A stretch of 64,000 bases of DNA from Lentilactobacillus buchneri (GTDB taxonomy: Bacteria; Bacillota; Bacilli; Lactobacillales; Lactobacillaceae): assembly GCF_018314255.1 (NCBI RefSeq), contig NZ_CP073066.1, positions 2,170,001-2,234,000 on the forward strand, given 5' to 3'. Below the pieces are notes generated by a model that worked only from the letters and a program-made list of their open reading frames with translations, was not told the origin of the DNA and did no database searches. Both the position numbers and the translations under genes were made by a program. The stretch's first letter is position 1, and each line of letters starts with the position of its first letter. Shown in pieces: positions 1 to 64,000 of this stretch.

Positions 1-383
1 ATGTGGGCGCCAAACAAACCCCTAAAGCCCCTGGGATGAAGTACAAGCACTATGCCCCCAATGCTCAGGTCTACATTGTCGATCCTGATGATGATTGGCA
101 CGATGTGGTCGCCTGGATCAAGCAGCACCCGCAGCCAATTGGGGTGATGGCCTTTGATGACATCATCAAGACGATTAATTGGCCGGATAATGTCGATGTG
201 ATTTCACTTGGCAACGACGCCCGCACAGCAGCTCATGACCTGTTTGCCGAATTACGGGATTTTGATAACCACCCTGCCTATAAAATTATTTTTACCCAAG
301 GAATTGATCCAAAGGGAATTGGTGAGGCTTACATGAATCGTTTGAATAAATCAGCTGGGCAAATGCATTTCAAGCAGTTATAA
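1..383 (+). CDS. L-threonylcarbamoyladenylate synthase (Sua5/YwlC), C-terminal part
   Basis: This is the 3' part of a gene that enters from the left edge; the reading frame is open from the first bases. The visible 126 residues are the Sua5 C-terminal domain, introduced by the linker motif PGMKYKHYAP that follows the YrdC domain in this family. The full enzyme makes threonylcarbamoyl-AMP from threonine, bicarbonate and ATP for the t6A37 modification of ANN-decoding tRNAs. The catalytic YrdC domain lies outside the window, so activity cannot be judged. It ends 36 bases before glyA, with no terminator seen between, so the two may be co-transcribed. Placement next to glyA and upp is usual in Firmicutes. 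Confidence 0.88.
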   Translation, partial: VGAKQTPKAPGMKYKHYAPNAQVYIVDPDDDWHDVVAWIKQHPQPIGVMAFDDIIKTINWPDNVDVISLGNDARTAAHDLFAELRDFDNHPAYKIIFTQGIDPKGIGEAYMNRLNKSAGQMHFKQL

Positions 384-419
384 TTTATTTGTACCAAATA
401 AATTAGTGAGGTGTTGCAG

Positions 420-1661
420 TTGAACTACGATTATAAACAGCAGGATCCAGAACTTTGGGATGCCATTGCCAACGAAGAGAACCGTCAGGAGCATAATATC
501 GAACTGATCGCGTCTGAAAATATCGTATCAAACGCTGTTCGTGCCGCTCAGGGTTCCGTACTGACCAACAAGTACGCTGAAGGATACCCGGGCCGGAGAT
601 ATTATGGCGGCTGTGAGTACATTGATGTTGTTGAACAATTGGCGATTGACCGTGCCAAAGAATTATTTGGTGCCGAATATGCCAACGTGCAGCCTCACTC
701 AGGTTCACAAGCGAACCAAGAGGTTTATGCCGCATTCCTAAAGCCCGGTGATCGGATTTTAGGGATGGGATTAGACGCCGGCGGCCATTTGAGCCACGGT
801 GCCAAAGTCAGCTTTTCAGGCAAGCTCTACGACTCTTTCTCGTATGGTCTTGATCCAAAGACCCAATTGATCGATTACGATGAAGTTGCCAGAATTGCCC
901 AAATCGTTCAACCAAAACTGATCATTGCCGGAGCCTCCGCATACAGTCGAATCATTGACTGGCAGAAGTTCCGGGATATTGCCGATTCTGTTGGCGCTTA
1001 TCTGATGGTTGACATGGCCCACATTGCCGGTTTGGTTGCAGTTGGCTTGCATCCAAGTCCAGTTCCGGTTGCAGACGTTGTCACCACGACGACTCATAAG
1101 ACGTTGCGGGGACCTCGCGGCGGCTTGATTTTGGCCAAAGAAAAGTATGCCAAGAAGCTGAACTCAGCTGTTTTCCCTGGCAGCCAGGGTGGTCCTTTGG
1201 AACACGTAATTGCCGGAAAAGCGGCGGCCTTTTATGAAGACTTACAGCCGGCATTCAAAGAATACGGCGAGCAGATCATTAAAAATGCCAAAGCAATGGC
1301 CGACGTATTCCAGAATTCCAAGTCAGTCTCCGTTCTTACCGGTGGAACTGACAATCATTTAATGACGCTTAATTTAACGCAGACCTCATTGAATGGTAAA
1401 GAGCTGCAAAACCTGCTGGATACTGTTCACATCACCACTAATAAAGAGTCGATTCCAAATGACCCATTGCCACCTTCGAAGACCAGCGGGTTGCGGTTGG
1501 GAACGCCAGCCATTACCACCCGAGGCTTCAAGGAAGACGATGCCAAAGCGGTTGCCAATTTGATTTTACAAGTGATTGACAAACCAAATGATGACCAAAA
1601 CTTAAAGGATGTCGCTGCCAAAGTTGAACAATTAACTGCAGCTCACCCAATTAATCAATAA
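420..1661 (+). CDS. glyA: Serine hydroxymethyltransferase
   Basis: A PLP enzyme of the cytoplasm that interconverts serine plus tetrahydrofolate with glycine plus 5,10-methylene-THF, the main source of one-carbon units. The 413-residue length matches the family. The PLP-lysine motif [14 protein letters not shown] is seen with Lys near residue 227, along with the N-terminal [11 protein letters not shown] block and the glycine-rich GGHLSHG stretch. I take the TTG at 420 as start: it gives the family-typical N-terminus [13 protein letters not shown] and has GAGGTG six bases upstream. An in-frame GTG at 411 is part of that SD sequence. A strong terminator follows directly. Confidence 0.95.
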
Positions 1662-1669
1662 TTTTGACT

Positions 1670-1702
1670 GGCTTGAAACTAATTGTGGTTTCAAGCCTTT
1701 TT
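1670..1702 (+). terminator. Rho-independent terminator after glyA
   Basis: A 10-bp perfect stem (GGCTTGAAAC with GTTTCAAGCC) around an 8-base loop is followed by five T residues. It ends the glyA transcript. Confidence 0.9.
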
Positions 1703-1726
1703 GTATACTTTCCGATCGCGTATATG

Positions 1727-1735
1727 TGATACAAT
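1727..1735 (+). promoter_or_regulatory. Extended -10 promoter of upp
   Basis: TG-A-TACAAT is an extended -10 element. No good -35 is seen 17 bases upstream, which is common with extended -10 promoters. It lies 33 bases before the upp start codon and after the glyA terminator. Confidence 0.65.
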
Positions 1736-1767
1736 TATTTCGGAATACAAAAAGGAGTTGGAAAATA

Positions 1768-2397
1768 ATGGGTAAGTTTCAAGTTATGGATCATCCGTTG
1801 ATTCAACACAAGCTGTCAATGATTAGGGACAAGAATTGCGGGACTAAAGAGTTTCGGGAAATCGTCAACGAAATTGCCACTTTAATGGCTTTTGAAGTTT
1901 CACGGGATATGCCTTTGGAAGATGTTGATATTGAGACACCAGAGGGGATTGCGCATGCGAAGCAGATTTCCGGTAAAAAGGTCGCCATCGTACCAATCTT
2001 ACGGGCAGGTATCGGAATGGTTGATGGGATGCTTGATTTGATTCCAGCAGCCAAAGTTGGTCATATCGGTATGTATCGTGACGAAAAGACCCTCGAACCT
2101 CACGAATATTTTGTAAAGCTGCCATCAGACATTGGCCAGCGGCAGATTTTTGTCGTTGATCCAATGCTTGCAACTGGTGGTTCATCAATCATGGCGATTG
2201 ATGCCTTGAAGAAGCGCGGCGCATCCAACATCAAGTTCGTTTGCTTAGTAGCTGCTCCGGAAGGGGTCAAAGCACTTCAAAAGGCTCATCCTGATGTGGA
2301 TATCTATACTGCTGCACTTGATGAAAAATTAAATGATAAGGGCTACATTGTTCCTGGACTCGGTGACGCTGGTGACCGTTTGTTTGGAACCAAATAA
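1768..2397 (+). CDS. upp: Uracil phosphoribosyltransferase
   Basis: Pyrimidine salvage enzyme that converts uracil and PRPP to UMP in the cytoplasm. At 209 residues it has the normal family length. The PRPP-binding motif [12 protein letters not shown] lies near residues 128-140, and the C-terminal uracil-binding block [16 protein letters not shown] is intact. The ATG at 1768 is chosen because AAAGGAG ends 10 bases upstream and [15 protein letters not shown] is the typical start; upstream in-frame codons have no SD. The gene is monocistronic, flanked by its own promoter and terminator, and is commonly located between glyA and the atp operon in lactobacilli. Confidence 0.96.
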
Positions 2398-2403
2398 TTG
2401 ATT

Positions 2404-2443
2404 GAAGCTGAGACAAAATGAAAATTTTGTCGTCAGCTTTTTA
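2404..2443 (+). terminator. Rho-independent terminator after upp
   Basis: AAGCTGA-ACAAAAT pairs with ATTTTGT-TCAGCTT around a GAAA loop, with small internal mismatches, followed by a T-rich run. Confidence 0.85.
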
Positions 2444-2572
2444 TTTTATTTACAAAAGGATTCTGGCTTTGATAGCCAACGAATTAAGTCTAATCAAAGA
2501 CCCTTGGGTGACATTCGTTGTGCATGCCGTTGAACACTACTGCTCACGCGAAGTTTCCCTGTCAAGATTGTT

Positions 2573-2601
2573 TTGAATTTTGTAATAAATGGTGGTATGA
2601 T
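2573..2601 (+). promoter_or_regulatory. Promoter of the ATP synthase operon
   Basis: TTGAAT and TATGAT are separated by exactly 17 bases. It is the best sigma-A type promoter in the 333-base gap between upp and atpB and would give a leader of about 120 bases. The rest of the gap (2444-2572) holds no recognisable gene. Confidence 0.7.
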
Positions 2602-2613
2602 TTCAATTGTATT

Positions 2614-2633
2614 TGAACACGGGTCTGTGTTCA
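2614..2633 (+). other. Hairpin in the atp operon leader
   Basis: TGAACAC and GTGTTCA form a perfect 7-bp inverted repeat with a 6-base spacer, just after the predicted transcription start. No T-run follows, so it is not a terminator; it may stabilise the mRNA or bind a protein. Function unknown. Confidence 0.45.
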
Positions 2634-2730
2634 GTACCATCGCAATGTTTCACTTTGGTATTACTGTCTTCTGGACCAAAACCAGATTGATTTGCATGCG
2701 TGATTATGTGGAGGAAAGAGGTGAGATTTT

Positions 2731-3441
2731 GTGGGAGAAGCTGCTTCTACTTTTGAATTCTTAGGACTGACGTTTAACGTTGGTAATTTAATTTCGATAT
2801 TACTGGCTGCTTGTGTGGTTTTTGTTCTGGTGTATGCTTTATCAAGGCACTTGACAATCAAACCGGGCAAGGCACAAAACGTTTTAGAATATGCGGTGGA
2901 CTTTACCAATGGTATTGTCCGAAGCTCGATTTCCGGTGAAACAAGTAGAACACTAGGTTTATGGGGCTTTACTCTGTTTATGTTCATCATTATTGCGAAT
3001 TTGCAGGGACTCTTCTTGCATATCGACATTTCTGGTGTAACATATGTCAAAAGTCCAACTTCTGATCCGGTTGTTACTATGACTCTGGCTCTGATGACTC
3101 TAACGCTTGCACAATTCCTTGGAATTCGGCAGTTAGGTTACAAGGGACATTTTCAGAATTATTTAAAGCCATTCGTATTTTTCCTGCCAATTAACTTATT
3201 CGAAGAGTTTACTAATTTCTTAACGTTGGGATTGCGACTATTTGGGAACATCCTTTCAGGTGAAATGCTTCTTGGAATAATCCTTGGCATGTCGCATGGT
3301 GGAGCAGTTATGTGGGTCGTTTCATTCATTCTTGAATTGGCCTGGACAGGTTTCTCAGTCTTTATCGGATGTATCCAAGCCTATGTTTTTGTGACATTAT
3401 CATCCGTATACATTTCACGAAAGCTCGAGCTTGAAGATTAG
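2731..3441 (+). CDS. atpB: F1Fo ATP synthase subunit a
   Basis: Integral membrane subunit that forms the proton half-channels of Fo next to the c-ring. The protein has 236 residues, with several hydrophobic segments. The essential arginine is seen at residue 169 in the helix LTLGLRLFGNILSGE. The start is GTG, preceded by a strong GAGGTGAG. It is the first gene of the operon; no atpI gene precedes it. In fermenting lactobacilli this enzyme mostly works as an ATP-driven proton pump for pH homeostasis. Confidence 0.96.
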   Translation: MGEAASTFEFLGLTFNVGNLISILLAACVVFVLVYALSRHLTIKPGKAQNVLEYAVDFTNGIVRSSISGETSRTLGLWGFTLFMFIIIANLQGLFLHIDISGVTYVKSPTSDPVVTMTLALMTLTLAQFLGIRQLGYKGHFQNYLKPFVFFLPINLFEEFTNFLTLGLRLFGNILSGEMLLGIILGMSHGGAVMWVVSFILELAWTGFSVFIGCIQAYVFVTLSSVYISRKLELED

Positions 3442-3465
3442 CAAAAATATTTTTGGAGACTATAA

Positions 3466-3693
<228 letters not shown>

Positions 3694-3735
3694 TAACCGG
3701 TTTAGTCAAATACACAAAGAAGGAGGTGCCAATTG

Positions 3736-4245
3736 ATGTTTTCATATTCAGTAGTTGGAGCTCAGCTTTATGTTGGTGATATGCTGTTTGTCATGATCAC
3801 ATTTCTTGTTTTAATGTGGTTGGTCAAGATCGTTGCATGGAAGCCAATTACGAAGATGATGCAAGACCGTTCAGACAAGATTGTTAATGATATTGATTCT
3901 GCCAAGGAATCACGGACTAAAGCAGCTGAACTTGCTCAAAAACGTCAGGCTGAATTAGACAAAACGCGTGATGACGCAAATACCATTATTAACACTGCCA
4001 AACAGAATGGACAAAGACAACAAGAACAGATTGTTGAAGATGCTAGAAATGAAGCATCGAATCTTAAGAGTTCTGCTGAAAAGGACATTGAACAAGAGCG
4101 ACAAGAAGCTTTGGCTAATTCTCGAAAAGATGTGGCAAGTCTTTCTGTTGAAATTGCATCCAAGATTATTTCAAAAGAATTAAACGAAGATGATCAAAAA
4201 GGACTTGTTGACTCTTATATTGAAGGGTTGGGTAAGCAGAAATGA
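3736..4245 (+). CDS. atpF: F1Fo ATP synthase subunit b
   Basis: Peripheral stalk subunit: one N-terminal membrane helix (about residues 10-32) followed by a long charged alpha-helical region that dimerises and contacts delta and alpha. Length 169 residues. I use the ATG at 3736, seven bases after AGGAGGTG; the TTG three bases earlier is too close to the SD. The stop overlaps the start of atpH by four bases (ATGA), implying translational coupling. Confidence 0.94.
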   Translation: MFSYSVVGAQLYVGDMLFVMITFLVLMWLVKIVAWKPITKMMQDRSDKIVNDIDSAKESRTKAAELAQKRQAELDKTRDDANTIINTAKQNGQRQQEQIVEDARNEASNLKSSAEKDIEQERQEALANSRKDVASLSVEIASKIISKELNEDDQKGLVDSYIEGLGKQK

Positions 4246-4784
4246 CATTAGATGATATGAGCGCTTCAAAAAAATACGCAAAAGCCATGTTTGAAGTTCT
4301 GAGTGATTCTAATGAACTTGAATCTGGTTACGCTGATTTGCTTGAATTACGTAAAATTTTTGCTGCTAATCCAAGGTTGATTGAAATTCTCGATGATATT
4401 CGAGTTTCAGATGACGAGAAAAAGTCTCTGCTGGCTCCTATCACCCAAAATGCATCAGACTTTATTAATAACTTTTTAAAGGTTGTTGCCAGCTATCGCC
4501 GTTTCCCACAGGTTCTGAGCATTATTGATCAGTTCCAAAAGGTTTACGAAGATGACAAGAAGATTGTCCGGGCGCAAGTTGTTTCGGCAACGCCGCTTGA
4601 TGACGATCAGCTTGATCGTTTGGCAAAAGCGTTTGAGAAGCGGGTAGGTGCGGTTAAAGCCATTTTTGATACCAAAGTTGATAAATCACTCATCGGCGGG
4701 ATCGTGATTCGATCATCCGATGTGATTATCGATGGAAGTGTTCAAACTCGCATTAATAAAGTTAAAGAATTATTGTTGAATTAA
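4242..4784 (+). CDS. atpH: F1Fo ATP synthase subunit delta
   Basis: Soluble subunit that joins the peripheral stalk to the top of F1. Length 180 residues, matching the OSCP/delta family, with the conserved C-terminal block SLIGGIVIRSSDVIIDGSV. The ATG at 4242 overlaps the atpF stop; a second in-frame ATG at 4257 gives MSASKKYAKAMFE and remains possible because the SD before 4242 is weak. Confidence 0.93.
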   Translation: MTLDDMSASKKYAKAMFEVLSDSNELESGYADLLELRKIFAANPRLIEILDDIRVSDDEKKSLLAPITQNASDFINNFLKVVASYRRFPQVLSIIDQFQKVYEDDKKIVRAQVVSATPLDDDQLDRLAKAFEKRVGAVKAIFDTKVDKSLIGGIVIRSSDVIIDGSVQTRINKVKELLLN

Positions 4785-6368
<1,584 letters not shown>

Positions 6369-6389
6369 TTTTAAGGAGGGTGAGATTAC

Positions 6390-7301
6390 ATGGGTGCTTC
6401 GCTAAACGATGTTAAACATCGGATTACTTCTACTAAGAAGACGCGACAAATTACCAATGCCATGGAAATGGTTTCTCAGGCAAAACTGAACCAGATCCAA
6501 AAGCATACGGTTAGTTATGCGGAATATGCAAGCCAAATCAAATCTGTTGTATTGCATTTAGCCCAATCTCACATTTTAGATGGGCTAAACAAATCCTCAG
6601 GTCATTCAGCTGATCAAGATCAATCTAAGACTAAGAGAAGCGCATATTTAATTATCACCTCTGATCGTGGGATGGTTGGTAGTTATAATAGTAACGTTAT
6701 CCGTGAAGCCAATGAGTTTATTGAGAAGCATTCGGGATCGAATGATTATCAAATTCTCGCTGTTGGTGGAACCGGATCCGACTTTTATAAGAAACGCGGC
6801 GACAATGTTTCTTATGAATACCGGGGCGTTAGCGATGTGCCAACCTTTAACGAAGTTCGTCAAATCGTCAAGATGGTGACATCAATGTACGATAAAGGTC
6901 AATTCGATGAATTGTACGTTTGTTACGAGCATTTCGTTAACCGTCTTATTTCCCGTTTCAGAGCTGAGAAGATGCTGCCAATCGATGATGAAGCCATTGC
7001 GTCAGCTGCCAGCCAGGACATTGAAGTTAAGCCGATGAGTGCTGAATACGATGTTGAGCCTTCTGAAAAAGAAGTCTTGGATGTTGTATTACCACAGTAT
7101 TCTGAAAGCTTGGTTTATGGGGCAATCCTTGATGCCAAGACTTCAGAACATGCTTCAAGTTCGACTGCAATGAAGTCGGCATCTGATAATGCTGACGATT
7201 TGATTTCCTCATTGGAATTGCAGTATAACCGTGCTCGACAGGCTGCCATTACCACTGAAATTACTGAAATTACTGGTGGTCAAGAGGCTCTTAGTCACTA
7301 G
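6390..7301 (+). CDS. atpG: F1Fo ATP synthase subunit gamma
   Basis: Central rotor shaft linking the c-ring to the beta subunits. 303 residues with the conserved N-terminal helix ([19 protein letters not shown]) and C-terminal helix ([17 protein letters not shown]) that form the coiled-coil axle. AAGGAGGGTGAG precedes the ATG. It sits between alpha and beta as in all bacterial atp operons. Confidence 0.97.
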
Positions 7302-7311
7302 AAAGATTTGA

Positions 7312-8766
<1,455 letters not shown>

Positions 8767-8779
8767 GGAGGGATTCTAA

Positions 8780-9196
8780 TTGGCTGATAATTCAGTTATT
8801 ACCGTTAGTATCGTTACTCCCGATGGAAAAGTTTACGAGCATACTGCTAGTATGATAGTTGTTTCAACTCAGTCGGGACAACTAGGAATTATGGCTAATC
8901 ACGTTCCGATTATTGCAACACTTGACGTTGATGAAACGCGAGTTAAATACGACGACAAGGAAGACGATATTGCTGTCAACGGTGGCTTTATCGAATTCTC
9001 AAACAACGTTGCGACAATTGTGGCTGATAGTGCCGAAACTCAAAATGATATTGATATTGCCCGTGCTGAAAAAGCAAAGAAGAACGCGCAACAAAGAATT
9101 GCCGAAGCCCGTCAACGACAGGATAAGGCCGCTCTTGATCGTGCTCAAGTTGCTCTTCGCCGTGCAATTAACCGAATCAACGTTGCCGGGAAATAA
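8780..9196 (+). CDS. atpC: F1Fo ATP synthase subunit epsilon
   Basis: Rotor foot and inhibitory subunit. 138 residues: N-terminal beta-sandwich (conserved LGIMANHVPIIATL) followed by two C-terminal helices rich in Ala, Arg and Lys. The TTG start has AAGGAGGG seven bases upstream. Last gene of the operon; a terminator follows at 9242. Confidence 0.95.
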   Translation: MADNSVITVSIVTPDGKVYEHTASMIVVSTQSGQLGIMANHVPIIATLDVDETRVKYDDKEDDIAVNGGFIEFSNNVATIVADSAETQNDIDIARAEKAKKNAQQRIAEARQRQDKAALDRAQVALRRAINRINVAGK

Positions 9197-9241
9197 CCGT
9201 TATTTCTGATTGCGGTTTCCGGAAACTGAATATGGTACTTC

Positions 9242-9275
9242 AAAAGCTGCGCCCATTTGGGTAGCAGCTTTTTTG
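9242..9275 (+). terminator. Terminator of the atp operon
   Basis: AAAAGCTGC pairs with GCAGCTTTT, the stem extended by CCC/GGG around an ATTT loop, followed by T residues. The remainder of the 323-base gap to the next gene contains the promoter at 9294 and about 200 bases of leader in which I see nothing else. Confidence 0.88.
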
Positions 9276-9293
9276 GTTAGTCGGAGTTAATCC

Positions 9294-9322
9294 TTGAAAT
9301 TACCGGTGAATCAGGTTAGAAT
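9294..9322 (+). promoter_or_regulatory. Promoter upstream of the DUF1146 gene and murA
   Basis: TTGAAA and TAGAAT are spaced by 17 bases. It would give an unusually long leader (about 190 bases) before the first start codon at 9520. Confidence 0.55.
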
Positions 9323-9519
9323 TCCTTTATCGTGATTTGTGAATGATGTATTTATGTTTGCGTTTTTCTCCAGTTTGGTCGGAATCATATACAGTCATTG
9401 TTATCCGAATGTGCCGATTAGATAGCAATTCTGCTTATATTTTTGTAAAAGAAACCGAAAAGGTAAGACAAGTTCGCGTCTTTATGATATAGTTGTCTGT
9501 GAATTGGGGGAAGACTCAA

Positions 9520-9750
9520 ATGAATACGATTGGCATTCAAGCGCTGATTACATTGATTACATACATTTTGTTTATCGCTATGGCGTTTTGGACAGTTCAA
9601 GAAATCCACATCGAGCGTTATATCCCATTGAGGGCAATGCCGGGGAAATTACTGATCGTGCTCGTTTCAATTGCGATTGGGTACGCATGCAGTTCATTTT
9701 TCCTCTCTGTAATATTTAACATTCAGAATTTGATGTATCTAATTAAGTGA
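9520..9750 (+). CDS. DUF1146 family small membrane protein (YwzB-like)
   Basis: A 76-residue protein with two hydrophobic segments (about residues 8-28 and 42-66) separated by a short charged loop containing ERYIPLR, recognisable as the DUF1146/YwzB family. Such genes lie between atpC and murA in many Bacilli. No biochemical function is known to me. Start ATG 9520 is chosen because GGGGGA lies eight bases upstream. The gene ends only 16 bases before murA, so the pair is probably co-transcribed. Confidence 0.78.
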
Positions 9751-9766
9751 TGTAGGAGGCGTTCTT

Positions 9767-11077
9767 GTGGAAAAAATTATTGTACATGGTGGTAAGCCAC
9801 TTCGAGGGAAAGTACATATTGATGGGGCCAAGAATGCCGTTTTACCAATCCAAGCTGCAACTATTTTAGCCGGTGAGGGAAAGACGGTTATCTCAAATGT
9901 GCCATTGTTGTCTGATGTGTATACCATGAATAAAGTGTTGCGGTTCTTAAATGTGAAGGTTGATTTTGATGAAGCCAATAACGAAATTACGTTTGATGCT
10001 TCAAAAGATATCTCCAGTGAAGCACCTTTTGAGTATGTCTCAAAGATGCGTGCCTCAATTGTTGTCATGGGGCCGCTTTTGGCTCGACTCGGGCACGCAA
10101 AGGTTGCTTTACCCGGTGGGTGCGCAATTGGGTCACGACCGATTGATCTGCATTTAAAAGGATTTGAAGCTTTAGGTGCTCGGATCGAACAGCATGACGG
10201 CTACGTTGAAGCTTACGCCCCGGATGGCCTTACCGGCGCTGAAATCTATCTGGATTTTCCAAGCGTTGGTGCCACTCAAAACATTATGATGGCTGCAACA
10301 TTAGCTAAGGGCAAAACAGTCATTCAGAATGCTGCCCGCGAGCCGGAAATTGTTGATTTGGCTAACGTTTTAAACAAGATGGGGGCCAAAGTTGTCGGCG
10401 CCGGAACCGAACAGATTCGCGTGGAAGGGGTTCCTGAACTTCATGGGACCGATCACGCGGTGGTTCAAGATCGAATTGAAGCCGGAACATTCATGATCGC
10501 TGCTGCGGTTACCCGTGGTAACGTGATGATTGATGGTGCTATTCCCGAGCATAACAAACCACTGATTCTCAAAATGCGCGAGATGGGCGTTACCATCAAC
10601 GAAAGCGATGATGGCATTCAAGTCATCGGCCACGATAATCTCAAACCGGTTGACGTTAAGACAATGCCGCATCCCGGCTTTCCAACCGACATGCAGCCGC
10701 AAATGACCATTTTACAGTTGACGGCCAATGGCAGCAGCTCAATGACTGAAACCGTTTTCGAAAATCGTTTCATGCACATGGAAGAGCTGCGCCGGATGAA
10801 TGCTCAATATACGATCTCCGGTCGAACAGTCATCATGGATGGCCCAACTGATTTTAATGGCGCCGAAGTTGCGGCCACCGATCTGCGGGCCGCCGCATCC
10901 TTGGTGATTGCCGGCTTGGCCGCTAGTGGCTATACCACCGTTACCAACTTACAGTACCTGGATCGTGGTTACCACGATTTCCACAAGAAGCTCGCTAATT
11001 TAGGTGCTGAAATTAAAAGAGTCAACGTTGAAGACGACTCAATCGTCTTGAATCAATCGCTCAAGAATCGTTCATAA
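9767..11077 (+). CDS. murA: UDP-N-acetylglucosamine 1-carboxyvinyltransferase
   Basis: First committed step of peptidoglycan synthesis: transfers enolpyruvate from PEP to UDP-GlcNAc in the cytoplasm. 436 residues, one EPSP-synthase-like fold. The catalytic cysteine is Cys119 in [11 protein letters not shown]; its presence predicts normal fosfomycin sensitivity of the enzyme. The KNAVLPI block at about residues 22-28 is present. GTG start with TAGGAGGC upstream. Firmicutes often have two MurA paralogues; this is the one near atp/mbl (MurAA type). Confidence 0.95.
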
Positions 11078-11083
11078 TTTTTC

Positions 11084-11118
11084 GGGGTTGGGATCGTTAC
11101 TTGATCTCAACCCTTTAT
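11084..11118 (+). terminator. Terminator after murA
   Basis: GGTTGGGATC pairs with GATCTCAACC (one internal G/T wobble) around a 7-base loop and is followed by a short, imperfect T-run (TTTATTG). Confidence 0.75.
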
Positions 11119-11132
11119 TGTTTGGAGACTTA

Positions 11133-11161
11133 TTAGAAACGCAAACTTTATGTGGTATAAT
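11133..11161 (+). promoter_or_regulatory. Promoter of the mbl-rodA operon
   Basis: TTAGAA, 17 bases, then TATAAT preceded by TG-G (extended -10). Lies after the murA terminator and 42 bases before the mbl start codon. Confidence 0.8.
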
Positions 11162-11202
11162 TATTTTTTGAGATTAAAGTTTTTCAGGAGGAACCTACAC
11201 AG

Positions 11203-12213
11203 ATGGCAAAAGACATTGGAATTGATTTAGGAACTGCCAACGTACTCATTTACGTTGCCGGGAAGGGAATTGTATTGAACGAACCATCAGTTGTCGCAGT
11301 CGATACTCGGACTGGTAAAGTCTTGGCAGTTGGCTCCGAAGCCTATCGGATGGTTGGTCGGACGCCAAGTAACATTCGTGCGATCCGCCCATTAAAAGAC
11401 GGCGTTATTTCTGATTTTGATATTACTGAAGAAATGCTGACATATTTCATTAACAAATTGGATGTTAAAGGATTTATGTCCAAACCAAAAATTATGATCT
11501 GTGCACCAACCAACGTGACGGAAATTGAGCGGAATGCGATCATGCAGGCTGCTGAAAAGGCTGGTGGCGGACAAGTCTATCTGGAAGAAGAACCCAAGGT
11601 GGCCGCTGTTGGTGCTGGAATGGATATCTTCCAGCCTCGTGGTAACATGGTCATCGATATGGGTGGTGGAACCAGTGATATCGCCATCATTTCACTGGGC
11701 GATATTGTTGCCAGCAAATCCATTCGAGTTGCCGGTGATAAGATGAACACCGAGATTGCCAGCTATATCAAGCAAAAGCATAACCTGATTATTGGTGAGC
11801 ATACTGCTGAAAAGATTAAGATTGAAATTGGAACCGCTAAGAAAGACGATTCAGATGTTAAAACGTTGGAAGTTCGTGGTCGGGATGCCGTTTCCGGGAT
11901 GCCTCGGGCGGTTACGATTGATAGCAATGAGATCGCTGAAGCAATCAACGATACCGTTCAATTAATCATCAGTGGTGCCAAAGAAGTTCTCGAAGTGATT
12001 CCACCCGAATTGGCGTCTGACATCGTTGACCGTGGAATCATGCTGACCGGTGGTGGTGCCTTATTAAGAAACATCGATCAAGTAATTGCCGATGCGCTAA
12101 CAGTTCCCGTGATTATTTCCGAAAATCCTTTGGACAATGTTGCCAAGGGTGCCGGGATCCTTTTGGAGCACTATATTAAGAACCCTAAGTTGAAGGCAAA
12201 AGATCAAAAATAA
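11203..12213 (+). CDS. mbl: MreB-like actin homologue (Mbl)
   Basis: Bacterial actin that organises lateral wall synthesis beneath the membrane. 336 residues with the actin ATPase signatures [10 protein letters not shown] (phosphate 1), [12 protein letters not shown] (phosphate 2) and [13 protein letters not shown] (adenosine). Position directly after murA, as in Bacillus, supports Mbl rather than MreB; a second paralogue, mreB, is encoded at 43620 with mreCD. SD CAGGAGG precedes the ATG. Downstream yidD and rodA follow closely, making a cell-elongation operon. Confidence 0.9.
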
Positions 12214-12224
12214 CAGGAGTCAAA

Positions 12225-12500
12225 GTGAAAAACATTCTGATTAGTCTTGTTCATGGTTATCAGCGCTTTATTTCGCCCTTATTCCCGCCTACCTGCCGTT
12301 ATTATCCAACTTGCAGCAGTTATATGGTAACTGCCCTTAAAAAGCATGGTGCGTTCAAGGGGGCCGTTATGGGCATTGCCCGAATTCTGCGTTGCCATCC
12401 GTTTGTTAAGGGCGGCTATGATCCGGTTCCGGATCACTTTACCATTTTTCGGAATAAGGACGCACGCGATGAATACCGGAAATCCATGCACCTGAAATGA
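12225..12500 (+). CDS. yidD: Membrane protein insertion efficiency factor YidD
   Basis: Small membrane-associated protein (91 residues) that assists YidC-dependent insertion. The diagnostic cysteine-rich motif [14 protein letters not shown] is at residues 22-35, followed by the GGYDPVPD motif. GTG start with CAGGAGT upstream, 11 bases after mbl. Usually linked to yidC in Proteobacteria, but found near mbl/rodA in lactobacilli. Confidence 0.92.
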
Positions 12501-12521
12501 TCTTTGAACAAGGAGAATATG

Positions 12522-12746
12522 ATGAGTAAAGCAAATAAAAGTATCAACGTTGAAATTAAAGATCGAACGGATCAAAATGGAGAATCGATCTCCGAATTAT
12601 TTATCGGCAAGAAATTGATTGGCTCAATTAAGCAGTTGAGCGAAACTAAATTTCAAGCAGTCAACACTCACGACGAAGCGTTTCATGTTAAAACCTTCGA
12701 TGAGGGTGTGACACAATTAATCAAAGATTTTCATCTTCACCATTAA
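12522..12746 (+). CDS. DUF2969 family protein
   Basis: A 74-residue soluble, basic protein that I place in DUF2969, a small family restricted to Lactobacillales and typically lying before rodA. No catalytic motif is visible and its function is not known. The ATG at 12522 has AAGGAG at an ideal distance (six bases); the ATG immediately before it (12519) is possible. It is 21 bases after yidD and 30 before rodA, thus within the elongation operon. Confidence 0.75.
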   Translation: MSKANKSINVEIKDRTDQNGESISELFIGKKLIGSIKQLSETKFQAVNTHDEAFHVKTFDEGVTQLIKDFHLHH

Positions 12747-12776
12747 TTTGGCGATCGAAAACGAGGAGGGTCTAAT

Positions 12777-13979
12777 TTGGATAGCAGTCGCAGAACCTCT
12801 AAAGACGACCAATCGCGAATTGACTGGGGAATTATTTTCTGTGTCTTAATGCTGGCGTTGATTGGGCTGGCATCGATTTACGTTGCAGCCACCCATGATT
12901 CAAGTTCTACCAGCGTCATGAGACAGGTGGTTTCGCAATTGGTTTGGTACGTCATCGGAATTATCGCCGTTGTCATTATTATGCAGTTTGATTCCGAGCA
13001 GTTATGGAAAGTTGCCCCGATTACTTACTGGCTGGGGATTGCCCTGCTGGCGAGTGTCTTGGTGTTATACAGTCGGACCTATTACATTAATACGGGTGCC
13101 AAAAGTTGGTTCTCCCTATTTGGGTTGACCTTTCAACCGTCTGAAGTGATGAAACCGGCCTATATTTTGATGATGGGGCGGGTGATTGTTCAACATAACG
13201 ATAATTACCCAATCAGGACTGTTCGAAGTGATTTCCTATTAATTGGGAAAATGTTGCTGTGGACAGTTCCGGTAGCCGTCTTGTTAAAGCTGCAAAATGA
13301 TTTTGGAACGATGTTGGTTTTCTTCGCCATCTTAGGTGGCTTGATCATCGTTTCAGGAGTGACATGGCGGATTATTCTGCCAGCGGTGATTACCATCTTT
13401 GGATTTGCCGGAACCATCTTGGCTTTGGTTATTCCGGAGTCCGGGCGTCATCTGTTGGAGAAGTTTGGTTTTCAAGCCTACCAGTTTGCCCGAGTTGACA
13501 CTTGGCTCAACCCGTCAGCCGATACTTCCAATCAGGGGTATCAGCTGTGGCAGAGTATGAAGGCCATCGGATCTGGTGGGATTTTTGGAACCGGATTTAA
13601 TCAGTCACATGTGTATGTGCCGGTGCGAGAATCTGATATGATTTTCTCGGTTATTGGCGAGAACTTTGGATTTATTGGCAGCTGTATTTTGATTTTATTG
13701 TATTTCCTGTTGATTTATCAAATGATTAAGGTTACATTCGATACGAGGAATGTTTTTTACGCTTACATTTCCACTGGCGTGATTATGATGATTCTGTTTC
13801 ATGTTTTTGAAAATGTCGGGATGAGTATTGGCCTGTTGCCATTGACCGGTATTCCATTGCCCTTCGTTAGTGCCGGGGGATCGGCGTTGATTGGGAACAT
13901 GATTGGGATTGGCTTAATTATGTCAATGCAGTATCATAATAAGAGTTACATGTTTGGAGAAGACAAAGAATTCTCATAA
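12777..13979 (+). CDS. rodA: Rod shape-determining SEDS glycosyltransferase RodA
   Basis: Polytopic membrane peptidoglycan glycosyltransferase that polymerises lipid II during elongation with class B PBPs. 400 residues with about ten hydrophobic helices. SEDS hallmarks are visible: GAKSWFSLFGLTFQPSE, the QSHVYVPVRESDMIFSVIGE block and the C-terminal LPLTGIPLPFVSAGGSA. Assigned RodA rather than FtsW because of the mbl operon context. TTG start with GAGGAGGG upstream. Confidence 0.9.
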   Translation: MDSSRRTSKDDQSRIDWGIIFCVLMLALIGLASIYVAATHDSSSTSVMRQVVSQLVWYVIGIIAVVIIMQFDSEQLWKVAPITYWLGIALLASVLVLYSRTYYINTGAKSWFSLFGLTFQPSEVMKPAYILMMGRVIVQHNDNYPIRTVRSDFLLIGKMLLWTVPVAVLLKLQNDFGTMLVFFAILGGLIIVSGVTWRIILPAVITIFGFAGTILALVIPESGRHLLEKFGFQAYQFARVDTWLNPSADTSNQGYQLWQSMKAIGSGGIFGTGFNQSHVYVPVRESDMIFSVIGENFGFIGSCILILLYFLLIYQMIKVTFDTRNVFYAYISTGVIMMILFHVFENVGMSIGLLPLTGIPLPFVSAGGSALIGNMIGIGLIMSMQYHNKSYMFGEDKEFS

Positions 13980-14000
13980 TTTTTAGAAAAGGTGGAATTA

Positions 14001-14297
14001 ATGATGGATACAAAATATTATTGGACTGAAGAAAATAACGGGGAAGTCACAGTTGGCTTGACCGAAGCAGGCAAGAACGAACTGGGTAACATCACCTTTG
14101 TTTCCCTTCCAAAGGTTGGTGCTCAATTAACCACCAGCGATACTTTATTAAACGTTGAAGCTGACAAAGCCGTTTCGGATATTCCAAGTCCAGTTGCTGG
14201 GAAAGTGACTGCTGTCAACAGTAATGCCGTTAATGACCCTTCAGTATTAAACGGGACTGACAAGGCAACTTCATGGATTGCTAAGATTCAAAAATAA
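14001..14297 (+). CDS. Glycine cleavage H-like lipoyl domain protein
   Basis: A 98-residue biotinyl/lipoyl domain related to GcvH. The lipoylation lysine is visible in VEADKAVSDIPSPVAG. No glycine cleavage genes (gcvT, gcvP) are nearby. Such stand-alone GcvH-like proteins in Firmicutes have been linked to lipoyl relay and to macrodomain/sirtuin systems; here the gene ends the rodA operon and its role is undetermined. The start is ATG 14001 with AAAAGGTGG upstream; the GTG at 13992 lies within that SD. Confidence 0.8.
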   Translation: MMDTKYYWTEENNGEVTVGLTEAGKNELGNITFVSLPKVGAQLTTSDTLLNVEADKAVSDIPSPVAGKVTAVNSNAVNDPSVLNGTDKATSWIAKIQK

Positions 14298-14321
14298 AAG
14301 TTCTTGACGCTAGGACTTTTT
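14297..14321 (+). terminator. Short terminator after the GcvH-like gene
   Basis: AGTTCT and AGGACT form a short stem (one T/G wobble) with a 7-base loop and a run of seven T. Its loop contains the -35 box of the next promoter. Confidence 0.65.
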
Positions 14322-14332
14322 TTAGGTACACT
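14304..14332 (+). promoter_or_regulatory. Promoter of the metNIQ leader
   Basis: TTGACG and TACACT separated by 17 bases. The -35 box lies in the loop of the upstream terminator hairpin, so the two signals overlap physically. Confidence 0.7.
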
Positions 14333-14360
14333 AACTGATAGTTTGATGATAGAAAAATTA

Positions 14361-14622
14361 CAAGATGAGTAGATAATTAGAGATTGTCAAGAGAGCCCGG
14401 CTGGTGGGAAAGGGTCAATCATCGTTATTGAAGATGGTCTTGGTTAAAAATGTGTCGGTGAGCAATTGCAAGCCGATAATGGGTAACGACCATTATTTCG
14501 TTGAGTATGAAGATACTCATGAGGCGATTGTTGAAAGACAATCGCGAATAAAGGTGGTACCGCGAAGTTTTTCGTCCTTTCATAAGTCAATTAAGACTTA
14601 TGGAGGATGAAAAGCTTTTTTT
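14361..14622 (+). promoter_or_regulatory. T-box riboswitch, methionine-specific
   Basis: The invariant T-box AAAGGTGGTACCGCG lies at 14550-14564. Stem I can be drawn: base CAAGAT/GTCTTG (14361-14366 with 14437-14442), a loop-E element AGTA opposite GAA, upper helices ATAA/TTAT and GATTG/CAATC. The specifier loop then reads GAA-G-ATG-G, i.e. codon ATG at 14434-14436 (Met). The terminator is the long helix formed by about 14569-14588 with 14593-14612 and ends in seven T. Uncharged tRNA-Met should stabilise the antiterminator and switch on metNIQ. Met T-boxes upstream of methionine transport genes are well known in Lactobacillales. Confidence 0.93.
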
Positions 14623-14643
14623 GTCTAATAAGGGGTGAAAAGA

Positions 14644-15678
14644 TTGATTCGATTTAAAGATGTATCCAAACAGTACAGTACCAAGGATGGCGGTCTAACC
14701 GCGGTCAATGATGTCAACATTGAGATTAACGATGGTGAGATCTTCGGGATTGTCGGCTATTCAGGCGCCGGGAAAAGTACCTTGGTGAGAATGCTGGACG
14801 GACTTGAAGCACCATCGACCGGTGAAATTGACATTAACGGAACGGATGTTTCCAAGCTCCACGGCAGCCAATTAAGAAAGCAACGTCAAAAAATTGGCAT
14901 GATCTTTCAGCATTTCAACTTATTGTGGTCACGAACGGTGCTGGACAACATTGCTTTACCGCTTGAGATTGCCAAAGTTCCCAAAGCCAAACGAAAGCAA
15001 CGCGCAGAGGAATTGATCAAGTTGGTTGGTTTGGAGGGCCGTGAGCATTCCTATCCTTCCGAGTTATCCGGTGGTCAAAAGCAACGGGTTGGCATCGCAA
15101 GAGCCTTGGCGAACGAGCCGACAATCTTAATTTCAGACGAGGCAACCAGTGCCTTGGATCCTGACACAACTAATGAAGTCCTTGACTTATTACTGAAGAT
15201 TAATAAAGAAATGAACCTCACAATTTTATTAATCACCCATGAGATGCACGCCATCGCCAAGGTTTGTGAACGGGTGGCAGTTATGGACAGCGGCAAAGTT
15301 GTTGAAACCGGATCAGTGTTTGAGGTCTTCCGTCATCCACAACAAGAAATCACTAAAAAATTTGTCAGTGAAGAATTTACACCACAACAAAGTGACAACA
15401 CGATGACCCTTGATGAATTGGTTAAGAAATATCCTGATGGGCAAATCATCCGACTGATTTTCCATGGACCACAGGCGGAACTGCCAATTGTCTCGGATGT
15501 TGTCAAACGGTTCCCGGAATTAACCATCAGCATTATTTCCGGTGCCATCCATCAAACTCAAGAAGGCGCGTTGGGGTCGCTGGATCTGCAATTTGTCGGC
15601 GATGACAATCAAATTAACGATGCCTTGGAATACCTGAAAAAGATGCGGGTTGGAACGGAGGTGATTCATCATGGCTAA
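14644..15678 (+). CDS. metN: Methionine ABC transporter ATP-binding protein
   Basis: Cytoplasmic ATPase of the D/L-methionine importer. 344 residues: ABC domain with Walker A GYSGAGKST, signature LSGGQKQR and Walker B ILISDEATSALD, followed by a C-terminal NIL/ACT-like regulatory domain (about residues 255-344) that in MetN binds methionine and inhibits transport. TTG at 14644 is chosen with AGGGGTG six bases upstream, giving MIRFKDVSKQYS; the GTG at 14635 overlaps that SD. The 3' end overlaps metI by eight bases. Confidence 0.93.
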   Translation: MIRFKDVSKQYSTKDGGLTAVNDVNIEINDGEIFGIVGYSGAGKSTLVRMLDGLEAPSTGEIDINGTDVSKLHGSQLRKQRQKIGMIFQHFNLLWSRTVLDNIALPLEIAKVPKAKRKQRAEELIKLVGLEGREHSYPSELSGGQKQRVGIARALANEPTILISDEATSALDPDTTNEVLDLLLKINKEMNLTILLITHEMHAIAKVCERVAVMDSGKVVETGSVFEVFRHPQQEITKKFVSEEFTPQQSDNTMTLDELVKKYPDGQIIRLIFHGPQAELPIVSDVVKRFPELTISIISGAIHQTQEGALGSLDLQFVGDDNQINDALEYLKKMRVGTEVIHHG

Positions 15679-16366
15679 TTCAACTGGATTCAAATCTTAC
15701 TTCCAGTTTCATAACGTCGATTGGGGTTCGATGATGTCGGCAACTTGGGAAACCGTTTGGATGACCCTGTTATCAATGGTTGCAATTGTTATTTTAGGAA
15801 TTATTTTGGGGCTGATCTTATACGAGACTCGCAACAAGCCGGGCATTGGCTATCGAATTCTCAATTGGCTGGTCGGCTTGTTCGTTAACATCTTCCGGTC
15901 AATTCCATTTATCATCCTGATCATTTTGTTACTGCCAATTACCATGAAATTGGCTGGAACGATCATTGGGCCGCGGGCCGCGTTACCATCCTTGATTATT
16001 TCGGCGGCACCTTTTTACGCTCGGATGGTTGAGTCCTACTTTCGTGAGGTTGATTCCGGGGTCTTGGAAGCTGCCGAATCTATGGGTGCCACAACCTGGG
16101 AAATTATCACCAAGGTCCTGTTACCAGAAAGCAAGCCGGCATTGATCGCCGGAGCTACTGTTACCACCATTTCGTTGATTGGCTACACCGCTATGGCAGG
16201 TGCCATTGGTGCCGGTGGCCTTGGAAACTTAGCTTATCAAGATGGTTTCCAGGCAAGCAACAACACAGTGACCTTAGTCGCAACGGTCATCATTTGTTTA
16301 TTTGTATTTGTCGTCCAATTTGTCGGCGATGTCTTTGTCAAGATTACCGACAAACGGACATTATAA
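15671..16366 (+). CDS. metI: Methionine ABC transporter permease
   Basis: Inner membrane permease, 231 residues, about five transmembrane helices. The EAA-loop contacting MetN is visible as EAAESMGATTWEIITKVLLPE. Its start overlaps metN by eight bases, so translation is probably coupled. The sequence is typical of MetI, with the C-terminal GAIGAGGLGNLAYQDGF block. Confidence 0.93.
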   Translation: MANSTGFKSYFQFHNVDWGSMMSATWETVWMTLLSMVAIVILGIILGLILYETRNKPGIGYRILNWLVGLFVNIFRSIPFIILIILLLPITMKLAGTIIGPRAALPSLIISAAPFYARMVESYFREVDSGVLEAAESMGATTWEIITKVLLPESKPALIAGATVTTISLIGYTAMAGAIGAGGLGNLAYQDGFQASNNTVTLVATVIICLFVFVVQFVGDVFVKITDKRTL

Positions 16367-16384
16367 TATTTGGGAGGGTTTCAA

Positions 16385-17215
16385 ATGAAGAAGAAATTAT
16401 TGAGTTTATTCGCAGTTGTCTTTACCGCCTTTTTGTTGGTGGGGTGTTCATCATCGTCTAATTCCAGCAAAAAGACGACCACATTAAAAATTGGTGCTTC
16501 AGCCGTGCCCCATGCACAAATTTTGCGCCACGTGGCTCCAGAACTTAAAAAAGAAGGCGTCAATCTGAAGATTACCACTTTCCAAGATTACACGATGCCT
16601 AACAAGGCTTTGGCCAACGGCGAACTGGATGCCAATTACTTCCAGCATGTGCCTTTCCTAAAGCTTTGGAACAAGCAGAACCACGGAACATTAGTCAATG
16701 CCGGTGGTGTTCACTTGGAACCGATCGCTGTTTTCTCGAAGAAAGTTAAGAAGCTTCAAGATCTCAAGAAGGGTGCCACAATCATTGTCAGCAGCAATGT
16801 TCCCGATTATGGCCGAATCCTTCAGATCTTCAAAGACGCCGGTTTAATTACACTGAAAAAGGGCATTGACATTACTTCTGCCAACTTCAGTGACATTGCT
16901 TCAAACCCACGTCATCTGAAATTCAAGCACAGCTATGAACCAAAATTACTGCCAACCATTTATAAGAATGGTGAAGGAGATGCAGTTGTCATCAACGCCA
17001 ACTACGCTGTTGGTGCCGGCTTGAATCCAATTAAGCAGTCAATTGCGATTGAAAAACGGAATTCACCATACGTGAACATCATCGCCACCCGTAAAGGTGA
17101 TCAGAACAAGCCAGCCATCAAGAAATTAGTCAAGGTTCTTCAATCAACCAAGACTCAAAAATGGATCTTGCATCACTATAAAGGTGCCGTTTTACCTGAG
17201 AAGAATGTTAAGTAA
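16385..17215 (+). CDS. metQ: Methionine ABC transporter substrate-binding lipoprotein
   Basis: Extracellular NlpA-family methionine-binding lipoprotein, 276 residues. The N-terminus is a lipoprotein signal: KKK charge, hydrophobic core, lipobox LVGC with Cys21, then a Ser/Asn linker. Conserved NlpA motifs GELDANYFQH and VNAGGVHLEP are present. ATG 16385 with GGGAGG upstream. This is the last gene of the operon; its original terminator hairpin has been split by the IS element at 17269. Confidence 0.93.
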   Translation: MKKKLLSLFAVVFTAFLLVGCSSSSNSSKKTTTLKIGASAVPHAQILRHVAPELKKEGVNLKITTFQDYTMPNKALANGELDANYFQHVPFLKLWNKQNHGTLVNAGGVHLEPIAVFSKKVKKLQDLKKGATIIVSSNVPDYGRILQIFKDAGLITLKKGIDITSANFSDIASNPRHLKFKHSYEPKLLPTIYKNGEGDAVVINANYAVGAGLNPIKQSIAIEKRNSPYVNIIATRKGDQNKPAIKKLVKVLQSTKTQKWILHHYKGAVLPEKNVK

Positions 17216-17226
17216 TTAATATCAAT

Positions 17227-17268
17227 TAAAAGCCGTCCGCTATATACTTGAATTAGTAATTGTTTACT
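17227..17268 (+). terminator. Left arm of the metQ terminator hairpin, separated by an IS
   Basis: Bases 17228-17249 (starting AAAGCCGTCCGC) are the left arm of a long hairpin, extended by ATTAGTAA at 17252-17259; the right arm is at 18740-18766. If the IS and one copy of the 8-bp duplication are removed, the two arms join into a roughly 30-bp imperfect hairpin with a 4-base loop followed by six T. Bases 17261-17268 (TGTTTACT) are the left target duplication. Confidence 0.75.
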
Positions 17269-17305
17269 GGTTCTTCGTCAACTGTTGTTGGTGAACAAAA
17301 TATTG

Positions 17306-17339
17306 GAGTTCTAATCACTTGGTGATTAGAGCTCTTTTT
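17306..17339 (+). terminator. Terminator at the left end of IS copy 1
   Basis: GAG-CTAATCAC pairs with GTGATTAG-CTC around a TTG loop and is followed by TTTTT on the plus strand. It would stop plus-strand transcripts entering the IS from metQ. It overlaps the 3' end of the transposase gene. Confidence 0.8.
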
Positions 17340-18586
17340 GTATGAACTCGAAAAGCGAACAGCACTCTTAGCCGGAATCTGAAGAAGTTTCGGTAACCAA
17401 ATCCAGTGCGTTTAATGACTTTAATCTTGTTGTTTGAACCTTCTAAGGGCCCGTTGGTGTAATGGTGAGTAAAGGTATTGCCAATTTCATCATGATGAGT
17501 CGCTAGGGTCTGGAGGGTTGCCAACATCTCTTCCGAGCAGCCCTCTAAGTGATGGAATACTTGATTATAGTTGGGCCAATCACGGTTTTTGATGGTTTCA
17601 CGTAACCGATTCATCACGTTGTAAGTTTGCTTGAGCTCGGGATCAATGTCCAATAAAGCATCAACCACATCAGTGGCAGTCGCTGGATAAGGGAAGTTTG
17701 TCCACTTACGGAAAGCTTCGTAGTTGAGGTGATTTTCCGGCGTTAATAATAGTTTCCAATAGCGTTTTAGGGCGTGATACTCGCGTGAGGAAGTCGCCAG
17801 GGTTTTCATGAGGCGCACCCGCGTCTTATTAAAAGCTCGATTTAAAGCGTTAACCAAGTGGAACGGATCGATGACAACGATGGCGTTCGGAAAGATCTGC
17901 CCCACCAATTTGGGATAGGTATAGTTCATATCGGTGACGATAATTTTCACATTTTCTCGCGCAGCCTGGTCGTAATGCTGGAAATACTTTTGAAGCTGAT
18001 AGATGGTCCTAAAGGGTAACAGGTCGATCAATTCGTGGGTTTCCGCATCCATAAATTCAAAGCTCATCGCGTCGGTGGCGCTCTTAGTGCTTTTAACTTC
18101 GTCCATGAGGAGAACTTTTGGTAAATAGTGCCAGTTGGTTTGAAAGTCCCGTTCAGCGCGCAAGAGCTGCCGACCAACGAATGAATCCGAAGTGGATAAC
18201 TCATCGGCAATGTGTTTGAGCGAAACCGGTTCGGTCAGTTTTTCTAAGCATTGTTTGCGGGTCGTATTTGAAATCGTGCAGTGTTTCGGCACCGCATTCG
18301 TCTGCGCCAGGAAATTGGTATGACAAGCCTTACAGTGAAAGTTTCGCCGATTGAGACACAGGATAACGGTGCTGCCCAATGTTTTTGCGAATCTAATGGT
18401 GGTCTTCCGCCAACCATAGCCAATAATTTGGTGATCATTGATAATCCCACAATTGCGGCATGCCTTGGGGGTGTAGTTTAGGGACCCCACCAATCGAATC
18501 ACTCCATCATCACCCACTTGTCCTTCCTCAATTATTAAGTGTTCATCATCTATTCCTAACAACATTTTCGTAGTATCATTTGACAT
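17315..18586 (-). CDS. ISL3-family transposase (copy 1)
   Basis: 423-residue transposase. The N-terminal zinc-binding module has Cys43/Cys46 and Cys85/Cys88; a helix-turn-helix region follows (about residues 110-150). The DDE-type catalytic core shows VTDMNYTYPKLV, VVIDPFHLVNALNRA and the C-terminal EGSNNKIKVIKRTGFGYRN with the glutamate. The gene is intact and identical by eye to the copy at 29036. It is read from the minus strand, opposite to its neighbours, with an SD (GAAAGGAAA) before the ATG. Confidence 0.93.
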   Translation of the reverse strand: MSNDTTKMLLGIDDEHLIIEEGQVGDDGVIRLVGSLNYTPKACRNCGIINDHQIIGYGWRKTTIRFAKTLGSTVILCLNRRNFHCKACHTNFLAQTNAVPKHCTISNTTRKQCLEKLTEPVSLKHIADELSTSDSFVGRQLLRAERDFQTNWHYLPKVLLMDEVKSTKSATDAMSFEFMDAETHELIDLLPFRTIYQLQKYFQHYDQAARENVKIIVTDMNYTYPKLVGQIFPNAIVVIDPFHLVNALNRAFNKTRVRLMKTLATSSREYHALKRYWKLLLTPENHLNYEAFRKWTNFPYPATATDVVDALLDIDPELKQTYNVMNRLRETIKNRDWPNYNQVFHHLEGCSEEMLATLQTLATHHDEIGNTFTHHYTNGPLEGSNNKIKVIKRTGFGYRNFFRFRLRVLFAFRVHTKRALITK

Positions 18587-18630
18587 AGGGCATTTCCTTT
18601 CTTGACTTAATTCTGTGGTGGGAGCAAGTT

Positions 18631-18656
18631 AACGGACGGGAGATGTCCGCTTTTTT
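18631..18656 (+). terminator. Plus-strand terminator upstream of the transposase (copy 1)
   Basis: CGGAC and GTCCG form a stem around GGGAGAT, followed by C and six T on the plus strand. Being antisense to the transposase leader, it would stop plus-strand transcription leaving the element rightward. Confidence 0.7.
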
Positions 18657-18685
18657 ATTCTAATGATAAACAAAAAATCTGTCAT
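18657..18685 (-). promoter_or_regulatory. Transposase promoter (copy 1)
   Basis: On the minus strand, ATGACA and TAGAAT are separated by 17 bases. An inverted repeat AATAGAT/ATCTATT (18690-18707) lies just upstream, possibly a transposase or regulator binding site. The same signals are in copy 2. Confidence 0.6.
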
Positions 18686-18739
18686 CAGTAATAGATAAAA
18701 ATCTATTACCAACAACAGATATTGTAGAACCTGTTTACT

Positions 18740-18766
18740 AATCCGAGTTTATAGGGGGCGGCTTTT
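18740..18766 (+). terminator. Right arm of the IS-split metQ terminator
   Basis: Partner of the arm at 17228-17259: about 18 of 22 outer positions pair plus two G/U pairs, and six T follow the GGC. It contains AGGGGG (18752-18757), which is the only SD for the next gene, so terminator arm and ribosome binding site coincide. Confidence 0.7.
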
Positions 18767-19636
18767 TTGAAAGAGAAAAATGTATTTCATGTTAATGGTT
18801 ATGTGGGCTTAATTATTGCCTTGATTTTGCTGGGAGTTGGCGGTTATCTGCTCTGGATTGGCGGGGAAGGCAGCTCAATTGGCTCAATCGTTTTTGGGAC
18901 AATCATCATTGTTTTGGATCTGTTATTTGCAAGTTCATTAACGATTATCCAACCTAACGAAGCCAAAGTGTTGACCTTCTTTGGTCGCTACATTGGGACA
19001 ATTCGGACTTCCGGATTATTCATGACCGTGCCATTGACCAGCAAGCAGACGATTTCACTGCGGGTTCGCAATTTTAATAGTTCAATTATCAAAGTGAACG
19101 ATTCAAAAGGGAACCCAGTTGAAATTGCCGCTGTCATTGTCTACAAAGTCGTTGATTCTGCCAAAGAAATTTTTAGCGTGGAAGATTATGAACAATTCGT
19201 TGAGATTCAAAGTGAGTCCGCTATTCGACATATTGCCAGCCAGTATCCGTATGACAGTTTTGATGATAGTACAGACAAATTGACCTTGCGGGGGAATGCA
19301 ACCGAAGTGTCGGTCGCGTTACAAAAAGAATTACAGGACCGTTTGGACGTCGCCGGATTGCAAATTATTGAGACCCGGTTGACGCATTTGGCATATGCAA
19401 CTGAAATTGCTAACGCCATGCTGCAGCGACAACAAGCAACCGCCATTTTGTCGGCGCGAAAAATTATTGTTCAAGGAGCCGTGGCGATTTCCGAGGATGC
19501 CGTTTCCCAGCTGCAAAAGGATTTGGGATCATCGATTACAGATGAACAGCGGATGAAAATGATCAATAACGTCTTGGTCTCCATCATCACTGAACGAGGG
19601 ACCCAGAATGTCATTAATACTGATAATCTAGATTAA
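18767..19636 (+). CDS. SPFH/band-7 domain membrane protein
   Basis: 289 residues: two adjacent hydrophobic segments at the N-terminus (about 10-32 and 37-56), then an SPFH/prohibitin-homology domain (TIIQPNEAKVLTFFGRYIG, and LRVRNFNSS) and a C-terminal helical part (NAMLQRQQATAILSARK), as in stomatin-like proteins of lactobacilli. Such proteins scaffold membrane microdomains; the specific role here is unknown. The TTG start has AGGGGG upstream, inside the terminator arm. The IS lies only 35 bases before the start and has probably removed or distanced any native promoter. Confidence 0.82.
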   Translation: MKEKNVFHVNGYVGLIIALILLGVGGYLLWIGGEGSSIGSIVFGTIIIVLDLLFASSLTIIQPNEAKVLTFFGRYIGTIRTSGLFMTVPLTSKQTISLRVRNFNSSIIKVNDSKGNPVEIAAVIVYKVVDSAKEIFSVEDYEQFVEIQSESAIRHIASQYPYDSFDDSTDKLTLRGNATEVSVALQKELQDRLDVAGLQIIETRLTHLAYATEIANAMLQRQQATAILSARKIIVQGAVAISEDAVSQLQKDLGSSITDEQRMKMINNVLVSIITERGTQNVINTDNLD

Positions 19637-19683
19637 TTAACGCTTTTAGACGATTAAGAGGCTGAATGTTATCTAGCAGAACT

Positions 19684-19801
19684 GTGGGCCAATAAGCAGC
19701 TTCCGGCCGTATAAGGGGATTACCCAAACATCCAAATTCCGGATATTCGGGTAATCCCCTTATACTCTGGAAGCTAACCACTTATTGGCCCACGCTTTTT
19801 T
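19684..19801. repeat. Large nested intergenic hairpin ending in a T-run
   Basis: Three nested perfect arms: GTGGGCCAATAAG (19684-19696) with 19781-19793, AGCTTCC with GGAAGCT (19698-19704/19769-19775), and a 17-bp arm (19709-19725 with 19749-19765), plus a short inner ATCC/GGAT. Six T follow. It can serve as terminator for the SPFH gene but is far larger than needed; a MITE-like repeat or structured RNA is possible. Compare the element at 42065. Confidence 0.75.
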
Positions 19802-19809
19802 GTTTTTGG

Positions 19810-19838
19810 TTGACATCCGGATTCTTAGCATATATAGT
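19810..19838 (+). promoter_or_regulatory. Promoter of the BceAB-like ABC operon
   Basis: TTGACA, 17 bases, TATAGT: the strongest consensus promoter in this region, 40 bases before the start codon. Confidence 0.85.
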
Positions 19839-19860
19839 TAGTTACATAAGTAATTAACTA
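19835..19860. promoter_or_regulatory. Operator palindrome overlapping the -10 box
   Basis: TAGTTAGTTAC and GTAATTAACTA are inverted repeats (10 of 11 match) with a 4-base spacer, covering the end of the -10 box and the start of transcription. Its position implies repression. The GTA...TAC core resembles GntR-type operators and a GntR regulator is encoded at 22510, but the pairing is an inference. Confidence 0.55.
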
Positions 19861-19878
19861 ACACACGGAGGAACACTT

Positions 19879-20631
19879 ATGACAACTAAAATCGTTCAAA
19901 CAGAAGATTTACACAAAACCTACGATAAAGACAGCGCAAAACCATATGAAGCTCTGAAAGGGATCAGCTTGTCGGTTAACGAGGGCGAATTTGTCGGAAT
20001 CATGGGCGCCTCCGGTTCCGGAAAGACGACTTTGCTAAATATTTTGGCAACTCTCGATCAACCAACCAGCGGTTCGGTCGAAATTGACGGCCAAGACGTA
20101 ACTCATTTAACTGCCAACCAGATGGCAGATTTTCGTTCTCAAAAATTGGGCTTCATCTTCCAAGACTTTAACTTATTGGAAACCTTAACCGCCCAAGAAA
20201 ATATTGCTTTGCCGTTGTCGCTTCAAAATGCCAAGGCGGCTAAGATCCAAACTGCTGTCAAGGAAGCCGCCAGCAAGTTGGGAATTGATGACTTGCTGAG
20301 TAAGTACCCAACGCAATTATCCGGTGGGCAAAAGCAACGGGTCGCCGCTGCCAGAGCCTTAGTGTCAAATCCGTCAATTATTTTTGGGGATGAACCAACC
20401 GGAGCGCTTGACTCAACCAACGCCCGTGAATTACTGGACACCTTAACGAACATCAATCAACAGGGGGTCTCAATTCTCTTAGTGACCCATGACCCGTTCT
20501 CCGCTAGTTTCTGTAAACGAATTTTATTTATCAAAGACGGAAAAATTGGCGATGAGGTAGACGCCGGCGATAAGCCGAGAAATGAATTCTATCAGGAAAT
20601 CCTCGAAAAACTCGGTACATTTGAACAGTAA
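19879..20631 (+). CDS. ABC transporter ATP-binding protein (BceA/MacB-like)
   Basis: 250-residue ATPase with Walker A GASGSGKTT, signature LSGGQKQR, Walker B SIIFGDEPTGALDS and H-loop LLVTHD. The sequence type (LNILATLDQPTSG, FIFQDFNLLETLT) is that of ATPases paired with FtsX-like permeases such as BceAB, which handle peptide antibiotics. SD CGGAGG before ATG. The partner permease follows after 20 bases. No two-component system is adjacent, so a bacitracin-type sensing role is not supported here. Confidence 0.88.
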   Translation: MTTKIVQTEDLHKTYDKDSAKPYEALKGISLSVNEGEFVGIMGASGSGKTTLLNILATLDQPTSGSVEIDGQDVTHLTANQMADFRSQKLGFIFQDFNLLETLTAQENIALPLSLQNAKAAKIQTAVKEAASKLGIDDLLSKYPTQLSGGQKQRVAAARALVSNPSIIFGDEPTGALDSTNARELLDTLTNINQQGVSILLVTHDPFSASFCKRILFIKDGKIGDEVDAGDKPRNEFYQEILEKLGTFEQ

Positions 20632-20651
20632 TCAATCAAAGGAGCTTAGCG

Positions 20652-22478
20652 ATGTTATTTAAAATTTCAATCTCAGGAATCAAGGCTCGTTGGAAAGATT
20701 ATCTGGTTCTGTTTTCCGGGATGATCATTACCACAGCTATTTTCTACATGTTTGAAGCAATTTCAACAAACGATAAATTTACCACCAGCAGTGCGGTGGG
20801 ACAAAATGCCAAGATCGTTTTCATCTTCGGATCCATCTTACTGGCAATCATCACACTGGTATATGTTTTTTACGCGAATAATTTCTTGATGAGTATGCGT
20901 GAACATGATTATGGACTCTTCATGATGCTGGGTGCCAAATCAGGAGTCATCAGTAAATTGATCATCCTTGAGACCATTGCGATCGGTTTAATTTCCACAG
21001 TTGTCGGGATTGTCATTGGCATTGGCTTTACCCAAGTGCTCAGCCATTTTCTGGCCAGCCTCATTCACATGTCATTGACTAATTTCTCGGCATTTTATAT
21101 GCCAGCTATCATTGCAACGATTATCCTGTTTGCGATTTTGTTTCTGGTTGCTGGTTTCTTAAATGCCAGGACATTCACCAAGACCTCCGCCCTGCAGCTT
21201 TTGCGTTCCGGACAACAAAGTGATTGGCAGCAGCCTAAGGCCTTGACACTTGGCGTTCAAGCAATTCTTGGAGTTGTTCTCTTGGCCGGTGGATATTATG
21301 CGATGTATGACATTCAAAAACTGAAAGTCATGTCTATTCCAATCGCGCTCATCACGATTGTTCTAGGGACCTACTTTGTCTTCAACTCATTTTTTGTGAT
21401 GCTGCTCCAGGCATTTCAACGTTCTAATATGAGCACCAAGGGCCTGAACAGTTTCACATTGGCCCAGCTTAAATTTAGAATTCGTGATTATACCAAAATC
21501 CTTTCAGTTGTCTCACTGCTGTTTGCATTGGCACTAGGCGCAATTACTGTGGGAACCGGTTTTCAACACATGGTACCTAAATTAGCTTCTGGAAATGGCT
21601 ACTATTCAGTTGCTATTACCAACCCCAATCAGGAAATGCGTTCACTGGTTGGCCAGATTCAAGATAAATCCACTGTCACTTACCAACAAAAAGTTGATCC
21701 GACGACCAAGCGGGTTTATTACCGGAGTGACCAGCTTCAGCGCCAACCATTGAAGTACGCGGCGTTTGTGAGTCGAAAGACACTGGCGTCAAAAGCTTTC
21801 ACCGCCAAAGTTTCCCAGTTCAAGCGAAGCGATTCATCGGCATACCAAGAGCTGTGGGGACTACAGGTACCAACGGTTAAAGCCTACCAAATCAAAGTGG
21901 TCAGTTCTCAGACATTCAATCAAATTAATGCCAAGACCAATCAATTATTGTTGGTTCGCGCAAATGATATGGACGCTGCCGCAACGCCACTGACCAAAAT
22001 TACCAACATTCAGTCCAAGCAGTACGGCTATCGAAACGGGGAACAGGTCGGCGGTTCGTTTACGATGTATCAATCCCTGAAGAGTGTCTTTGGCAGTCTT
22101 GAGTTTATGGGAATCTTCTTAGGAATTGCCTTTCTGGCCATGCTTGCCAGCTGCTTAATGTTTAAGATTTTGAGTGGGGCAGCCAGTGACAAGATCCGCT
22201 TTGATATGCTCAATAAGATTGGGACTCGTCGATCAGTCTTAAACCACTCAATCGTTGTTCAAATCCTGGGCTTGTTTGCACTGCCCGGAATTTTGGGAAT
22301 TGTCGACGTTGCCTTTGGCCTTCAAATGTTCGCCAAGAGTGGTCTATTGATGGGTGGCGCCTACCAAACCTTTGGACTGACGACAGTCGGCTTCTTGGTT
22401 CTTTACTTGATTTACTTTGCCGTGACCGTCCTGATTTATTCCCGAATTGTGGTTCCAAAGACGAAGGTGGAGCGTTAA
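20652..22478 (+). CDS. FtsX-like ABC transporter permease (BceB-like)
   Basis: 608-residue membrane protein: four helices in the first 240 residues, further helices, a large extracytoplasmic region (about residues 310-470), then three C-terminal helices with the FtsX domain. This 10-helix layout with one big outside loop is that of BceB-type permeases used for antimicrobial peptide resistance and lipid II cycle protection. Partner of the preceding ATPase. The substrate cannot be told from sequence. Confidence 0.85.
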   Translation: MLFKISISGIKARWKDYLVLFSGMIITTAIFYMFEAISTNDKFTTSSAVGQNAKIVFIFGSILLAIITLVYVFYANNFLMSMREHDYGLFMMLGAKSGVISKLIILETIAIGLISTVVGIVIGIGFTQVLSHFLASLIHMSLTNFSAFYMPAIIATIILFAILFLVAGFLNARTFTKTSALQLLRSGQQSDWQQPKALTLGVQAILGVVLLAGGYYAMYDIQKLKVMSIPIALITIVLGTYFVFNSFFVMLLQAFQRSNMSTKGLNSFTLAQLKFRIRDYTKILSVVSLLFALALGAITVGTGFQHMVPKLASGNGYYSVAITNPNQEMRSLVGQIQDKSTVTYQQKVDPTTKRVYYRSDQLQRQPLKYAAFVSRKTLASKAFTAKVSQFKRSDSSAYQELWGLQVPTVKAYQIKVVSSQTFNQINAKTNQLLLVRANDMDAAATPLTKITNIQSKQYGYRNGEQVGGSFTMYQSLKSVFGSLEFMGIFLGIAFLAMLASCLMFKILSGAASDKIRFDMLNKIGTRRSVLNHSIVVQILGLFALPGILGIVDVAFGLQMFAKSGLLMGGAYQTFGLTTVGFLVLYLIYFAVTVLIYSRIVVPKTKVER

Positions 22479-22509
22479 ATGAAAGAAATTATAGAATGGG
22501 TTGATAAAT

Positions 22510-22878
22510 ATGAAGTTTGAGTTTAATAGTTCAGAGCCCATCTACCGCCAGGTTGCCGAACAAATTGAGGACGCGATTGCTTCGGGAGGCTTTGCTGAAG
22601 GCGACCAGATTCCGTCGACAACAGAAATTTCCAAGGAGTTTCATATCAACCCGGCGACTGTTTTAAAAGGGATGAACATCGTTGCTGCTAAAAATTTGAT
22701 CGAAAAACGGCGGGGGCTGGGAATGTTTGTCCAGGCAGGCGCCAGGCAGCGAATCTTGGTAGAAAAGCGGAATGGCTTTTTTGATGAGTTTGTCGAAAAT
22801 CTGGTTCGGGAAGCCCAGAATCTGGATATTTCTGAAGATGAGTTATTGAATTTAGTGAAAAGAGGTTACCAGCAATGA
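22510..22878 (+). CDS. GntR-family regulator, YtrA subfamily
   Basis: 122-residue short GntR protein: N-terminal winged helix (IYRQVAEQIEDAIASGGFAEGDQIPSTTEIS, with the recognition helix around HINPATVLKGMNIVAAKNLIE) and only a brief helical tail, the layout of the YtrA subfamily that controls ABC operons. It overlaps the next ABC ATPase gene by four bases (ATGA), so the two are translationally coupled. The ATG at 22510 is preferred; a TTG at 22501 is an alternative. Probable autoregulator. Confidence 0.85.
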   Translation: MKFEFNSSEPIYRQVAEQIEDAIASGGFAEGDQIPSTTEISKEFHINPATVLKGMNIVAAKNLIEKRRGLGMFVQAGARQRILVEKRNGFFDEFVENLVREAQNLDISEDELLNLVKRGYQQ

Positions 22879-23756
22879 GCGTATTGGAAGTCAGTCACGT
22901 CTCGAAATCATTTGGGTCTAAGCACGTCTTGTCAGACATTAATTTGTCATTTGACGGCAACAAAATCTACGGCTTACTTGGGCGAAATGGTGCCGGGAAA
23001 AGCACACTGCTCAGTATTATTACCGACCGGATTTTTGCCGACAGCGGCGAAGTTAAGATTGATTCTGAGGATGTCAGCGATAACGACTCAAAGCTGGGTT
23101 TGATGTATTTGATGAGCGAGGCCAATCTTTACGCTGACGGCTGGAAATTGACCCAAATTCTCAAGGATTCCGAATCTCTGTATGGCGGATTCAACCATGA
23201 ATTAGCGGATCACTTGATCAAAGAATTTGGCTTGGATATCAATCAAAAATTTGGTAAATTATCCACCGGTTACAACTCGATTTTTAAACTCATTTTGGCC
23301 TTGTGCCTCCCAGTCAAATACGTCTTGCTGGATGAGCCGGTTCTGGGGTTGGACGCCAACCATCGGGAACTCTTTTACAGTGAATTGATTCAATCTTATT
23401 CCGATAACCCGCGGACATTTATCGTTTCCACCCACCTTATCGAAGAGGTTGCCAATATTATCAGCGACGTGATCGTCTTGGATCAGGGGCGAGTGATTTT
23501 AAACCAGCCGGTTGAAGACGTCTTGGCCAAGACTCATTCGGTCGTGGGACCAGAAAAAGACGTCGAGCAATATACCAAGGGCTTAAACGTCATTGGCCAC
23601 GACATGATGGGCACCATCCGGGCCAACTACGTCTATGGTGACCTTGACGACCGCATCCTGCCCGACACAGTCCAGCTGTCCAACTTTGACCTGCAGAAAC
23701 TGTTTATTTTCCTAACCAATCAATATGAGGGGAGTGCCAAGAATGAAGACAAATAA
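22875..23756 (+). CDS. ABC transporter ATP-binding protein (YtrB-like)
   Basis: 293-residue ATPase coupled to the GntR gene. Walker A GRNGAGKST, Walker B YVLLDEPVLGLD and H-loop IVSTHL are intact, but the signature is LSTGYNS instead of LSGGQ, as in a number of YtrB-type ATPases. A C-terminal domain of about 80 residues follows the ABC core. The permease gene overlaps its 3' end (start at 23743). Exporter with unknown substrate. Confidence 0.85.
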   Translation: MSVLEVSHVSKSFGSKHVLSDINLSFDGNKIYGLLGRNGAGKSTLLSIITDRIFADSGEVKIDSEDVSDNDSKLGLMYLMSEANLYADGWKLTQILKDSESLYGGFNHELADHLIKEFGLDINQKFGKLSTGYNSIFKLILALCLPVKYVLLDEPVLGLDANHRELFYSELIQSYSDNPRTFIVSTHLIEEVANIISDVIVLDQGRVILNQPVEDVLAKTHSVVGPEKDVEQYTKGLNVIGHDMMGTIRANYVYGDLDDRILPDTVQLSNFDLQKLFIFLTNQYEGSAKNEDK

Positions 23757-24516
23757 AGTCACCAAATTCCTGTTTCGACGACAGATTATCGGCTTAGCGG
23801 AAATGTATCTGTTCTTGTTTGCCGCCTTTTTGGTACTACCGTTTCTGTTTTCTGCCATCTCAGGATCTCTGAATGATTATTCCTTAACCAATCAGATGCA
23901 GGGGTCCTGGGTGACAGCGGCGTTTGGCCTGTATATGTTTGTTATTTCAACGCTGTCCTATGAAAATTTCAAGTTTTTGATTCAAAACGGGATTTCCCGA
24001 GAAACTTTTTTCAATGCGCAAGTCATTGTCAATGGCTTGTTAATCCTGATCGGCAATACCTTTAACTTGGTGTATCAGTACGCCGTCTTGATGCCATTGG
24101 GGCATGCCAGAGACACCAACATCTACATGTCCTCGTACGCTGGATACTTTAATAACCCAATTGTCGCATTTTTGTTCAACTTTATTTTTAGCGGATTGTT
24201 GTTAATCGTTGGCGCTTTGAGCGGGATGGTTATCGGGAACTTTCTAACGTTATTCTCTAAATTTGTCCAGCGGATCATTTTGATCGCCACGCCGGTCATC
24301 GGCTACATCACCGTGATGTACACTGCATCTCGGGTTATTTTGGATCGCAATTTTCAGATGACTTGGGTTGCCAATTTCGCCAAATTTGTCCTCGGATACC
24401 GGGCAACGGGTGCCTACGATCCATTTCCGATGATTGTGAGCATGCTGATCGTTTCTGTGATCTTGTTGTTGATCACCCGCTACTTGTTCAGTAAGAAACA
24501 ATTAAAACGTGAATAA
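23743..24516 (+). CDS. ABC transporter permease protein
   Basis: 257-residue membrane protein with six or seven hydrophobic helices, resembling ABC-2 type permeases. ATG at 23743, eight bases after GAGGGGAG; the ATG at 23725 lies inside the SD area. It overlaps the ATPase gene and is the last gene of the gntR operon. Substrate unknown. No clear T-run terminator follows before the ddl promoter. Confidence 0.78.
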   Translation: MKTNKVTKFLFRRQIIGLAEMYLFLFAAFLVLPFLFSAISGSLNDYSLTNQMQGSWVTAAFGLYMFVISTLSYENFKFLIQNGISRETFFNAQVIVNGLLILIGNTFNLVYQYAVLMPLGHARDTNIYMSSYAGYFNNPIVAFLFNFIFSGLLLIVGALSGMVIGNFLTLFSKFVQRIILIATPVIGYITVMYTASRVILDRNFQMTWVANFAKFVLGYRATGAYDPFPMIVSMLIVSVILLLITRYLFSKKQLKRE

Positions 24517-24567
24517 TTGTGATCGGTGAATTCAACCTAAAAATGTGATGAGAAGCGTTTGTAAATG

Positions 24568-24596
24568 TTTTCAACTGTGAAGTTCCGTGATATACT
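24568..24596 (+). promoter_or_regulatory. Promoter of ddl
   Basis: Weak -35 TTTTCA, 17 bases, TATACT preceded by TG-A (extended -10). It lies 45 bases before the ddl start. Confidence 0.6.
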
Positions 24597-24640
24597 TAAG
24601 TTTCTGGAAACTATACGAATTTATAAAAGGATGAGAATTC

Positions 24641-25771
24641 ATGGAAAAACACAAAAAGCAACACATTGGCCTCATTTTTGGCGGTAACTCTTCGGAACAT
24701 GATGTCTCAAAACGCTCTGCTCATAACATTTATGACGCAATGGATAAAGAACGTTACGATGTGAGTTTGTTTTTGATGACTAAGAACGGCTACTTCCTGG
24801 ATCATGAAGCTTCCTCTCGGGTTTTCGACGGAGAACCGGAAGACGAGGTTGCCAAGCAGGAATTAGCTAAATTGGACCTCAAGAATCCTTTGGCTCGGAT
24901 AATCAACCTGGCTGAAGAATCCGATATTGACGTTTTCTTCCCGATTATTCACGGTAATTTGGGTGAAGACGGAACGATTCAGGGACTATTACGTCTCCTG
25001 CACAAACCATATGTGGGAACGGCGATCTTAGGGTCAGCCATGTCATTTGATAAGGATATTACCAAGAAGATTGTCAAACTGGCCGGAGTACCAACCACCC
25101 GCTATGAAGTGATTACCCCGCTGACGGCCGAGCAGTACAGCTATGACTCTCTCAGTGATGAACTGGGACAGACTTTGTTCATCAAGCCGGCTAACCAGGG
25201 ATCTTCTGTTGGGATTCACAAAGTTGAAAATGCCGAGGAATATTCCGAAGGGATTCGCGATGCTTTCCGATACGACAGCAAAGTCCTGATCGAAGAAGCG
25301 ATTGAGGGGCCGGAAGAGCTGGAAATTTCTATTCTGGGTAATGATCATCCAATCGCATCCAAGATTGGGGCCATTCGCGTACCCAAAGACGACGCCTTTT
25401 ATACTTACGACAATAAATTTGTTGATGCCAGTCAGGTTAAATTTGACGTTCCAGTGGACATCTCGGAAGAACTTGCCCAACAGATCACCGAAATGGGCTT
25501 GACGACTTATCGGGCATTGGGACTCAAGGGGATGGCTCGGATCGATTATCTGGTTTCTAAAGATGACAAGCCATATATGAGTGAGGTTAATACGCTGCCC
25601 GGATTCACCAACATCAGTTTGTATCCGCAGCTGTTCGCCGCCTCTGGCATTTCATATTCTGAATTAATCGATCGCTTGATCCAACTCGCCATTGATGAGT
25701 TTGAACGTCAGTCAAAAATCTTATATGACTTTAAGCCATTGCCACCACGCGATCAAAATATTAACAAATAG
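24641..25771 (+). CDS. ddl: D-alanine--D-alanine/D-lactate ligase
   Basis: ATP-grasp ligase, 376 residues, making the terminal dipeptide or depsipeptide of the peptidoglycan precursor. FGGNSSEHDVS, GNLGEDGTIQG, FIKPANQGSSVG and MSEVNTLPGFT are conserved family blocks. In the omega-loop it reads YTYDNKFVD, with Phe260 where D-Ala-D-Ala ligases have Tyr (Tyr216 of E. coli DdlB) and Leuconostoc has Phe261. Phe at this site is known to direct synthesis of D-Ala-D-lactate, the basis of intrinsic vancomycin resistance in many lactobacilli. A terminator follows. Confidence 0.94.
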   Translation: MEKHKKQHIGLIFGGNSSEHDVSKRSAHNIYDAMDKERYDVSLFLMTKNGYFLDHEASSRVFDGEPEDEVAKQELAKLDLKNPLARIINLAEESDIDVFFPIIHGNLGEDGTIQGLLRLLHKPYVGTAILGSAMSFDKDITKKIVKLAGVPTTRYEVITPLTAEQYSYDSLSDELGQTLFIKPANQGSSVGIHKVENAEEYSEGIRDAFRYDSKVLIEEAIEGPEELEISILGNDHPIASKIGAIRVPKDDAFYTYDNKFVDASQVKFDVPVDISEELAQQITEMGLTTYRALGLKGMARIDYLVSKDDKPYMSEVNTLPGFTNISLYPQLFAASGISYSELIDRLIQLAIDEFERQSKILYDFKPLPPRDQNINK

Positions 25772-25778
25772 CATAATC

Positions 25779-25811
25779 AAACTGGCGCAGAATTCTGCTG
25801 CCGGTTTTTTT
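25779..25811 (+). terminator. Terminator after ddl
   Basis: AACTGGC-GCAG pairs with CTGC-GCCGGTT around AATT, followed by seven T. Confidence 0.8.
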
Positions 25812-25831
25812 GCATGTAGGGAAGTTTTTTG

Positions 25832-27349
25832 ATGGGGAATAATGAAACGAAACTTTATGATTATTTAACGGGGGCATTGATCGTCCTTATTTTGCTGTTG
25901 AGACGTTTTTTGGACACTTACCAAAGCTTCGCAACGGTGGTATTTTGTTCGCTGACGATGTTTTTACTGTTGGTCGGTCTATTTTATTATGGGATCGTCC
26001 AAACCGTTCACAAGACAATTTTGAGCCGACCGTGGTCACTATTGGCGTTGCTGGGAAGCGGTGTTTACCTGTTTGTTCTGCTGGTGCCATTAGGCCTGTT
26101 TGGCTTCTCAAATTTCATTAAGTTTTCGGTGCCGATTTCTGGAAATCAGTTTTCCTGGCTGACAGTCAATCGCTATCCGCTTGCGCTGACGGCCATTGTT
26201 GGCTATTTTGGCCTAGTGCTGGTTGGGATTTATTTTTCTCATTTTGCGTTGAACTTGCTTGCTGCGGATGGCGATCATCCAATTCAAGGTTTGAAACAGA
26301 CTGTTAAATTGATGACGTTGAAAAAGTATGGCCAAAAGCTGCTCTTATTATTTTCAATGCTGGTTGGCATCTGCCTGTTGATTCTTGGGCTGGGCTGGTT
26401 GAACAGATTGCTTCCCAATTCCGTCCTATTCTTTTTGTCACAAGGAACGATTGATGTGGTGGCTCCATTTGTCGAAATCGTTGTGATTGGTCGCCTGCTG
26501 GGCATTCAGTTTGCCCGGCTGACAGGAAAGGGGCTGATTACTGGTGTGGGCGGATGTCTGATTATCTTCTCAGCGCTGTTTGCCGGGATCAATCCCGCGT
26601 TTTCCGTTCGACCGGTCGGCCATCCCACGATCATTGTTCACCGCGGGGTCATTAATCATAACGCTCAGGGAAACACAATTACTGCTTTGAAGCGTAACAG
26701 CCATTATCACTTTCCATTTGTTGAGATGGATATTCAAGAAACCAAAGATCATCACTTTATTTGTGCCCATGATAACGATGTGCCAATTCCAGGCCACGGG
26801 GATCAGGAGATTAACCGCCTCAATCTGGCAGAAATTACCAGATTCCATCACGTTGATATGTTCGCTGATTATCTGCGAACTGCGAACCGATTAAAGCAGC
26901 CGCTCATCATTGAATTGAAGGTAACTAACAGCAGTGACCCACAGATGGGGACTCGATTTGCCCAACAGTTTGCCTCTCAACTGACGGTTTTACCACACCG
27001 GGTTCATTCGGTTGGTTATCCATTTCTCCGACAAATTAAACAACGGATTCCACAAATCAATGTTGGTCTGGTGACTATGCTTAATTTTGGTAATATTGGC
27101 AAGTACAAGGTCGATTTTTACACGCTGCAGCATCTGACCGCCAATCCATTCTTGATTTCCTCGGTTGGCAGAACCGGTCGGCCAGTCTATTCCTGGACAG
27201 ATGATAGTCAGTTATCAATGATGCGAATGGAAATGCTGGGCATCACCGGGCAGGTCACCGATCAAGCGCTGCGTCTTCAAAAATTACGGGTTAACTATCA
27301 AAGGGACCGTTGGATTCTACTTTTGAACTCGTTGCAGAATTATTTGTGA
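25832..27349 (+). CDS. Membrane-anchored glycerophosphodiester phosphodiesterase
   Basis: 505 residues. The first 270 form a membrane domain with about seven hydrophobic helices. The rest is a GDPD domain: catalytic HRG near residue 272, then GNTITALKRN (ENT replaced by GNT), VEMDIQETKDHHFICAHD with metal ligands and the second histidine, and LIIELKV. The enzyme hydrolyses glycerophosphodiesters to glycerol-3-phosphate and may act on lipoteichoic acid or lipid turnover products; the architecture is the common Lactobacillales membrane GDPD. ATG 25832 follows AGGGAAG; TTG 25829 is the alternative. Confidence 0.86.
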   Translation: MGNNETKLYDYLTGALIVLILLLRRFLDTYQSFATVVFCSLTMFLLLVGLFYYGIVQTVHKTILSRPWSLLALLGSGVYLFVLLVPLGLFGFSNFIKFSVPISGNQFSWLTVNRYPLALTAIVGYFGLVLVGIYFSHFALNLLAADGDHPIQGLKQTVKLMTLKKYGQKLLLLFSMLVGICLLILGLGWLNRLLPNSVLFFLSQGTIDVVAPFVEIVVIGRLLGIQFARLTGKGLITGVGGCLIIFSALFAGINPAFSVRPVGHPTIIVHRGVINHNAQGNTITALKRNSHYHFPFVEMDIQETKDHHFICAHDNDVPIPGHGDQEINRLNLAEITRFHHVDMFADYLRTANRLKQPLIIELKVTNSSDPQMGTRFAQQFASQLTVLPHRVHSVGYPFLRQIKQRIPQINVGLVTMLNFGNIGKYKVDFYTLQHLTANPFLISSVGRTGRPVYSWTDDSQLSMMRMEMLGITGQVTDQALRLQKLRVNYQRDRWILLLNSLQNYL

Positions 27350-27382
27350 CTTTTTCGTAGGTTTATAGTAGGAGGTGTAGTG

Positions 27383-27964
27383 ATGGTTAAAAGATGCCCT
27401 TGGGCAACTACCAGCCCTGAACTATTGGTTTATCACGATACAATTTGGGGGCGGGTACAAAAGGATCCGCAAAAACTATTCAAAGCCCTGTGTCTTGAGA
27501 CGATGCAGGCAGGATTGTCTTTTTCAACGATTTTAAAATTTGAACCGGGAATGGATGAAGTCTTTCACCACTTTTCCCTGGATTATTTGGCCAAGTGTGA
27601 CCAGTCAGATGTCGAACGGTTTTGTCAAGATCGTCGAATTATCCGTAATCATGCAAAGGTCAGTGCGATAATTGCCAACGCCAAAGTCATTCAACCGAAT
27701 CCTAAAATGTTAGTTGAAGCAACCTGGGGACCAGTTAATGGGGTTTCACTGGATCATTTACTAAAAGCAGCGCCAGACCCAAAAATGTATCAAAAATTTA
27801 CCGAAAAGTTTGTGAAGGCCTTTAAAAATATGGGCCTCCAACGGATTGGCTTAATTACTGTGTACAGCTATTTGCAAGCGGTTGGCGTTGTGAATGATCA
27901 TCTGATCACTTGTGATTTTCATGAGGAATTTCCCACCAAAAATGAGGAAAAATCTTCTTGATTG
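27383..27964 (+). CDS. tag: DNA-3-methyladenine glycosylase I
   Basis: Base-excision repair enzyme removing 3-methyladenine from DNA. About 190 residues. The zinc ligands of the Tag family are visible: Cys5 and His18 in RCPW...VYHDTIWG and the His/Cys pair in NDHLITCDFH near the C-terminus. The aromatic-rich TMQAGLSFSTILK stretch corresponds to the family's helix-hairpin region. ATG 27383 with AGGAGGTG upstream; the coding sequence ends with the TGA at 27959-27961, the -35 box of the next promoter overlapping it. Confidence 0.9.
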
Positions 27965-27986
27965 TCGATTATAAATATAATATGAT
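27958..27986 (+). promoter_or_regulatory. Promoter of the broken HTH regulator gene
   Basis: TTGATT and TATGAT with a 17-base spacer; the -35 overlaps the tag stop codon. Start codon is 45 bases downstream. Confidence 0.7.
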
Positions 27987-28030
27987 ACTCAGGTTGTATG
28001 TTAAGCATGTTAACTATAGGGAGTCGTTGT

Positions 28031-28942
28031 ATGACAATGGTGATTACTGGGGCCTTGATCAAAAAGGCAAGAAAAGATAAGGGGATGTCCCAAGTTCAGC
28101 TCGCTGAAGGGATTTGTACCCAAGCAACCATCAGTTCCATCGAAAATCAAAATACGTGCAGCAGTGTTGACATTCTGGTCAACCTCTGCCAAAAACTGGA
28201 TTTAAAAATTACCGATGTTGCCAAGAATACGCGATATGGTGATAAAGTCTTCTCTTACATTGAAGACGATATGCGGAATCATTTGTATGCCGACGCTAAT
28301 AGACAAATTGGTCGGATTGACTGCAAAAAGTTGAATACCCGATATATGTTGGGCAAGTATCATTGCTATCGGGGATTCATTGAATTGTATATCAATGATG
28401 ATATTGATGAGGCCATTTTCAACTTCAATCTTCAATTGACGCAGTATTCCGCTGATGAATTTACCTTTTACCAAGCCTGGTCCAATTTGGGCATTGGTCT
28501 GGCTTATCAAAAGCTGGGGAAATTGGATCGCGCCGAAGGGTTCATTGATTCCAGTGCCAAAATTTTGGCTAAAGTCAAAAAGGCCGGCAAGCACGATATG
28601 ATCGTGATTGTTGACCTCTATGTGGACATTATTGCCGCGTACGCCGAGTTGGGTAAATATGATCGGGCGCTGCCGCTCATTCATGAAATTTTACACGAAT
28701 TGACGGAGCAGGATTTGATTTATAAGGTGGACGTGCTGGCGGAGTTGGAATCAAAATGCCTGTATGCCAAAGGATAGGTCGTCCAGGCCACTATGAAGCA
28801 GTTTGCAGCGATGTTTATTGCGGAACTTCGCGGGAACACGGAATTGGCTGAGAAAATTCTTAAGCGCAACCAGTCCCATATTGTCGAGATGGTCAAAAAC
28901 GAGCTTGCAAAAAGTGAGGGGCATCCGACCTTTGTTAAGTGA
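28031..28942 (+). pseudogene. Helix-turn-helix/TPR-like transcriptional regulator, interrupted by in-frame TAG
   Basis: The frame starts with an XRE-type helix-turn-helix (residues about 6-60: ALIKKARKDKGMSQVQLAEG, TISSIENQN) followed by helical repeats of the Rgg/PlcR-type TPR kind. It stops at TAG 28775-28777 (codon 249), but the same frame continues without another stop for 54 codons to TGA 28940-28942 and encodes a further helical repeat (ATMKQFAAMFIAELRG, NTELAEKILKRNQ). The undisturbed protein would be about 303 residues, the usual size for this class. A truncated 248-residue product lacking the last repeat would be made. Nonsense mutation is likelier than a natural end; an assembly error is not excluded. 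Confidence 0.8.
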
Positions 28943-28961
28943 TGGCTAGGATGTTAGCTGC

Positions 28962-28989
28962 AAAAAGGCAGTTAAAACAAAAGGATTTG
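28962..28989. terminator. Left arm of a bidirectional terminator, separated by an IS
   Basis: Bases 28962-28983 (starting AAAAAGGCAG) are a 22-bp arm perfectly complementary to 30462-30483. Joined, they form a bidirectional terminator between the plus-strand regulator gene and minus-strand usp, with A-run and T-run at the two ends. Bases 28982-28989 (AGGATTTG) are the left target duplication of IS copy 2. Confidence 0.88.
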
Positions 28990-29026
28990 GGTTCTTCGTC
29001 AACTGTTGTTGGTGAACAAAATATTG

Positions 29027-29060
29027 GAGTTCTAATCACTTGGTGATTAGAGCTCTTTTT
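29027..29060 (+). terminator. Terminator at the left end of IS copy 2
   Basis: Same hairpin as at 17306 in copy 1: CTAATCAC/GTGATTAG stem with TTG loop, then TTTTT on the plus strand. Confidence 0.8.
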
Positions 29061-30307
29061 GTATGAACTCGAAAAGCGAACAGCACTCTTAGCCGGAATC
29101 TGAAGAAGTTTCGGTAACCAAATCCAGTGCGTTTAATGACTTTAATCTTGTTGTTTGAACCTTCTAAGGGCCCGTTGGTGTAATGGTGAGTAAAGGTATT
29201 GCCAATTTCATCATGATGAGTCGCTAGGGTCTGGAGGGTTGCCAACATCTCTTCCGAGCAGCCCTCTAAGTGATGGAATACTTGATTATAGTTGGGCCAA
29301 TCACGGTTTTTGATGGTTTCACGTAACCGATTCATCACGTTGTAAGTTTGCTTGAGCTCGGGATCAATGTCCAATAAAGCATCAACCACATCAGTGGCAG
29401 TCGCTGGATAAGGGAAGTTTGTCCACTTACGGAAAGCTTCGTAGTTGAGGTGATTTTCCGGCGTTAATAATAGTTTCCAATAGCGTTTTAGGGCGTGATA
29501 CTCGCGTGAGGAAGTCGCCAGGGTTTTCATGAGGCGCACCCGCGTCTTATTAAAAGCTCGATTTAAAGCGTTAACCAAGTGGAACGGATCGATGACAACG
29601 ATGGCGTTCGGAAAGATCTGCCCCACCAATTTGGGATAGGTATAGTTCATATCGGTGACGATAATTTTCACATTTTCTCGCGCAGCCTGGTCGTAATGCT
29701 GGAAATACTTTTGAAGCTGATAGATGGTCCTAAAGGGTAACAGGTCGATCAATTCGTGGGTTTCCGCATCCATAAATTCAAAGCTCATCGCGTCGGTGGC
29801 GCTCTTAGTGCTTTTAACTTCGTCCATGAGGAGAACTTTTGGTAAATAGTGCCAGTTGGTTTGAAAGTCCCGTTCAGCGCGCAAGAGCTGCCGACCAACG
29901 AATGAATCCGAAGTGGATAACTCATCGGCAATGTGTTTGAGCGAAACCGGTTCGGTCAGTTTTTCTAAGCATTGTTTGCGGGTCGTATTTGAAATCGTGC
30001 AGTGTTTCGGCACCGCATTCGTCTGCGCCAGGAAATTGGTATGACAAGCCTTACAGTGAAAGTTTCGCCGATTGAGACACAGGATAACGGTGCTGCCCAA
30101 TGTTTTTGCGAATCTAATGGTGGTCTTCCGCCAACCATAGCCAATAATTTGGTGATCATTGATAATCCCACAATTGCGGCATGCCTTGGGGGTGTAGTTT
30201 AGGGACCCCACCAATCGAATCACTCCATCATCACCCACTTGTCCTTCCTCAATTATTAAGTGTTCATCATCTATTCCTAACAACATTTTCGTAGTATCAT
30301 TTGACAT
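29036..30307 (-). CDS. ISL3-family transposase (copy 2)
   Basis: 423 residues, the same protein as the one at 17315: zinc module Cys43/46/85/88, helix-turn-helix, DDE core with VTDMNYTYPKLV and IDPFHLVN, and the C-terminal EGSNNKIKVIKRTG. Intact, with the same leader, promoter (30378-30406, minus strand) and antisense terminator (30352-30377). Two intact copies in 13 kb suggest an active element. Confidence 0.93.
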   Translation of the reverse strand: MSNDTTKMLLGIDDEHLIIEEGQVGDDGVIRLVGSLNYTPKACRNCGIINDHQIIGYGWRKTTIRFAKTLGSTVILCLNRRNFHCKACHTNFLAQTNAVPKHCTISNTTRKQCLEKLTEPVSLKHIADELSTSDSFVGRQLLRAERDFQTNWHYLPKVLLMDEVKSTKSATDAMSFEFMDAETHELIDLLPFRTIYQLQKYFQHYDQAARENVKIIVTDMNYTYPKLVGQIFPNAIVVIDPFHLVNALNRAFNKTRVRLMKTLATSSREYHALKRYWKLLLTPENHLNYEAFRKWTNFPYPATATDVVDALLDIDPELKQTYNVMNRLRETIKNRDWPNYNQVFHHLEGCSEEMLATLQTLATHHDEIGNTFTHHYTNGPLEGSNNKIKVIKRTGFGYRNFFRFRLRVLFAFRVHTKRALITK

Positions 30308-30351
30308 AGGGCATTTCCTTTCTTGACTTAATTCTGTGGTGGGAGCAAGTT

Positions 30352-30377
30352 AACGGACGGGAGATGTCCGCTTTTTT
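30352..30377 (+). terminator. Plus-strand terminator upstream of the transposase (copy 2)
   Basis: Identical to 18631-18656: CGGAC/GTCCG hairpin followed by six T on the plus strand. Confidence 0.7.
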
Positions 30378-30406
30378 ATTCTAATGATAAACAAAAAATC
30401 TGTCAT
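30378..30406 (-). promoter_or_regulatory. Transposase promoter (copy 2)
   Basis: Minus-strand ATGACA and TAGAAT with a 17-base spacer, as in copy 1. Confidence 0.6.
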
Positions 30407-30461
30407 CAGTAATAGATAAAAATCTATTACCAACAACAGATATTGTAGAACCAGGATTTGA

Positions 30462-30483
30462 CTTTTGTTTTAACTGCCTTTTT
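30462..30483. terminator. Right arm of the IS-split bidirectional terminator
   Basis: Perfect 22-bp complement of 28962-28983, ending in five T. With the arms 1.48 kb apart the hairpin no longer forms efficiently, so termination of usp (minus strand) may be affected. Confidence 0.88.
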
Positions 30484-30522
30484 AGCTTGCTTTAATCAAT
30501 TTGATGATCGAAATTGGAAAAA

Positions 30523-31005
30523 TTAAACGTGCTTGCTTGGATTAACTGCCGGCTTATTGTCCAAATCAGTTCTAACGACCAGGACATCGCAAACCGCAGT
30601 TCTGGTAACATATTCGGTAACCGAACCAATTAAGAGTCGTTCGACGGCATTCAAACCAGTTGCACCAATCATGATGAGGTCGATGTTGAGGTTTTGAGGA
30701 ATGTCTCTGGCAATCACGGTCTTTGGTGCACCATATTCAATTGAGTAATCAACATCGTTGAGCCCCGCTTTTTTTGCATCTTCGATGTATTTGTCCAAAG
30801 TTTCCTTTGCAGTATCGGTCACTTGTTCGACCATTGATGTGTCAAAACTTGAAATATTTTGAAATGCACGTGTATCAACAACGTGGACTAAGTGAAGAGA
30901 TGCATTATTACGGATCGCAACTGCTACACCTTTTTTAAAAGCTAATTCAGCCTCGTAGGAACCATCAACTGGGACCAAAATTTGTTTATATTGTTGTTGT
31001 AACAT
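30523..31005 (-). CDS. Universal stress protein, UspA family
   Basis: 160-residue cytoplasmic alpha/beta protein. The ATP-binding motif G-2X-G-9X-G(S/T) is complete in GATGLNAVERLLIGS, preceded by the ILVPVDGS start strand. UspA proteins accumulate in stress; the exact role in lactobacilli is unclear. ATG at 31005 is chosen with GGGTGG five or six bases upstream; the ATG at 31020 lies before that SD. A promoter is at 31039-31066. Its downstream terminator is disrupted by IS copy 2. Confidence 0.9.
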   Translation of the reverse strand: MLQQQYKQILVPVDGSYEAELAFKKGVAVAIRNNASLHLVHVVDTRAFQNISSFDTSMVEQVTDTAKETLDKYIEDAKKAGLNDVDYSIEYGAPKTVIARDIPQNLNIDLIMIGATGLNAVERLLIGSVTEYVTRTAVCDVLVVRTDLDNKPAVNPSKHV

Positions 31006-31038
31006 TATGCCCACCCTCATTTCTATCTGTTTAACTTA

Positions 31039-31066
31039 ATTGTACTTTACTTTCGGCAAAATACAA
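31039..31066 (-). promoter_or_regulatory. Promoter of usp
   Basis: Minus-strand TTGTAT and TACAAT with a 16-base spacer (17 if TTTGTA is used), 34 bases before the start codon. Confidence 0.65.
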
Positions 31067-31079
31067 AGGAATAAATCTA

Positions 31080-31373
31080 TTACCGTTGTTTATGGTTAAT
31101 GACGTTGAGAATTGCGAATTCAACAACCAGACCATGTGCAGTCATCCACAAAAGAACCACTAAAATGAGAATATCATTTTGAATGATTAATGCCAGAACG
31201 CCCAAGGCTGCCAAAATGATGAACATGATGCCGCCGTTTTTGGCAGCTCCTTTCAGGCGGGGATCATCTTGAACTGAAATATTAAACATGGTTTTGTGAA
31301 GGTGGGAAAGTAAGTAGTAGCCAATATATAGGGCAATTAACACGGCAACAGCTACTAAAATATTAATTATCAT
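31080..31373 (-). CDS. Small hypothetical membrane protein
   Basis: 97 residues with three hydrophobic segments (about 3-24, 48-64, 66-85) and a short charged loop (NISVQDDPRLKGAAKNG). I do not recognise the family. ATG with TTGGAGT upstream. It lies 29 bases after rarA on the same strand, so it is probably translated from the rarA transcript; usp downstream has its own promoter. No function is proposed. Confidence 0.65.
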   Translation of the reverse strand: MIINILVAVAVLIALYIGYYLLSHLHKTMFNISVQDDPRLKGAAKNGGIMFIILAALGVLALIIQNDILILVVLLWMTAHGLVVEFAILNVINHKQR

Positions 31374-31389
31374 TATTACACTCCAATAC

Positions 31390-31417
31390 TATTTATGACC
31401 GGCTATTTATGACCGGC
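31390..31417. repeat. 14-bp tandem duplication across the rarA stop codon
   Basis: TATTTATGACCGGC occurs twice in immediate succession (31390-31403 and 31404-31417). The unit includes the end of rarA with its TAG stop; the protein end is unchanged by the duplication. Confidence 0.9.
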
Positions 31418-32680
31418 AGATTTTCTAAGCTTGGCATATTGTTCTTTAAACGCGGCCTCAATTCGACCGTTTTCTTTCGGGTGGTAATACTGAGCATTTT
31501 TGATTTTATCAGGCAGGTATTGTTGTTTAACCCAGTCGTTGGGAAAATCGTGGGGGTATTTGTAGGTCACCCCGCGGCCAAGTTTCTTGGCACCTTGATA
31601 ATGCGCATCTTTGAGGTGCAGTGGGACATCACCATAGTTACCGGATCGAATGTCACTTACGGCACCATCAATTGCGGCCATCGCGGAATTGGACTTGGGA
31701 CTTAAACAAAGCTCAATGATTGCGTTAGCAAGTGGAATTCGTGCTTCGGGAAGCCCCAGTTGACGCGCAGCGTCAACAGCAGCAACCGTTCTTTGACATG
31801 CTCCTGGATTAGCCAGGCCGACATCTTCATAGGCAATTACCAGTAATCGCCGCATGATCGAAACCAAGTCACCGGATTCAATCAATCTGCCGGCATAATG
31901 TAGGGCTGCATCCGTATCCGAGCCGCGAATCGATTTTTGAAAAGCAGAAATGACGTCGTAATGGGCATCACCATTTTTATCGGAATTGAGTGCTTTTCGC
32001 TGAAGGCATTCCTCGACGATTGCCTGGGTGACGGCGATTTTTCCCTGATCATTTTTGGGTGTCGACTTCACTGCAAGTTCCAAGGCATTTAACGATGAGC
32101 GCAAATCACCATTAGTGGCAGTTGCCAAAAAGTTTAACGCTTCTTTGGTAATCGACACCGGATAATTACCCAAACCTTTTTCTTTGTCGTTTAACGCGCG
32201 ATTGAGGGCTTTTTGAATATCAGTTGGGGTGAGGGGATGTACCTCAAAAATTTGGGTTCGCGATCGAATGGCCGGATTGATGTTAATGTATGGGTTCTCA
32301 GTGGTGGCCCCAATTAAAATAATTGAGCCGCTTTCAAGTAATGGCAATAGAAAATCTTGTTTTGTTTTATCGAGTCGATGAATTTCATCGAGCAACAGGA
32401 CGACCGTGCCGCTCATCTTGGCTTCCTCGGCGACAACCTGTAAATCTTTTTTGGTGTCGGTAGCAGCGTTGAGAACTCGAAATGCATATTTGGTCGAGCC
32501 GGCAATGGCGCTGGCAATGCTGGTTTTCCCAGTTCCCGGCGGCCCATATAAAATCATTGACGACAGCATCTTGGCACGCACCATCCGGTCGATTATTTTA
32601 CCTGGGCCGACTAAATCCTGCTGGCCGACAATTTCTTCAAGCTTGGTCGGTCGCATTCGATAGGCAAGGGGTTGTTGCAT
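31403..32680 (-). CDS. rarA: Replication-associated recombination protein A (AAA ATPase)
   Basis: Clamp-loader-like AAA+ ATPase (RarA/MgsA/WRNIP1) acting at stalled replication forks. 425 residues with Walker A GPPGTGKTS, Walker B VLLLDEIHR, sensor GATTENPY and the C-terminal tetramerisation region with YKYPHDFPNDWVKQQYLP. The second ATG (32680) is preferred, as GGAGG is six bases upstream of it and abuts the first ATG at 32686. It follows an extended -10 promoter and the rpsD terminator. Confidence 0.93.
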   Translation of the reverse strand: MQQPLAYRMRPTKLEEIVGQQDLVGPGKIIDRMVRAKMLSSMILYGPPGTGKTSIASAIAGSTKYAFRVLNAATDTKKDLQVVAEEAKMSGTVVLLLDEIHRLDKTKQDFLLPLLESGSIILIGATTENPYININPAIRSRTQIFEVHPLTPTDIQKALNRALNDKEKGLGNYPVSITKEALNFLATATNGDLRSSLNALELAVKSTPKNDQGKIAVTQAIVEECLQRKALNSDKNGDAHYDVISAFQKSIRGSDTDAALHYAGRLIESGDLVSIMRRLLVIAYEDVGLANPGACQRTVAAVDAARQLGLPEARIPLANAIIELCLSPKSNSAMAAIDGAVSDIRSGNYGDVPLHLKDAHYQGAKKLGRGVTYKYPHDFPNDWVKQQYLPDKIKNAQYYHPKENGRIEAAFKEQYAKLRKSAGHK

Positions 32681-32727
32681 ACTCATCCTCCTCTCAAATT
32701 GTGATGGTTAAAAATCAAATCCTATAA

Positions 32728-32733
32728 ATTATA
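32728..32733 (-). promoter_or_regulatory. Extended -10 of the rarA promoter
   Basis: Minus-strand TG-T-TATAAT, 48 bases before the start codon. The region 17 bases upstream is the T-run of the rpsD terminator and offers only a poor -35. Confidence 0.6.
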
Positions 32734-32750
32734 ACATGATCGTGAGGGCA

Positions 32751-32781
32751 CAAAAAAAGCGTTTTGCATAAGCAAAACGCT
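32751..32781 (-). terminator. Terminator after rpsD
   Basis: On the minus strand AGCGTTTTGC and GCAAAACGCT form a perfect 10-bp stem with a 4-base loop, followed by seven T. Confidence 0.93.
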
Positions 32782-32791
32782 CGCTGAATGA

Positions 32792-33403
32792 TTAACCCAA
32801 CTTGTTGTAGTATTCAACAATCAGTGATTCATCAATATCAGCATCAAGTTCTTCACGTTGTGGAAGACGAACCAATGATCCTTCAAGCTTGTCTGCATCG
32901 AAGCTGACGTATTGTGGACGACCCACAACAGCTTCAACAGCATCCTTGATAACTTGGAGGTCTTTAGACTTCTCACGAACAGAGATTACTTGACCAGGTT
33001 GAACTTCATATGATGGAATATCAACACGTTTGCCATCAACAGTGATGTGGCCATGGTTTACTAATTGACGAGCTTGACGACGAGTAGTGGCCAAACCTAA
33101 ACGATAAACCATGTTATCCAAACGCTCTTCAAGTAAGATCATGAAGTTAACACCATGCTTACCTTCACGGATCTTGCCGGCACGAACGAACAAGTTACTG
33201 AATTGACGTTCAGTCAGTCCGTACATGTAACGAAGCTTTTGCTTTTCGTGTAATTGCAAACCATATTCTGAAAGTTTTGAACGACGGCCTTGACCGTGAT
33301 CACCAGGAGCATAAGGACGACGTGAGAGTTCTTTACCAGTACCTGACAAAGAGATACCCAAACGACGTGAAATTCTCCAACTTGGACCTGTATATCTTGA
33401 CAT
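32792..33403 (-). CDS. rpsD: 30S ribosomal protein S4
   Basis: Primary 16S rRNA-binding ribosomal protein of 203 residues. The N-terminal block [16 protein letters not shown] and the S4 RNA-binding domain ([21 protein letters not shown] and [17 protein letters not shown]) are plain. The zinc-binding cysteines seen in some S4 proteins are absent (zinc-independent form). TTGGAGGA precedes the ATG. Monocistronic with its own promoter, structured leader and terminator; S4 represses its own mRNA in Firmicutes. Confidence 0.97.
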
Positions 33404-33573
33404 AAGTAATCCTCCAATATTTTTTTGGAGTAAAATAAGCCGTTGCAGACTTAGTATTCGTGCATGTTGCTTTGCTCTTTCGCTCAAGCAGCCGATTGAG
33501 TTACTTGCAGAACCAATTGAATGGCAACAACATGTTGACGAGCTTACCGTCTACTGCTGCGTTATTTTACACA
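33404..33573 (-). promoter_or_regulatory. Structured rpsD leader, probable S4 autoregulatory RNA
   Basis: The leader of about 170 bases is closed by a long-range stem: GTAAAATAA near its 5' end pairs with TTATTTTAC 30 bases before the start codon (about 33562-33570 with 33430-33438), with inner AGTAGAC/GTCTGC complementarity. Stable enclosed structure just before the SD fits translational or transcriptional autoregulation by S4, as in Bacillus. The exact match to the known S4 leader consensus was not tested. Confidence 0.6.
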
Positions 33574-33579
33574 ACCATC

Positions 33580-33608
33580 ATTTTATAAAGATTTCTACTG
33601 TAAGTCAA
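33580..33608 (-). promoter_or_regulatory. Promoter of rpsD
   Basis: Minus-strand TTGACT and TAAAAT with a 17-base spacer. The -35 box lies within the last codons of the upstream gene. Confidence 0.78.
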
Positions 33609-34059
33609 CATGTTTGACGAAGATGTCGGCAAACTGGTTAAGAACCTGCTCGTCTTCACTCGAAAAACGATCGAGTGATGGCGAATCAATATCTAAGACA
33701 CCAAGGGCTTTGCCGTCTTTAAACAGTGGGACGACCAATTCAGAATTGGAATTGGCATCACAAGCAATGTGGCCGGCAAATTGATGAACGTCGGCGACTC
33801 GTAGTGAATGCTTTTGTTTGAGAGCCGTTCCGCAGACACCATCACCATTTTTGATGTGCATGCAGGCAACATTTCCCTGGAAGGGGCCGAGGATCAGTTC
33901 ATCGTTAGCGGGCACATAACGATAAAAGCCGACCCAGTTGATATCTTCGAGGCTGACTTGGAGCAATGCAGCGGCGTTAGCCATGTTGGAGATCAAATCT
34001 GTTTCATTTTCTAAGAGTGAATCAAGCTGTTGATTCACTAAATTGGTAACGTTTTGCAT
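33595..34059 (-). CDS. Free methionine-(R)-sulfoxide reductase, GAF domain
   Basis: 154-residue single GAF-domain protein of the YebR/YtsP (fRMsr) family, which reduces free methionine-R-sulfoxide using thioredoxin. The three family cysteines are present: Cys66 (GNVACMHI), Cys76 (GDGVCG) and Cys100 (GHIACDA). Start ATG 34059 is preceded by AAGTGAGG; upstream in-frame codons have no SD. It is divergent from ezrA. Family assignment is firm; the reaction follows from conserved cysteines. Confidence 0.88.
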   Translation of the reverse strand: MQNVTNLVNQQLDSLLENETDLISNMANAAALLQVSLEDINWVGFYRYVPANDELILGPFQGNVACMHIKNGDGVCGTALKQKHSLRVADVHQFAGHIACDANSNSELVVPLFKDGKALGVLDIDSPSLDRFSSEDEQVLNQFADIFVKHVDLQ

Positions 34060-34156
34060 AATTGTTTTCCTCACTTCAAAAATAATATGGTGAAAAGGAC
34101 CTACTATGATATAATTCAACTTAGAGCACATTAATTGATTATTCATACATATTAAA

Positions 34157-34184
34157 TTGTTTTGGGCAATTTTACTACCATAAT
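34157..34184 (+). promoter_or_regulatory. Promoter of ezrA
   Basis: TTGTTT and CATAAT, 16 bases apart, 40 bases before the ezrA start. Confidence 0.5.
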
Positions 34185-34223
34185 GTTCAATTATATATCT
34201 TTATTTCTGAAGGATGGGATCGA

Positions 34224-35960
34224 ATGCTTACTTTGTTGATTGGAGTTATCGTGTTGGTTGGGGCGGGTTATCTTGGTTTTGTTTTCTACCAAAGAAGAAC
34301 AATCAAGATGGCAACCGATGTTTACGAGAACAAACGGGATTTAAACAAAATTCCGTTGGATGATGAGTTTGCGCTGGCTAAGAAAATGAACTTAACCGGT
34401 GAATCTCACAAGAAATATGATCAATTATACAATAAGTATCAGCACTACAAGAACCAAATGCTGCCCAATATTGATGAGGGGATTGCGGCAGTCAAAGAAG
34501 ACGGTAAGGGCATTAACTTTTTAAAGACCAAGAGTGACTGGCAGAGTGCTAATCAGGCCATCGCCGACGCCGACGCCACCTTAAAAGAAATTCAGGCCGG
34601 CCTTGCTCAACTATATGATTTAAACAAGCAGCACAAATTAGCGCTGGAAGAACTTGAAAAGAAGTACAAACGCTTGCGAGAGGACATCCTTAACAAGAAC
34701 GAGTCATTTGGCCCGAGTATCGACAGCTTGGAAAAAATGCTCTCGGACATTGAGGGAACTTTCGATGAATTTACGCAACTTACCAAGAGTGGGGATCCCA
34801 ACAGCGCCGAAGAAGTGTTGAGTGACCTCAACAATTCGACTGACAAATTAGAATCCTATATGGGGCGAATTCCCAAACTATATCAACTACTTTCAAAGGA
34901 ATTTGTTGAGCAGGTTGACGAAATCACCAGTGGTTACAAAGAACTCAAAGGAAAACAGTATAATTTCCCCAACGATAAGTTCGATGAAACGCTTAAGGGG
35001 ATTTCAGATCAGATAAAAGTCAACACCAATAAGTTAAAGACTTTGGAAGTTGATTCAGTGGAAAAGGCCACTCAAGATATTGCCGACCGGATCGACAAAT
35101 TGTATGATGCAATCGACAAAGAATTCCAAGCCCGTCCCAAGGTCGAGAAGAATACCAAGATTATCGGCCAATATATCGAACATGTCCGTAAACAGAACAG
35201 CGACTTGCAGCTGCGGCTTGAAACATTAAATAAAAGCTATATTTTGAACCATCAAGAAATTGAGAATAATCATCAATTTGATCAACAAATTGCCACCATT
35301 GAAAAGAAGTACCAGGATGAAGTCAACGCCATGCAAAATGGGACGGCTGTTTATTCAACGATTGACGCCGACCAAACTCACATGATCAAAGAGCTGGGTC
35401 AGATCGAGTCTGAACAAAAGGATTTATTCTCCGCAACAGTTAAGTTGCCAGAGCAAGAGCAGGCAGCCAGAAATGCATTGGCCAAATTTGATTTGGCAAT
35501 GCGCAATACCAAACGGCGAATTGATAATCACAATCTTCCTGGACTATCCAACGATTATCAAGATGCTTTTGCAGCAGTCATTAGGGAAATCAATCACCTG
35601 GACGATGCCATGAATCAGCCGCAGATTGATGTCGATGACATTTCCAAACAGTTAACAATTATTCAATCGGATATGGACACTTTGGATGAAAAGACCAACC
35701 AGTTGATTGATGATGCCGCTTTGGCCGAACAGACAATGCAGTATGCCAATCGGTTTATTGGCAGCAACTCTGAAATTGCGGCGGCCAGCAAAACGGCCCA
35801 GATGTATTTTGACCAAAAATATGATTATGAGCAGAGTTTGAATATCATTTCCAAAGCATTGGAAAAACAATCGTCGGGGATGTTTGCCAAGATCAAAGAT
35901 GATTATTTCAATGCCAAGAAACATTTAAAGACAGAAAAAACCGATGAAGATGAATCATAA
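34224..35960 (+). CDS. ezrA: Septation ring formation regulator EzrA
   Basis: Membrane-anchored cell division protein that binds FtsZ and limits Z-ring assembly. 578 residues: one N-terminal helix (about 2-20), then long coiled-coil spectrin-like repeats, rich in Asp, Lys and Gln. Typical size for the family (about 560-575). AAGGATGGGA lies before the ATG. It precedes the cysteine desulfurase gene, as in many lactobacilli. Confidence 0.92.
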   Translation: MLTLLIGVIVLVGAGYLGFVFYQRRTIKMATDVYENKRDLNKIPLDDEFALAKKMNLTGESHKKYDQLYNKYQHYKNQMLPNIDEGIAAVKEDGKGINFLKTKSDWQSANQAIADADATLKEIQAGLAQLYDLNKQHKLALEELEKKYKRLREDILNKNESFGPSIDSLEKMLSDIEGTFDEFTQLTKSGDPNSAEEVLSDLNNSTDKLESYMGRIPKLYQLLSKEFVEQVDEITSGYKELKGKQYNFPNDKFDETLKGISDQIKVNTNKLKTLEVDSVEKATQDIADRIDKLYDAIDKEFQARPKVEKNTKIIGQYIEHVRKQNSDLQLRLETLNKSYILNHQEIENNHQFDQQIATIEKKYQDEVNAMQNGTAVYSTIDADQTHMIKELGQIESEQKDLFSATVKLPEQEQAARNALAKFDLAMRNTKRRIDNHNLPGLSNDYQDAFAAVIREINHLDDAMNQPQIDVDDISKQLTIIQSDMDTLDEKTNQLIDDAALAEQTMQYANRFIGSNSEIAAASKTAQMYFDQKYDYEQSLNIISKALEKQSSGMFAKIKDDYFNAKKHLKTEKTDEDES

Positions 35961-35972
35961 TATGACGTATGA

Positions 35973-36009
35973 GACGAAGCTGAATGTTCACCAACAGCTT
36001 CGCCTTTTG
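35973..36009 (+). terminator. Terminator after ezrA
   Basis: CGAAGCTG and CAGCTTCG form a perfect 8-bp stem with a 12-base loop, followed by CCTTTTGTTTT. Confidence 0.8.
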
Positions 36010-36040
36010 TTTTCCATCATTGATTGCCCAGCGACAATGC

Positions 36041-36069
36041 TTGTGAGACTCACAGTTTGGGTGTATCAT
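36041..36069 (+). promoter_or_regulatory. Promoter of the cysteine desulfurase-thiI operon
   Basis: TTGTGA and TATCAT with a 17-base spacer, 57 bases before the start codon. Confidence 0.6.
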
Positions 36070-36125
36070 CGTGGGAGTTATATTTGTTGGAGTCGAACCA
36101 ATAAATTTAGAGAAGAAGGTTTCAA

Positions 36126-37271
36126 ATGATTTATTTTGATAATAGTGCCACCACAAAAGTCTTACCAGAAGTTCTTGACACTTATAACAAAGTGAGTGAG
36201 CAGATTTGGGGCAACCCATCGAGCTTACACAACTTTGGTGAACAGGCGTTTAATCTGTTGGAACAGTCCAGAAAACAGATTGCTGATTTGTTAAACGTTC
36301 ACCCAGATGAAATCTACTTTACGAGTGGCGGAACTGAGGGTGACAATTGGGTCATCAAAGGGACTGCAATTGAAAAACGTGAATTTGGGAAGCATCTGAT
36401 TACCACCTCAGTTGAGCATGCAGCAGTGCGCAACTCTTTTGAGCAACTTAAACAGCTCGGATATGATGTGACTTATTTACCGGTTGATGATGAGGGGCGG
36501 ATCTCGATTGCTGATTTGAAAGCGGCAATTCGTCCGGATACAACGCTGGTGTCAATTATGGCGGTCAACAATGAAATTGGGACGATTCAGCCGATCAAAG
36601 AAGCGGGCGAACTGCTGAAGAACTACCCGAAAATTCATTTTCACGTCGATGCTGTTCAGGGCCTCGGCAAGGGAATTCAGGATCAGATTTTCAATGACCG
36701 AACTGACTTTGCAGCATTTTCTGGGCATAAATTCCATGCCCCACGGGGAACCGGCTTTATTTATGGTCGACGTGGCCGTCGAATTGCACCGTTAATGAAC
36801 GGTGGCGGCCAGGAAAAGAATCAACGTTCCGGTACTGAAAATCTGCCGGGAATTGCTGCCATGGCCAAAGCGATCCGATTGGTGCTTGAAAAAGAGCCCA
36901 GTGCAATTGATACTGAGCGCCAGATTAAGCAGTTGATTATGGATCACATCAGTCAGTTTGATAAAGTCACCATTTTTTCTAAGAATGATGATACTTTTGC
37001 CCCGCATATTCTTTGTTTTGCAATCAAGGGGGTTCGCGGAGAAACCATCGTTCATGCTTTTGAAAAGCAGGGGATTTACATTTCAACAACCAGTGCCTGC
37101 TCATCAAAGGATCATACTGAATCCGGCACGTTGAATGCCATGCAGGTTCCCGATGATATTGCCACCAGTGCCGTTCGAATTTCACTTGGAGATCACAACA
37201 CACTTGATGAAGCCAAACAATTCGTAAAAGTATTTGACCAGTTGTATGAAGAATTTGACAAATTAAGTTAG
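36126..37271 (+). CDS. Cysteine desulfurase (NifS/IscS family), thiI partner
   Basis: PLP enzyme that takes sulfur from cysteine as a persulfide. 381 residues; PLP lysine is Lys202 in [10 protein letters not shown], and the reactive cysteine is in the loop [10 protein letters not shown] near residue 325. This corresponds to Bacillus NifZ (YrvO-unlike), which feeds sulfur to ThiI for s4U8 in tRNA; the tight linkage to thiI (8-base gap) supports that. GAAGAAGG precedes the ATG. Confidence 0.93.
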
Positions 37272-37279
37272 GAGTAACT

Positions 37280-38497
37280 ATGCACTATACAGAAATTATG
37301 GTTCGTTACGGCGAACTGTCCACAAAGGGCAAAAATAAAAAAGACTTTATTAAGCAGCTTGGCAAGAATGTGCGGGCTGTTCTCCATCCATTTCCCAAGC
37401 TTGAGGTCAAACCGCAACGGGATCGTCTTCATGTGGCTTTAAACGGTGAGGATGACCAGCAGGTGATCGAAAGCCTGAAGGGTGTTTTTGGGATCGAAAA
37501 TTTCTATCCTTCTGTTCGGCTTGAAAAGGATATGGCAATCATCAAGCAGACCGCCCTTGAAATGGTGAAAGAACAGTATCATGACGGAGCGACGTTCAAA
37601 ATCAACACCCGACGTCAGGATAAACATTTTGAATACGATACCAATCAGATCAACAACCAGTTAGGCGATTATATTCTCGAAAATGTGCCCGGAATCACGG
37701 TTGATGTCAAACACCCCGATATTTCCATTCGAGTAGAAATTCGAATGAATGGTGCCTTTCTCTCATCAGAAAAGATTCATGGTGCCGGCGGGTTGCCGGT
37801 TGGTACCGGTGGTCGGGCCACAATGATGCTGTCTGGTGGAATTGATTCGCCGGTTGCCACGTATTTGGCAATGAAACGTGGTGTCAAAATTGATATGATT
37901 CACTTTTACAGTCCGCCATATACCGGCGAGCAAGCCCTGAATAAGGCCAAACAGTTAACCTCAGTGTTGGGCAAGTACTCGGGTAATATTCAGTTCATTC
38001 AGGTACCGTTCACCGAGATTCAAGAAACCATCAAGGAAAAGGTCCCTGAAGGTTATTTGATGACCATCCAGCGGAGAATGATGCTGCGGATTGCTGCCCA
38101 AATTACTCAAAATCGTCATTGTACCGGCGTCTTTACCGGCGAAGCACTGGGACAAGTTGCCTCACAGACTTTAGAGAGTATGATGGCAATTAACGACGTC
38201 ACCACGATGCCGGTTCTTCGGCCGCTGGTCTCAATGGACAAAACGGAGATTATTAAGATTTCCAAGCAGATCAAGACTTACGACCTGTCAATTCTGCCAT
38301 TTGAGGACTGTTGTACGATTTTTACACCGCCGGCACCAAAGACTCGGCCTGATTTGGCCAAGTCACGTAAGTTTGAACAGTATATCGATGTTGAAGGGTT
38401 GATGAAAAAAGCAATCGACAACATTGAAATTACCGATATTAAACCTGGCGAAGAATTCCTAAACCAAAACCAGGACGTCTTCGCTGAGCTGCTTTAA
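37280..38497 (+). CDS. thiI: tRNA 4-thiouridine synthase ThiI
   Basis: Adenylates U8 of tRNA and inserts sulfur. 405 residues: ferredoxin-like and THUMP domains (about 1-165), then the PP-loop ATPase domain with SGGIDSPVA near residue 186. There is no rhodanese domain, normal for Firmicutes, where the sulfur comes from the partner desulfurase encoded just upstream. TTAGGAG precedes the ATG. Confidence 0.95.
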
Positions 38498-38507
38498 TGA
38501 TCGGGGA

Positions 38508-38536
38508 CTTGCGTATTCCGTTTGTTTAGGCTACAT
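38508..38536 (+). promoter_or_regulatory. Promoter of tpx
   Basis: TTGCGT and TACATT with 17 bases between, 35 bases before the start codon; partly consensus. Confidence 0.5.
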
Positions 38537-38571
38537 TATGTATAAAGTCGTTAGACCAAGGGAGTGCTTTT

Positions 38572-39081
38572 ATGAAAATCACGATCAATGGTAAAGAAGA
38601 GAGTATGTTTGGCAATCCACCCGAAGTCGGTGAACAACTGCCAAAGTTTAAACTTGAGGATGCAGATGGCAATAAGGTGAAAACTGCTGACATTATTGGC
38701 AGAATTACCCTGCTGTCAACGGTTCCGGATATTGATACCCCGGTTTGTTCAGTTGAAACCCGCAAGTTTAATCAAGAAGCGGATAAGTTTCCTGATGTCC
38801 AGTTCTTGACGGTTTCCAACAATACGATTGAACAGCAGAAGAATTGGTGCGCTGCTCAGGGAGTTGCCAATCTGCAGATGCTGTCGGACGAAAACCTCTC
38901 GTTGGGATACGCAATGAAACTTTATCTGCCAAACTTTGGTGCGTTGGCGCGAACAATTTTTATTATTGACGCCACCGGTAAGATTATTTACCGCCAGATT
39001 GTTCCGGAAATTGGTAATGAGCCTGATTACGATGATGCACTAAATGCTTTGAAAAAAGTTGCTCAGCGTATTGACGATTAG
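38572..39081 (+). CDS. tpx: Thiol peroxidase Tpx
   Basis: Atypical 2-Cys peroxiredoxin of 169 residues that reduces hydrogen and lipid peroxides using thioredoxin. Peroxidatic Cys59 is in PDIDTPVCSVET and resolving Cys93 in NWCAAQG, both at family positions. AGGGAG precedes the ATG. Monocistronic; the next promoter begins in its last codons. Confidence 0.95.
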   Translation: MKITINGKEESMFGNPPEVGEQLPKFKLEDADGNKVKTADIIGRITLLSTVPDIDTPVCSVETRKFNQEADKFPDVQFLTVSNNTIEQQKNWCAAQGVANLQMLSDENLSLGYAMKLYLPNFGALARTIFIIDATGKIIYRQIVPEIGNEPDYDDALNALKKVAQRIDD

Positions 39082-39099
39082 CAGATATTTAGTTAAGAT
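39071..39099 (+). promoter_or_regulatory. Promoter of valS
   Basis: TTGACG, 17 bases, TAAGAT. The -35 box is in the last codons of tpx. Confidence 0.7.
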
Positions 39100-39114
39100 T
39101 AAAATTAAATTAAA

Positions 39115-39339
39115 GTGTTGAGCAAGAGAGTAGCCAACGTTTCGGTTTCAGAAAGAAAATCATTGCTGTGAGATTTTTACCGGGCGTTGAGTGAAGGTAG
39201 CTTGTGAGCTGCTTATCTTCAATTGAAGATGAGTCGGTATTATCAGACCGTTATTATGATATTAAGTGGGGCTTTTCAGCCCAATTTAGGTGGTACCGCG
39301 AACACTTCGTCCTAATTTACAGGATGGGGTGTTTTTTTA
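39115..39339 (+). promoter_or_regulatory. T-box riboswitch, valine-specific
   Basis: T-box TTAGGTGGTACCGCG at 39287-39300. The Stem I base GCAAG pairs with CTTGT, and the specifier loop reads GAA-G-GTA-G, giving codon GTA (Val) at 39197-39199. The terminator is AACAC-TCCT pairing with AGGA-GGTGTT (39301-39330), followed by seven T. It regulates valS in response to uncharged tRNA-Val. Confidence 0.93.
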
Positions 39340-39378
39340 TTACATAAAAACGATTTGAATTTTGGAAGGAGTGACGTT

Positions 39379-42039
39379 ATGTCAGACAAATTGCACGAAA
39401 TGTCAACGAAGTATGATCCAACTGCCGTCGAAAAGGGCAGATATGATGAATGGCTTGATGAAGGGGTATTTACACCGAGTGGGGATAAAAAGGCCAAACC
39501 ATTTTCAATTGTGTTGCCGCCGCCAAATGTTACCGGAAAGCTGCATTTGGGCCATGCCTGGGATACAACCCTTCAAGACATGATTATCCGCCGCAAACGA
39601 ATGCAGGGATACGATACTTTATGGCTCCCAGGAATGGATCATGCCGGGATCGCTACCCAAGCTAAAGTTGAAGCCAAGCTGCGTAAACAGGGTATTTCCC
39701 GGTATGATTTGGGCCGAGAAAAGTTTGTTGAAAAGGTTTGGGAATGGAAAGATGATTTTGCCCGAACCATCAAGGAACAGTGGGCCAAATTAGGTCTTTC
39801 TCTGGACTACAGTCGTGAGCGATTCACCTTGGATAAAGGATTGTCCAAAGCTGTTCGTAAGGTCTTTGTTACGCTTTACAATAAAGGCCTGATCTACCGC
39901 GGTGAATACATTATCAACTGGGATCCGCAAGCAAGAACCGCCTTGTCAGACATTGAAGTGATCCATAAGGACGATAAAGGTGCCTTTTACCATGTTAAAT
40001 ACCCATTTACCGACGGGACGACTTTCAACGGCAAAGATTACATCGAAATTGCGACCACCCGTCCCGAAACGATGATGGGTGATACCGCGGTTGCCGTTAA
40101 TCCTTCTGATGAACGTTACAAAGATATCGTTGGCAAGAAAGTCCGCGTTCCATTGATTAATCGTGAAGTGCCGATTATAGCCGATCAGTACGTTGACCCT
40201 GACTTTGGGACAGGGATGGTAAAGATCACCCCAGCCCATGATCCAAATGACTTTAAGGTTGGTAATCGTCACAACTTACAACGCATTAATACGATGAACG
40301 AAGATGCTTCAATGAACGAAAATGCCGGTAAGTATAAAGGCATGGATCGTTTTGAAGCCAGAAAAGCTATGGTCAAGGATTTGCAGGATGAAGGCTTGAT
40401 GCTCTCAATCGACCCAATTGTCCATTCAGTTGGCCATTCTGAACGGACTGGGGTTCAAGTTGAAGCCCGTTTGTCAACTCAGTGGTTCGTTAAGATGAAA
40501 CCGCTGGCTGAACAGGCCATTAAGAACCAGGATACCAATAACAAGGTCAACTTTTTCCCCGACCGTTTTGAAGGAACCTTTGAACAGTGGATGGAAAACG
40601 TTCACGACTGGGTTATTTCCCGTCAACTTTGGTGGGGTCATCAAATTCCTGCTTGGTACAACAAGCAGACCGGTGAGATCTACGTTGGGATGGAAGCGCC
40701 TAAAGACGCCGAAAACTGGGAGCAGGATCCAGATGTTTTGGATACCTGGTTCTCGTCTGCCCTGTGGCCATTTTCAACCATGGGCTGGCCCGATGATACA
40801 GAAGACATGAAGCGCTATTTCCCAACCGACACCTTGGTGACCGGGTACGATATCATCTTCTTCTGGGTTTCCAGAATGATTTTCCAAAGCTTGGAATTCA
40901 CTCATGAACGACCCTTTAAAGATGTATTACTTCATGGTTTAATCCGTGATTCTCAGGGACGCAAGATGTCCAAATCCCTTGGAAACGGTATTGATCCGAT
41001 GGATGTCATTGATAAATATGGTGCCGATGCCCTTCGCTGGTTCCTGTCAATCGGTGGGACGCCTGGCCAAGATTTGAAGTTCAGTTATGACAAAATGGAC
41101 TCTGCTTGGAATTTCATTAACAAGATTTGGAATGCCAGTCGTTACGTTATTATGAACCTTGATGGGATTGACAAGCCGGAATTACCCGACAAGTCCGAGT
41201 GGCAATTATCTGACAAATGGATTTTAAGTCGACTGAACGCTACTGTGAACCACGTTTCAGACTTATTCGAGAAGTACAACTTTGGTGAAGCCGACCGTTA
41301 TTTGTATGACTTCATCTGGAATGATTTCTGTGACTGGTACATCGAAATGAGTAAGGAAGCTCTCAACAGTGACGATGAGAAGTTGAAGAAGAACACCCAA
41401 AACATTTTGGCTTACGTTTTGGATCAAACCCTTCGCTTACTGCAGCCGATCATGCCATTCGTCACCGAATATATTTGGCAGATGATGCCACACGTTGGCA
41501 AGTCACTGGTAACCGCCGACTACCCAGTGGACCACAAAGAATTTGACGACCCAACTTCTGAGCATCAAATGCAGTCATTGATTGATTTGATTACGGCAGT
41601 GCGGAATATTCGAAATGAAGCCAACGCACCGCTGTCATCACCAATTGATATGTTAATTCAAACTGACAATCAGACCCTCAAATCAATCTTTGAATCCAAC
41701 CGCGACTACATTGACCGGTTCTGCCACACTCAGGAATTGCAAATTGGCAAAGATATTGAAGCGCCTAAGCTGTCAATGTCTGCGGTGATTACGGATGCGA
41801 CTGTCTTTGTTCCATTGGCCGAATTGGTTGACTTGAAGGATGAGCAGGCTCGGGTTCAAAAAGATGTGGATAAATTTGAAGCCGAAGTGGCCCGTTCAGA
41901 TAAGAAACTGGCTAACAAACGGTTTGTGGAGAACGCGCCGGATGCAGTGGTTGCTGAAGAGAAGGCCAAGCAGGCTGATTACCAATCAAAATTGGATGCA
42001 GCCAAAGACCGGCTCCAACAAATTTCCAGCGAGATGTAA
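39379..42039 (+). CDS. valS: Valyl-tRNA synthetase
   Basis: Class I synthetase charging tRNA-Val, 886 residues. HIGH motif as HLGH at 56-59, KMSKS at 529-533, an editing (CP1) domain in between with [13 protein letters not shown], and a C-terminal coiled-coil arm (about 815-886). ATG 39379 with AAGGAG upstream. Translation is preceded by a Val T-box. Followed by a large hairpin, then folC. Confidence 0.96.
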
Positions 42040-42064
42040 AGTGATTTAACTGACTTAAATTTTT

Positions 42065-42135
42065 AAAAACGTGGGACTAAATGCTGTTTCCTGGCACATG
42101 CCAGGCTATAAGCCGCATTTTTGCCCACGTTTTTT
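42065..42135. repeat. Nested intergenic hairpin with T-run between valS and folC
   Basis: Three nested arms: AAAAACGTGGG (42065-42075) with CCCACGTTTTT (42124-42134), AAATGC with GCATTT (42079-42084/42115-42120), and CCTGGC with GCCAGG (42090-42095/42100-42105) capped by ACAT. It ends in a T-run and works as a plausible terminator, or attenuator, ending 13 bases before the folC start. Outline and flanks resemble the hairpin at 19684. Confidence 0.75.
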
Positions 42136-42147
42136 AAGGAGAAAATA

Positions 42148-43479
42148 ATGATTAACACATATGATGAAGCCTTGGCTTTCATTCATGGACGGACCAAATT
42201 CAAGAAAATTCCAACCTTAAAACGGATGCGGCGATTCTTAGACGAATTGGGTGCCCCGGACAAACATGTCAATGCGATCCACATTGCCGGCACTAATGGC
42301 AAGGGATCGACCTTGGCATTTTTACGGAACTTGTTTCAAGCGGAAGGCAAAACAGTCGGCAGCTTTACCTCACCGTTTTTGATTAAATTTAATGAGCGAA
42401 TCAGCGTTAACGGCGTCGGCATTTCTGACGATGAAATTCTAAGACTCACTCAGGAAATTTATCCGACGATTGCCAAACTTGACGCCGAGTTGCCGGAAGG
42501 CGGCCCAACCGAATTTGAAATTGTGACAGCTATGATGTTCAAGTACTTTGCTGAAGGACACGCTGATATTGTTTTGATTGAAGTGGGTCTTGGTGGGCTG
42601 TATGATTCAACCAATGTCATTATCCCCAAAGTCTCGGTTATTACGTCGATTGGCTGGGACCACATGCACATTTTAGGGGATACTTTGTCCAAAATTGCTT
42701 TCCAAAAAGCAGGGATTATTAAGCCGGGCGTTCCCGTAGTCGTCGGCGGAGTTGACCCCGAACCGCTCAAGGTGATCGTGAACCAAGCTGAGCACAAGCA
42801 AAGCCCGATTCAGATTCTGGGACAGAATTTTAAGGTCAATGATCGCGGTGAGCACAATTGGAATCAAGAATTTGACTTTAGTTCCGCTGACTTTCAATTG
42901 CATGATTTAAAAACAGCCTTAATTGGTGATTATCAGACTCACAACGCTGCGTTGGCGATCCAGGCATACATTGACTACCACCAGCTCACAAAGCGCGCTG
43001 TGGATGTCAGAAACATTCAAAAGGGAATTGCAGCAACACGGTGGGCGGGCCGGTTTGAAAAAATTTCCACCAAGCCGACCATCGTTTTGGATGGTGCGCA
43101 TAATATCTCGGCAGTTAACCTGATTGTCGATACCTTGCAGAACGATTTTCCCCAGGGCCATATTTATATTTTGATGGGCATTCTGGCAGACAAGCAGGCT
43201 GATAAAATGGTGGACAAGATGGCCACCGTTCAAAATGCATCGATCATCTTGACCCGGTTCGCCGGACCAGGAAAACGGCTCGCAGCTAATCCAGAAAAAT
43301 TGGAAAGTCAACTGAAAACCCAACCGGAAAATGTTTCCGCTATTGATGATTGGCAAGACGCAATCAGGGAATTGAGACGGAAACTGACGCCGGATGATAT
43401 GCTCTTAATTACCGGATCGTTATATTTTATTTCCGATGCTCGAAAGTTCTTGTTGAATCCCGATCACAATTTCAAATAA
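42148..43479 (+). CDS. folC: Folylpolyglutamate synthase/dihydrofolate synthase
   Basis: Adds glutamate to folates (and may convert dihydropteroate to dihydrofolate). 443 residues of the Mur-ligase fold: P-loop AGTNGKGST near residues 46-54, VGLGGLYDSTN and the DGAHN motif before the C-terminal domain. ATG 42148 with AAGGAG. It stands alone with no other folate genes in view. Commonly found after valS in Bacilli. Confidence 0.93.
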   Translation: MINTYDEALAFIHGRTKFKKIPTLKRMRRFLDELGAPDKHVNAIHIAGTNGKGSTLAFLRNLFQAEGKTVGSFTSPFLIKFNERISVNGVGISDDEILRLTQEIYPTIAKLDAELPEGGPTEFEIVTAMMFKYFAEGHADIVLIEVGLGGLYDSTNVIIPKVSVITSIGWDHMHILGDTLSKIAFQKAGIIKPGVPVVVGGVDPEPLKVIVNQAEHKQSPIQILGQNFKVNDRGEHNWNQEFDFSSADFQLHDLKTALIGDYQTHNAALAIQAYIDYHQLTKRAVDVRNIQKGIAATRWAGRFEKISTKPTIVLDGAHNISAVNLIVDTLQNDFPQGHIYILMGILADKQADKMVDKMATVQNASIILTRFAGPGKRLAANPEKLESQLKTQPENVSAIDDWQDAIRELRRKLTPDDMLLITGSLYFISDARKFLLNPDHNFK

Positions 43480-43532
43480 TCTATTAAATCGGGCGTCGTT
43501 TCACTTGATTTTATTTATTTTTGGACGCGTTA

Positions 43533-43541
43533 TGATATACT
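43533..43541 (+). promoter_or_regulatory. Extended -10 promoter of mreB operon
   Basis: TG-A-TATACT, without a good -35. About 80 bases before the mreB start. Confidence 0.55.
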
Positions 43542-43619
43542 TGTTTCGTTAAACAATAATAAATAAATCTATAAAAATCGAACTAAATTTAGTTGATAGA
43601 CAACGAAGGGATGGATAAC

Positions 43620-44627
43620 GTGTTTGGATTTGGGGAAAAAAACATAGGAATTGATCTTGGAACCGCTAATACGATCGTTTACGTCGAGGGCAAAGGAATT
43701 GTCCTTCGCGAACCTTCAGTGGTTGCCAAGAGCACTAAAACAGGCGAGGTAATCGCCGTTGGTGCAGAAGCGCGAGCAATGATTGGGCGCACACCAGCAA
43801 GTATCCAAGCTGTTCGACCAATGAAAGACGGTGTCATTGCGGATTACGATACCACTGTTGCCATGATGAAATACTTCATTCAAAAAGCCTTGGGACACTC
43901 ATCAGGTAAGCCATACGTCATGGTTTGTGTGCCAACTGGCATTACTGCCGTGGAAAAACGGGCTGTCATTGATGCCACCCGGGTAGCCGGTGCCAGAGAT
44001 GCCTATGTCATTGAAGAACCATTCGCTGCGGCAATCGGTGCTGGACTTCCAGTCATGGATCCAACCGGTAGCATGGTTGTTGATATTGGTGGTGGAACGA
44101 CTGACGTTGCAACCATTTCTTTAGGCGGCATTGTTTCAAGCCGCTCAGTTCGAATGGCCGGCGACAAGCTTAACGAAGCGATTGCTCAATATGTTCGTCA
44201 AAAGTACAATTTGTTAATTGGTGAACGGACTTCCGAACAGCTTAAAATTGATATTGGTTCCGCTTCTGCCAAGGAAGCTAAAGAAATCAAAGCCGTTCCG
44301 GTTCGTGGCCGTGATCTGGTAACCGGTTTGCCAACCACAGTTGAAATTAGTGGAACGGACGTCAACAAAGCAATTAACGAATCAGTGTTGGCCATTATTG
44401 CCACGATTAAGGAAACCCTTGAAGAAACATCGCCTGAAATTGCAGCCGATGTTATTGATCATGGAATTGTTCTGACAGGCGGCGGCGCATTACTCAGAAA
44501 TATTACTGATGTGATTGCGGAAGCCACTCAGGTTCCGGTTTCCATTGCATCTGATCCACTTGATTGTGTTGCCATCGGTACTGGAGAATCATTAAAGAGC
44601 ATTAATGTAATGAAGAAAAAACAATAA
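43620..44627 (+). CDS. mreB: Rod shape-determining protein MreB
   Basis: Actin homologue, 335 residues, with [22 protein letters not shown] and [13 protein letters not shown] nucleotide-binding blocks. The GTG at 43620 is chosen: AGGGATGG is at the right distance and [14 protein letters not shown] is the standard start; the ATG at 43611 abuts the SD. First gene of mreBCD-minCD. Second actin homologue in this window (see mbl at 11203). Confidence 0.94.
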
Positions 44628-44674
44628 TTAATCGTTTATATCGATTCATTATTGAATAACGAATGGAGGCAATT

Positions 44675-45523
44675 ATGCAAAAATTTTTCTCCAGTCGAAA
44701 GCTTGTGATTGTCGTAATCTGTTTGATCGTCAGTTTTGGTTTAATGTCGTTGTCGGTTGCCATTCGGGACAAGCGGAGCACACCGCCGTTGGTACAACAA
44801 TTTGGAAATGATATTGTTGGTTTTGCTGATCGGATTGTTGCCGCCCCAATGAACGGTATTCATCACGGATTTGTTTCAACTAAGAATCTTTTGAACACTT
44901 ATCAGGAAAACCAACGTCTCAAGTCAAAAGTTGATCAATTGACCCAAACACAGGTCAAGGATCAGGTTTTGTCGCGAGAAAATAAACAATTGAAACGTCA
45001 ATTAAACGTCGGCAGCACTTTGACCGGATATGAAAAAATTAACGCAGCTGTCATTACCCGAACACCATCATCATGGGCAAGTCAGGTGATCATTAATAAG
45101 GGTCAAGCTTCTGGAATTAAGAAGGATATGCCCGTGATCGCCGGTCCTGGACTGATCGGGACAGTTGCTGAAGTCAACAAAACCAACAGCAAGGTGGTTT
45201 TAATTTCCAACACCGCCGAAAACTCCAACCGGTTTGCCATCCAAGTGCTTGGCGATAATTCCAAAGTTGTTAATGGTATTATCACCTCGTATGATTCGGC
45301 TGCCAACCGGATTATCATGGGGAATATTACTTCGAACGCCAAATTATCAGTTGGCAATCGGGTGACAACCAGTGGGCTTGGGGGCGTCATTCCCAAGGGG
45401 ATTTACGTAGGTACTGTTTCAAAAGTGACCCAAGACGATTATGGCCTTGCCAAAAAAGTTTATATTAAACCGGCTGCCAACTTAAACGACATTGAAGTTG
45501 TTTCAGTTGCAATCAGAGATTGA
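44675..45523 (+). CDS. mreC: Rod shape-determining protein MreC
   Basis: Bitopic membrane protein of the elongasome: N-terminal helix (about 10-30), coiled coil (about 65-105), then the beta-rich MreC domain with VITRTPSSWASQVIINKG and VTTSGLGGVIPKGIYVG. 282 residues. TGGAGG lies five bases before the ATG at 44675. Confidence 0.92.
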   Translation: MQKFFSSRKLVIVVICLIVSFGLMSLSVAIRDKRSTPPLVQQFGNDIVGFADRIVAAPMNGIHHGFVSTKNLLNTYQENQRLKSKVDQLTQTQVKDQVLSRENKQLKRQLNVGSTLTGYEKINAAVITRTPSSWASQVIINKGQASGIKKDMPVIAGPGLIGTVAEVNKTNSKVVLISNTAENSNRFAIQVLGDNSKVVNGIITSYDSAANRIIMGNITSNAKLSVGNRVTTSGLGGVIPKGIYVGTVSKVTQDDYGLAKKVYIKPAANLNDIEVVSVAIRD

Positions 45524-45539
45524 TGGGAGGGACAATTAA

Positions 45540-46064
45540 GTGAAACGAAAAGTTCCCATTGCAGTTTACTTTGTAATTGGTCAATTCATTGCGTTCTTTC
45601 TTGATGGTTCCATCAGCCAGACAATGTCCGGTATTTTGTTTAAATATCCCAACACGATGGTGCCGTATTTAACCGTCCTCTGGTTGATTTTGGCAGCCTT
45701 CTTTGGTAATGGCAAAAAATTACATCTATACACCTGGTCCGCTGTGATTGGCTTTATTTTTGATATGTACTACACTGGATTGCTTGGGGTATACGTGTTT
45801 ATTTTTCCATTAGTCGTTTATTTATGCCAATTGGTTTACCAAATTTTGCCACCAAATTTCATGAGTGGCTTTTTGGTGTATTTTTTAGGAATCACAGTTT
45901 TAGTTAGCCTAGGATACATGGCCAATGTCTTTATTGGGGAGACGGACTCATCCGTTGCTCAGTTCTTAGTTAACACATTGGCACCTACACTGGCTCTCAA
46001 TCTGGTGTTATTGACAATTGTTTACTTTCCGGTTGAGGCACTCTATAGGACTCATAGGCAATAA
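45540..46064 (+). CDS. mreD: Rod shape-determining protein MreD
   Basis: Polytopic membrane protein of 174 residues with five or six helices; low sequence conservation, but family and position after mreC are clear. GTG start with TGGGAGGG upstream. Partner of MreC in the elongation machinery. Confidence 0.88.
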   Translation: MKRKVPIAVYFVIGQFIAFFLDGSISQTMSGILFKYPNTMVPYLTVLWLILAAFFGNGKKLHLYTWSAVIGFIFDMYYTGLLGVYVFIFPLVVYLCQLVYQILPPNFMSGFLVYFLGITVLVSLGYMANVFIGETDSSVAQFLVNTLAPTLALNLVLLTIVYFPVEALYRTHRQ

Positions 46065-46079
46065 GAAGGGGAGTAGACA

Positions 46080-46763
46080 ATGCAAGATGCAGCTGTATTA
46101 AAGGGCACCAAGGATGGTTATGAAATCATTCTGGATGAGAATGCCAATCTAAAGGATATTTTTTCCTCACTTCGAAAACTTCTGGATAATTTGAAAACCC
46201 AGACGGCATCAACTAATCCGCAAACCATTGCTTTTGATATTTATACCGGAATGCGGTTATGGCCAGCTGCTGACCGTTCTGAGCTTGAGAAAATCTTTTC
46301 GGATTATTCGACGTTTTCAGTGCATAAGATTACGTCAGATGTGATCACTAAAGAGGAATCCAATCGGATTTTGGAACAGTCCAGCGTCCACATTGTTGAT
46401 CGGGTGATTAGAAACGGGCAGGAAGTTCACATCCAAGGCGACGTCTTATTTCTCGGCACGGTTCATGAGGGCGGCAAACTGTTTGTCGGCGGTAACATTT
46501 TTGTTCTGGGCAACGTCCAGGGAATTATTCAAGCCGGCGCACCGGATCTTGAGGACAAGATGATTATTGGGGATGTACATAACGCACAACAAGTCCGGAT
46601 CGGCGAACAGTTCGAAATAGTTGCTGACATGAAACGTGAAATGAACAGCGGCACAGTGATTTATGTGAACGATCTGCATGTACTGGATTATGGTAAAGTT
46701 GAGAATCTTAAGCAGATTAATCCCAAGTTTTACAATCAGATAGGAGGAGTCATCAATGGGTAA
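46080..46763 (+). CDS. minC: Septum site-determining protein MinC
   Basis: FtsZ polymerisation inhibitor, 227 residues: N-terminal domain, then the C-terminal right-handed beta-helix with VIRNGQEVHIQGDVLFLG and repeated glycines that binds MinD. AAGGGGAG precedes the ATG. The end overlaps the minD start by eight bases. No minE is present in the window, as expected for a DivIVA-type Min system. Confidence 0.92.
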   Translation: MQDAAVLKGTKDGYEIILDENANLKDIFSSLRKLLDNLKTQTASTNPQTIAFDIYTGMRLWPAADRSELEKIFSDYSTFSVHKITSDVITKEESNRILEQSSVHIVDRVIRNGQEVHIQGDVLFLGTVHEGGKLFVGGNIFVLGNVQGIIQAGAPDLEDKMIIGDVHNAQQVRIGEQFEIVADMKREMNSGTVIYVNDLHVLDYGKVENLKQINPKFYNQIGGVING

Positions 46764-47562
46764 GGCTTACGTTATAACATCAGGTAAAGGAGGAGTCGGT
46801 AAGACCACTTCTTCTGCTAATATTGGGACTGCACTGGCCATGCTCGGTAAAAAAGTGGTTCTTTTGGATCTTGATATTGGATTGCGTAACTTGGATGTTG
46901 TTTTGGGACTCGACAACCGGATTATGTACGATATTGTCGATGTCGCAGCTGGACGAGCCAAGCTCAGTCAAGCACTGGTCAAAGACAAGCGGTTTGATGA
47001 CTTGCTTTACCTATTGCCGGCAGCTCAAAATACTGACAAGACGGCCCTAAATGAAGACCAGGTTCGCGAAATTGTTGATGAATTGAAGCCTGACTTTGAT
47101 TTCATCCTAATTGATTGTCCTGCCGGAATTGAGCAGGGCTTCATGAACGCAATTGCTGGTGCCGATAGTGCCATTATTGTGACGACTCCTGAGATTTCTG
47201 CGGTCCGAGATGCTGACCGGGTGGTTGGTCTCTTGGAGCAGCATCCGCTTCAAGAACAGCCGCATCTGATTATTAACCGAATTCGTCAACATATGATGAA
47301 AGACGGTTCGGTGATGGATGTTGATGAAATTACCCATCATTTAGGGGTTGAACTATTGGGGATTGTCTTTGATGATGATGCAGTTATCACCACTTCCAAT
47401 AACGGCGAACCCGTTGTTCTTCAAGCGGAAAACCCTGCTGGTCAGGGATATCGAGACATTGCCCGACGACTAGTCGGTGAATCTGTGCCATTGATGGAAA
47501 TCAAAGATGAACAGCAGCCTTCATTCTGGCAAAAAGTCAGTCATTGGTTCCGTAAAGGATAA
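46756..47562 (+). CDS. minD: Septum site-determining protein MinD
   Basis: ParA-like ATPase that places MinC on the membrane. 268 residues; deviant Walker A SGKGGVGKTT at 9-18, Walker B FILIDCPAGIEQG, and a C-terminal amphipathic helix (FWQKVSHWFRKG) for membrane binding. TAGGAGG precedes the ATG. Last gene of the mre-min cluster. Confidence 0.95.
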   Translation: MGKAYVITSGKGGVGKTTSSANIGTALAMLGKKVVLLDLDIGLRNLDVVLGLDNRIMYDIVDVAAGRAKLSQALVKDKRFDDLLYLLPAAQNTDKTALNEDQVREIVDELKPDFDFILIDCPAGIEQGFMNAIAGADSAIIVTTPEISAVRDADRVVGLLEQHPLQEQPHLIINRIRQHMMKDGSVMDVDEITHHLGVELLGIVFDDDAVITTSNNGEPVVLQAENPAGQGYRDIARRLVGESVPLMEIKDEQQPSFWQKVSHWFRKG

Positions 47563-47568
47563 AAGTCC

Positions 47569-47597
47569 TTGACGGGAAGCAGAATTAATATTATTAT
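47569..47597 (+). promoter_or_regulatory. Promoter of the amino-acid ABC transporter leader
   Basis: TTGACG and TATTAT with 17 bases between, starting seven bases after minD. Confidence 0.75.
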
Positions 47598-47604
47598 AAA
47601 TCTA

Positions 47605-47886
47605 ACTTAATTAAAGATTTTTAAAGACGTTGATCAGAACCGATTAATGAGTCAAATCACAGAGAGCTTATCAAGGTGGGAGTTAAGCATTTGAGCGTTA
47701 ATCGTCACATCTGGGAGTCATTTTTCTGAAGCTGAGTAGGAAAAAGCGGTAAGCACGTTATTGCTGAAGTTTAGTATGTTGCATATTAAACCCATTGAGG
47801 CCTTTCATGTGAGTGAGAGGTGAATCAGAGGTGGAACCGCGAATAATCGTCCTCTTAAGTCATCATGGCTTAAGAGGATTTTTTAT
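47605..47886 (+). promoter_or_regulatory. T-box riboswitch, first module (complete; probable His specifier)
   Basis: T-box CAGAGGTGGAACCGCG at 47826-47841. Stem I helices: CGATTAA/TTAATCG (47641-47647/47698-47704), TCAAAT/ATTTGA (47652-47657/47689-47694), GCTTA/TAAGC, and a lower TCAGA/TCTGG. The position equivalent to the specifier in the Met and Val T-boxes of this window reads CAC-A (47706-47709), so histidine is the best guess; the GAA element is not conserved, so this is tentative. Terminator CCTCTTAAG/CTTAAGAGG (47851-47877) plus T-run. Confidence 0.8.
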
Positions 47887-48000
47887 TTTAAAACAAGACT
47901 AAACTTCACGAGGCAGCAGGTGTGAATCTGTTGCGAATTGAGGTGGAACCGCGAAAACCATCGTCCTCTTGAGTCAATGTGTACTCAAGGGGATTTTTTT
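47887..48000 (+). promoter_or_regulatory. T-box second module: stem III, antiterminator and terminator without Stem I
   Basis: A second T-box TGAGGTGGAACCGCG lies at 47939-47953, preceded by a stem-III-like hairpin GCAGCAG/CTGTTGC (about 47912-47933) and followed by a second terminator, CCTCTTGAGT with ACTCAAGGGG (47965-47974/47983-47992) and seven T. The 50 bases between the first terminator and this stem cannot hold a Stem I. Thus one specifier domain is followed by two tRNA-acceptor-end sensors in series. Confidence 0.85.
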
Positions 48001-48015
48001 ATGGAGGGATGTCAA

Positions 48016-48660
48016 ATGATTCAATATATACAAGAAATTTTACCGGCCTTATTATCTGGAACCAAAATGACTTTATCAATTTTCTTCTGGACATTGATTT
48101 GTTCAATTCCATTAGGGGCATTAGTCGGATTAGGACTCATCCAAAAATTTAAACCGCTGACCTGGCTGCTTAACTTTTACGTTTGGATTATGCGGGGCAC
48201 ACCACTGCTATTGCAATTAATTTTTGTGTTTTATGGATTACCGATTGTTCACATTGTGTTCCAACGTTACGATGCTGCCATGTTTGCTTTCATCTTGAAT
48301 TACACCGCATATTTCGGTGAAATCTTTCGAGGCGGTTTCCAATCAGTTCCCAAGGGCCAATTTGAAAGTGCCAAGGTGCTGCGATTGAGTTATGGCCAAA
48401 CGATTCGAAAGATCGTGATTCCCCAGGTTTTCAAAATTGTTCTGCCATCAATTGGTAATGAAGTGATTAACCTGGTCAAGGATTCCTCATTGGTCTACGT
48501 TATCGGGTTGGGCGACTTACTGCGAGCCGGTAACGTCGCAACGGCCAGGGATGTCACACTGTTGCCGCTGATATTGGTCGGGATTATCTATCTGGCATTA
48601 ACCGCTGTATGTACGATTGTGTTGAAGTTAATCGAGAAACGTGAAAATGTTTGGCATTAG
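48016..48660 (+). CDS. Amino-acid ABC transporter permease (polar amino acid type, probably histidine)
   Basis: 214-residue permease with about five helices; the N-terminal GTKMTLSIFFWTLICSIPLG and EAA loop (KVLRLSYGQTIRKIVIPQ) are of the HisM/GlnP family. ATG 48016 with TGGAGGGA upstream. First gene of a three-gene importer (permease, ATPase, binding protein). The T-box suggests the substrate; family alone does not fix it. Confidence 0.88.
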   Translation: MIQYIQEILPALLSGTKMTLSIFFWTLICSIPLGALVGLGLIQKFKPLTWLLNFYVWIMRGTPLLLQLIFVFYGLPIVHIVFQRYDAAMFAFILNYTAYFGEIFRGGFQSVPKGQFESAKVLRLSYGQTIRKIVIPQVFKIVLPSIGNEVINLVKDSSLVYVIGLGDLLRAGNVATARDVTLLPLILVGIIYLALTAVCTIVLKLIEKRENVWH

Positions 48661-48672
48661 GAGGGGATTACG

Positions 48673-49308
48673 ATGTTAGAGATTAAGAATTTAACCAAAC
48701 GATTTGGCAGCCGAACCATTATTGATGACTTGTCGATGACCGTTAAAGATAATGAAATTATGGCAATTGTTGGCCCTTCCGGTGCCGGCAAAACGACTCT
48801 GTTACGTTGTATTACCGGTTTGGAGTCGGTGAATACCGGAGAATTTTACTGGAATGGCACTCAGTTTGATCCAACCAATACGACTCAAAAAGACACAATC
48901 ATCGGGGTAGTTTTCCAAGATTATCAGTTATTCCCAAACTTAACGGTCCTGGGAAACATTACTTTGGCACCAACGATGGTCAAAAAAGAACCGATGGCTG
49001 ACGTCAAAAAATATGCGCGGGAATTATTGAGTCGCTTGGGCTTGGAAGGCAAAGAAAATTTATATCCTTATCAGCTTTCCGGCGGCCAAAAGCAACGGGT
49101 CGCAATCGTTCGGGCACTGGCAATGCGACCGAAGATCCTTTGCTATGATGAGCCAACGTCGGCCCTTGATCCCGCTTTACGAGATGAAGTTGCCCAAATC
49201 ATCTTGGATCTTAAGAAGCAGGAAATGACCCAGATCGTCGTCACTCATGATATGGATTTTGCTAAAAACGTTGCGGATGAAATTCAGCAGGTCAAACAAA
49301 TTCAGTAG
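48673..49308 (+). CDS. Amino-acid ABC transporter ATP-binding protein
   Basis: 211-residue ATPase of the polar amino acid uptake family: Walker A GPSGAGKTT, signature LSGGQKQR, Walker B ILCYDEPTSALD and VVTHDMDFA. Shorter than GlnQ (about 240), ending soon after the H-loop. TAGGAGGGG before ATG. Lies 12 bases after the permease gene. Confidence 0.9.
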   Translation: MLEIKNLTKRFGSRTIIDDLSMTVKDNEIMAIVGPSGAGKTTLLRCITGLESVNTGEFYWNGTQFDPTNTTQKDTIIGVVFQDYQLFPNLTVLGNITLAPTMVKKEPMADVKKYARELLSRLGLEGKENLYPYQLSGGQKQRVAIVRALAMRPKILCYDEPTSALDPALRDEVAQIILDLKKQEMTQIVVTHDMDFAKNVADEIQQVKQIQ

Positions 49309-49318
49309 GAGGGGTAAA

Positions 49319-50182
49319 ATGTTAAAATCTTTGAAACGATTATTACTCATTACCAGTCTCCTACTCGTGACCGTTGGGTTATCCGGTTGCGGGGTACGCT
49401 ATGTCAGTCGCCAAGGCTCACAGGAAAATCCGGATACGTGGTCGACGGTTTCCAAGCAAAAAAGAATCGTGGTTGGTCTGGATGACAGTTTTGTCCCAAT
49501 GGGCTTTCAGACCAAGAGCGGCAAGATTGTCGGCTATGATGTCGATCTGGCCCGTGCCGTGTTTAAACAGTACGGCATCAAAGTGGACTTTCAGCCAATT
49601 GATTGGTCGATGAACGTCACCGAGCTTCGAAACGGCACGATTGATCTTATCTGGAATGGGTTCTCTATTAATCCCCAGCGAGCAAAGAAGATTACTTTCA
49701 GTGAACCCTATCTAATTAATGATCAAGTATTGGTTTCCAAAAAGAATCAACATATCAACAGTTTCGCAGATATGAAGGGAAAAGTCGCCGGCGTCCAGAG
49801 TGGGTCGGCAGGGGCCATGGATATTGATAACCAACCTAAATTGCTGAAAGATAAGATCAAGGGCCACGAGCCAATCTTATACGACACTTTTACAGACGCG
49901 TTCATCGATTTGAATGCCAACCGAATTCAGGGATTGCTGATTGACAGCATTTATGCCGGTTATTATTTGGAACATCAACCAAATCAATCCAGTTTTAAAT
50001 CGATTCCCAGTGAATTTCCTAAAGAAGAATATGGTGTCGGCATGCGAAAAGGTGATACGGTCTTGAAGCGGAAAATTGATCAAGGTCTCAATCGATTAGC
50101 CAAAAATGGCGAGCTTCACAAAATCAACATGAAGTGGTTTGGAACTGATCGTGACAGTCCGCTCATTAAGAATGCTAAATAA
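49319..50182 (+). CDS. Amino-acid ABC transporter substrate-binding lipoprotein
   Basis: 287-residue extracellular binding lipoprotein (SBP_bac_3). Signal with lipobox LSGC (Cys near residue 22), then IVVGLDDSFVPMGF and GKIVGYDVDLARAVFKQYG, the ligand-binding start of this family. ATG 49319 with TAGGAGGGG upstream; codons further upstream lie in the ATPase gene. Specificity (His suspected) is not readable from the protein. Confidence 0.9.
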   Translation: MLKSLKRLLLITSLLLVTVGLSGCGVRYVSRQGSQENPDTWSTVSKQKRIVVGLDDSFVPMGFQTKSGKIVGYDVDLARAVFKQYGIKVDFQPIDWSMNVTELRNGTIDLIWNGFSINPQRAKKITFSEPYLINDQVLVSKKNQHINSFADMKGKVAGVQSGSAGAMDIDNQPKLLKDKIKGHEPILYDTFTDAFIDLNANRIQGLLIDSIYAGYYLEHQPNQSSFKSIPSEFPKEEYGVGMRKGDTVLKRKIDQGLNRLAKNGELHKINMKWFGTDRDSPLIKNAK

Positions 50183-50197
50183 TTTTGATCATCAATA

Positions 50198-50235
50198 GTC
50201 TGTGGCAAACACGATTTGTCAACAGACCATTTTTG
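50198..50235 (+). terminator. Terminator after the amino-acid ABC operon
   Basis: GTCTGT and ACAGAC pair, extended by an inner G-AAA/TTT-C helix with a bulge, followed by CATTTTTG. Confidence 0.75.
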
Positions 50236-50291
50236 TATTCGAATCCTTTGCCGATCAATTCTCTATTTTTCCTTATTATTGGCAGATTATA

Positions 50292-50320
50292 TTGAGATTT
50301 TAATGATTTTATTTTATGAT
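50292..50320 (+). promoter_or_regulatory. Promoter of the M16 peptidase operon
   Basis: TTGAGA, 17 bases, TATGAT, 32 bases before the start codon. Confidence 0.78.
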
Positions 50321-50351
50321 AAAATTTGTGACTAATTGAGGAGGAAACTCA

Positions 50352-51620
50352 GTGAAATACGAGATTGCAAAAGGGATTAGCTTGACGACAATCCCCACCA
50401 CAAAATTCAAAAATAATAAATTGGTGATGAATTTCACCTTTCCGGCCCAACATCAAAACTACGCCAAATTGGCACTGTTGGCTGAACTGCTGGAAAATTG
50501 CTCTGCCCAATACAACAGTGAGTTGTTGGTTTCCCGCCAACTGTCAAAAATGTACGGGGCCAGTTTTGGTGTGACTGTCTTAAGGTATGGCAATCAGCAT
50601 ACCCTGCAGGTGTCGATTACGTTTCCCAATGACAAGTACCTACCGCCAAAAAGTGAGCTAACTAGTGAAATATTGGCATTTCTAAAGGAAATGATTGAGG
50701 ATCCATTTATTGAAGGCGATCAGTTCAACCAAGCATATTTTCAAATTCATCAAGGGAATATGGTTCATTATCTGGATTCGATCCAAGATAACAAGGAGTT
50801 CTTCTCAACCTTGGAGCTTCAACGTTTGTATTACCCAAATGATCCTGACCATGGTCACTTCCTGATGGGCAGTCATCAAGAAATGAGCCAAATTTCTGCT
50901 CAAGAGCTGTACACATTTTATCGATGGGTCCTTAACTCAGCGAAGATTACCATCTTGGCTGGTGGCGATTTAATTGACGACCAACTTGTAACGGGATTTA
51001 AAGAATTTGCCTCATTTACTGATCGAATGCCGGAAGACTATCAATTAAGAGTTGTGCCGGCACCAATATTGCAGGTCCAACAAGGAACCAAAGTGATTGC
51101 CGGTTCTCAGTCAGTTCTCAGCATGGCTTACGAACTACCAATCTATTTTGGGGACGATGATTACTTTGCTTCCATCATTTTTAATCAGTTATTTGGTGGG
51201 TCAAGCAGATCGTTGCTATTTACAAACGTTCGTGAAAAGAACAGTTTGGCCTACGACATTCATAGTGGCTATAATTCATTAGTCGGAATGGTAACCGTTC
51301 AGGCGGGGATTGATTTTAAAGATGAAGATCGCGTTATTCAGATGGTCGCCGATCAATTGCAGCAGACCAGCGACGGGAAGTATTCCGATGAATTGCTCGA
51401 CGGTGTCAAGCAGGCATTGATTAACCAACATCGTTCAGAAGCCGATCACCTCGGATCATTGATCGAGAAGCAGTATCTCCAGCAGATGATGGGCTTTAGT
51501 TTGAGTGATACCAAATGGGAGCAACAGGTCGCTTCTGTGACGCGTTCGCAGATTGCCCAAGTTGCCAAACGGTTGACTTTACGAGCCATTTATCAGTTGA
51601 ACAGCAGGGGGGATGCATAA
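50352..51620 (+). CDS. yfmF: M16-family protein YfmF (YmfF), inactive-site type
   Basis: 422 residues of the insulinase/M16 fold, lacking the HxxEH zinc motif in its N-terminal half, so it is likely the non-catalytic partner of the active M16 protein encoded next. In Bacillus the pair YmfF/YmfH lies in the same neighbourhood (before ymfM/rodZ) and has been linked to EF-P 5-aminopentanol modification. GTG start with GAGGAAAC. Ends in TAATG overlap with yfmH. Confidence 0.85.
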   Translation: MKYEIAKGISLTTIPTTKFKNNKLVMNFTFPAQHQNYAKLALLAELLENCSAQYNSELLVSRQLSKMYGASFGVTVLRYGNQHTLQVSITFPNDKYLPPKSELTSEILAFLKEMIEDPFIEGDQFNQAYFQIHQGNMVHYLDSIQDNKEFFSTLELQRLYYPNDPDHGHFLMGSHQEMSQISAQELYTFYRWVLNSAKITILAGGDLIDDQLVTGFKEFASFTDRMPEDYQLRVVPAPILQVQQGTKVIAGSQSVLSMAYELPIYFGDDDYFASIIFNQLFGGSSRSLLFTNVREKNSLAYDIHSGYNSLVGMVTVQAGIDFKDEDRVIQMVADQLQQTSDGKYSDELLDGVKQALINQHRSEADHLGSLIEKQYLQQMMGFSLSDTKWEQQVASVTRSQIAQVAKRLTLRAIYQLNSRGDA

Positions 51621-52912
51621 TGGAATTGATTGACTATCCAAACTACAATGAAAAACTATTTGTTCAGACCCTCTCAAATGGATTGACCGTTTATCTCCAA
51701 CCCAAAGCAGGGTTTAATAAGACGACCGCCGTTTTGGGGGTGAATTATGGCTCCGTTGACAGTCAGTTCATGCTGAATGGCGAAAAAGTCGTTCAACCTG
51801 CAGGAATTGCCCATTTTTTGGAGCATAAGATGTTCGATAAAAAGGATTACGACGTTTTTGAGCTGTTCAATAAAACCGGAGCGCGTTCGAATGCCTTCAC
51901 AAGTTTTACCAAGACGAATTACCTCTTCTCAACTGCCGAATCCGTGAAAGAAAATTTGGATATTTTGTTGGATTTTGTCCAGATTCCATATTTTACCCAA
52001 GCTAAAGTCCAACGGGAAAAGGGAATTATTGATCAAGAAATCAATATGTATCAAAATGATCCGGACAATCAGGCGTACTTTAAAACGATTGCCAGTTTGT
52101 ATCCAAACTCGGTGTTGGCAAACGATATTGCCGGCGACATTCAGACGGTTGATAAGATTACCCTGGAAGATGTTGAGTTGGCTTATCGAACCTTTTACCG
52201 GCCGGAAAATATGAGTCTGTTTATCACCGGCAAACTCGATCCCAGCGAAGTTATGAACTGGATTGAGGATAATCAACGGCGAAAATCGACACCGGCACCC
52301 ATTAACCTGCAACGCCGACTGACGCTCCCCGAGGCATCCAAAGAAACCGTTCTCCACACGAAAATGGATGTTTCCAGGCCTAAAATAACGCTGGGGCTAC
52401 GGGGAAGCGACCAAGTACCAACAGGCCGGGATGGACTAAAGTACGAAATCGCCATCTCTGTGATGTTTGATCTGTTTTTGAGTGAAAACTCCGTGGAATA
52501 TGATAAACTGTATCATGATGAAATCATTGATGACACGTTTTCATGGGAATTTGAAAATGAACGCGGCTTTCATTTTGCCGTGATTAACGGCGATACTGAT
52601 AAGCCATTGGAACTCATTAACCGGCTCAAACAAATCATTGCAGATATTCCAACCAAGATTGGTCACCTCCAAGCCGAATTTCAGTTGCAAAAAAACGAGT
52701 TATTTGGCAACTACATTGAAATGATGGATTCTGAAGAAGCAATCAGTGGCCAGTTTGATGGATTTATCGGTGAACCTGTTACAATATATGATGAGGTTGA
52801 GATTCTCAAATCATTAACCTTGGGGGATGTTTTTGAGGCGGCCCACAGTTTTTTGGACCAAGCAACAGTTCAAGAAGTGATGATTCAAAATTCCGACCAG
52901 CCAAAGGGATAG
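51620..52912 (+). CDS. yfmH: M16-family zinc peptidase YfmH (YmfH)
   Basis: 430 residues; the inverted zinc motif HFLEH is visible near residue 60 with the downstream glutamate in the IIDQEINMY region, so this is the catalytic M16 partner. ATG 51620 shares one base with the yfmF stop and has GGGGGG upstream. Together with YfmF it forms the usual pair before rodZ. Substrate not known from sequence. Confidence 0.88.
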   Translation: MELIDYPNYNEKLFVQTLSNGLTVYLQPKAGFNKTTAVLGVNYGSVDSQFMLNGEKVVQPAGIAHFLEHKMFDKKDYDVFELFNKTGARSNAFTSFTKTNYLFSTAESVKENLDILLDFVQIPYFTQAKVQREKGIIDQEINMYQNDPDNQAYFKTIASLYPNSVLANDIAGDIQTVDKITLEDVELAYRTFYRPENMSLFITGKLDPSEVMNWIEDNQRRKSTPAPINLQRRLTLPEASKETVLHTKMDVSRPKITLGLRGSDQVPTGRDGLKYEIAISVMFDLFLSENSVEYDKLYHDEIIDDTFSWEFENERGFHFAVINGDTDKPLELINRLKQIIADIPTKIGHLQAEFQLQKNELFGNYIEMMDSEEAISGQFDGFIGEPVTIYDEVEILKSLTLGDVFEAAHSFLDQATVQEVMIQNSDQPKG

Positions 52913-52962
52913 TTGATAAATTATAGTTTATGAATTACTTAAAATAATCAAGGCTTTCCTTA

Positions 52963-52971
52963 TGATATACT
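52963..52971 (+). promoter_or_regulatory. Extended -10 promoter of rodZ-pgsA
   Basis: TG-A-TATACT, weak -35, 36 bases before the rodZ start. Confidence 0.6.
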
Positions 52972-53007
52972 TAGTGGAGAATACAAAAAATTCAATGGAG
53001 AATGAGT

Positions 53008-54078
53008 ATGAGCGACGAAAAAGATAATTTAACAATTGGGAAAAAACTACATGACGCACGAGTGGCCAAAGGTTACACGCTGGATGATTTACAAAAGAAC
53101 ACTAAGATTCAGAAACGCTATCTAATTGCGATCGAAGATAATGATTTTGACGCCTTGCCGGGTGATTTTTATGTTCGAGCATTTGTTAAGCAGTATGCCG
53201 ATTCGGTTGGTCTGGACGGAAGTGAGCTGCTAAGCCAGTTTGATACTAAATTGCCCGATACCGAAGACCCGGAATATGTGGATCGGGTCAATGATGACAA
53301 CCCTGAGACGAGATCTGCTCAACGAAAGGTTGAAGAACGCAATGATAAACTGCGGCGCTATATTCCGATTATTTCGGTGTCCGTCGTCGTTTTAATCATT
53401 TTGATTGCCATTTGGGTGGCTGCGGCCAGAAGTACCCGAAACACTGCCAAAACGCAAATTGAGACCAGCAAAGTTTCCGTTTCCGGCGACAAATCATCCA
53501 GTTCCAAGGCTTCCAGTTCGAAGAAAGCCAAGACGACTAAGAAGGCCAAGGGGATTACCTTTAAGAAGGTTACTGCTTCTGGCAGCAATCTGACCTACCG
53601 ATTCACCGGAACTTCCGGTACAACGCCACTGAAGATTTCCGTAACCGGTTCCGGGAGTGCCTGGACGTCGGTTTCTGCAGATGGCACTTCTTTATGGCAA
53701 GCTTCATTAACCAGTGGTAATTCACATACAATCTCGCTTCCAAGCTCGACCAATACCGTTACGATTAATACTGGCAACGCTGAAGCGACCCGGATTACCG
53801 TGGGCGGCAAGAAGTTGACGTTGGCGGCACCGTTAAATGGCGGTTCAACTCAGGTGAGAGTTGTCACATTGCAGTTTGGCAAGCCAAGTTCATCTGCTTC
53901 AACCAGCTCTAGTTCAAGTAGTGCCACGACGGGTGCCTCAACTACCAGTAGCACAACCGGGACGACCGGCACCACTGGAACGTCCTCAACGACTGGTACT
54001 GACACAACCGGCAACACGAATGCAACAACTGGCAGCACTGGTACGAATAATAATACCGGTACCACCAATGGCTATTAG
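53008..54078 (+). CDS. rodZ: RodZ-like helix-turn-helix membrane protein (YmfM)
   Basis: 356 residues: cytoplasmic HTH (about 10-75, IGKKLHDARVAKGYTLDDL) that in RodZ binds MreB, one transmembrane helix (about 115-137), a Ser/Lys linker, then an extracellular DUF4115-type beta domain, and a Ser/Thr/Gly-rich tail of about 60 residues ending in NGY. ATG 53008, seven bases after GGAG; the ATG at 53002 is too close to the SD. Links MreB to wall synthesis. Confidence 0.88.
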   Translation: MSDEKDNLTIGKKLHDARVAKGYTLDDLQKNTKIQKRYLIAIEDNDFDALPGDFYVRAFVKQYADSVGLDGSELLSQFDTKLPDTEDPEYVDRVNDDNPETRSAQRKVEERNDKLRRYIPIISVSVVVLIILIAIWVAAARSTRNTAKTQIETSKVSVSGDKSSSSKASSSKKAKTTKKAKGITFKKVTASGSNLTYRFTGTSGTTPLKISVTGSGSAWTSVSADGTSLWQASLTSGNSHTISLPSSTNTVTINTGNAEATRITVGGKKLTLAAPLNGGSTQVRVVTLQFGKPSSSASTSSSSSSATTGASTTSSTTGTTGTTGTSSTTGTDTTGNTNATTGSTGTNNNTGTTNGY

Positions 54079-54095
54079 TCAGCTGGAGGTTTAAC

Positions 54096-54677
54096 ATGAA
54101 TTTACCGAATAAATTAACACTATTTCGAATCATCCTGATTCCGTTCTTTATCCTGATCCTCGCGGTCCCAATCTTTTCCGGCAGCGTTGTTTGGGCGGGA
54201 ACCACGATCAGTATGACCAGATTGTGGGCGACAATTATCTTTGTGGTCGCCTCTCTAACCGATTTCTTAGATGGTCAGATTGCCAGACGAAATCATTTGG
54301 TAACCAACTTTGGAAAGTTCGCCGATCCCTTGGCAGATAAAATGCTGGTAATGACGGCATTTCTGTTTTTAGTTGGCCTGGGGGATGTTCCGGCATGGGT
54401 CGCCGCGATTATTGTCTGCCGTGAATTGGCGGTAACCGGACTGCGGCTGATCATTGTCGAGAACGAAGGTCAAGTCATTGCTGCGGCCTGGCCGGGCAAG
54501 ATCAAGACAACCACTCAAATGCTGGCGATCATTTTACTGTTCTTGAACAACGTTTTATTTGATGCAGTCAACATTCCAATGGGCTTAATTCTGTTATACA
54601 TTTGCCTATTCTTCACGATTTACTCAGGAATTGATTACTTTGTAAAAAATCGCTCAGTATTTTCAGATTCATTTTAA
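54096..54677 (+). CDS. pgsA: CDP-diacylglycerol--glycerol-3-phosphate 3-phosphatidyltransferase
   Basis: Membrane enzyme making phosphatidylglycerophosphate, precursor of PG and cardiolipin. 193 residues with about five helices; the CDP-alcohol phosphotransferase motif D-x2-DG-x2-AR-x8-G-x3-D-x3-D is complete between DFLDGQIARR and GKFADPLADK. CTGGAGG before the ATG. Position between rodZ and cinA is conserved in Firmicutes. Confidence 0.95.
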   Translation: MNLPNKLTLFRIILIPFFILILAVPIFSGSVVWAGTTISMTRLWATIIFVVASLTDFLDGQIARRNHLVTNFGKFADPLADKMLVMTAFLFLVGLGDVPAWVAAIIVCRELAVTGLRLIIVENEGQVIAAAWPGKIKTTTQMLAIILLFLNNVLFDAVNIPMGLILLYICLFFTIYSGIDYFVKNRSVFSDSF

Positions 54678-54782
54678 TCACAGCTGCCGGAGGGTTCATG
54701 AAAATGAGTCTTCCGGTATTTGTGTCTTGTTAGATAAAAATCAAGTATTTAACGTACTTATGAACTAGAGGGAGCAAGTAAG

Positions 54783-55256
54783 ATGACATTGGAAGAGACA
54801 TTAGTAAATGAACTATTATCCCGACACATTACAATTACAGCGGCTGAAAGTTTAACTGCCGGTGAATTTCAGAGCACTCTCGGTAATGTGCCCGGCGTCT
54901 CAGAAGTTTTTGAGGGGGGATTTGTCACATACTCAAATCAGGTTAAAGAACAACTACTGCAGATACCAAGTGAAGTAATTGATGAAAATGGTGTCGTGAG
55001 TGAACCGACTGCCATTTGGATGGCAAATCAGGCCCGAAGCATCATGAATAAAGATCTGGGCGTATCCTTTACCGGAGTGGCCGGGCCGGACACGTTGGAA
55101 GGCGATCCTGCTGGCACGGTCTGGATTGGCATTGCCTATGGAACCCAATATACTTATGCGAAACAGTTTCATTTCACGGGTGATCGAAATCAGATTCGGG
55201 CCGCTGCAGTCAAGGCCGGCTTGGAGATGGCGTTGGACATGATTCATCGCTATTAA
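54783..55256 (+). CDS. Nicotinamide-nucleotide amidohydrolase domain protein (CinA C-terminal)
   Basis: 157-residue stand-alone CinA C-terminal (PncC) domain, with TAAESLTAGEFQS, EVFEGGFVTYSNQVK and FTGVAGPDTLEGDPAGTVWIG conserved. The enzyme deamidates NMN to nicotinate mononucleotide in NAD recycling. Most Bacilli have a two-domain CinA (about 415 residues) between pgsA and recA; the MoaB-like N-terminal domain is missing here. The gene has its own SD (GAGGGAG) and ATG. Confidence 0.88.
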   Translation: MTLEETLVNELLSRHITITAAESLTAGEFQSTLGNVPGVSEVFEGGFVTYSNQVKEQLLQIPSEVIDENGVVSEPTAIWMANQARSIMNKDLGVSFTGVAGPDTLEGDPAGTVWIGIAYGTQYTYAKQFHFTGDRNQIRAAAVKAGLEMALDMIHRY

Positions 55257-55262
55257 ATTAAT

Positions 55263-55276
55263 CGAACTTTTGTTCG
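55263..55276. promoter_or_regulatory. LexA (SOS) operator of recA
   Basis: CGAAC-TTTT-GTTCG is a perfect match to the Gram-positive LexA/DinR palindrome CGAAC-N4-GTTCG. It lies nine bases upstream of the recA -35 box. Confidence 0.9.
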
Positions 55277-55284
55277 CGTTTTGA

Positions 55285-55313
55285 TTGCTTTTTTGGATAA
55301 TCATTAGTATAGT
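55285..55313 (+). promoter_or_regulatory. Promoter of recA
   Basis: TTGCTT and TATAGT spaced by 17 bases, 42 bases before the ATG and just downstream of the SOS operator. Confidence 0.75.
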
Positions 55314-55355
55314 TAGTAAGTAAACTTTTCCGTTAAGGATAGTGGGAGGAATTTA

Positions 55356-56495
55356 ATGGCTGACCAAAGAAAAGTAGCTTTAGATAAAGCCTTAAAGAAT
55401 ATTGAAAAAGAATTTGGTAAGGGATCCATCATGAGAATGGGCGACAAAGCCGATACTCAAATTTCCACAATTCCATCTGGTTCATTAGCGCTTGATGATG
55501 CGCTGGGAGTGGGGGGATACCCACGGGGCAGAATCGTTGAAATCTATGGACCTGAAAGTTCAGGTAAGACCACTGTGGCGCTTCATGCGGTTGCCGAAGT
55601 TCAAAAGCGCGGCGGCACAGCTGCCTACATTGATGCCGAAAACGCCCTGGATCCGGTTTATGCAACCCACCTGGGTGTGAATATTGACGATCTGTTACTT
55701 TCGCAACCAGATACTGGTGAACAAGGCCTCCAGATTACTGACGCATTGGTTACCAGTGGGGCAATTGATATCGTTGTCATTGATTCAGTCGCTGCATTGG
55801 TTCCCCGAGCTGAAATCGAAGGGGAAATGGGGGACGCCCACGTTGGTCTGCAGGCTCGACTGATGTCGCAAGCCCTCCGGAAACTTTCTGGAACGATCAG
55901 TAAGACCAAGACGATTGCCATTTTCATTAATCAGATTCGTGAAAAAGTTGGTGTGATGTTTGGTAATCCGGAGACTACCCCCGGTGGTCGTGCCTTGAAG
56001 TTTTATGCGACAATTCGACTCGAAATTCGTCGGGCTGAACAGATTAAGGACGGTACCAACATCATTGGTAACCGTGTCCGCATCAAAGTCGTTAAGAATA
56101 AGGTTGCACCGCCATTTAAACGTGCTGAAGTTGATATCATGTATGGCAAGGGTATATCCCAATCTGGCGAATTGGTTGATATGGCTGTTGAAAAAGACAT
56201 TATTAACAAGTCCGGCTCATGGTATTCATATGGTGAAGAAAGAATTGGTCAAGGCCGTGAGAATGCCAAGACTTATCTTGAAGAACATCAAGATATGTAT
56301 GACGAGGTGATGAAGAAAGTCAGGGCTGCCTACGACATTCCTGATGAAACTGACTCGGACACCTCTGATGACAAAGCCAGTTCCGATAAGAAGACCGATA
56401 AAAAAGCCGACAAAAAGGATTCCAAAAAGGAATCGGCAACCGGTTCTTCAAAAGAAACCAAAACTGATAGCATCGATCTTGATATTGGCAAGTAA
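55356..56495 (+). CDS. recA: Recombinase RecA
   Basis: DNA strand-exchange protein and LexA co-protease, 379 residues. Walker A GPESSGKT at 65-72, the L2/[14 protein letters not shown] block, and a C-terminal tail very rich in Lys, Asp and Ser (about 335-379), longer than in E. coli. GGGAGGA before ATG. Regulated by the LexA site upstream. Confidence 0.97.
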
Positions 56496-56527
56496 TTGGC
56501 ACTACCAAATGCAAATAGATTTCGTTA

Positions 56528-56557
56528 ATGGGCACTCAGAGGAGATGCCCATTTTTT
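56528..56557 (+). terminator. Terminator after recA
   Basis: ATGGGC and GCCCAT pair around a 13-base loop, followed by six T. Confidence 0.85.
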
Positions 56558-56665
56558 GTGAGTTAATCAAGGCACAGCAGGCTTTTGTGAAACATTTTAA
56601 AAGAAAATATGGTCACTCAAAAATCTTGTTATATACAAATACCAAAAACCGCAACGTAAAGATGA

Positions 56666-56694
56666 TTGACACTAGTGTTAACAAACATTAAAAT
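56666..56694 (+). promoter_or_regulatory. Promoter of rny
   Basis: TTGACA, 17 bases, TAAAAT: near-consensus, giving a leader of about 70 bases before rny. Confidence 0.82.
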
Positions 56695-56772
56695 AAGAAT
56701 TGTGTCAATAATCAAATAACATCTAATTGGTTTACAAATAATCATTTTTTGATGATTTGGAGGTGAAAAGCC

Positions 56773-58353
56773 ATGACCATGGCTGGGATAATCCTCGCAA
56801 TCATCGCTATAATTGTTGTTGGTTTTGTTGGTATTTTAAGCTTTGTAATCGGCAAGTCTGCACAAAAGAAGATCCACGAGAAAGATCTTGACTCCGCCAA
56901 TGGGTCGGCCAAGAACATTTTGACCGAAGCTCAGAAGAAGGCTGAGACGGTTGTGAAAGAAGCAACTCTATCAGCTCAGGAGAAGAACCACCGTTACCGT
57001 TCATCGGTTGAAAAAGAACTGAAGACTCGGCGTGCGGAGATTCAAAAACAAGAGGATCGTTTGCTGCAGCGAGAAGAGGCTCTTGATCGTAAAGACACGG
57101 CTTTCGAACGTCGTGAAAGTTCGTTGAACCGAAAAGAGCAGAAGATTAATCGTGAACAACAGAATTTAGTTACACAACAAGAAGAAGCAAACTCACTTAT
57201 CGCAAAACGCCAGGCCGAAGTTGAGAAAGTTGCTGCTTTAACGCAAGAAGAAGCCCGGGACCTGATTTTGAAAGAAACTAGCGAAAAGTTGGCTGACGAA
57301 AAGGCTCGGATGGTAAAAGAAAGTTATTACCAAGCCCAAACAGAAGCTGATGAAAATGCCAAAAATCTGATAATTGAAGCTATTCAACAGAGTTCAGCGG
57401 ACGTTGTCTCAGAGACAACCGTTTCCGTTGTTAGTCTTCCTAACGAAGACATGAAGGGACGAATTATTGGCCGTGAGGGCCGTAACATTCGGACTTTCGA
57501 AACGTTGACCGGCATTGATTTAATCATTGACGATACCCCACAAGCAGTTGTGCTGAGCGGCTTTGATCCGATTCGGAGAGAAGTTGCCAAAATGACACTT
57601 GAAAAGTTAATCAAGGACGGTCGGATTCATCCGGCACGAATTGAAGAAATGGTCGAAAAGAGCCGTAAAGAGCTTGACGAACGTATCCAAGAAATTGGGG
57701 AAGAGACGCTATTCGACCTTGGGATTCATTCAATGAGCCCAGATATGATCAAATTAGTTGGACAACTCAACTTTAAGATTGATCATGGGCAGAACTTGCT
57801 GAGTCATTCAATTGAGGTCGCCAAGTTGGCGGGTGCTTTTGCAGCAGAATTAGGTGAGGATGTTACTTTAGCTAAACGCGCAGGATTATTACACGATATC
57901 GGTAAAGCTGCCAATAATGGTGTTGAGGGATCACATGTACAGGTTGGTGTTGATTTCGCCAAGAAGTATCATGAGAGTCCCGTTGTCATTGATGCTATCA
58001 AAGGTTATGAAGAAGGCCACAATCCAGAAACAATCATTTCTGAGTTGGTTGCTGTTGCGGAAAAGATCGCGATTTCGCGTCCAGGCGCACACAGTGAATC
58101 ACTTGAAAGCTTTGTTCATCGACTTGATAGTCTTGAGAAGATCACTGACAGCTTTAACGAAGTACAAAAGAGTTACGCAATTCAAGCAGGTCGAGAGATC
58201 CGTGTGATTGCAAAGCCCGAAGATATAACGGACACACAGGCAATTGTGCTTGCCCGTCAGATCAAACAAAAGATTGAAACTGAGATGAAGTATCCTGGAC
58301 ACATTAAAGTAACGGTGATCAGGGAAGTTCGTTCAGTCGAATACGCAAGATAA
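56773..58353 (+). CDS. rny: Ribonuclease Y
   Basis: Membrane-anchored endoribonuclease starting mRNA decay. 526 residues: N-terminal helix (3-25), long coiled coil (about 30-200), KH domain ([17 protein letters not shown]), and an HD domain with metal-binding [20 protein letters not shown] before the ATG. Neighbour of ymdB as in Bacillus. Confidence 0.96.
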
Positions 58354-58380
58354 AAGATCAGAGTCTCTGGTCTTTTTTCT
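58353..58380 (+). terminator. Terminator after rny
   Basis: AAAGATCAG and CTGGTCTTT form a stem (one T/G wobble) with loop AGTCT... and a T-run. Confidence 0.8.
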
Positions 58381-58434
58381 TTTATAAATGTTAGAATTAT
58401 TTTATATTATTCAGAAAGTATCGAGGAAAAATAC

Positions 58435-59229
58435 ATGCGAATTCTTTTTATCGGTGACGTGGTTGGCGACAAGGGTGTTTCAATGATTGGCAATTATCTG
58501 CCAAGACTCAAGCAGGATCTGAAACCCCAGGTCACAATAGTGAACGGCGAAAATGCAACTTCAATGGGTCGCGGCATCACTTTGAGTATCTATAAGCAAT
58601 TGATGAGTGATGGTGTGGATGTGGTCACGCTTGGAAACCATGCTTGGAGCAATAATGAAATTCTCGACTTCATCGATGATACTAAACGGCTGATTCGGCC
58701 GTACAATTTTCCCAAGCGAACAACACCCGGAAAAGGGTATACCATGGTCAATGTCAACGGCAAACAGTTGGCTGTCCTGAATTTTCAAGGGCGCGTCTTC
58801 ATGGACAACCTTGACGATCCATTCGAGCTGGCTGACGAACTGGTTGAAGAGATTCGAAAGACGACCAATTGCATTTTTATGGATTTTCATGCCGAAGCCA
58901 CCAGCGAAAAATTAGCAATCGCCCGTTATTTGGACGGCCGAATTTCAGCGGTGGTGGGGACACATACCCATGTTCAAACAAATGACGCACGGATTCTCCA
59001 AGGCAAGACGGCCTTTTTAACCGATGCCGGGATGACCGGGCCGGCTGACGGCATGTTGGGCATGCAGCCGGACAGTGTGATTCAACGCTTCTTAGATCAG
59101 CGACCAGCCCGATTTAAAGTTATGGAAACCGGTCGGGGAATCATTTCCGGCTGCTTCGTCGATATTGACGATAAGACCGGTCACGCGACCCACATTGAAA
59201 CCGTGTCGATGACTGATGATCAAATTTAA
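58435..59229 (+). CDS. ymdB: YmdB-type metallophosphoesterase (TIGR00282)
   Basis: 264-residue calcineurin-like phosphodiesterase, with metal-binding IGDVVG, VNGENA, LGNHAW, DFHAE and GTHTHVQT. In Bacillus, YmdB hydrolyses cyclic nucleotides and affects biofilm/motility bistability. CGAGGAAAA before the ATG. Located between rny and mutS as usual. Confidence 0.9.
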   Translation: MRILFIGDVVGDKGVSMIGNYLPRLKQDLKPQVTIVNGENATSMGRGITLSIYKQLMSDGVDVVTLGNHAWSNNEILDFIDDTKRLIRPYNFPKRTTPGKGYTMVNVNGKQLAVLNFQGRVFMDNLDDPFELADELVEEIRKTTNCIFMDFHAEATSEKLAIARYLDGRISAVVGTHTHVQTNDARILQGKTAFLTDAGMTGPADGMLGMQPDSVIQRFLDQRPARFKVMETGRGIISGCFVDIDDKTGHATHIETVSMTDDQI

Positions 59230-59258
59230 TTGTGTTTTATAATAGTTTAGACGATACT
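59230..59258 (+). promoter_or_regulatory. Promoter of mutSL
   Basis: TTGTGT, 17 bases, GATACT, starting directly after the ymdB stop. Confidence 0.5.
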
Positions 59259-59295
59259 GAAATCGAATTCAGTGAGAATTTAAGGGGACTTTCAG

Positions 59296-61884
59296 TTGGC
59301 AAAAAAAGAATTAACTCCAATGATGGTGCAATATCAAAAAATCAAGGACCAGTATCCGGATGCTTTTTTGTTCTACCGTCTCGGTGATTTCTACGAGATG
59401 TTCAATGAGGATGCCATCAAGGGTTCACAGTTATTGGAATTAACTTTGACGAACCGGAGCCGGAATGCGGCCAATCCGGTTCCAATGTGTGGTGTGCCCC
59501 ACAAAGCGGTGCAAAATTATATTGATATTCTAGTCGACCAGGGATACAAAGTCGCAATCTGTGAACAAATGGAAGATCCACGATTGGCTAAGGGAATGGT
59601 CAAACGAGAAGTCATTCAATTGGTGACACCGGGTACGCAGGTGGATGTTGGCAGTGAAAACGCCAAGTCCAATAACTATCTGACTGCGGTGGTGGATGAT
59701 CAAAAAAACCATGAGTTTGCCTTCTCATACGCCGATCTTTCCACTGGTGAACTCAAAGTTGCCAAATTAACCACACAGGCTGAATTTGTTAACGAACTGG
59801 TTTCTTTACAGACTAAGGAAATTGTCGTTGATACTGATTTACCGGAGTCAATTCAAGATACGATTCAAAAGTTGGGGATTTTGATTTCCCATCAATCGGT
59901 TCTGCCGGTCAATGCCTCAGTCAGTTACTTAAGCCAGGACGTTGATGACGACTTGATGAAACGGGTTGTCAAACTCCTGTTGGATTATATCCAGGCAACC
60001 CAAAAAAGAAGCCTGCAGCATTTAAAGCGGGCAGTGATTTATGAACCCTCAGATTTTTTGGAACTCGACCACAATTCTCAATACAATTTGGAATTAATCC
60101 GCAATATTCGCACAGGTAAAAAAGCCGGCACTTTATTGTGGCTGCTTGACCAAACCAAAACTGCGATGGGCGGCCGAAAACTCAAACAATGGATTGAGCG
60201 GCCTTTGGTGAACCGCAAACTGATTAATCAACGCCATGATGCAGTTGCCGTGTTACTGGATCACTATTTCGAACGAAATCAACTCCAAGACGAGTTAATC
60301 AAGGTTTACGATCTGGAACGATTGGCAGGTCGGATTTCCTTCGGCAGTGTCAATGGCCGTGATTTGATTCAACTCAAGGCTTCGCTCAAGCAGGTCCCGA
60401 AGATTAAATATATTTTGGAGCAAATCGCCGACAAGAGTTTTGAGGATATGCTCAAAAATCTGGTTCCATTGGATGATGTCGTCGACGAAATTGATTCTGC
60501 GATCGTCGAGGAACCGCCAATTTCAGTTACTGATGGTGGGGTGATTAAGGATGGCTACAATCAACAGCTGGACACTTACCGGGACGCTACCAATAACGGT
60601 CAAAAATGGTTGGCTGAACTGGAAGCGAAAGAACGTAAAATTACCGGCATTAATAACTTGAAAGTTGGTTTTAATCACGTTTTTGGTTACTATATTGAAG
60701 TCACCAAGGTCAACTTGGACAAGATTCCTGCAAACCGTTATCAGCGCAAACAAACCCTGGCCAACGCCGAGCGATTCTCGACGCCGGAGCTGAAGGAAAA
60801 AGAAGCGTTGATTTTAGAGGCCCAGGAACAAAGTAAAACTTTGGAATACAAGCTATTCGTTAAGATCCGTGATGACATTAAAAAATCCATCAAACGAATT
60901 CAGGATTTAGCAGATGCCGTAGCGTCAATCGATGTCTTACAGAGCTTTGCCGCCGTCAGCGAGGAGTACCGATTTGTTCGACCAACGCTTACGACGCAGC
61001 ATGTGGTTGAAGTCAAAGACGGTCGCCACCCAGTTGTCGAAAAGGTTTTGGGCCACCAGCAATACGTCCCAAATGACGTTAATCTGGGCGAAGATACCAG
61101 CATCTTACTGATTACCGGTCCCAACATGTCTGGTAAAAGTACCTATATGCGTCAAATGGCACTATGCGTCATCATGAACCAAATGGGGTGTTTTGTGCCT
61201 GCCAAACATGCCAAACTGCCGGTGTTTGACAAAATTTTCACTAGAATTGGGGCCGCTGATGATTTAATCTCGGGCCAAAGTACGTTCATGGTCGAAATGA
61301 AAGAAGCCAACGATGCCATTGAGAATGCCACTCCCAACAGTTTGATTTTGTTTGATGAAATTGGTCGGGGGACTGCAACCTACGATGGGATGGCGTTGGC
61401 CCAAGCAATTATCGAATATGTTCATAACAACATTGGTGCTAAAACCCTGTTTTCAACCCATTACCATGAATTAACTGTTTTGGATGAGTCTCTCAAACGC
61501 CTGCAAAATGTCCATGTCGGCGCGACTGAATCCAATGGCGAACTGGTCTTTTTGCATAAGATTCAGCCGGGCCCTGCCGATAAATCATACGGAATCCATG
61601 TGGCTAAATTGGCAGGTCTGCCAGAAGGGTTATTACACCGTGCTAACGACATTTTAACCAACCTTGAGCAACAGGCCGATAAAGAGCATCAAACGGCCTC
61701 CGCACCAAAGCAGGCGCCTCAGCAGGCAGCTGAGCAGCAGACGTCTTTATTTCCCCTTGAGCAAATTGATGATAAACAAGCCGAAGTTGTGTCACAATTA
61801 AAGAAATTGGACTTGATGGGGAAGACTCCCATGCAAGTGATGAATCAAGTTTACAAATGGCAGCAGAAGATAAACGGAGACTAA
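59296..61884 (+). CDS. mutS: DNA mismatch repair protein MutS
   Basis: Mismatch recognition ATPase, 862 residues and intact. The mismatch-wedging Phe-x-Glu is in DFYEMF (Phe32, Glu34), Walker [10 protein letters not shown] near residue 608, Walker [17 protein letters not shown] and FSTHYHEL are present. A Gln/Ala-rich linker precedes the C-terminal end. TTG start with AAGGGGA upstream. Followed by mutL after one base or more, depending on start choice. Confidence 0.96.
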
Positions 61885-61894
61885 GGTGATTGAT

Positions 61895-63817
61895 TTGAAT
61901 GAAATTCATAAGCTACCAACAATCCTTTCCAACCAGATTGCCGCCGGTGAAGTTGTTGAACGACCGGCATCAGTGGTTAAGGAATTAGTTGAAAATTCAA
62001 TAGATGCCAAGAGTTCGGAAATCGATGTCACCGTTGAAAATTCGGGCTTGAAGTTGATCAAAGTTGTCGATGACGGCAACGGAATTGACAGCTCTCAAGT
62101 TCAGACGGCCTTTTTACGACATGCGACCAGCAAAATTTCTGAGCAACGGGATTTGTTCCGCGTTCGGACACTCGGGTTCCGTGGCGAGGCACTCCCCAGT
62201 ATCAGTTCCGTCGCTAACGTTCGGATGAAGACGTCAACCGGTTCGATTGGAACGGAAGTTGAATACAAAGGCGGCAAGCTTGTCACTCAAAAGGCTTCTG
62301 AATCACGGTAAGGGACCACTGTTGAAGTGGCATCACTGTTCTATAACACGCCGGCTCGTTTGAAGTATTTAAGTTCACCGAATACAGAGCTTTCCAAAAT
62401 ATCAGACATTGTCAACCGCTTGGCATTGAGTCATCCTGAGATTGCTTTTTCATTTATCAGTAACGGCCGTGAATTGTTAAGAACTTCCGGACGTGGGGAT
62501 TTACGCCAGGTTTTGGGCGCAATTTATGGTGTCAAGACGGTTTCAAAGATGGCGGCAATTAAGGGAAATGATTTGGACATCAAAGTCAGTGGGTATGTGA
62601 GTTTACCGGAATTGACCCGTTCAAGTCGAAACTATATTTCACTGATTTTAAACGGACGCTTTATTCGCAACTTTCCGTTAACCAAAGCGGTGATTGCGGG
62701 CTATGGTTCCAAATTAATGATTGGGCGGTTTCCAATTGCCGTAATCAACATTGACGCCGATCCCGCTTTGATCGATGTCAATGTTCATCCAACCAAGCAG
62801 GAAGTTCGGATTAGTGACGAACCGATGATTGGTAAATTAATTGCCAATGCCATTTACGACATGCTAAGAGACAAGCAGCTGATTCCAGATGCAACCAGGG
62901 ATTTCAAACAGCCGGTTCAAGCTGCACCAAGACAGTTTGATGTTTCGACTGCCACTCAGGCTCAAACAAATCCACCGCTGTTTGCCGTCGACACACCAAC
63001 GACGCCTTCAATTTCCCAACCTGAAGTAACGCCGGTGGTGGTCAAAACCAGAGACGACCTTGCCAGCTCACAAGTTGCTCAATTTGATGACTTTCTTAAA
63101 AATGAGCCGAGTGGCTTGCCTGCATTTGAAGGAACCCAGCCAAAAACGATTGACAATCACCAGCCGAGTGCCAAGCCTGAGCAGTCTGAACTGGTAGTGG
63201 AAACCGGTTTTCCGCATCTGGACTACATTGGTCAAATTCATGGCACCTATCTGGTGGCTGAAACAGCCGATAATATGTATCTGGTGGATCAACACGCAGC
63301 TCAAGAACGGATTAACTATGAGTTTTACCGTAAGCAAATTGGCGAAGTTTCTGATGACCAACAGAAATTATTGGTGCCAATTGTGCTCGATTACTCAACC
63401 TCGGATTTCTTGATGATTAGCGACCGTTTGGACCTGCTGGACAAACTTGGAATTCATTTGGAGCCGTTTGGACAGAACAGTTTCATCGTCCGTGAGCACC
63501 CAATGTGGTTTAAGGCCGGGCAGGAAGAAGACACCATTAAAGAAATGATTGACTGGATTTTATCCGATCATAAAATTTCCGTGGCCGCCTTCCGCGAAAA
63601 AACGGCCATCATGATGAGCTGTAAGCGGGCCATTAAGGCGAACCATCATCTTGATGAGCTCCAGGCAAAGGCGTTACTGAAACGGCTGCCTGAGTGCGAG
63701 AATCCATATAACTGCCCCCATGGCCGGCCGGTTCTGGTGAAATTTACCAATGAGGATATTGAAAAAATGTTCAAACGGATTCAAGACCCCCATCATACAG
63801 ACCAAGAAATCATCTAG
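61895..63817 (+). pseudogene. mutL: DNA mismatch repair protein MutL, interrupted by in-frame TAA
   Basis: One continuous frame of about 640 codons with a single TAA at 62309-62311 (codon 139 counted from TTG 61895; GTG 61886 is an alternative start). Before it: GHKL ATPase motifs [27 protein letters not shown] and [11 protein letters not shown]. After it, in the same frame: [12 protein letters not shown], the full C-terminal endonuclease motif [12 protein letters not shown], the [11 protein letters not shown] and CPHGRP motifs. Everything but one codon is normal for a Gram-positive MutL. The truncated product would lack ATPase motif IV and the dimerisation/endonuclease domain, so mismatch repair should be lost, unless the stop is an assembly error or is suppressed. 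Confidence 0.9.
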
Positions 63818-63843
63818 ATTGTTGCCCAGTACCGAGTGAGATA

Positions 63844-63852
63844 TGGTACAAT
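63844..63852 (+). promoter_or_regulatory. Extended -10 promoter of ruvA, with degenerate SOS-like palindrome downstream
   Basis: TG-G-TACAAT extended -10; TTGCCC lies 19 bases upstream. AAACATACGTTT (63861-63872) follows, matching 9 of 12 positions of a LexA site GAACATATGTTC, so SOS control of ruvAB is possible but unproven. Confidence 0.5.
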
Positions 63853-63891
63853 TTATTGGCAAACATACGTTTTAGTGAAGAGGAGAAGTTG

Positions 63892-64000
63892 ATGTTTGAA
63901 TTTTTGGAAGGGACGGTTGTTGATATCACACCCACCCACATCGTTTTATTAGTGGGCGGCGTTGGTTATTTGATCAATACCGCAGACCCGTACCGTTTTA
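63892..64000 (+). CDS. ruvA: Holliday junction helicase subunit RuvA, N-terminal fragment
   Basis: The last 109 bases encode MFEFLEGTVVDITPTHIVLL followed by a VGGVGYLINTADPYR-type sequence, the OB-fold start of RuvA. The frame runs off the window. GAGGAGAAG precedes the ATG. RuvA targets RuvB to Holliday junctions; the mutSL-ruvAB order is typical of Lactobacillales. Confidence 0.9.
   Translation, partial: MFEFLEGTVVDITPTHIVLLVGGVGYLINTADPYRF

Follow-up and report, generated by a model that had tools for sequence, protein, structure and literature searches.

Mismatch-repair genes are known to be lost or damaged in several lactic acid bacteria. In Lactiplantibacillus plantarum lineages evolved in mice, loss of one base from mutS was accompanied by a 41-fold faster build-up of mutations, according to the available part of PMC9795633. 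A fast-evolving Lactococcus lactis strain carries a mutL mutation (Bachmann et al. 2012, as cited in accessible passages of PMC4494047), and Oenococcus is described as having constitutively lost both mutS and mutL (Marcobal et al. 2008, as cited in accessible passages of PMC4494047 and PMC12504390). Lentilactobacillus buchneri is a starter culture, a silage species and a brewery contaminant (PMC11008148). In related groups mutL is used as a taxonomic marker, as stated in the accessible portion of PMC8399863.

Here we describe the mutL gene of one L. buchneri genome, whose reading frame is interrupted by a single premature stop codon. A broken mutL is a known, ordinary kind of event; this is a new instance of it, and general understanding is unchanged. 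Among the titles and abstract openings of the literature we found no report of this lesion, and the words mutL, mutS and mutator are absent from the main text of a paper on eight L. buchneri strains.

The mutS-mutL locus and its premature stop

The window, that is, the whole 64,000-nucleotide stretch of DNA that was analysed, has at its end the gene order mutS-mutL-ruvA (the last presumably, by its first residues), with one base between mutS and mutL. These genes, and a leader elsewhere in the window, are as follows:

59296..61884, + strand: mutS, intact, 862 aa (TIGR01070 match, 1,106 bits)
61886..63817, + strand: mutL frame of 643 codons and a stop, broken at codon 142
61886..62311, + strand: 5' mutL ORF, 141 aa, with GHKL ATPase motifs I-III and then the stop (profile match)
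62309..62311, + strand: premature TAA, mutL codon 142 (all 15 named Lentilactobacillus species have a sense codon here)
62327..63817, + strand: 3' mutL ORF, 496 aa from GTG, with the remaining ATPase/transducer part and the C-terminal endonuclease domain; possible weak re-start
39109..39317: T-box leader, upstream of the ORF at 39355 (RF00230, 124.7 bits)

An earlier sequence-only reading had taken mutS to be intact and mutL to be inactivated by one in-frame TAA with undamaged flanks. The mutS frame is indeed whole, its product being one residue away from protein P0222 (31 member sequences). The mutL frame starts at GTG 61886 and ends with the stop at 63815-63817, and its sole in-frame interruption is the TAA, read as codon 142 of an otherwise open frame. 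Since the other two frames carry 34 and 56 stops across the same interval, the mutL frame is coding and its single stop conspicuous. The flanks bear out the earlier description too: the upstream 141 aa match TIGR00585 (MutL) at 4.6e-64 over profile positions 1-134, the downstream 496 aa match NF000950 (MutL) at 7.7e-197 over positions 147-641, and all motifs looked for are present. Both parts thus match curated MutL models in order, which places the frame in the MutL family.

The stop sits within the ATP site, between motifs that we take to be ATPase motif III (residues 97-103) and motif IV (residues 143-148). What we take to be the endonuclease motif is intact at 63287-63322 (residues 468-479). 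The nearest solved chains by sequence are 9n2k for the N-terminal domain and 3gab for the C-terminal domain, both presumably Bacillus subtilis MutL. Because the two best solved relatives align to intact MutL over residues 9-334 (9n2k) and 7-343 (5akb), the stop lies inside the N-terminal domain. Its site is outside any homopolymer, and a one-base change from the nearest relative's codon would have been a transversion.

The roles of the parts of MutL are well established. Translation stopping within the ATPase domain would give a 141-aa product without motif IV, the transducer domain, the C-terminal dimerisation region or the endonuclease site; lacking these, it would leave MutS able to bind mismatches yet unable to trigger incision. 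A second MutL was not found in the genome, where there is one PF01119 match and one match to the intact protein. With the ATPase domain cut and no second copy, loss of mismatch repair is the natural reading and is likely; the strain may mutate faster, 'mutator' being a prediction.

mutL in related genomes

By MutL identity the nearest named relatives are L. parakefiri (94%), L. otakiensis (91%), L. sunkii (90%) and L. kefiri (88%). Comparison with relatives came out in favour of the earlier claim: TAA is absent at codon 142 from the mutL genes of all 15 named Lentilactobacillus species, none of which is split there, and MutL is present in 24 of 24 same-genus genomes with an internal stop in one, the L. 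buchneri genome itself (G000; 2,537,205 bases in two contigs). These same-genus results (n = 24) are complete, while internal stops in more distant genomes are as seen among the matches listed. The possibility that a broken mutL is common in the genus was rejected, as flagged stops in two further genomes, G016 and G004, precede the real start. In G016, as in the out-of-genus genome G123, the flagged stop comes before the real start, at residue 3. In G004 the alignment is free of stops from residue 4 onward, and L046, a contig equal in length to that of G004, has its stop at codon 3.

MutL was found in 390 of 397 genomes drawn from the family. All seven without it, two of which are less than 70% complete, come from a single genus, where no genome has MutL; in the light of the accessible passages of the two papers cited above for this loss, we take the genus to be Oenococcus. 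A search of viral contigs for relatives found none. In the L. parakefiri assembly, a frame change splits a 346-aa gene that lies some 1.7 kb downstream of mutL (L058, G015:C79:16355).

An intact 643-aa protein, P0002 (15 member sequences), is 99% identical to the window's mutL frame. Start residue aside, it differs at the stop column and at four other residues; at one of these, residue 288, the window differs from all eight relatives compared. Its identity suggests that P0002 comes from the same species. Because so near a relative is intact, the lesion is probably strain-level and recent, as the earlier reading had proposed. A protein of about 496 aa was not among the best 120 of 7,995 scored candidates, where 90% clustering could hide a truncated product.

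Age of the lesion and other damage in the genome

With L. otakiensis as outgroup, the mutL branch of the L. buchneri genome has 95 synonymous changes, 15 non-synonymous changes and one stop change, and that of L. parakefiri 97, 21 and none. The similarity of these counts (95/15 vs 97/21) indicates that mutL was under normal selection until recently. A relative-rate test with L. parakefiri (G015) as sister covered 137 gene triples and 137,595 sites. Unique changes numbered 7,270 in the L. buchneri lineage and 8,213 in the sister, of which 5,517 (76%) and 6,075 (74%) respectively were transitions; unique amino-acid changes numbered 619 and 1,056. The test shows no long-term acceleration of the lineage, which has fewer unique changes than its sister, and the 137 triples give no sign of long-standing loss of mismatch repair. 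Any mutator state is therefore young, or else the stop is an assembly error; a young mutator would be invisible both to this test and to the survey of broken genes below. Changes at four-fold sites were close, 2,470 in L. parakefiri and 2,279 in L. buchneri, despite the gap in amino-acid changes.

Two other lesions had been named in the window as consistent with elevated mutation:

28031..28942, + strand: HTH-type regulator frame with TAG at 28775-28777 (codon 249 of 303), seen in the sequence
31389..31417, no strand assigned: 14-bp sequence duplicated exactly in tandem (L. otakiensis has a single copy)

Both exist; that they point to raised mutation found no support. The regulator frame otherwise differs at one residue from an intact regulator protein, P0122, and its lesion looks strain-level and a clean substitution, a transition if one base was altered in a codon for the P0122 residue. 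Only this stop, not the mutL transversion, fits the mismatch-repair spectrum. The duplication extends across the final codons and the stop of the minus-strand ORF 31403-32686 into the space past it, and leaves the end of that ORF unchanged, as in L. otakiensis. A 14-bp tandem duplication is moreover not a recognised mismatch-repair signature. The results from the sampled part of the genome likewise lend these lesions no weight as mutator support, as none of five broken genes is hit in a run of at least six equal bases and the lineage is no faster than its sister.

The five come from a survey of 380 kb of the L. buchneri genome, in which 340 of 361 L. otakiensis ORFs were testable. Broken inside were mutL, the regulator, and three genes named tentatively from their sequences: pyruvate-oxidase-like, aminotransferase-like and comGA-like. 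Runs of at least six bases numbered 338 in the 319 ORFs whose L. otakiensis match exceeded 75%. An internal stop was the cause of the break in two of the 340 tested genes, mutL and the regulator. The pyruvate-oxidase-like gene (584 codons in L. otakiensis) is split by a one-base deletion at G000:C1 ~2146360 (L100). In the aminotransferase-like gene the stretch GGGGGAGGGGG, two runs of five G, goes with a frame change at G000:C1:2093679-2093689 (L098); it is unique as a pattern within the 380 kb scanned and is a possible assembly artefact. The comGA-like competence gene (G000:C1:2258223-2260177, L055) is disrupted near both ends: at the 5' side by an IS30-like transposase, and at the 3' side by the loss of one base from a run of three.

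In all, 21 L. otakiensis ORFs were flagged, and 14 with events only in the first 40 or last 8 residues were set aside; the comGA-like gene was one of these, and re-examination in the light of the L. parakefiri query put it back into the count. Of the other seven, three were dropped: a 169-aa gene whose stop column is common to L. parakefiri, a doubtful 88-aa ORF, and a gene of 224 aa whose N-terminus matched poorly. Stops in what is presumably polC and in other genes were set aside or dropped as start or end differences or doubtful ORFs. The converse tests found one gene broken inside in L. parakefiri (147 L. buchneri and 143 L. otakiensis ORFs tested), where a second flag was the same 169-aa gene, dropped in both genomes for its shared stop column. 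L. otakiensis had no clear broken gene (343 L. buchneri and 147 L. parakefiri ORFs tested); set aside there were a match at 68% identity containing three stops, a 98-aa ORF at 66% identity containing two, and a frame change early in a 283-aa gene, in its first 29 residues. With so few cases, no excess of broken genes can be claimed for the L. buchneri genome.

Alternative explanations and comparison with known systems

We consider it probable that a recent nonsense mutation inactivated the sole mutL of this one L. buchneri strain. The stop would instead be a sequencing or assembly error, and the strain would have a working MutL, on a reading that we hold to be unlikely but worth serious weight: an intact, near-identical P0002 exists, the protein of about 496 aa is absent from the best 120 of the 7,995 candidates, the same assembly has the suspicious GGGGGAGGGGG breaking another gene, and a mutator signature was seen neither in the 380-kb survey nor in the 137 triples. 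Errors in homopolymers fit poorly, however, with a TAA site outside any such run, and the regulator lesion likewise appears to be a clean substitution. Runs of seven bases number 112 per 380 kb in both L. buchneri and L. otakiensis, and runs of at least eight number 5 and 8; with counts so alike, there is no strong run error of the long-read type.

Some functional MutL might also be made despite the stop. The GTG at 62327 lies 16 bases past it, and its predicted anti-Shine-Dalgarno pairing of -5.1 kcal/mol narrowly places it in the best tenth (-5.0) among 5,740 internal start-like codons. Translation restarting there would give the 496-aa piece, with its endonuclease motif intact, and this piece, alone or with the 141-aa piece, would keep some repair. 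We regard this as quite improbable: the pairing is weaker than that at the annotated mutL start (-6.6) and at about 70% of 120 ATG starts of long ORFs, and is probably due to chance, as the sequence upstream is ordinary coding sequence. Moreover, the ATP site itself is interrupted, between motifs III and IV, leaving the C-terminal piece without motifs I-III, and the 15 named relatives have no split at codon 142. A working two-piece MutL is more doubtful still: here a weak ribosome-binding site would overlap the stop, and the separate N- and C-terminal pieces made by restart at GTG 62327 would retain some endonuclease activity and set an intermediate mutation rate. Readthrough or suppression of the stop to give full-length MutL would accommodate two strain-level stops, TAA and TAG, in one 64-kb window, yet appears extremely improbable. 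A tRNA family search, in which 150 of 173 first-look candidates were scored, gave 63 matches, and no suppressor anticodon was found at any of the 63 (ARAGORN, 22 loci covering all of them); among the 340 tested genes, only mutL and the regulator are broken by an internal stop.

To return to a recent nonsense mutation in the sole mutL, we infer a correct base call, a null gene product and a raised mutation rate. Weighing against it are the poly-G oddity at G000:C1:2093679, by which the assembly may hold errors; the lack of a mutator signature in the 380 kb sampled; the GTG 16 bases past the stop, which could allow a weak re-start; and the judgement, made by identity, that P0002 is probably conspecific. 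If the stop is real, a species associated with food, silage and breweries includes a mismatch-repair-deficient strain, which bears on strain stability. For anyone taking this genome as a reference, its mutL would then also be an outlier allele of a gene that has served as a marker in related groups.

Both halves of the L. buchneri frame belong to the same family as the endonuclease-type MutL of 9n2k and 3gab, unlike which the frame is interrupted at codon 142. As in the L. plantarum mutS mutators, a loss-of-function lesion affects one mismatch-repair gene in a species that otherwise keeps it; here, in contrast, mutL is the affected gene and carries a stop, known from the sequence. The L. lactis strain, as the citing passages present it, is likewise a lactic acid bacterium with a mutL lesion, but one that was fast evolving, whereas the L. 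buchneri lesion is known as a sequence change. With Oenococcus, as far as those passages describe it, the strain shares its bacterial family and the want of a working MutL. Both genes are reported absent there, whereas in L. buchneri mutS is intact and only one of 24 genus genomes is broken in mutL; with MutL present in all 24, the L. buchneri case is distinct from a genus-wide loss of the Oenococcus type.
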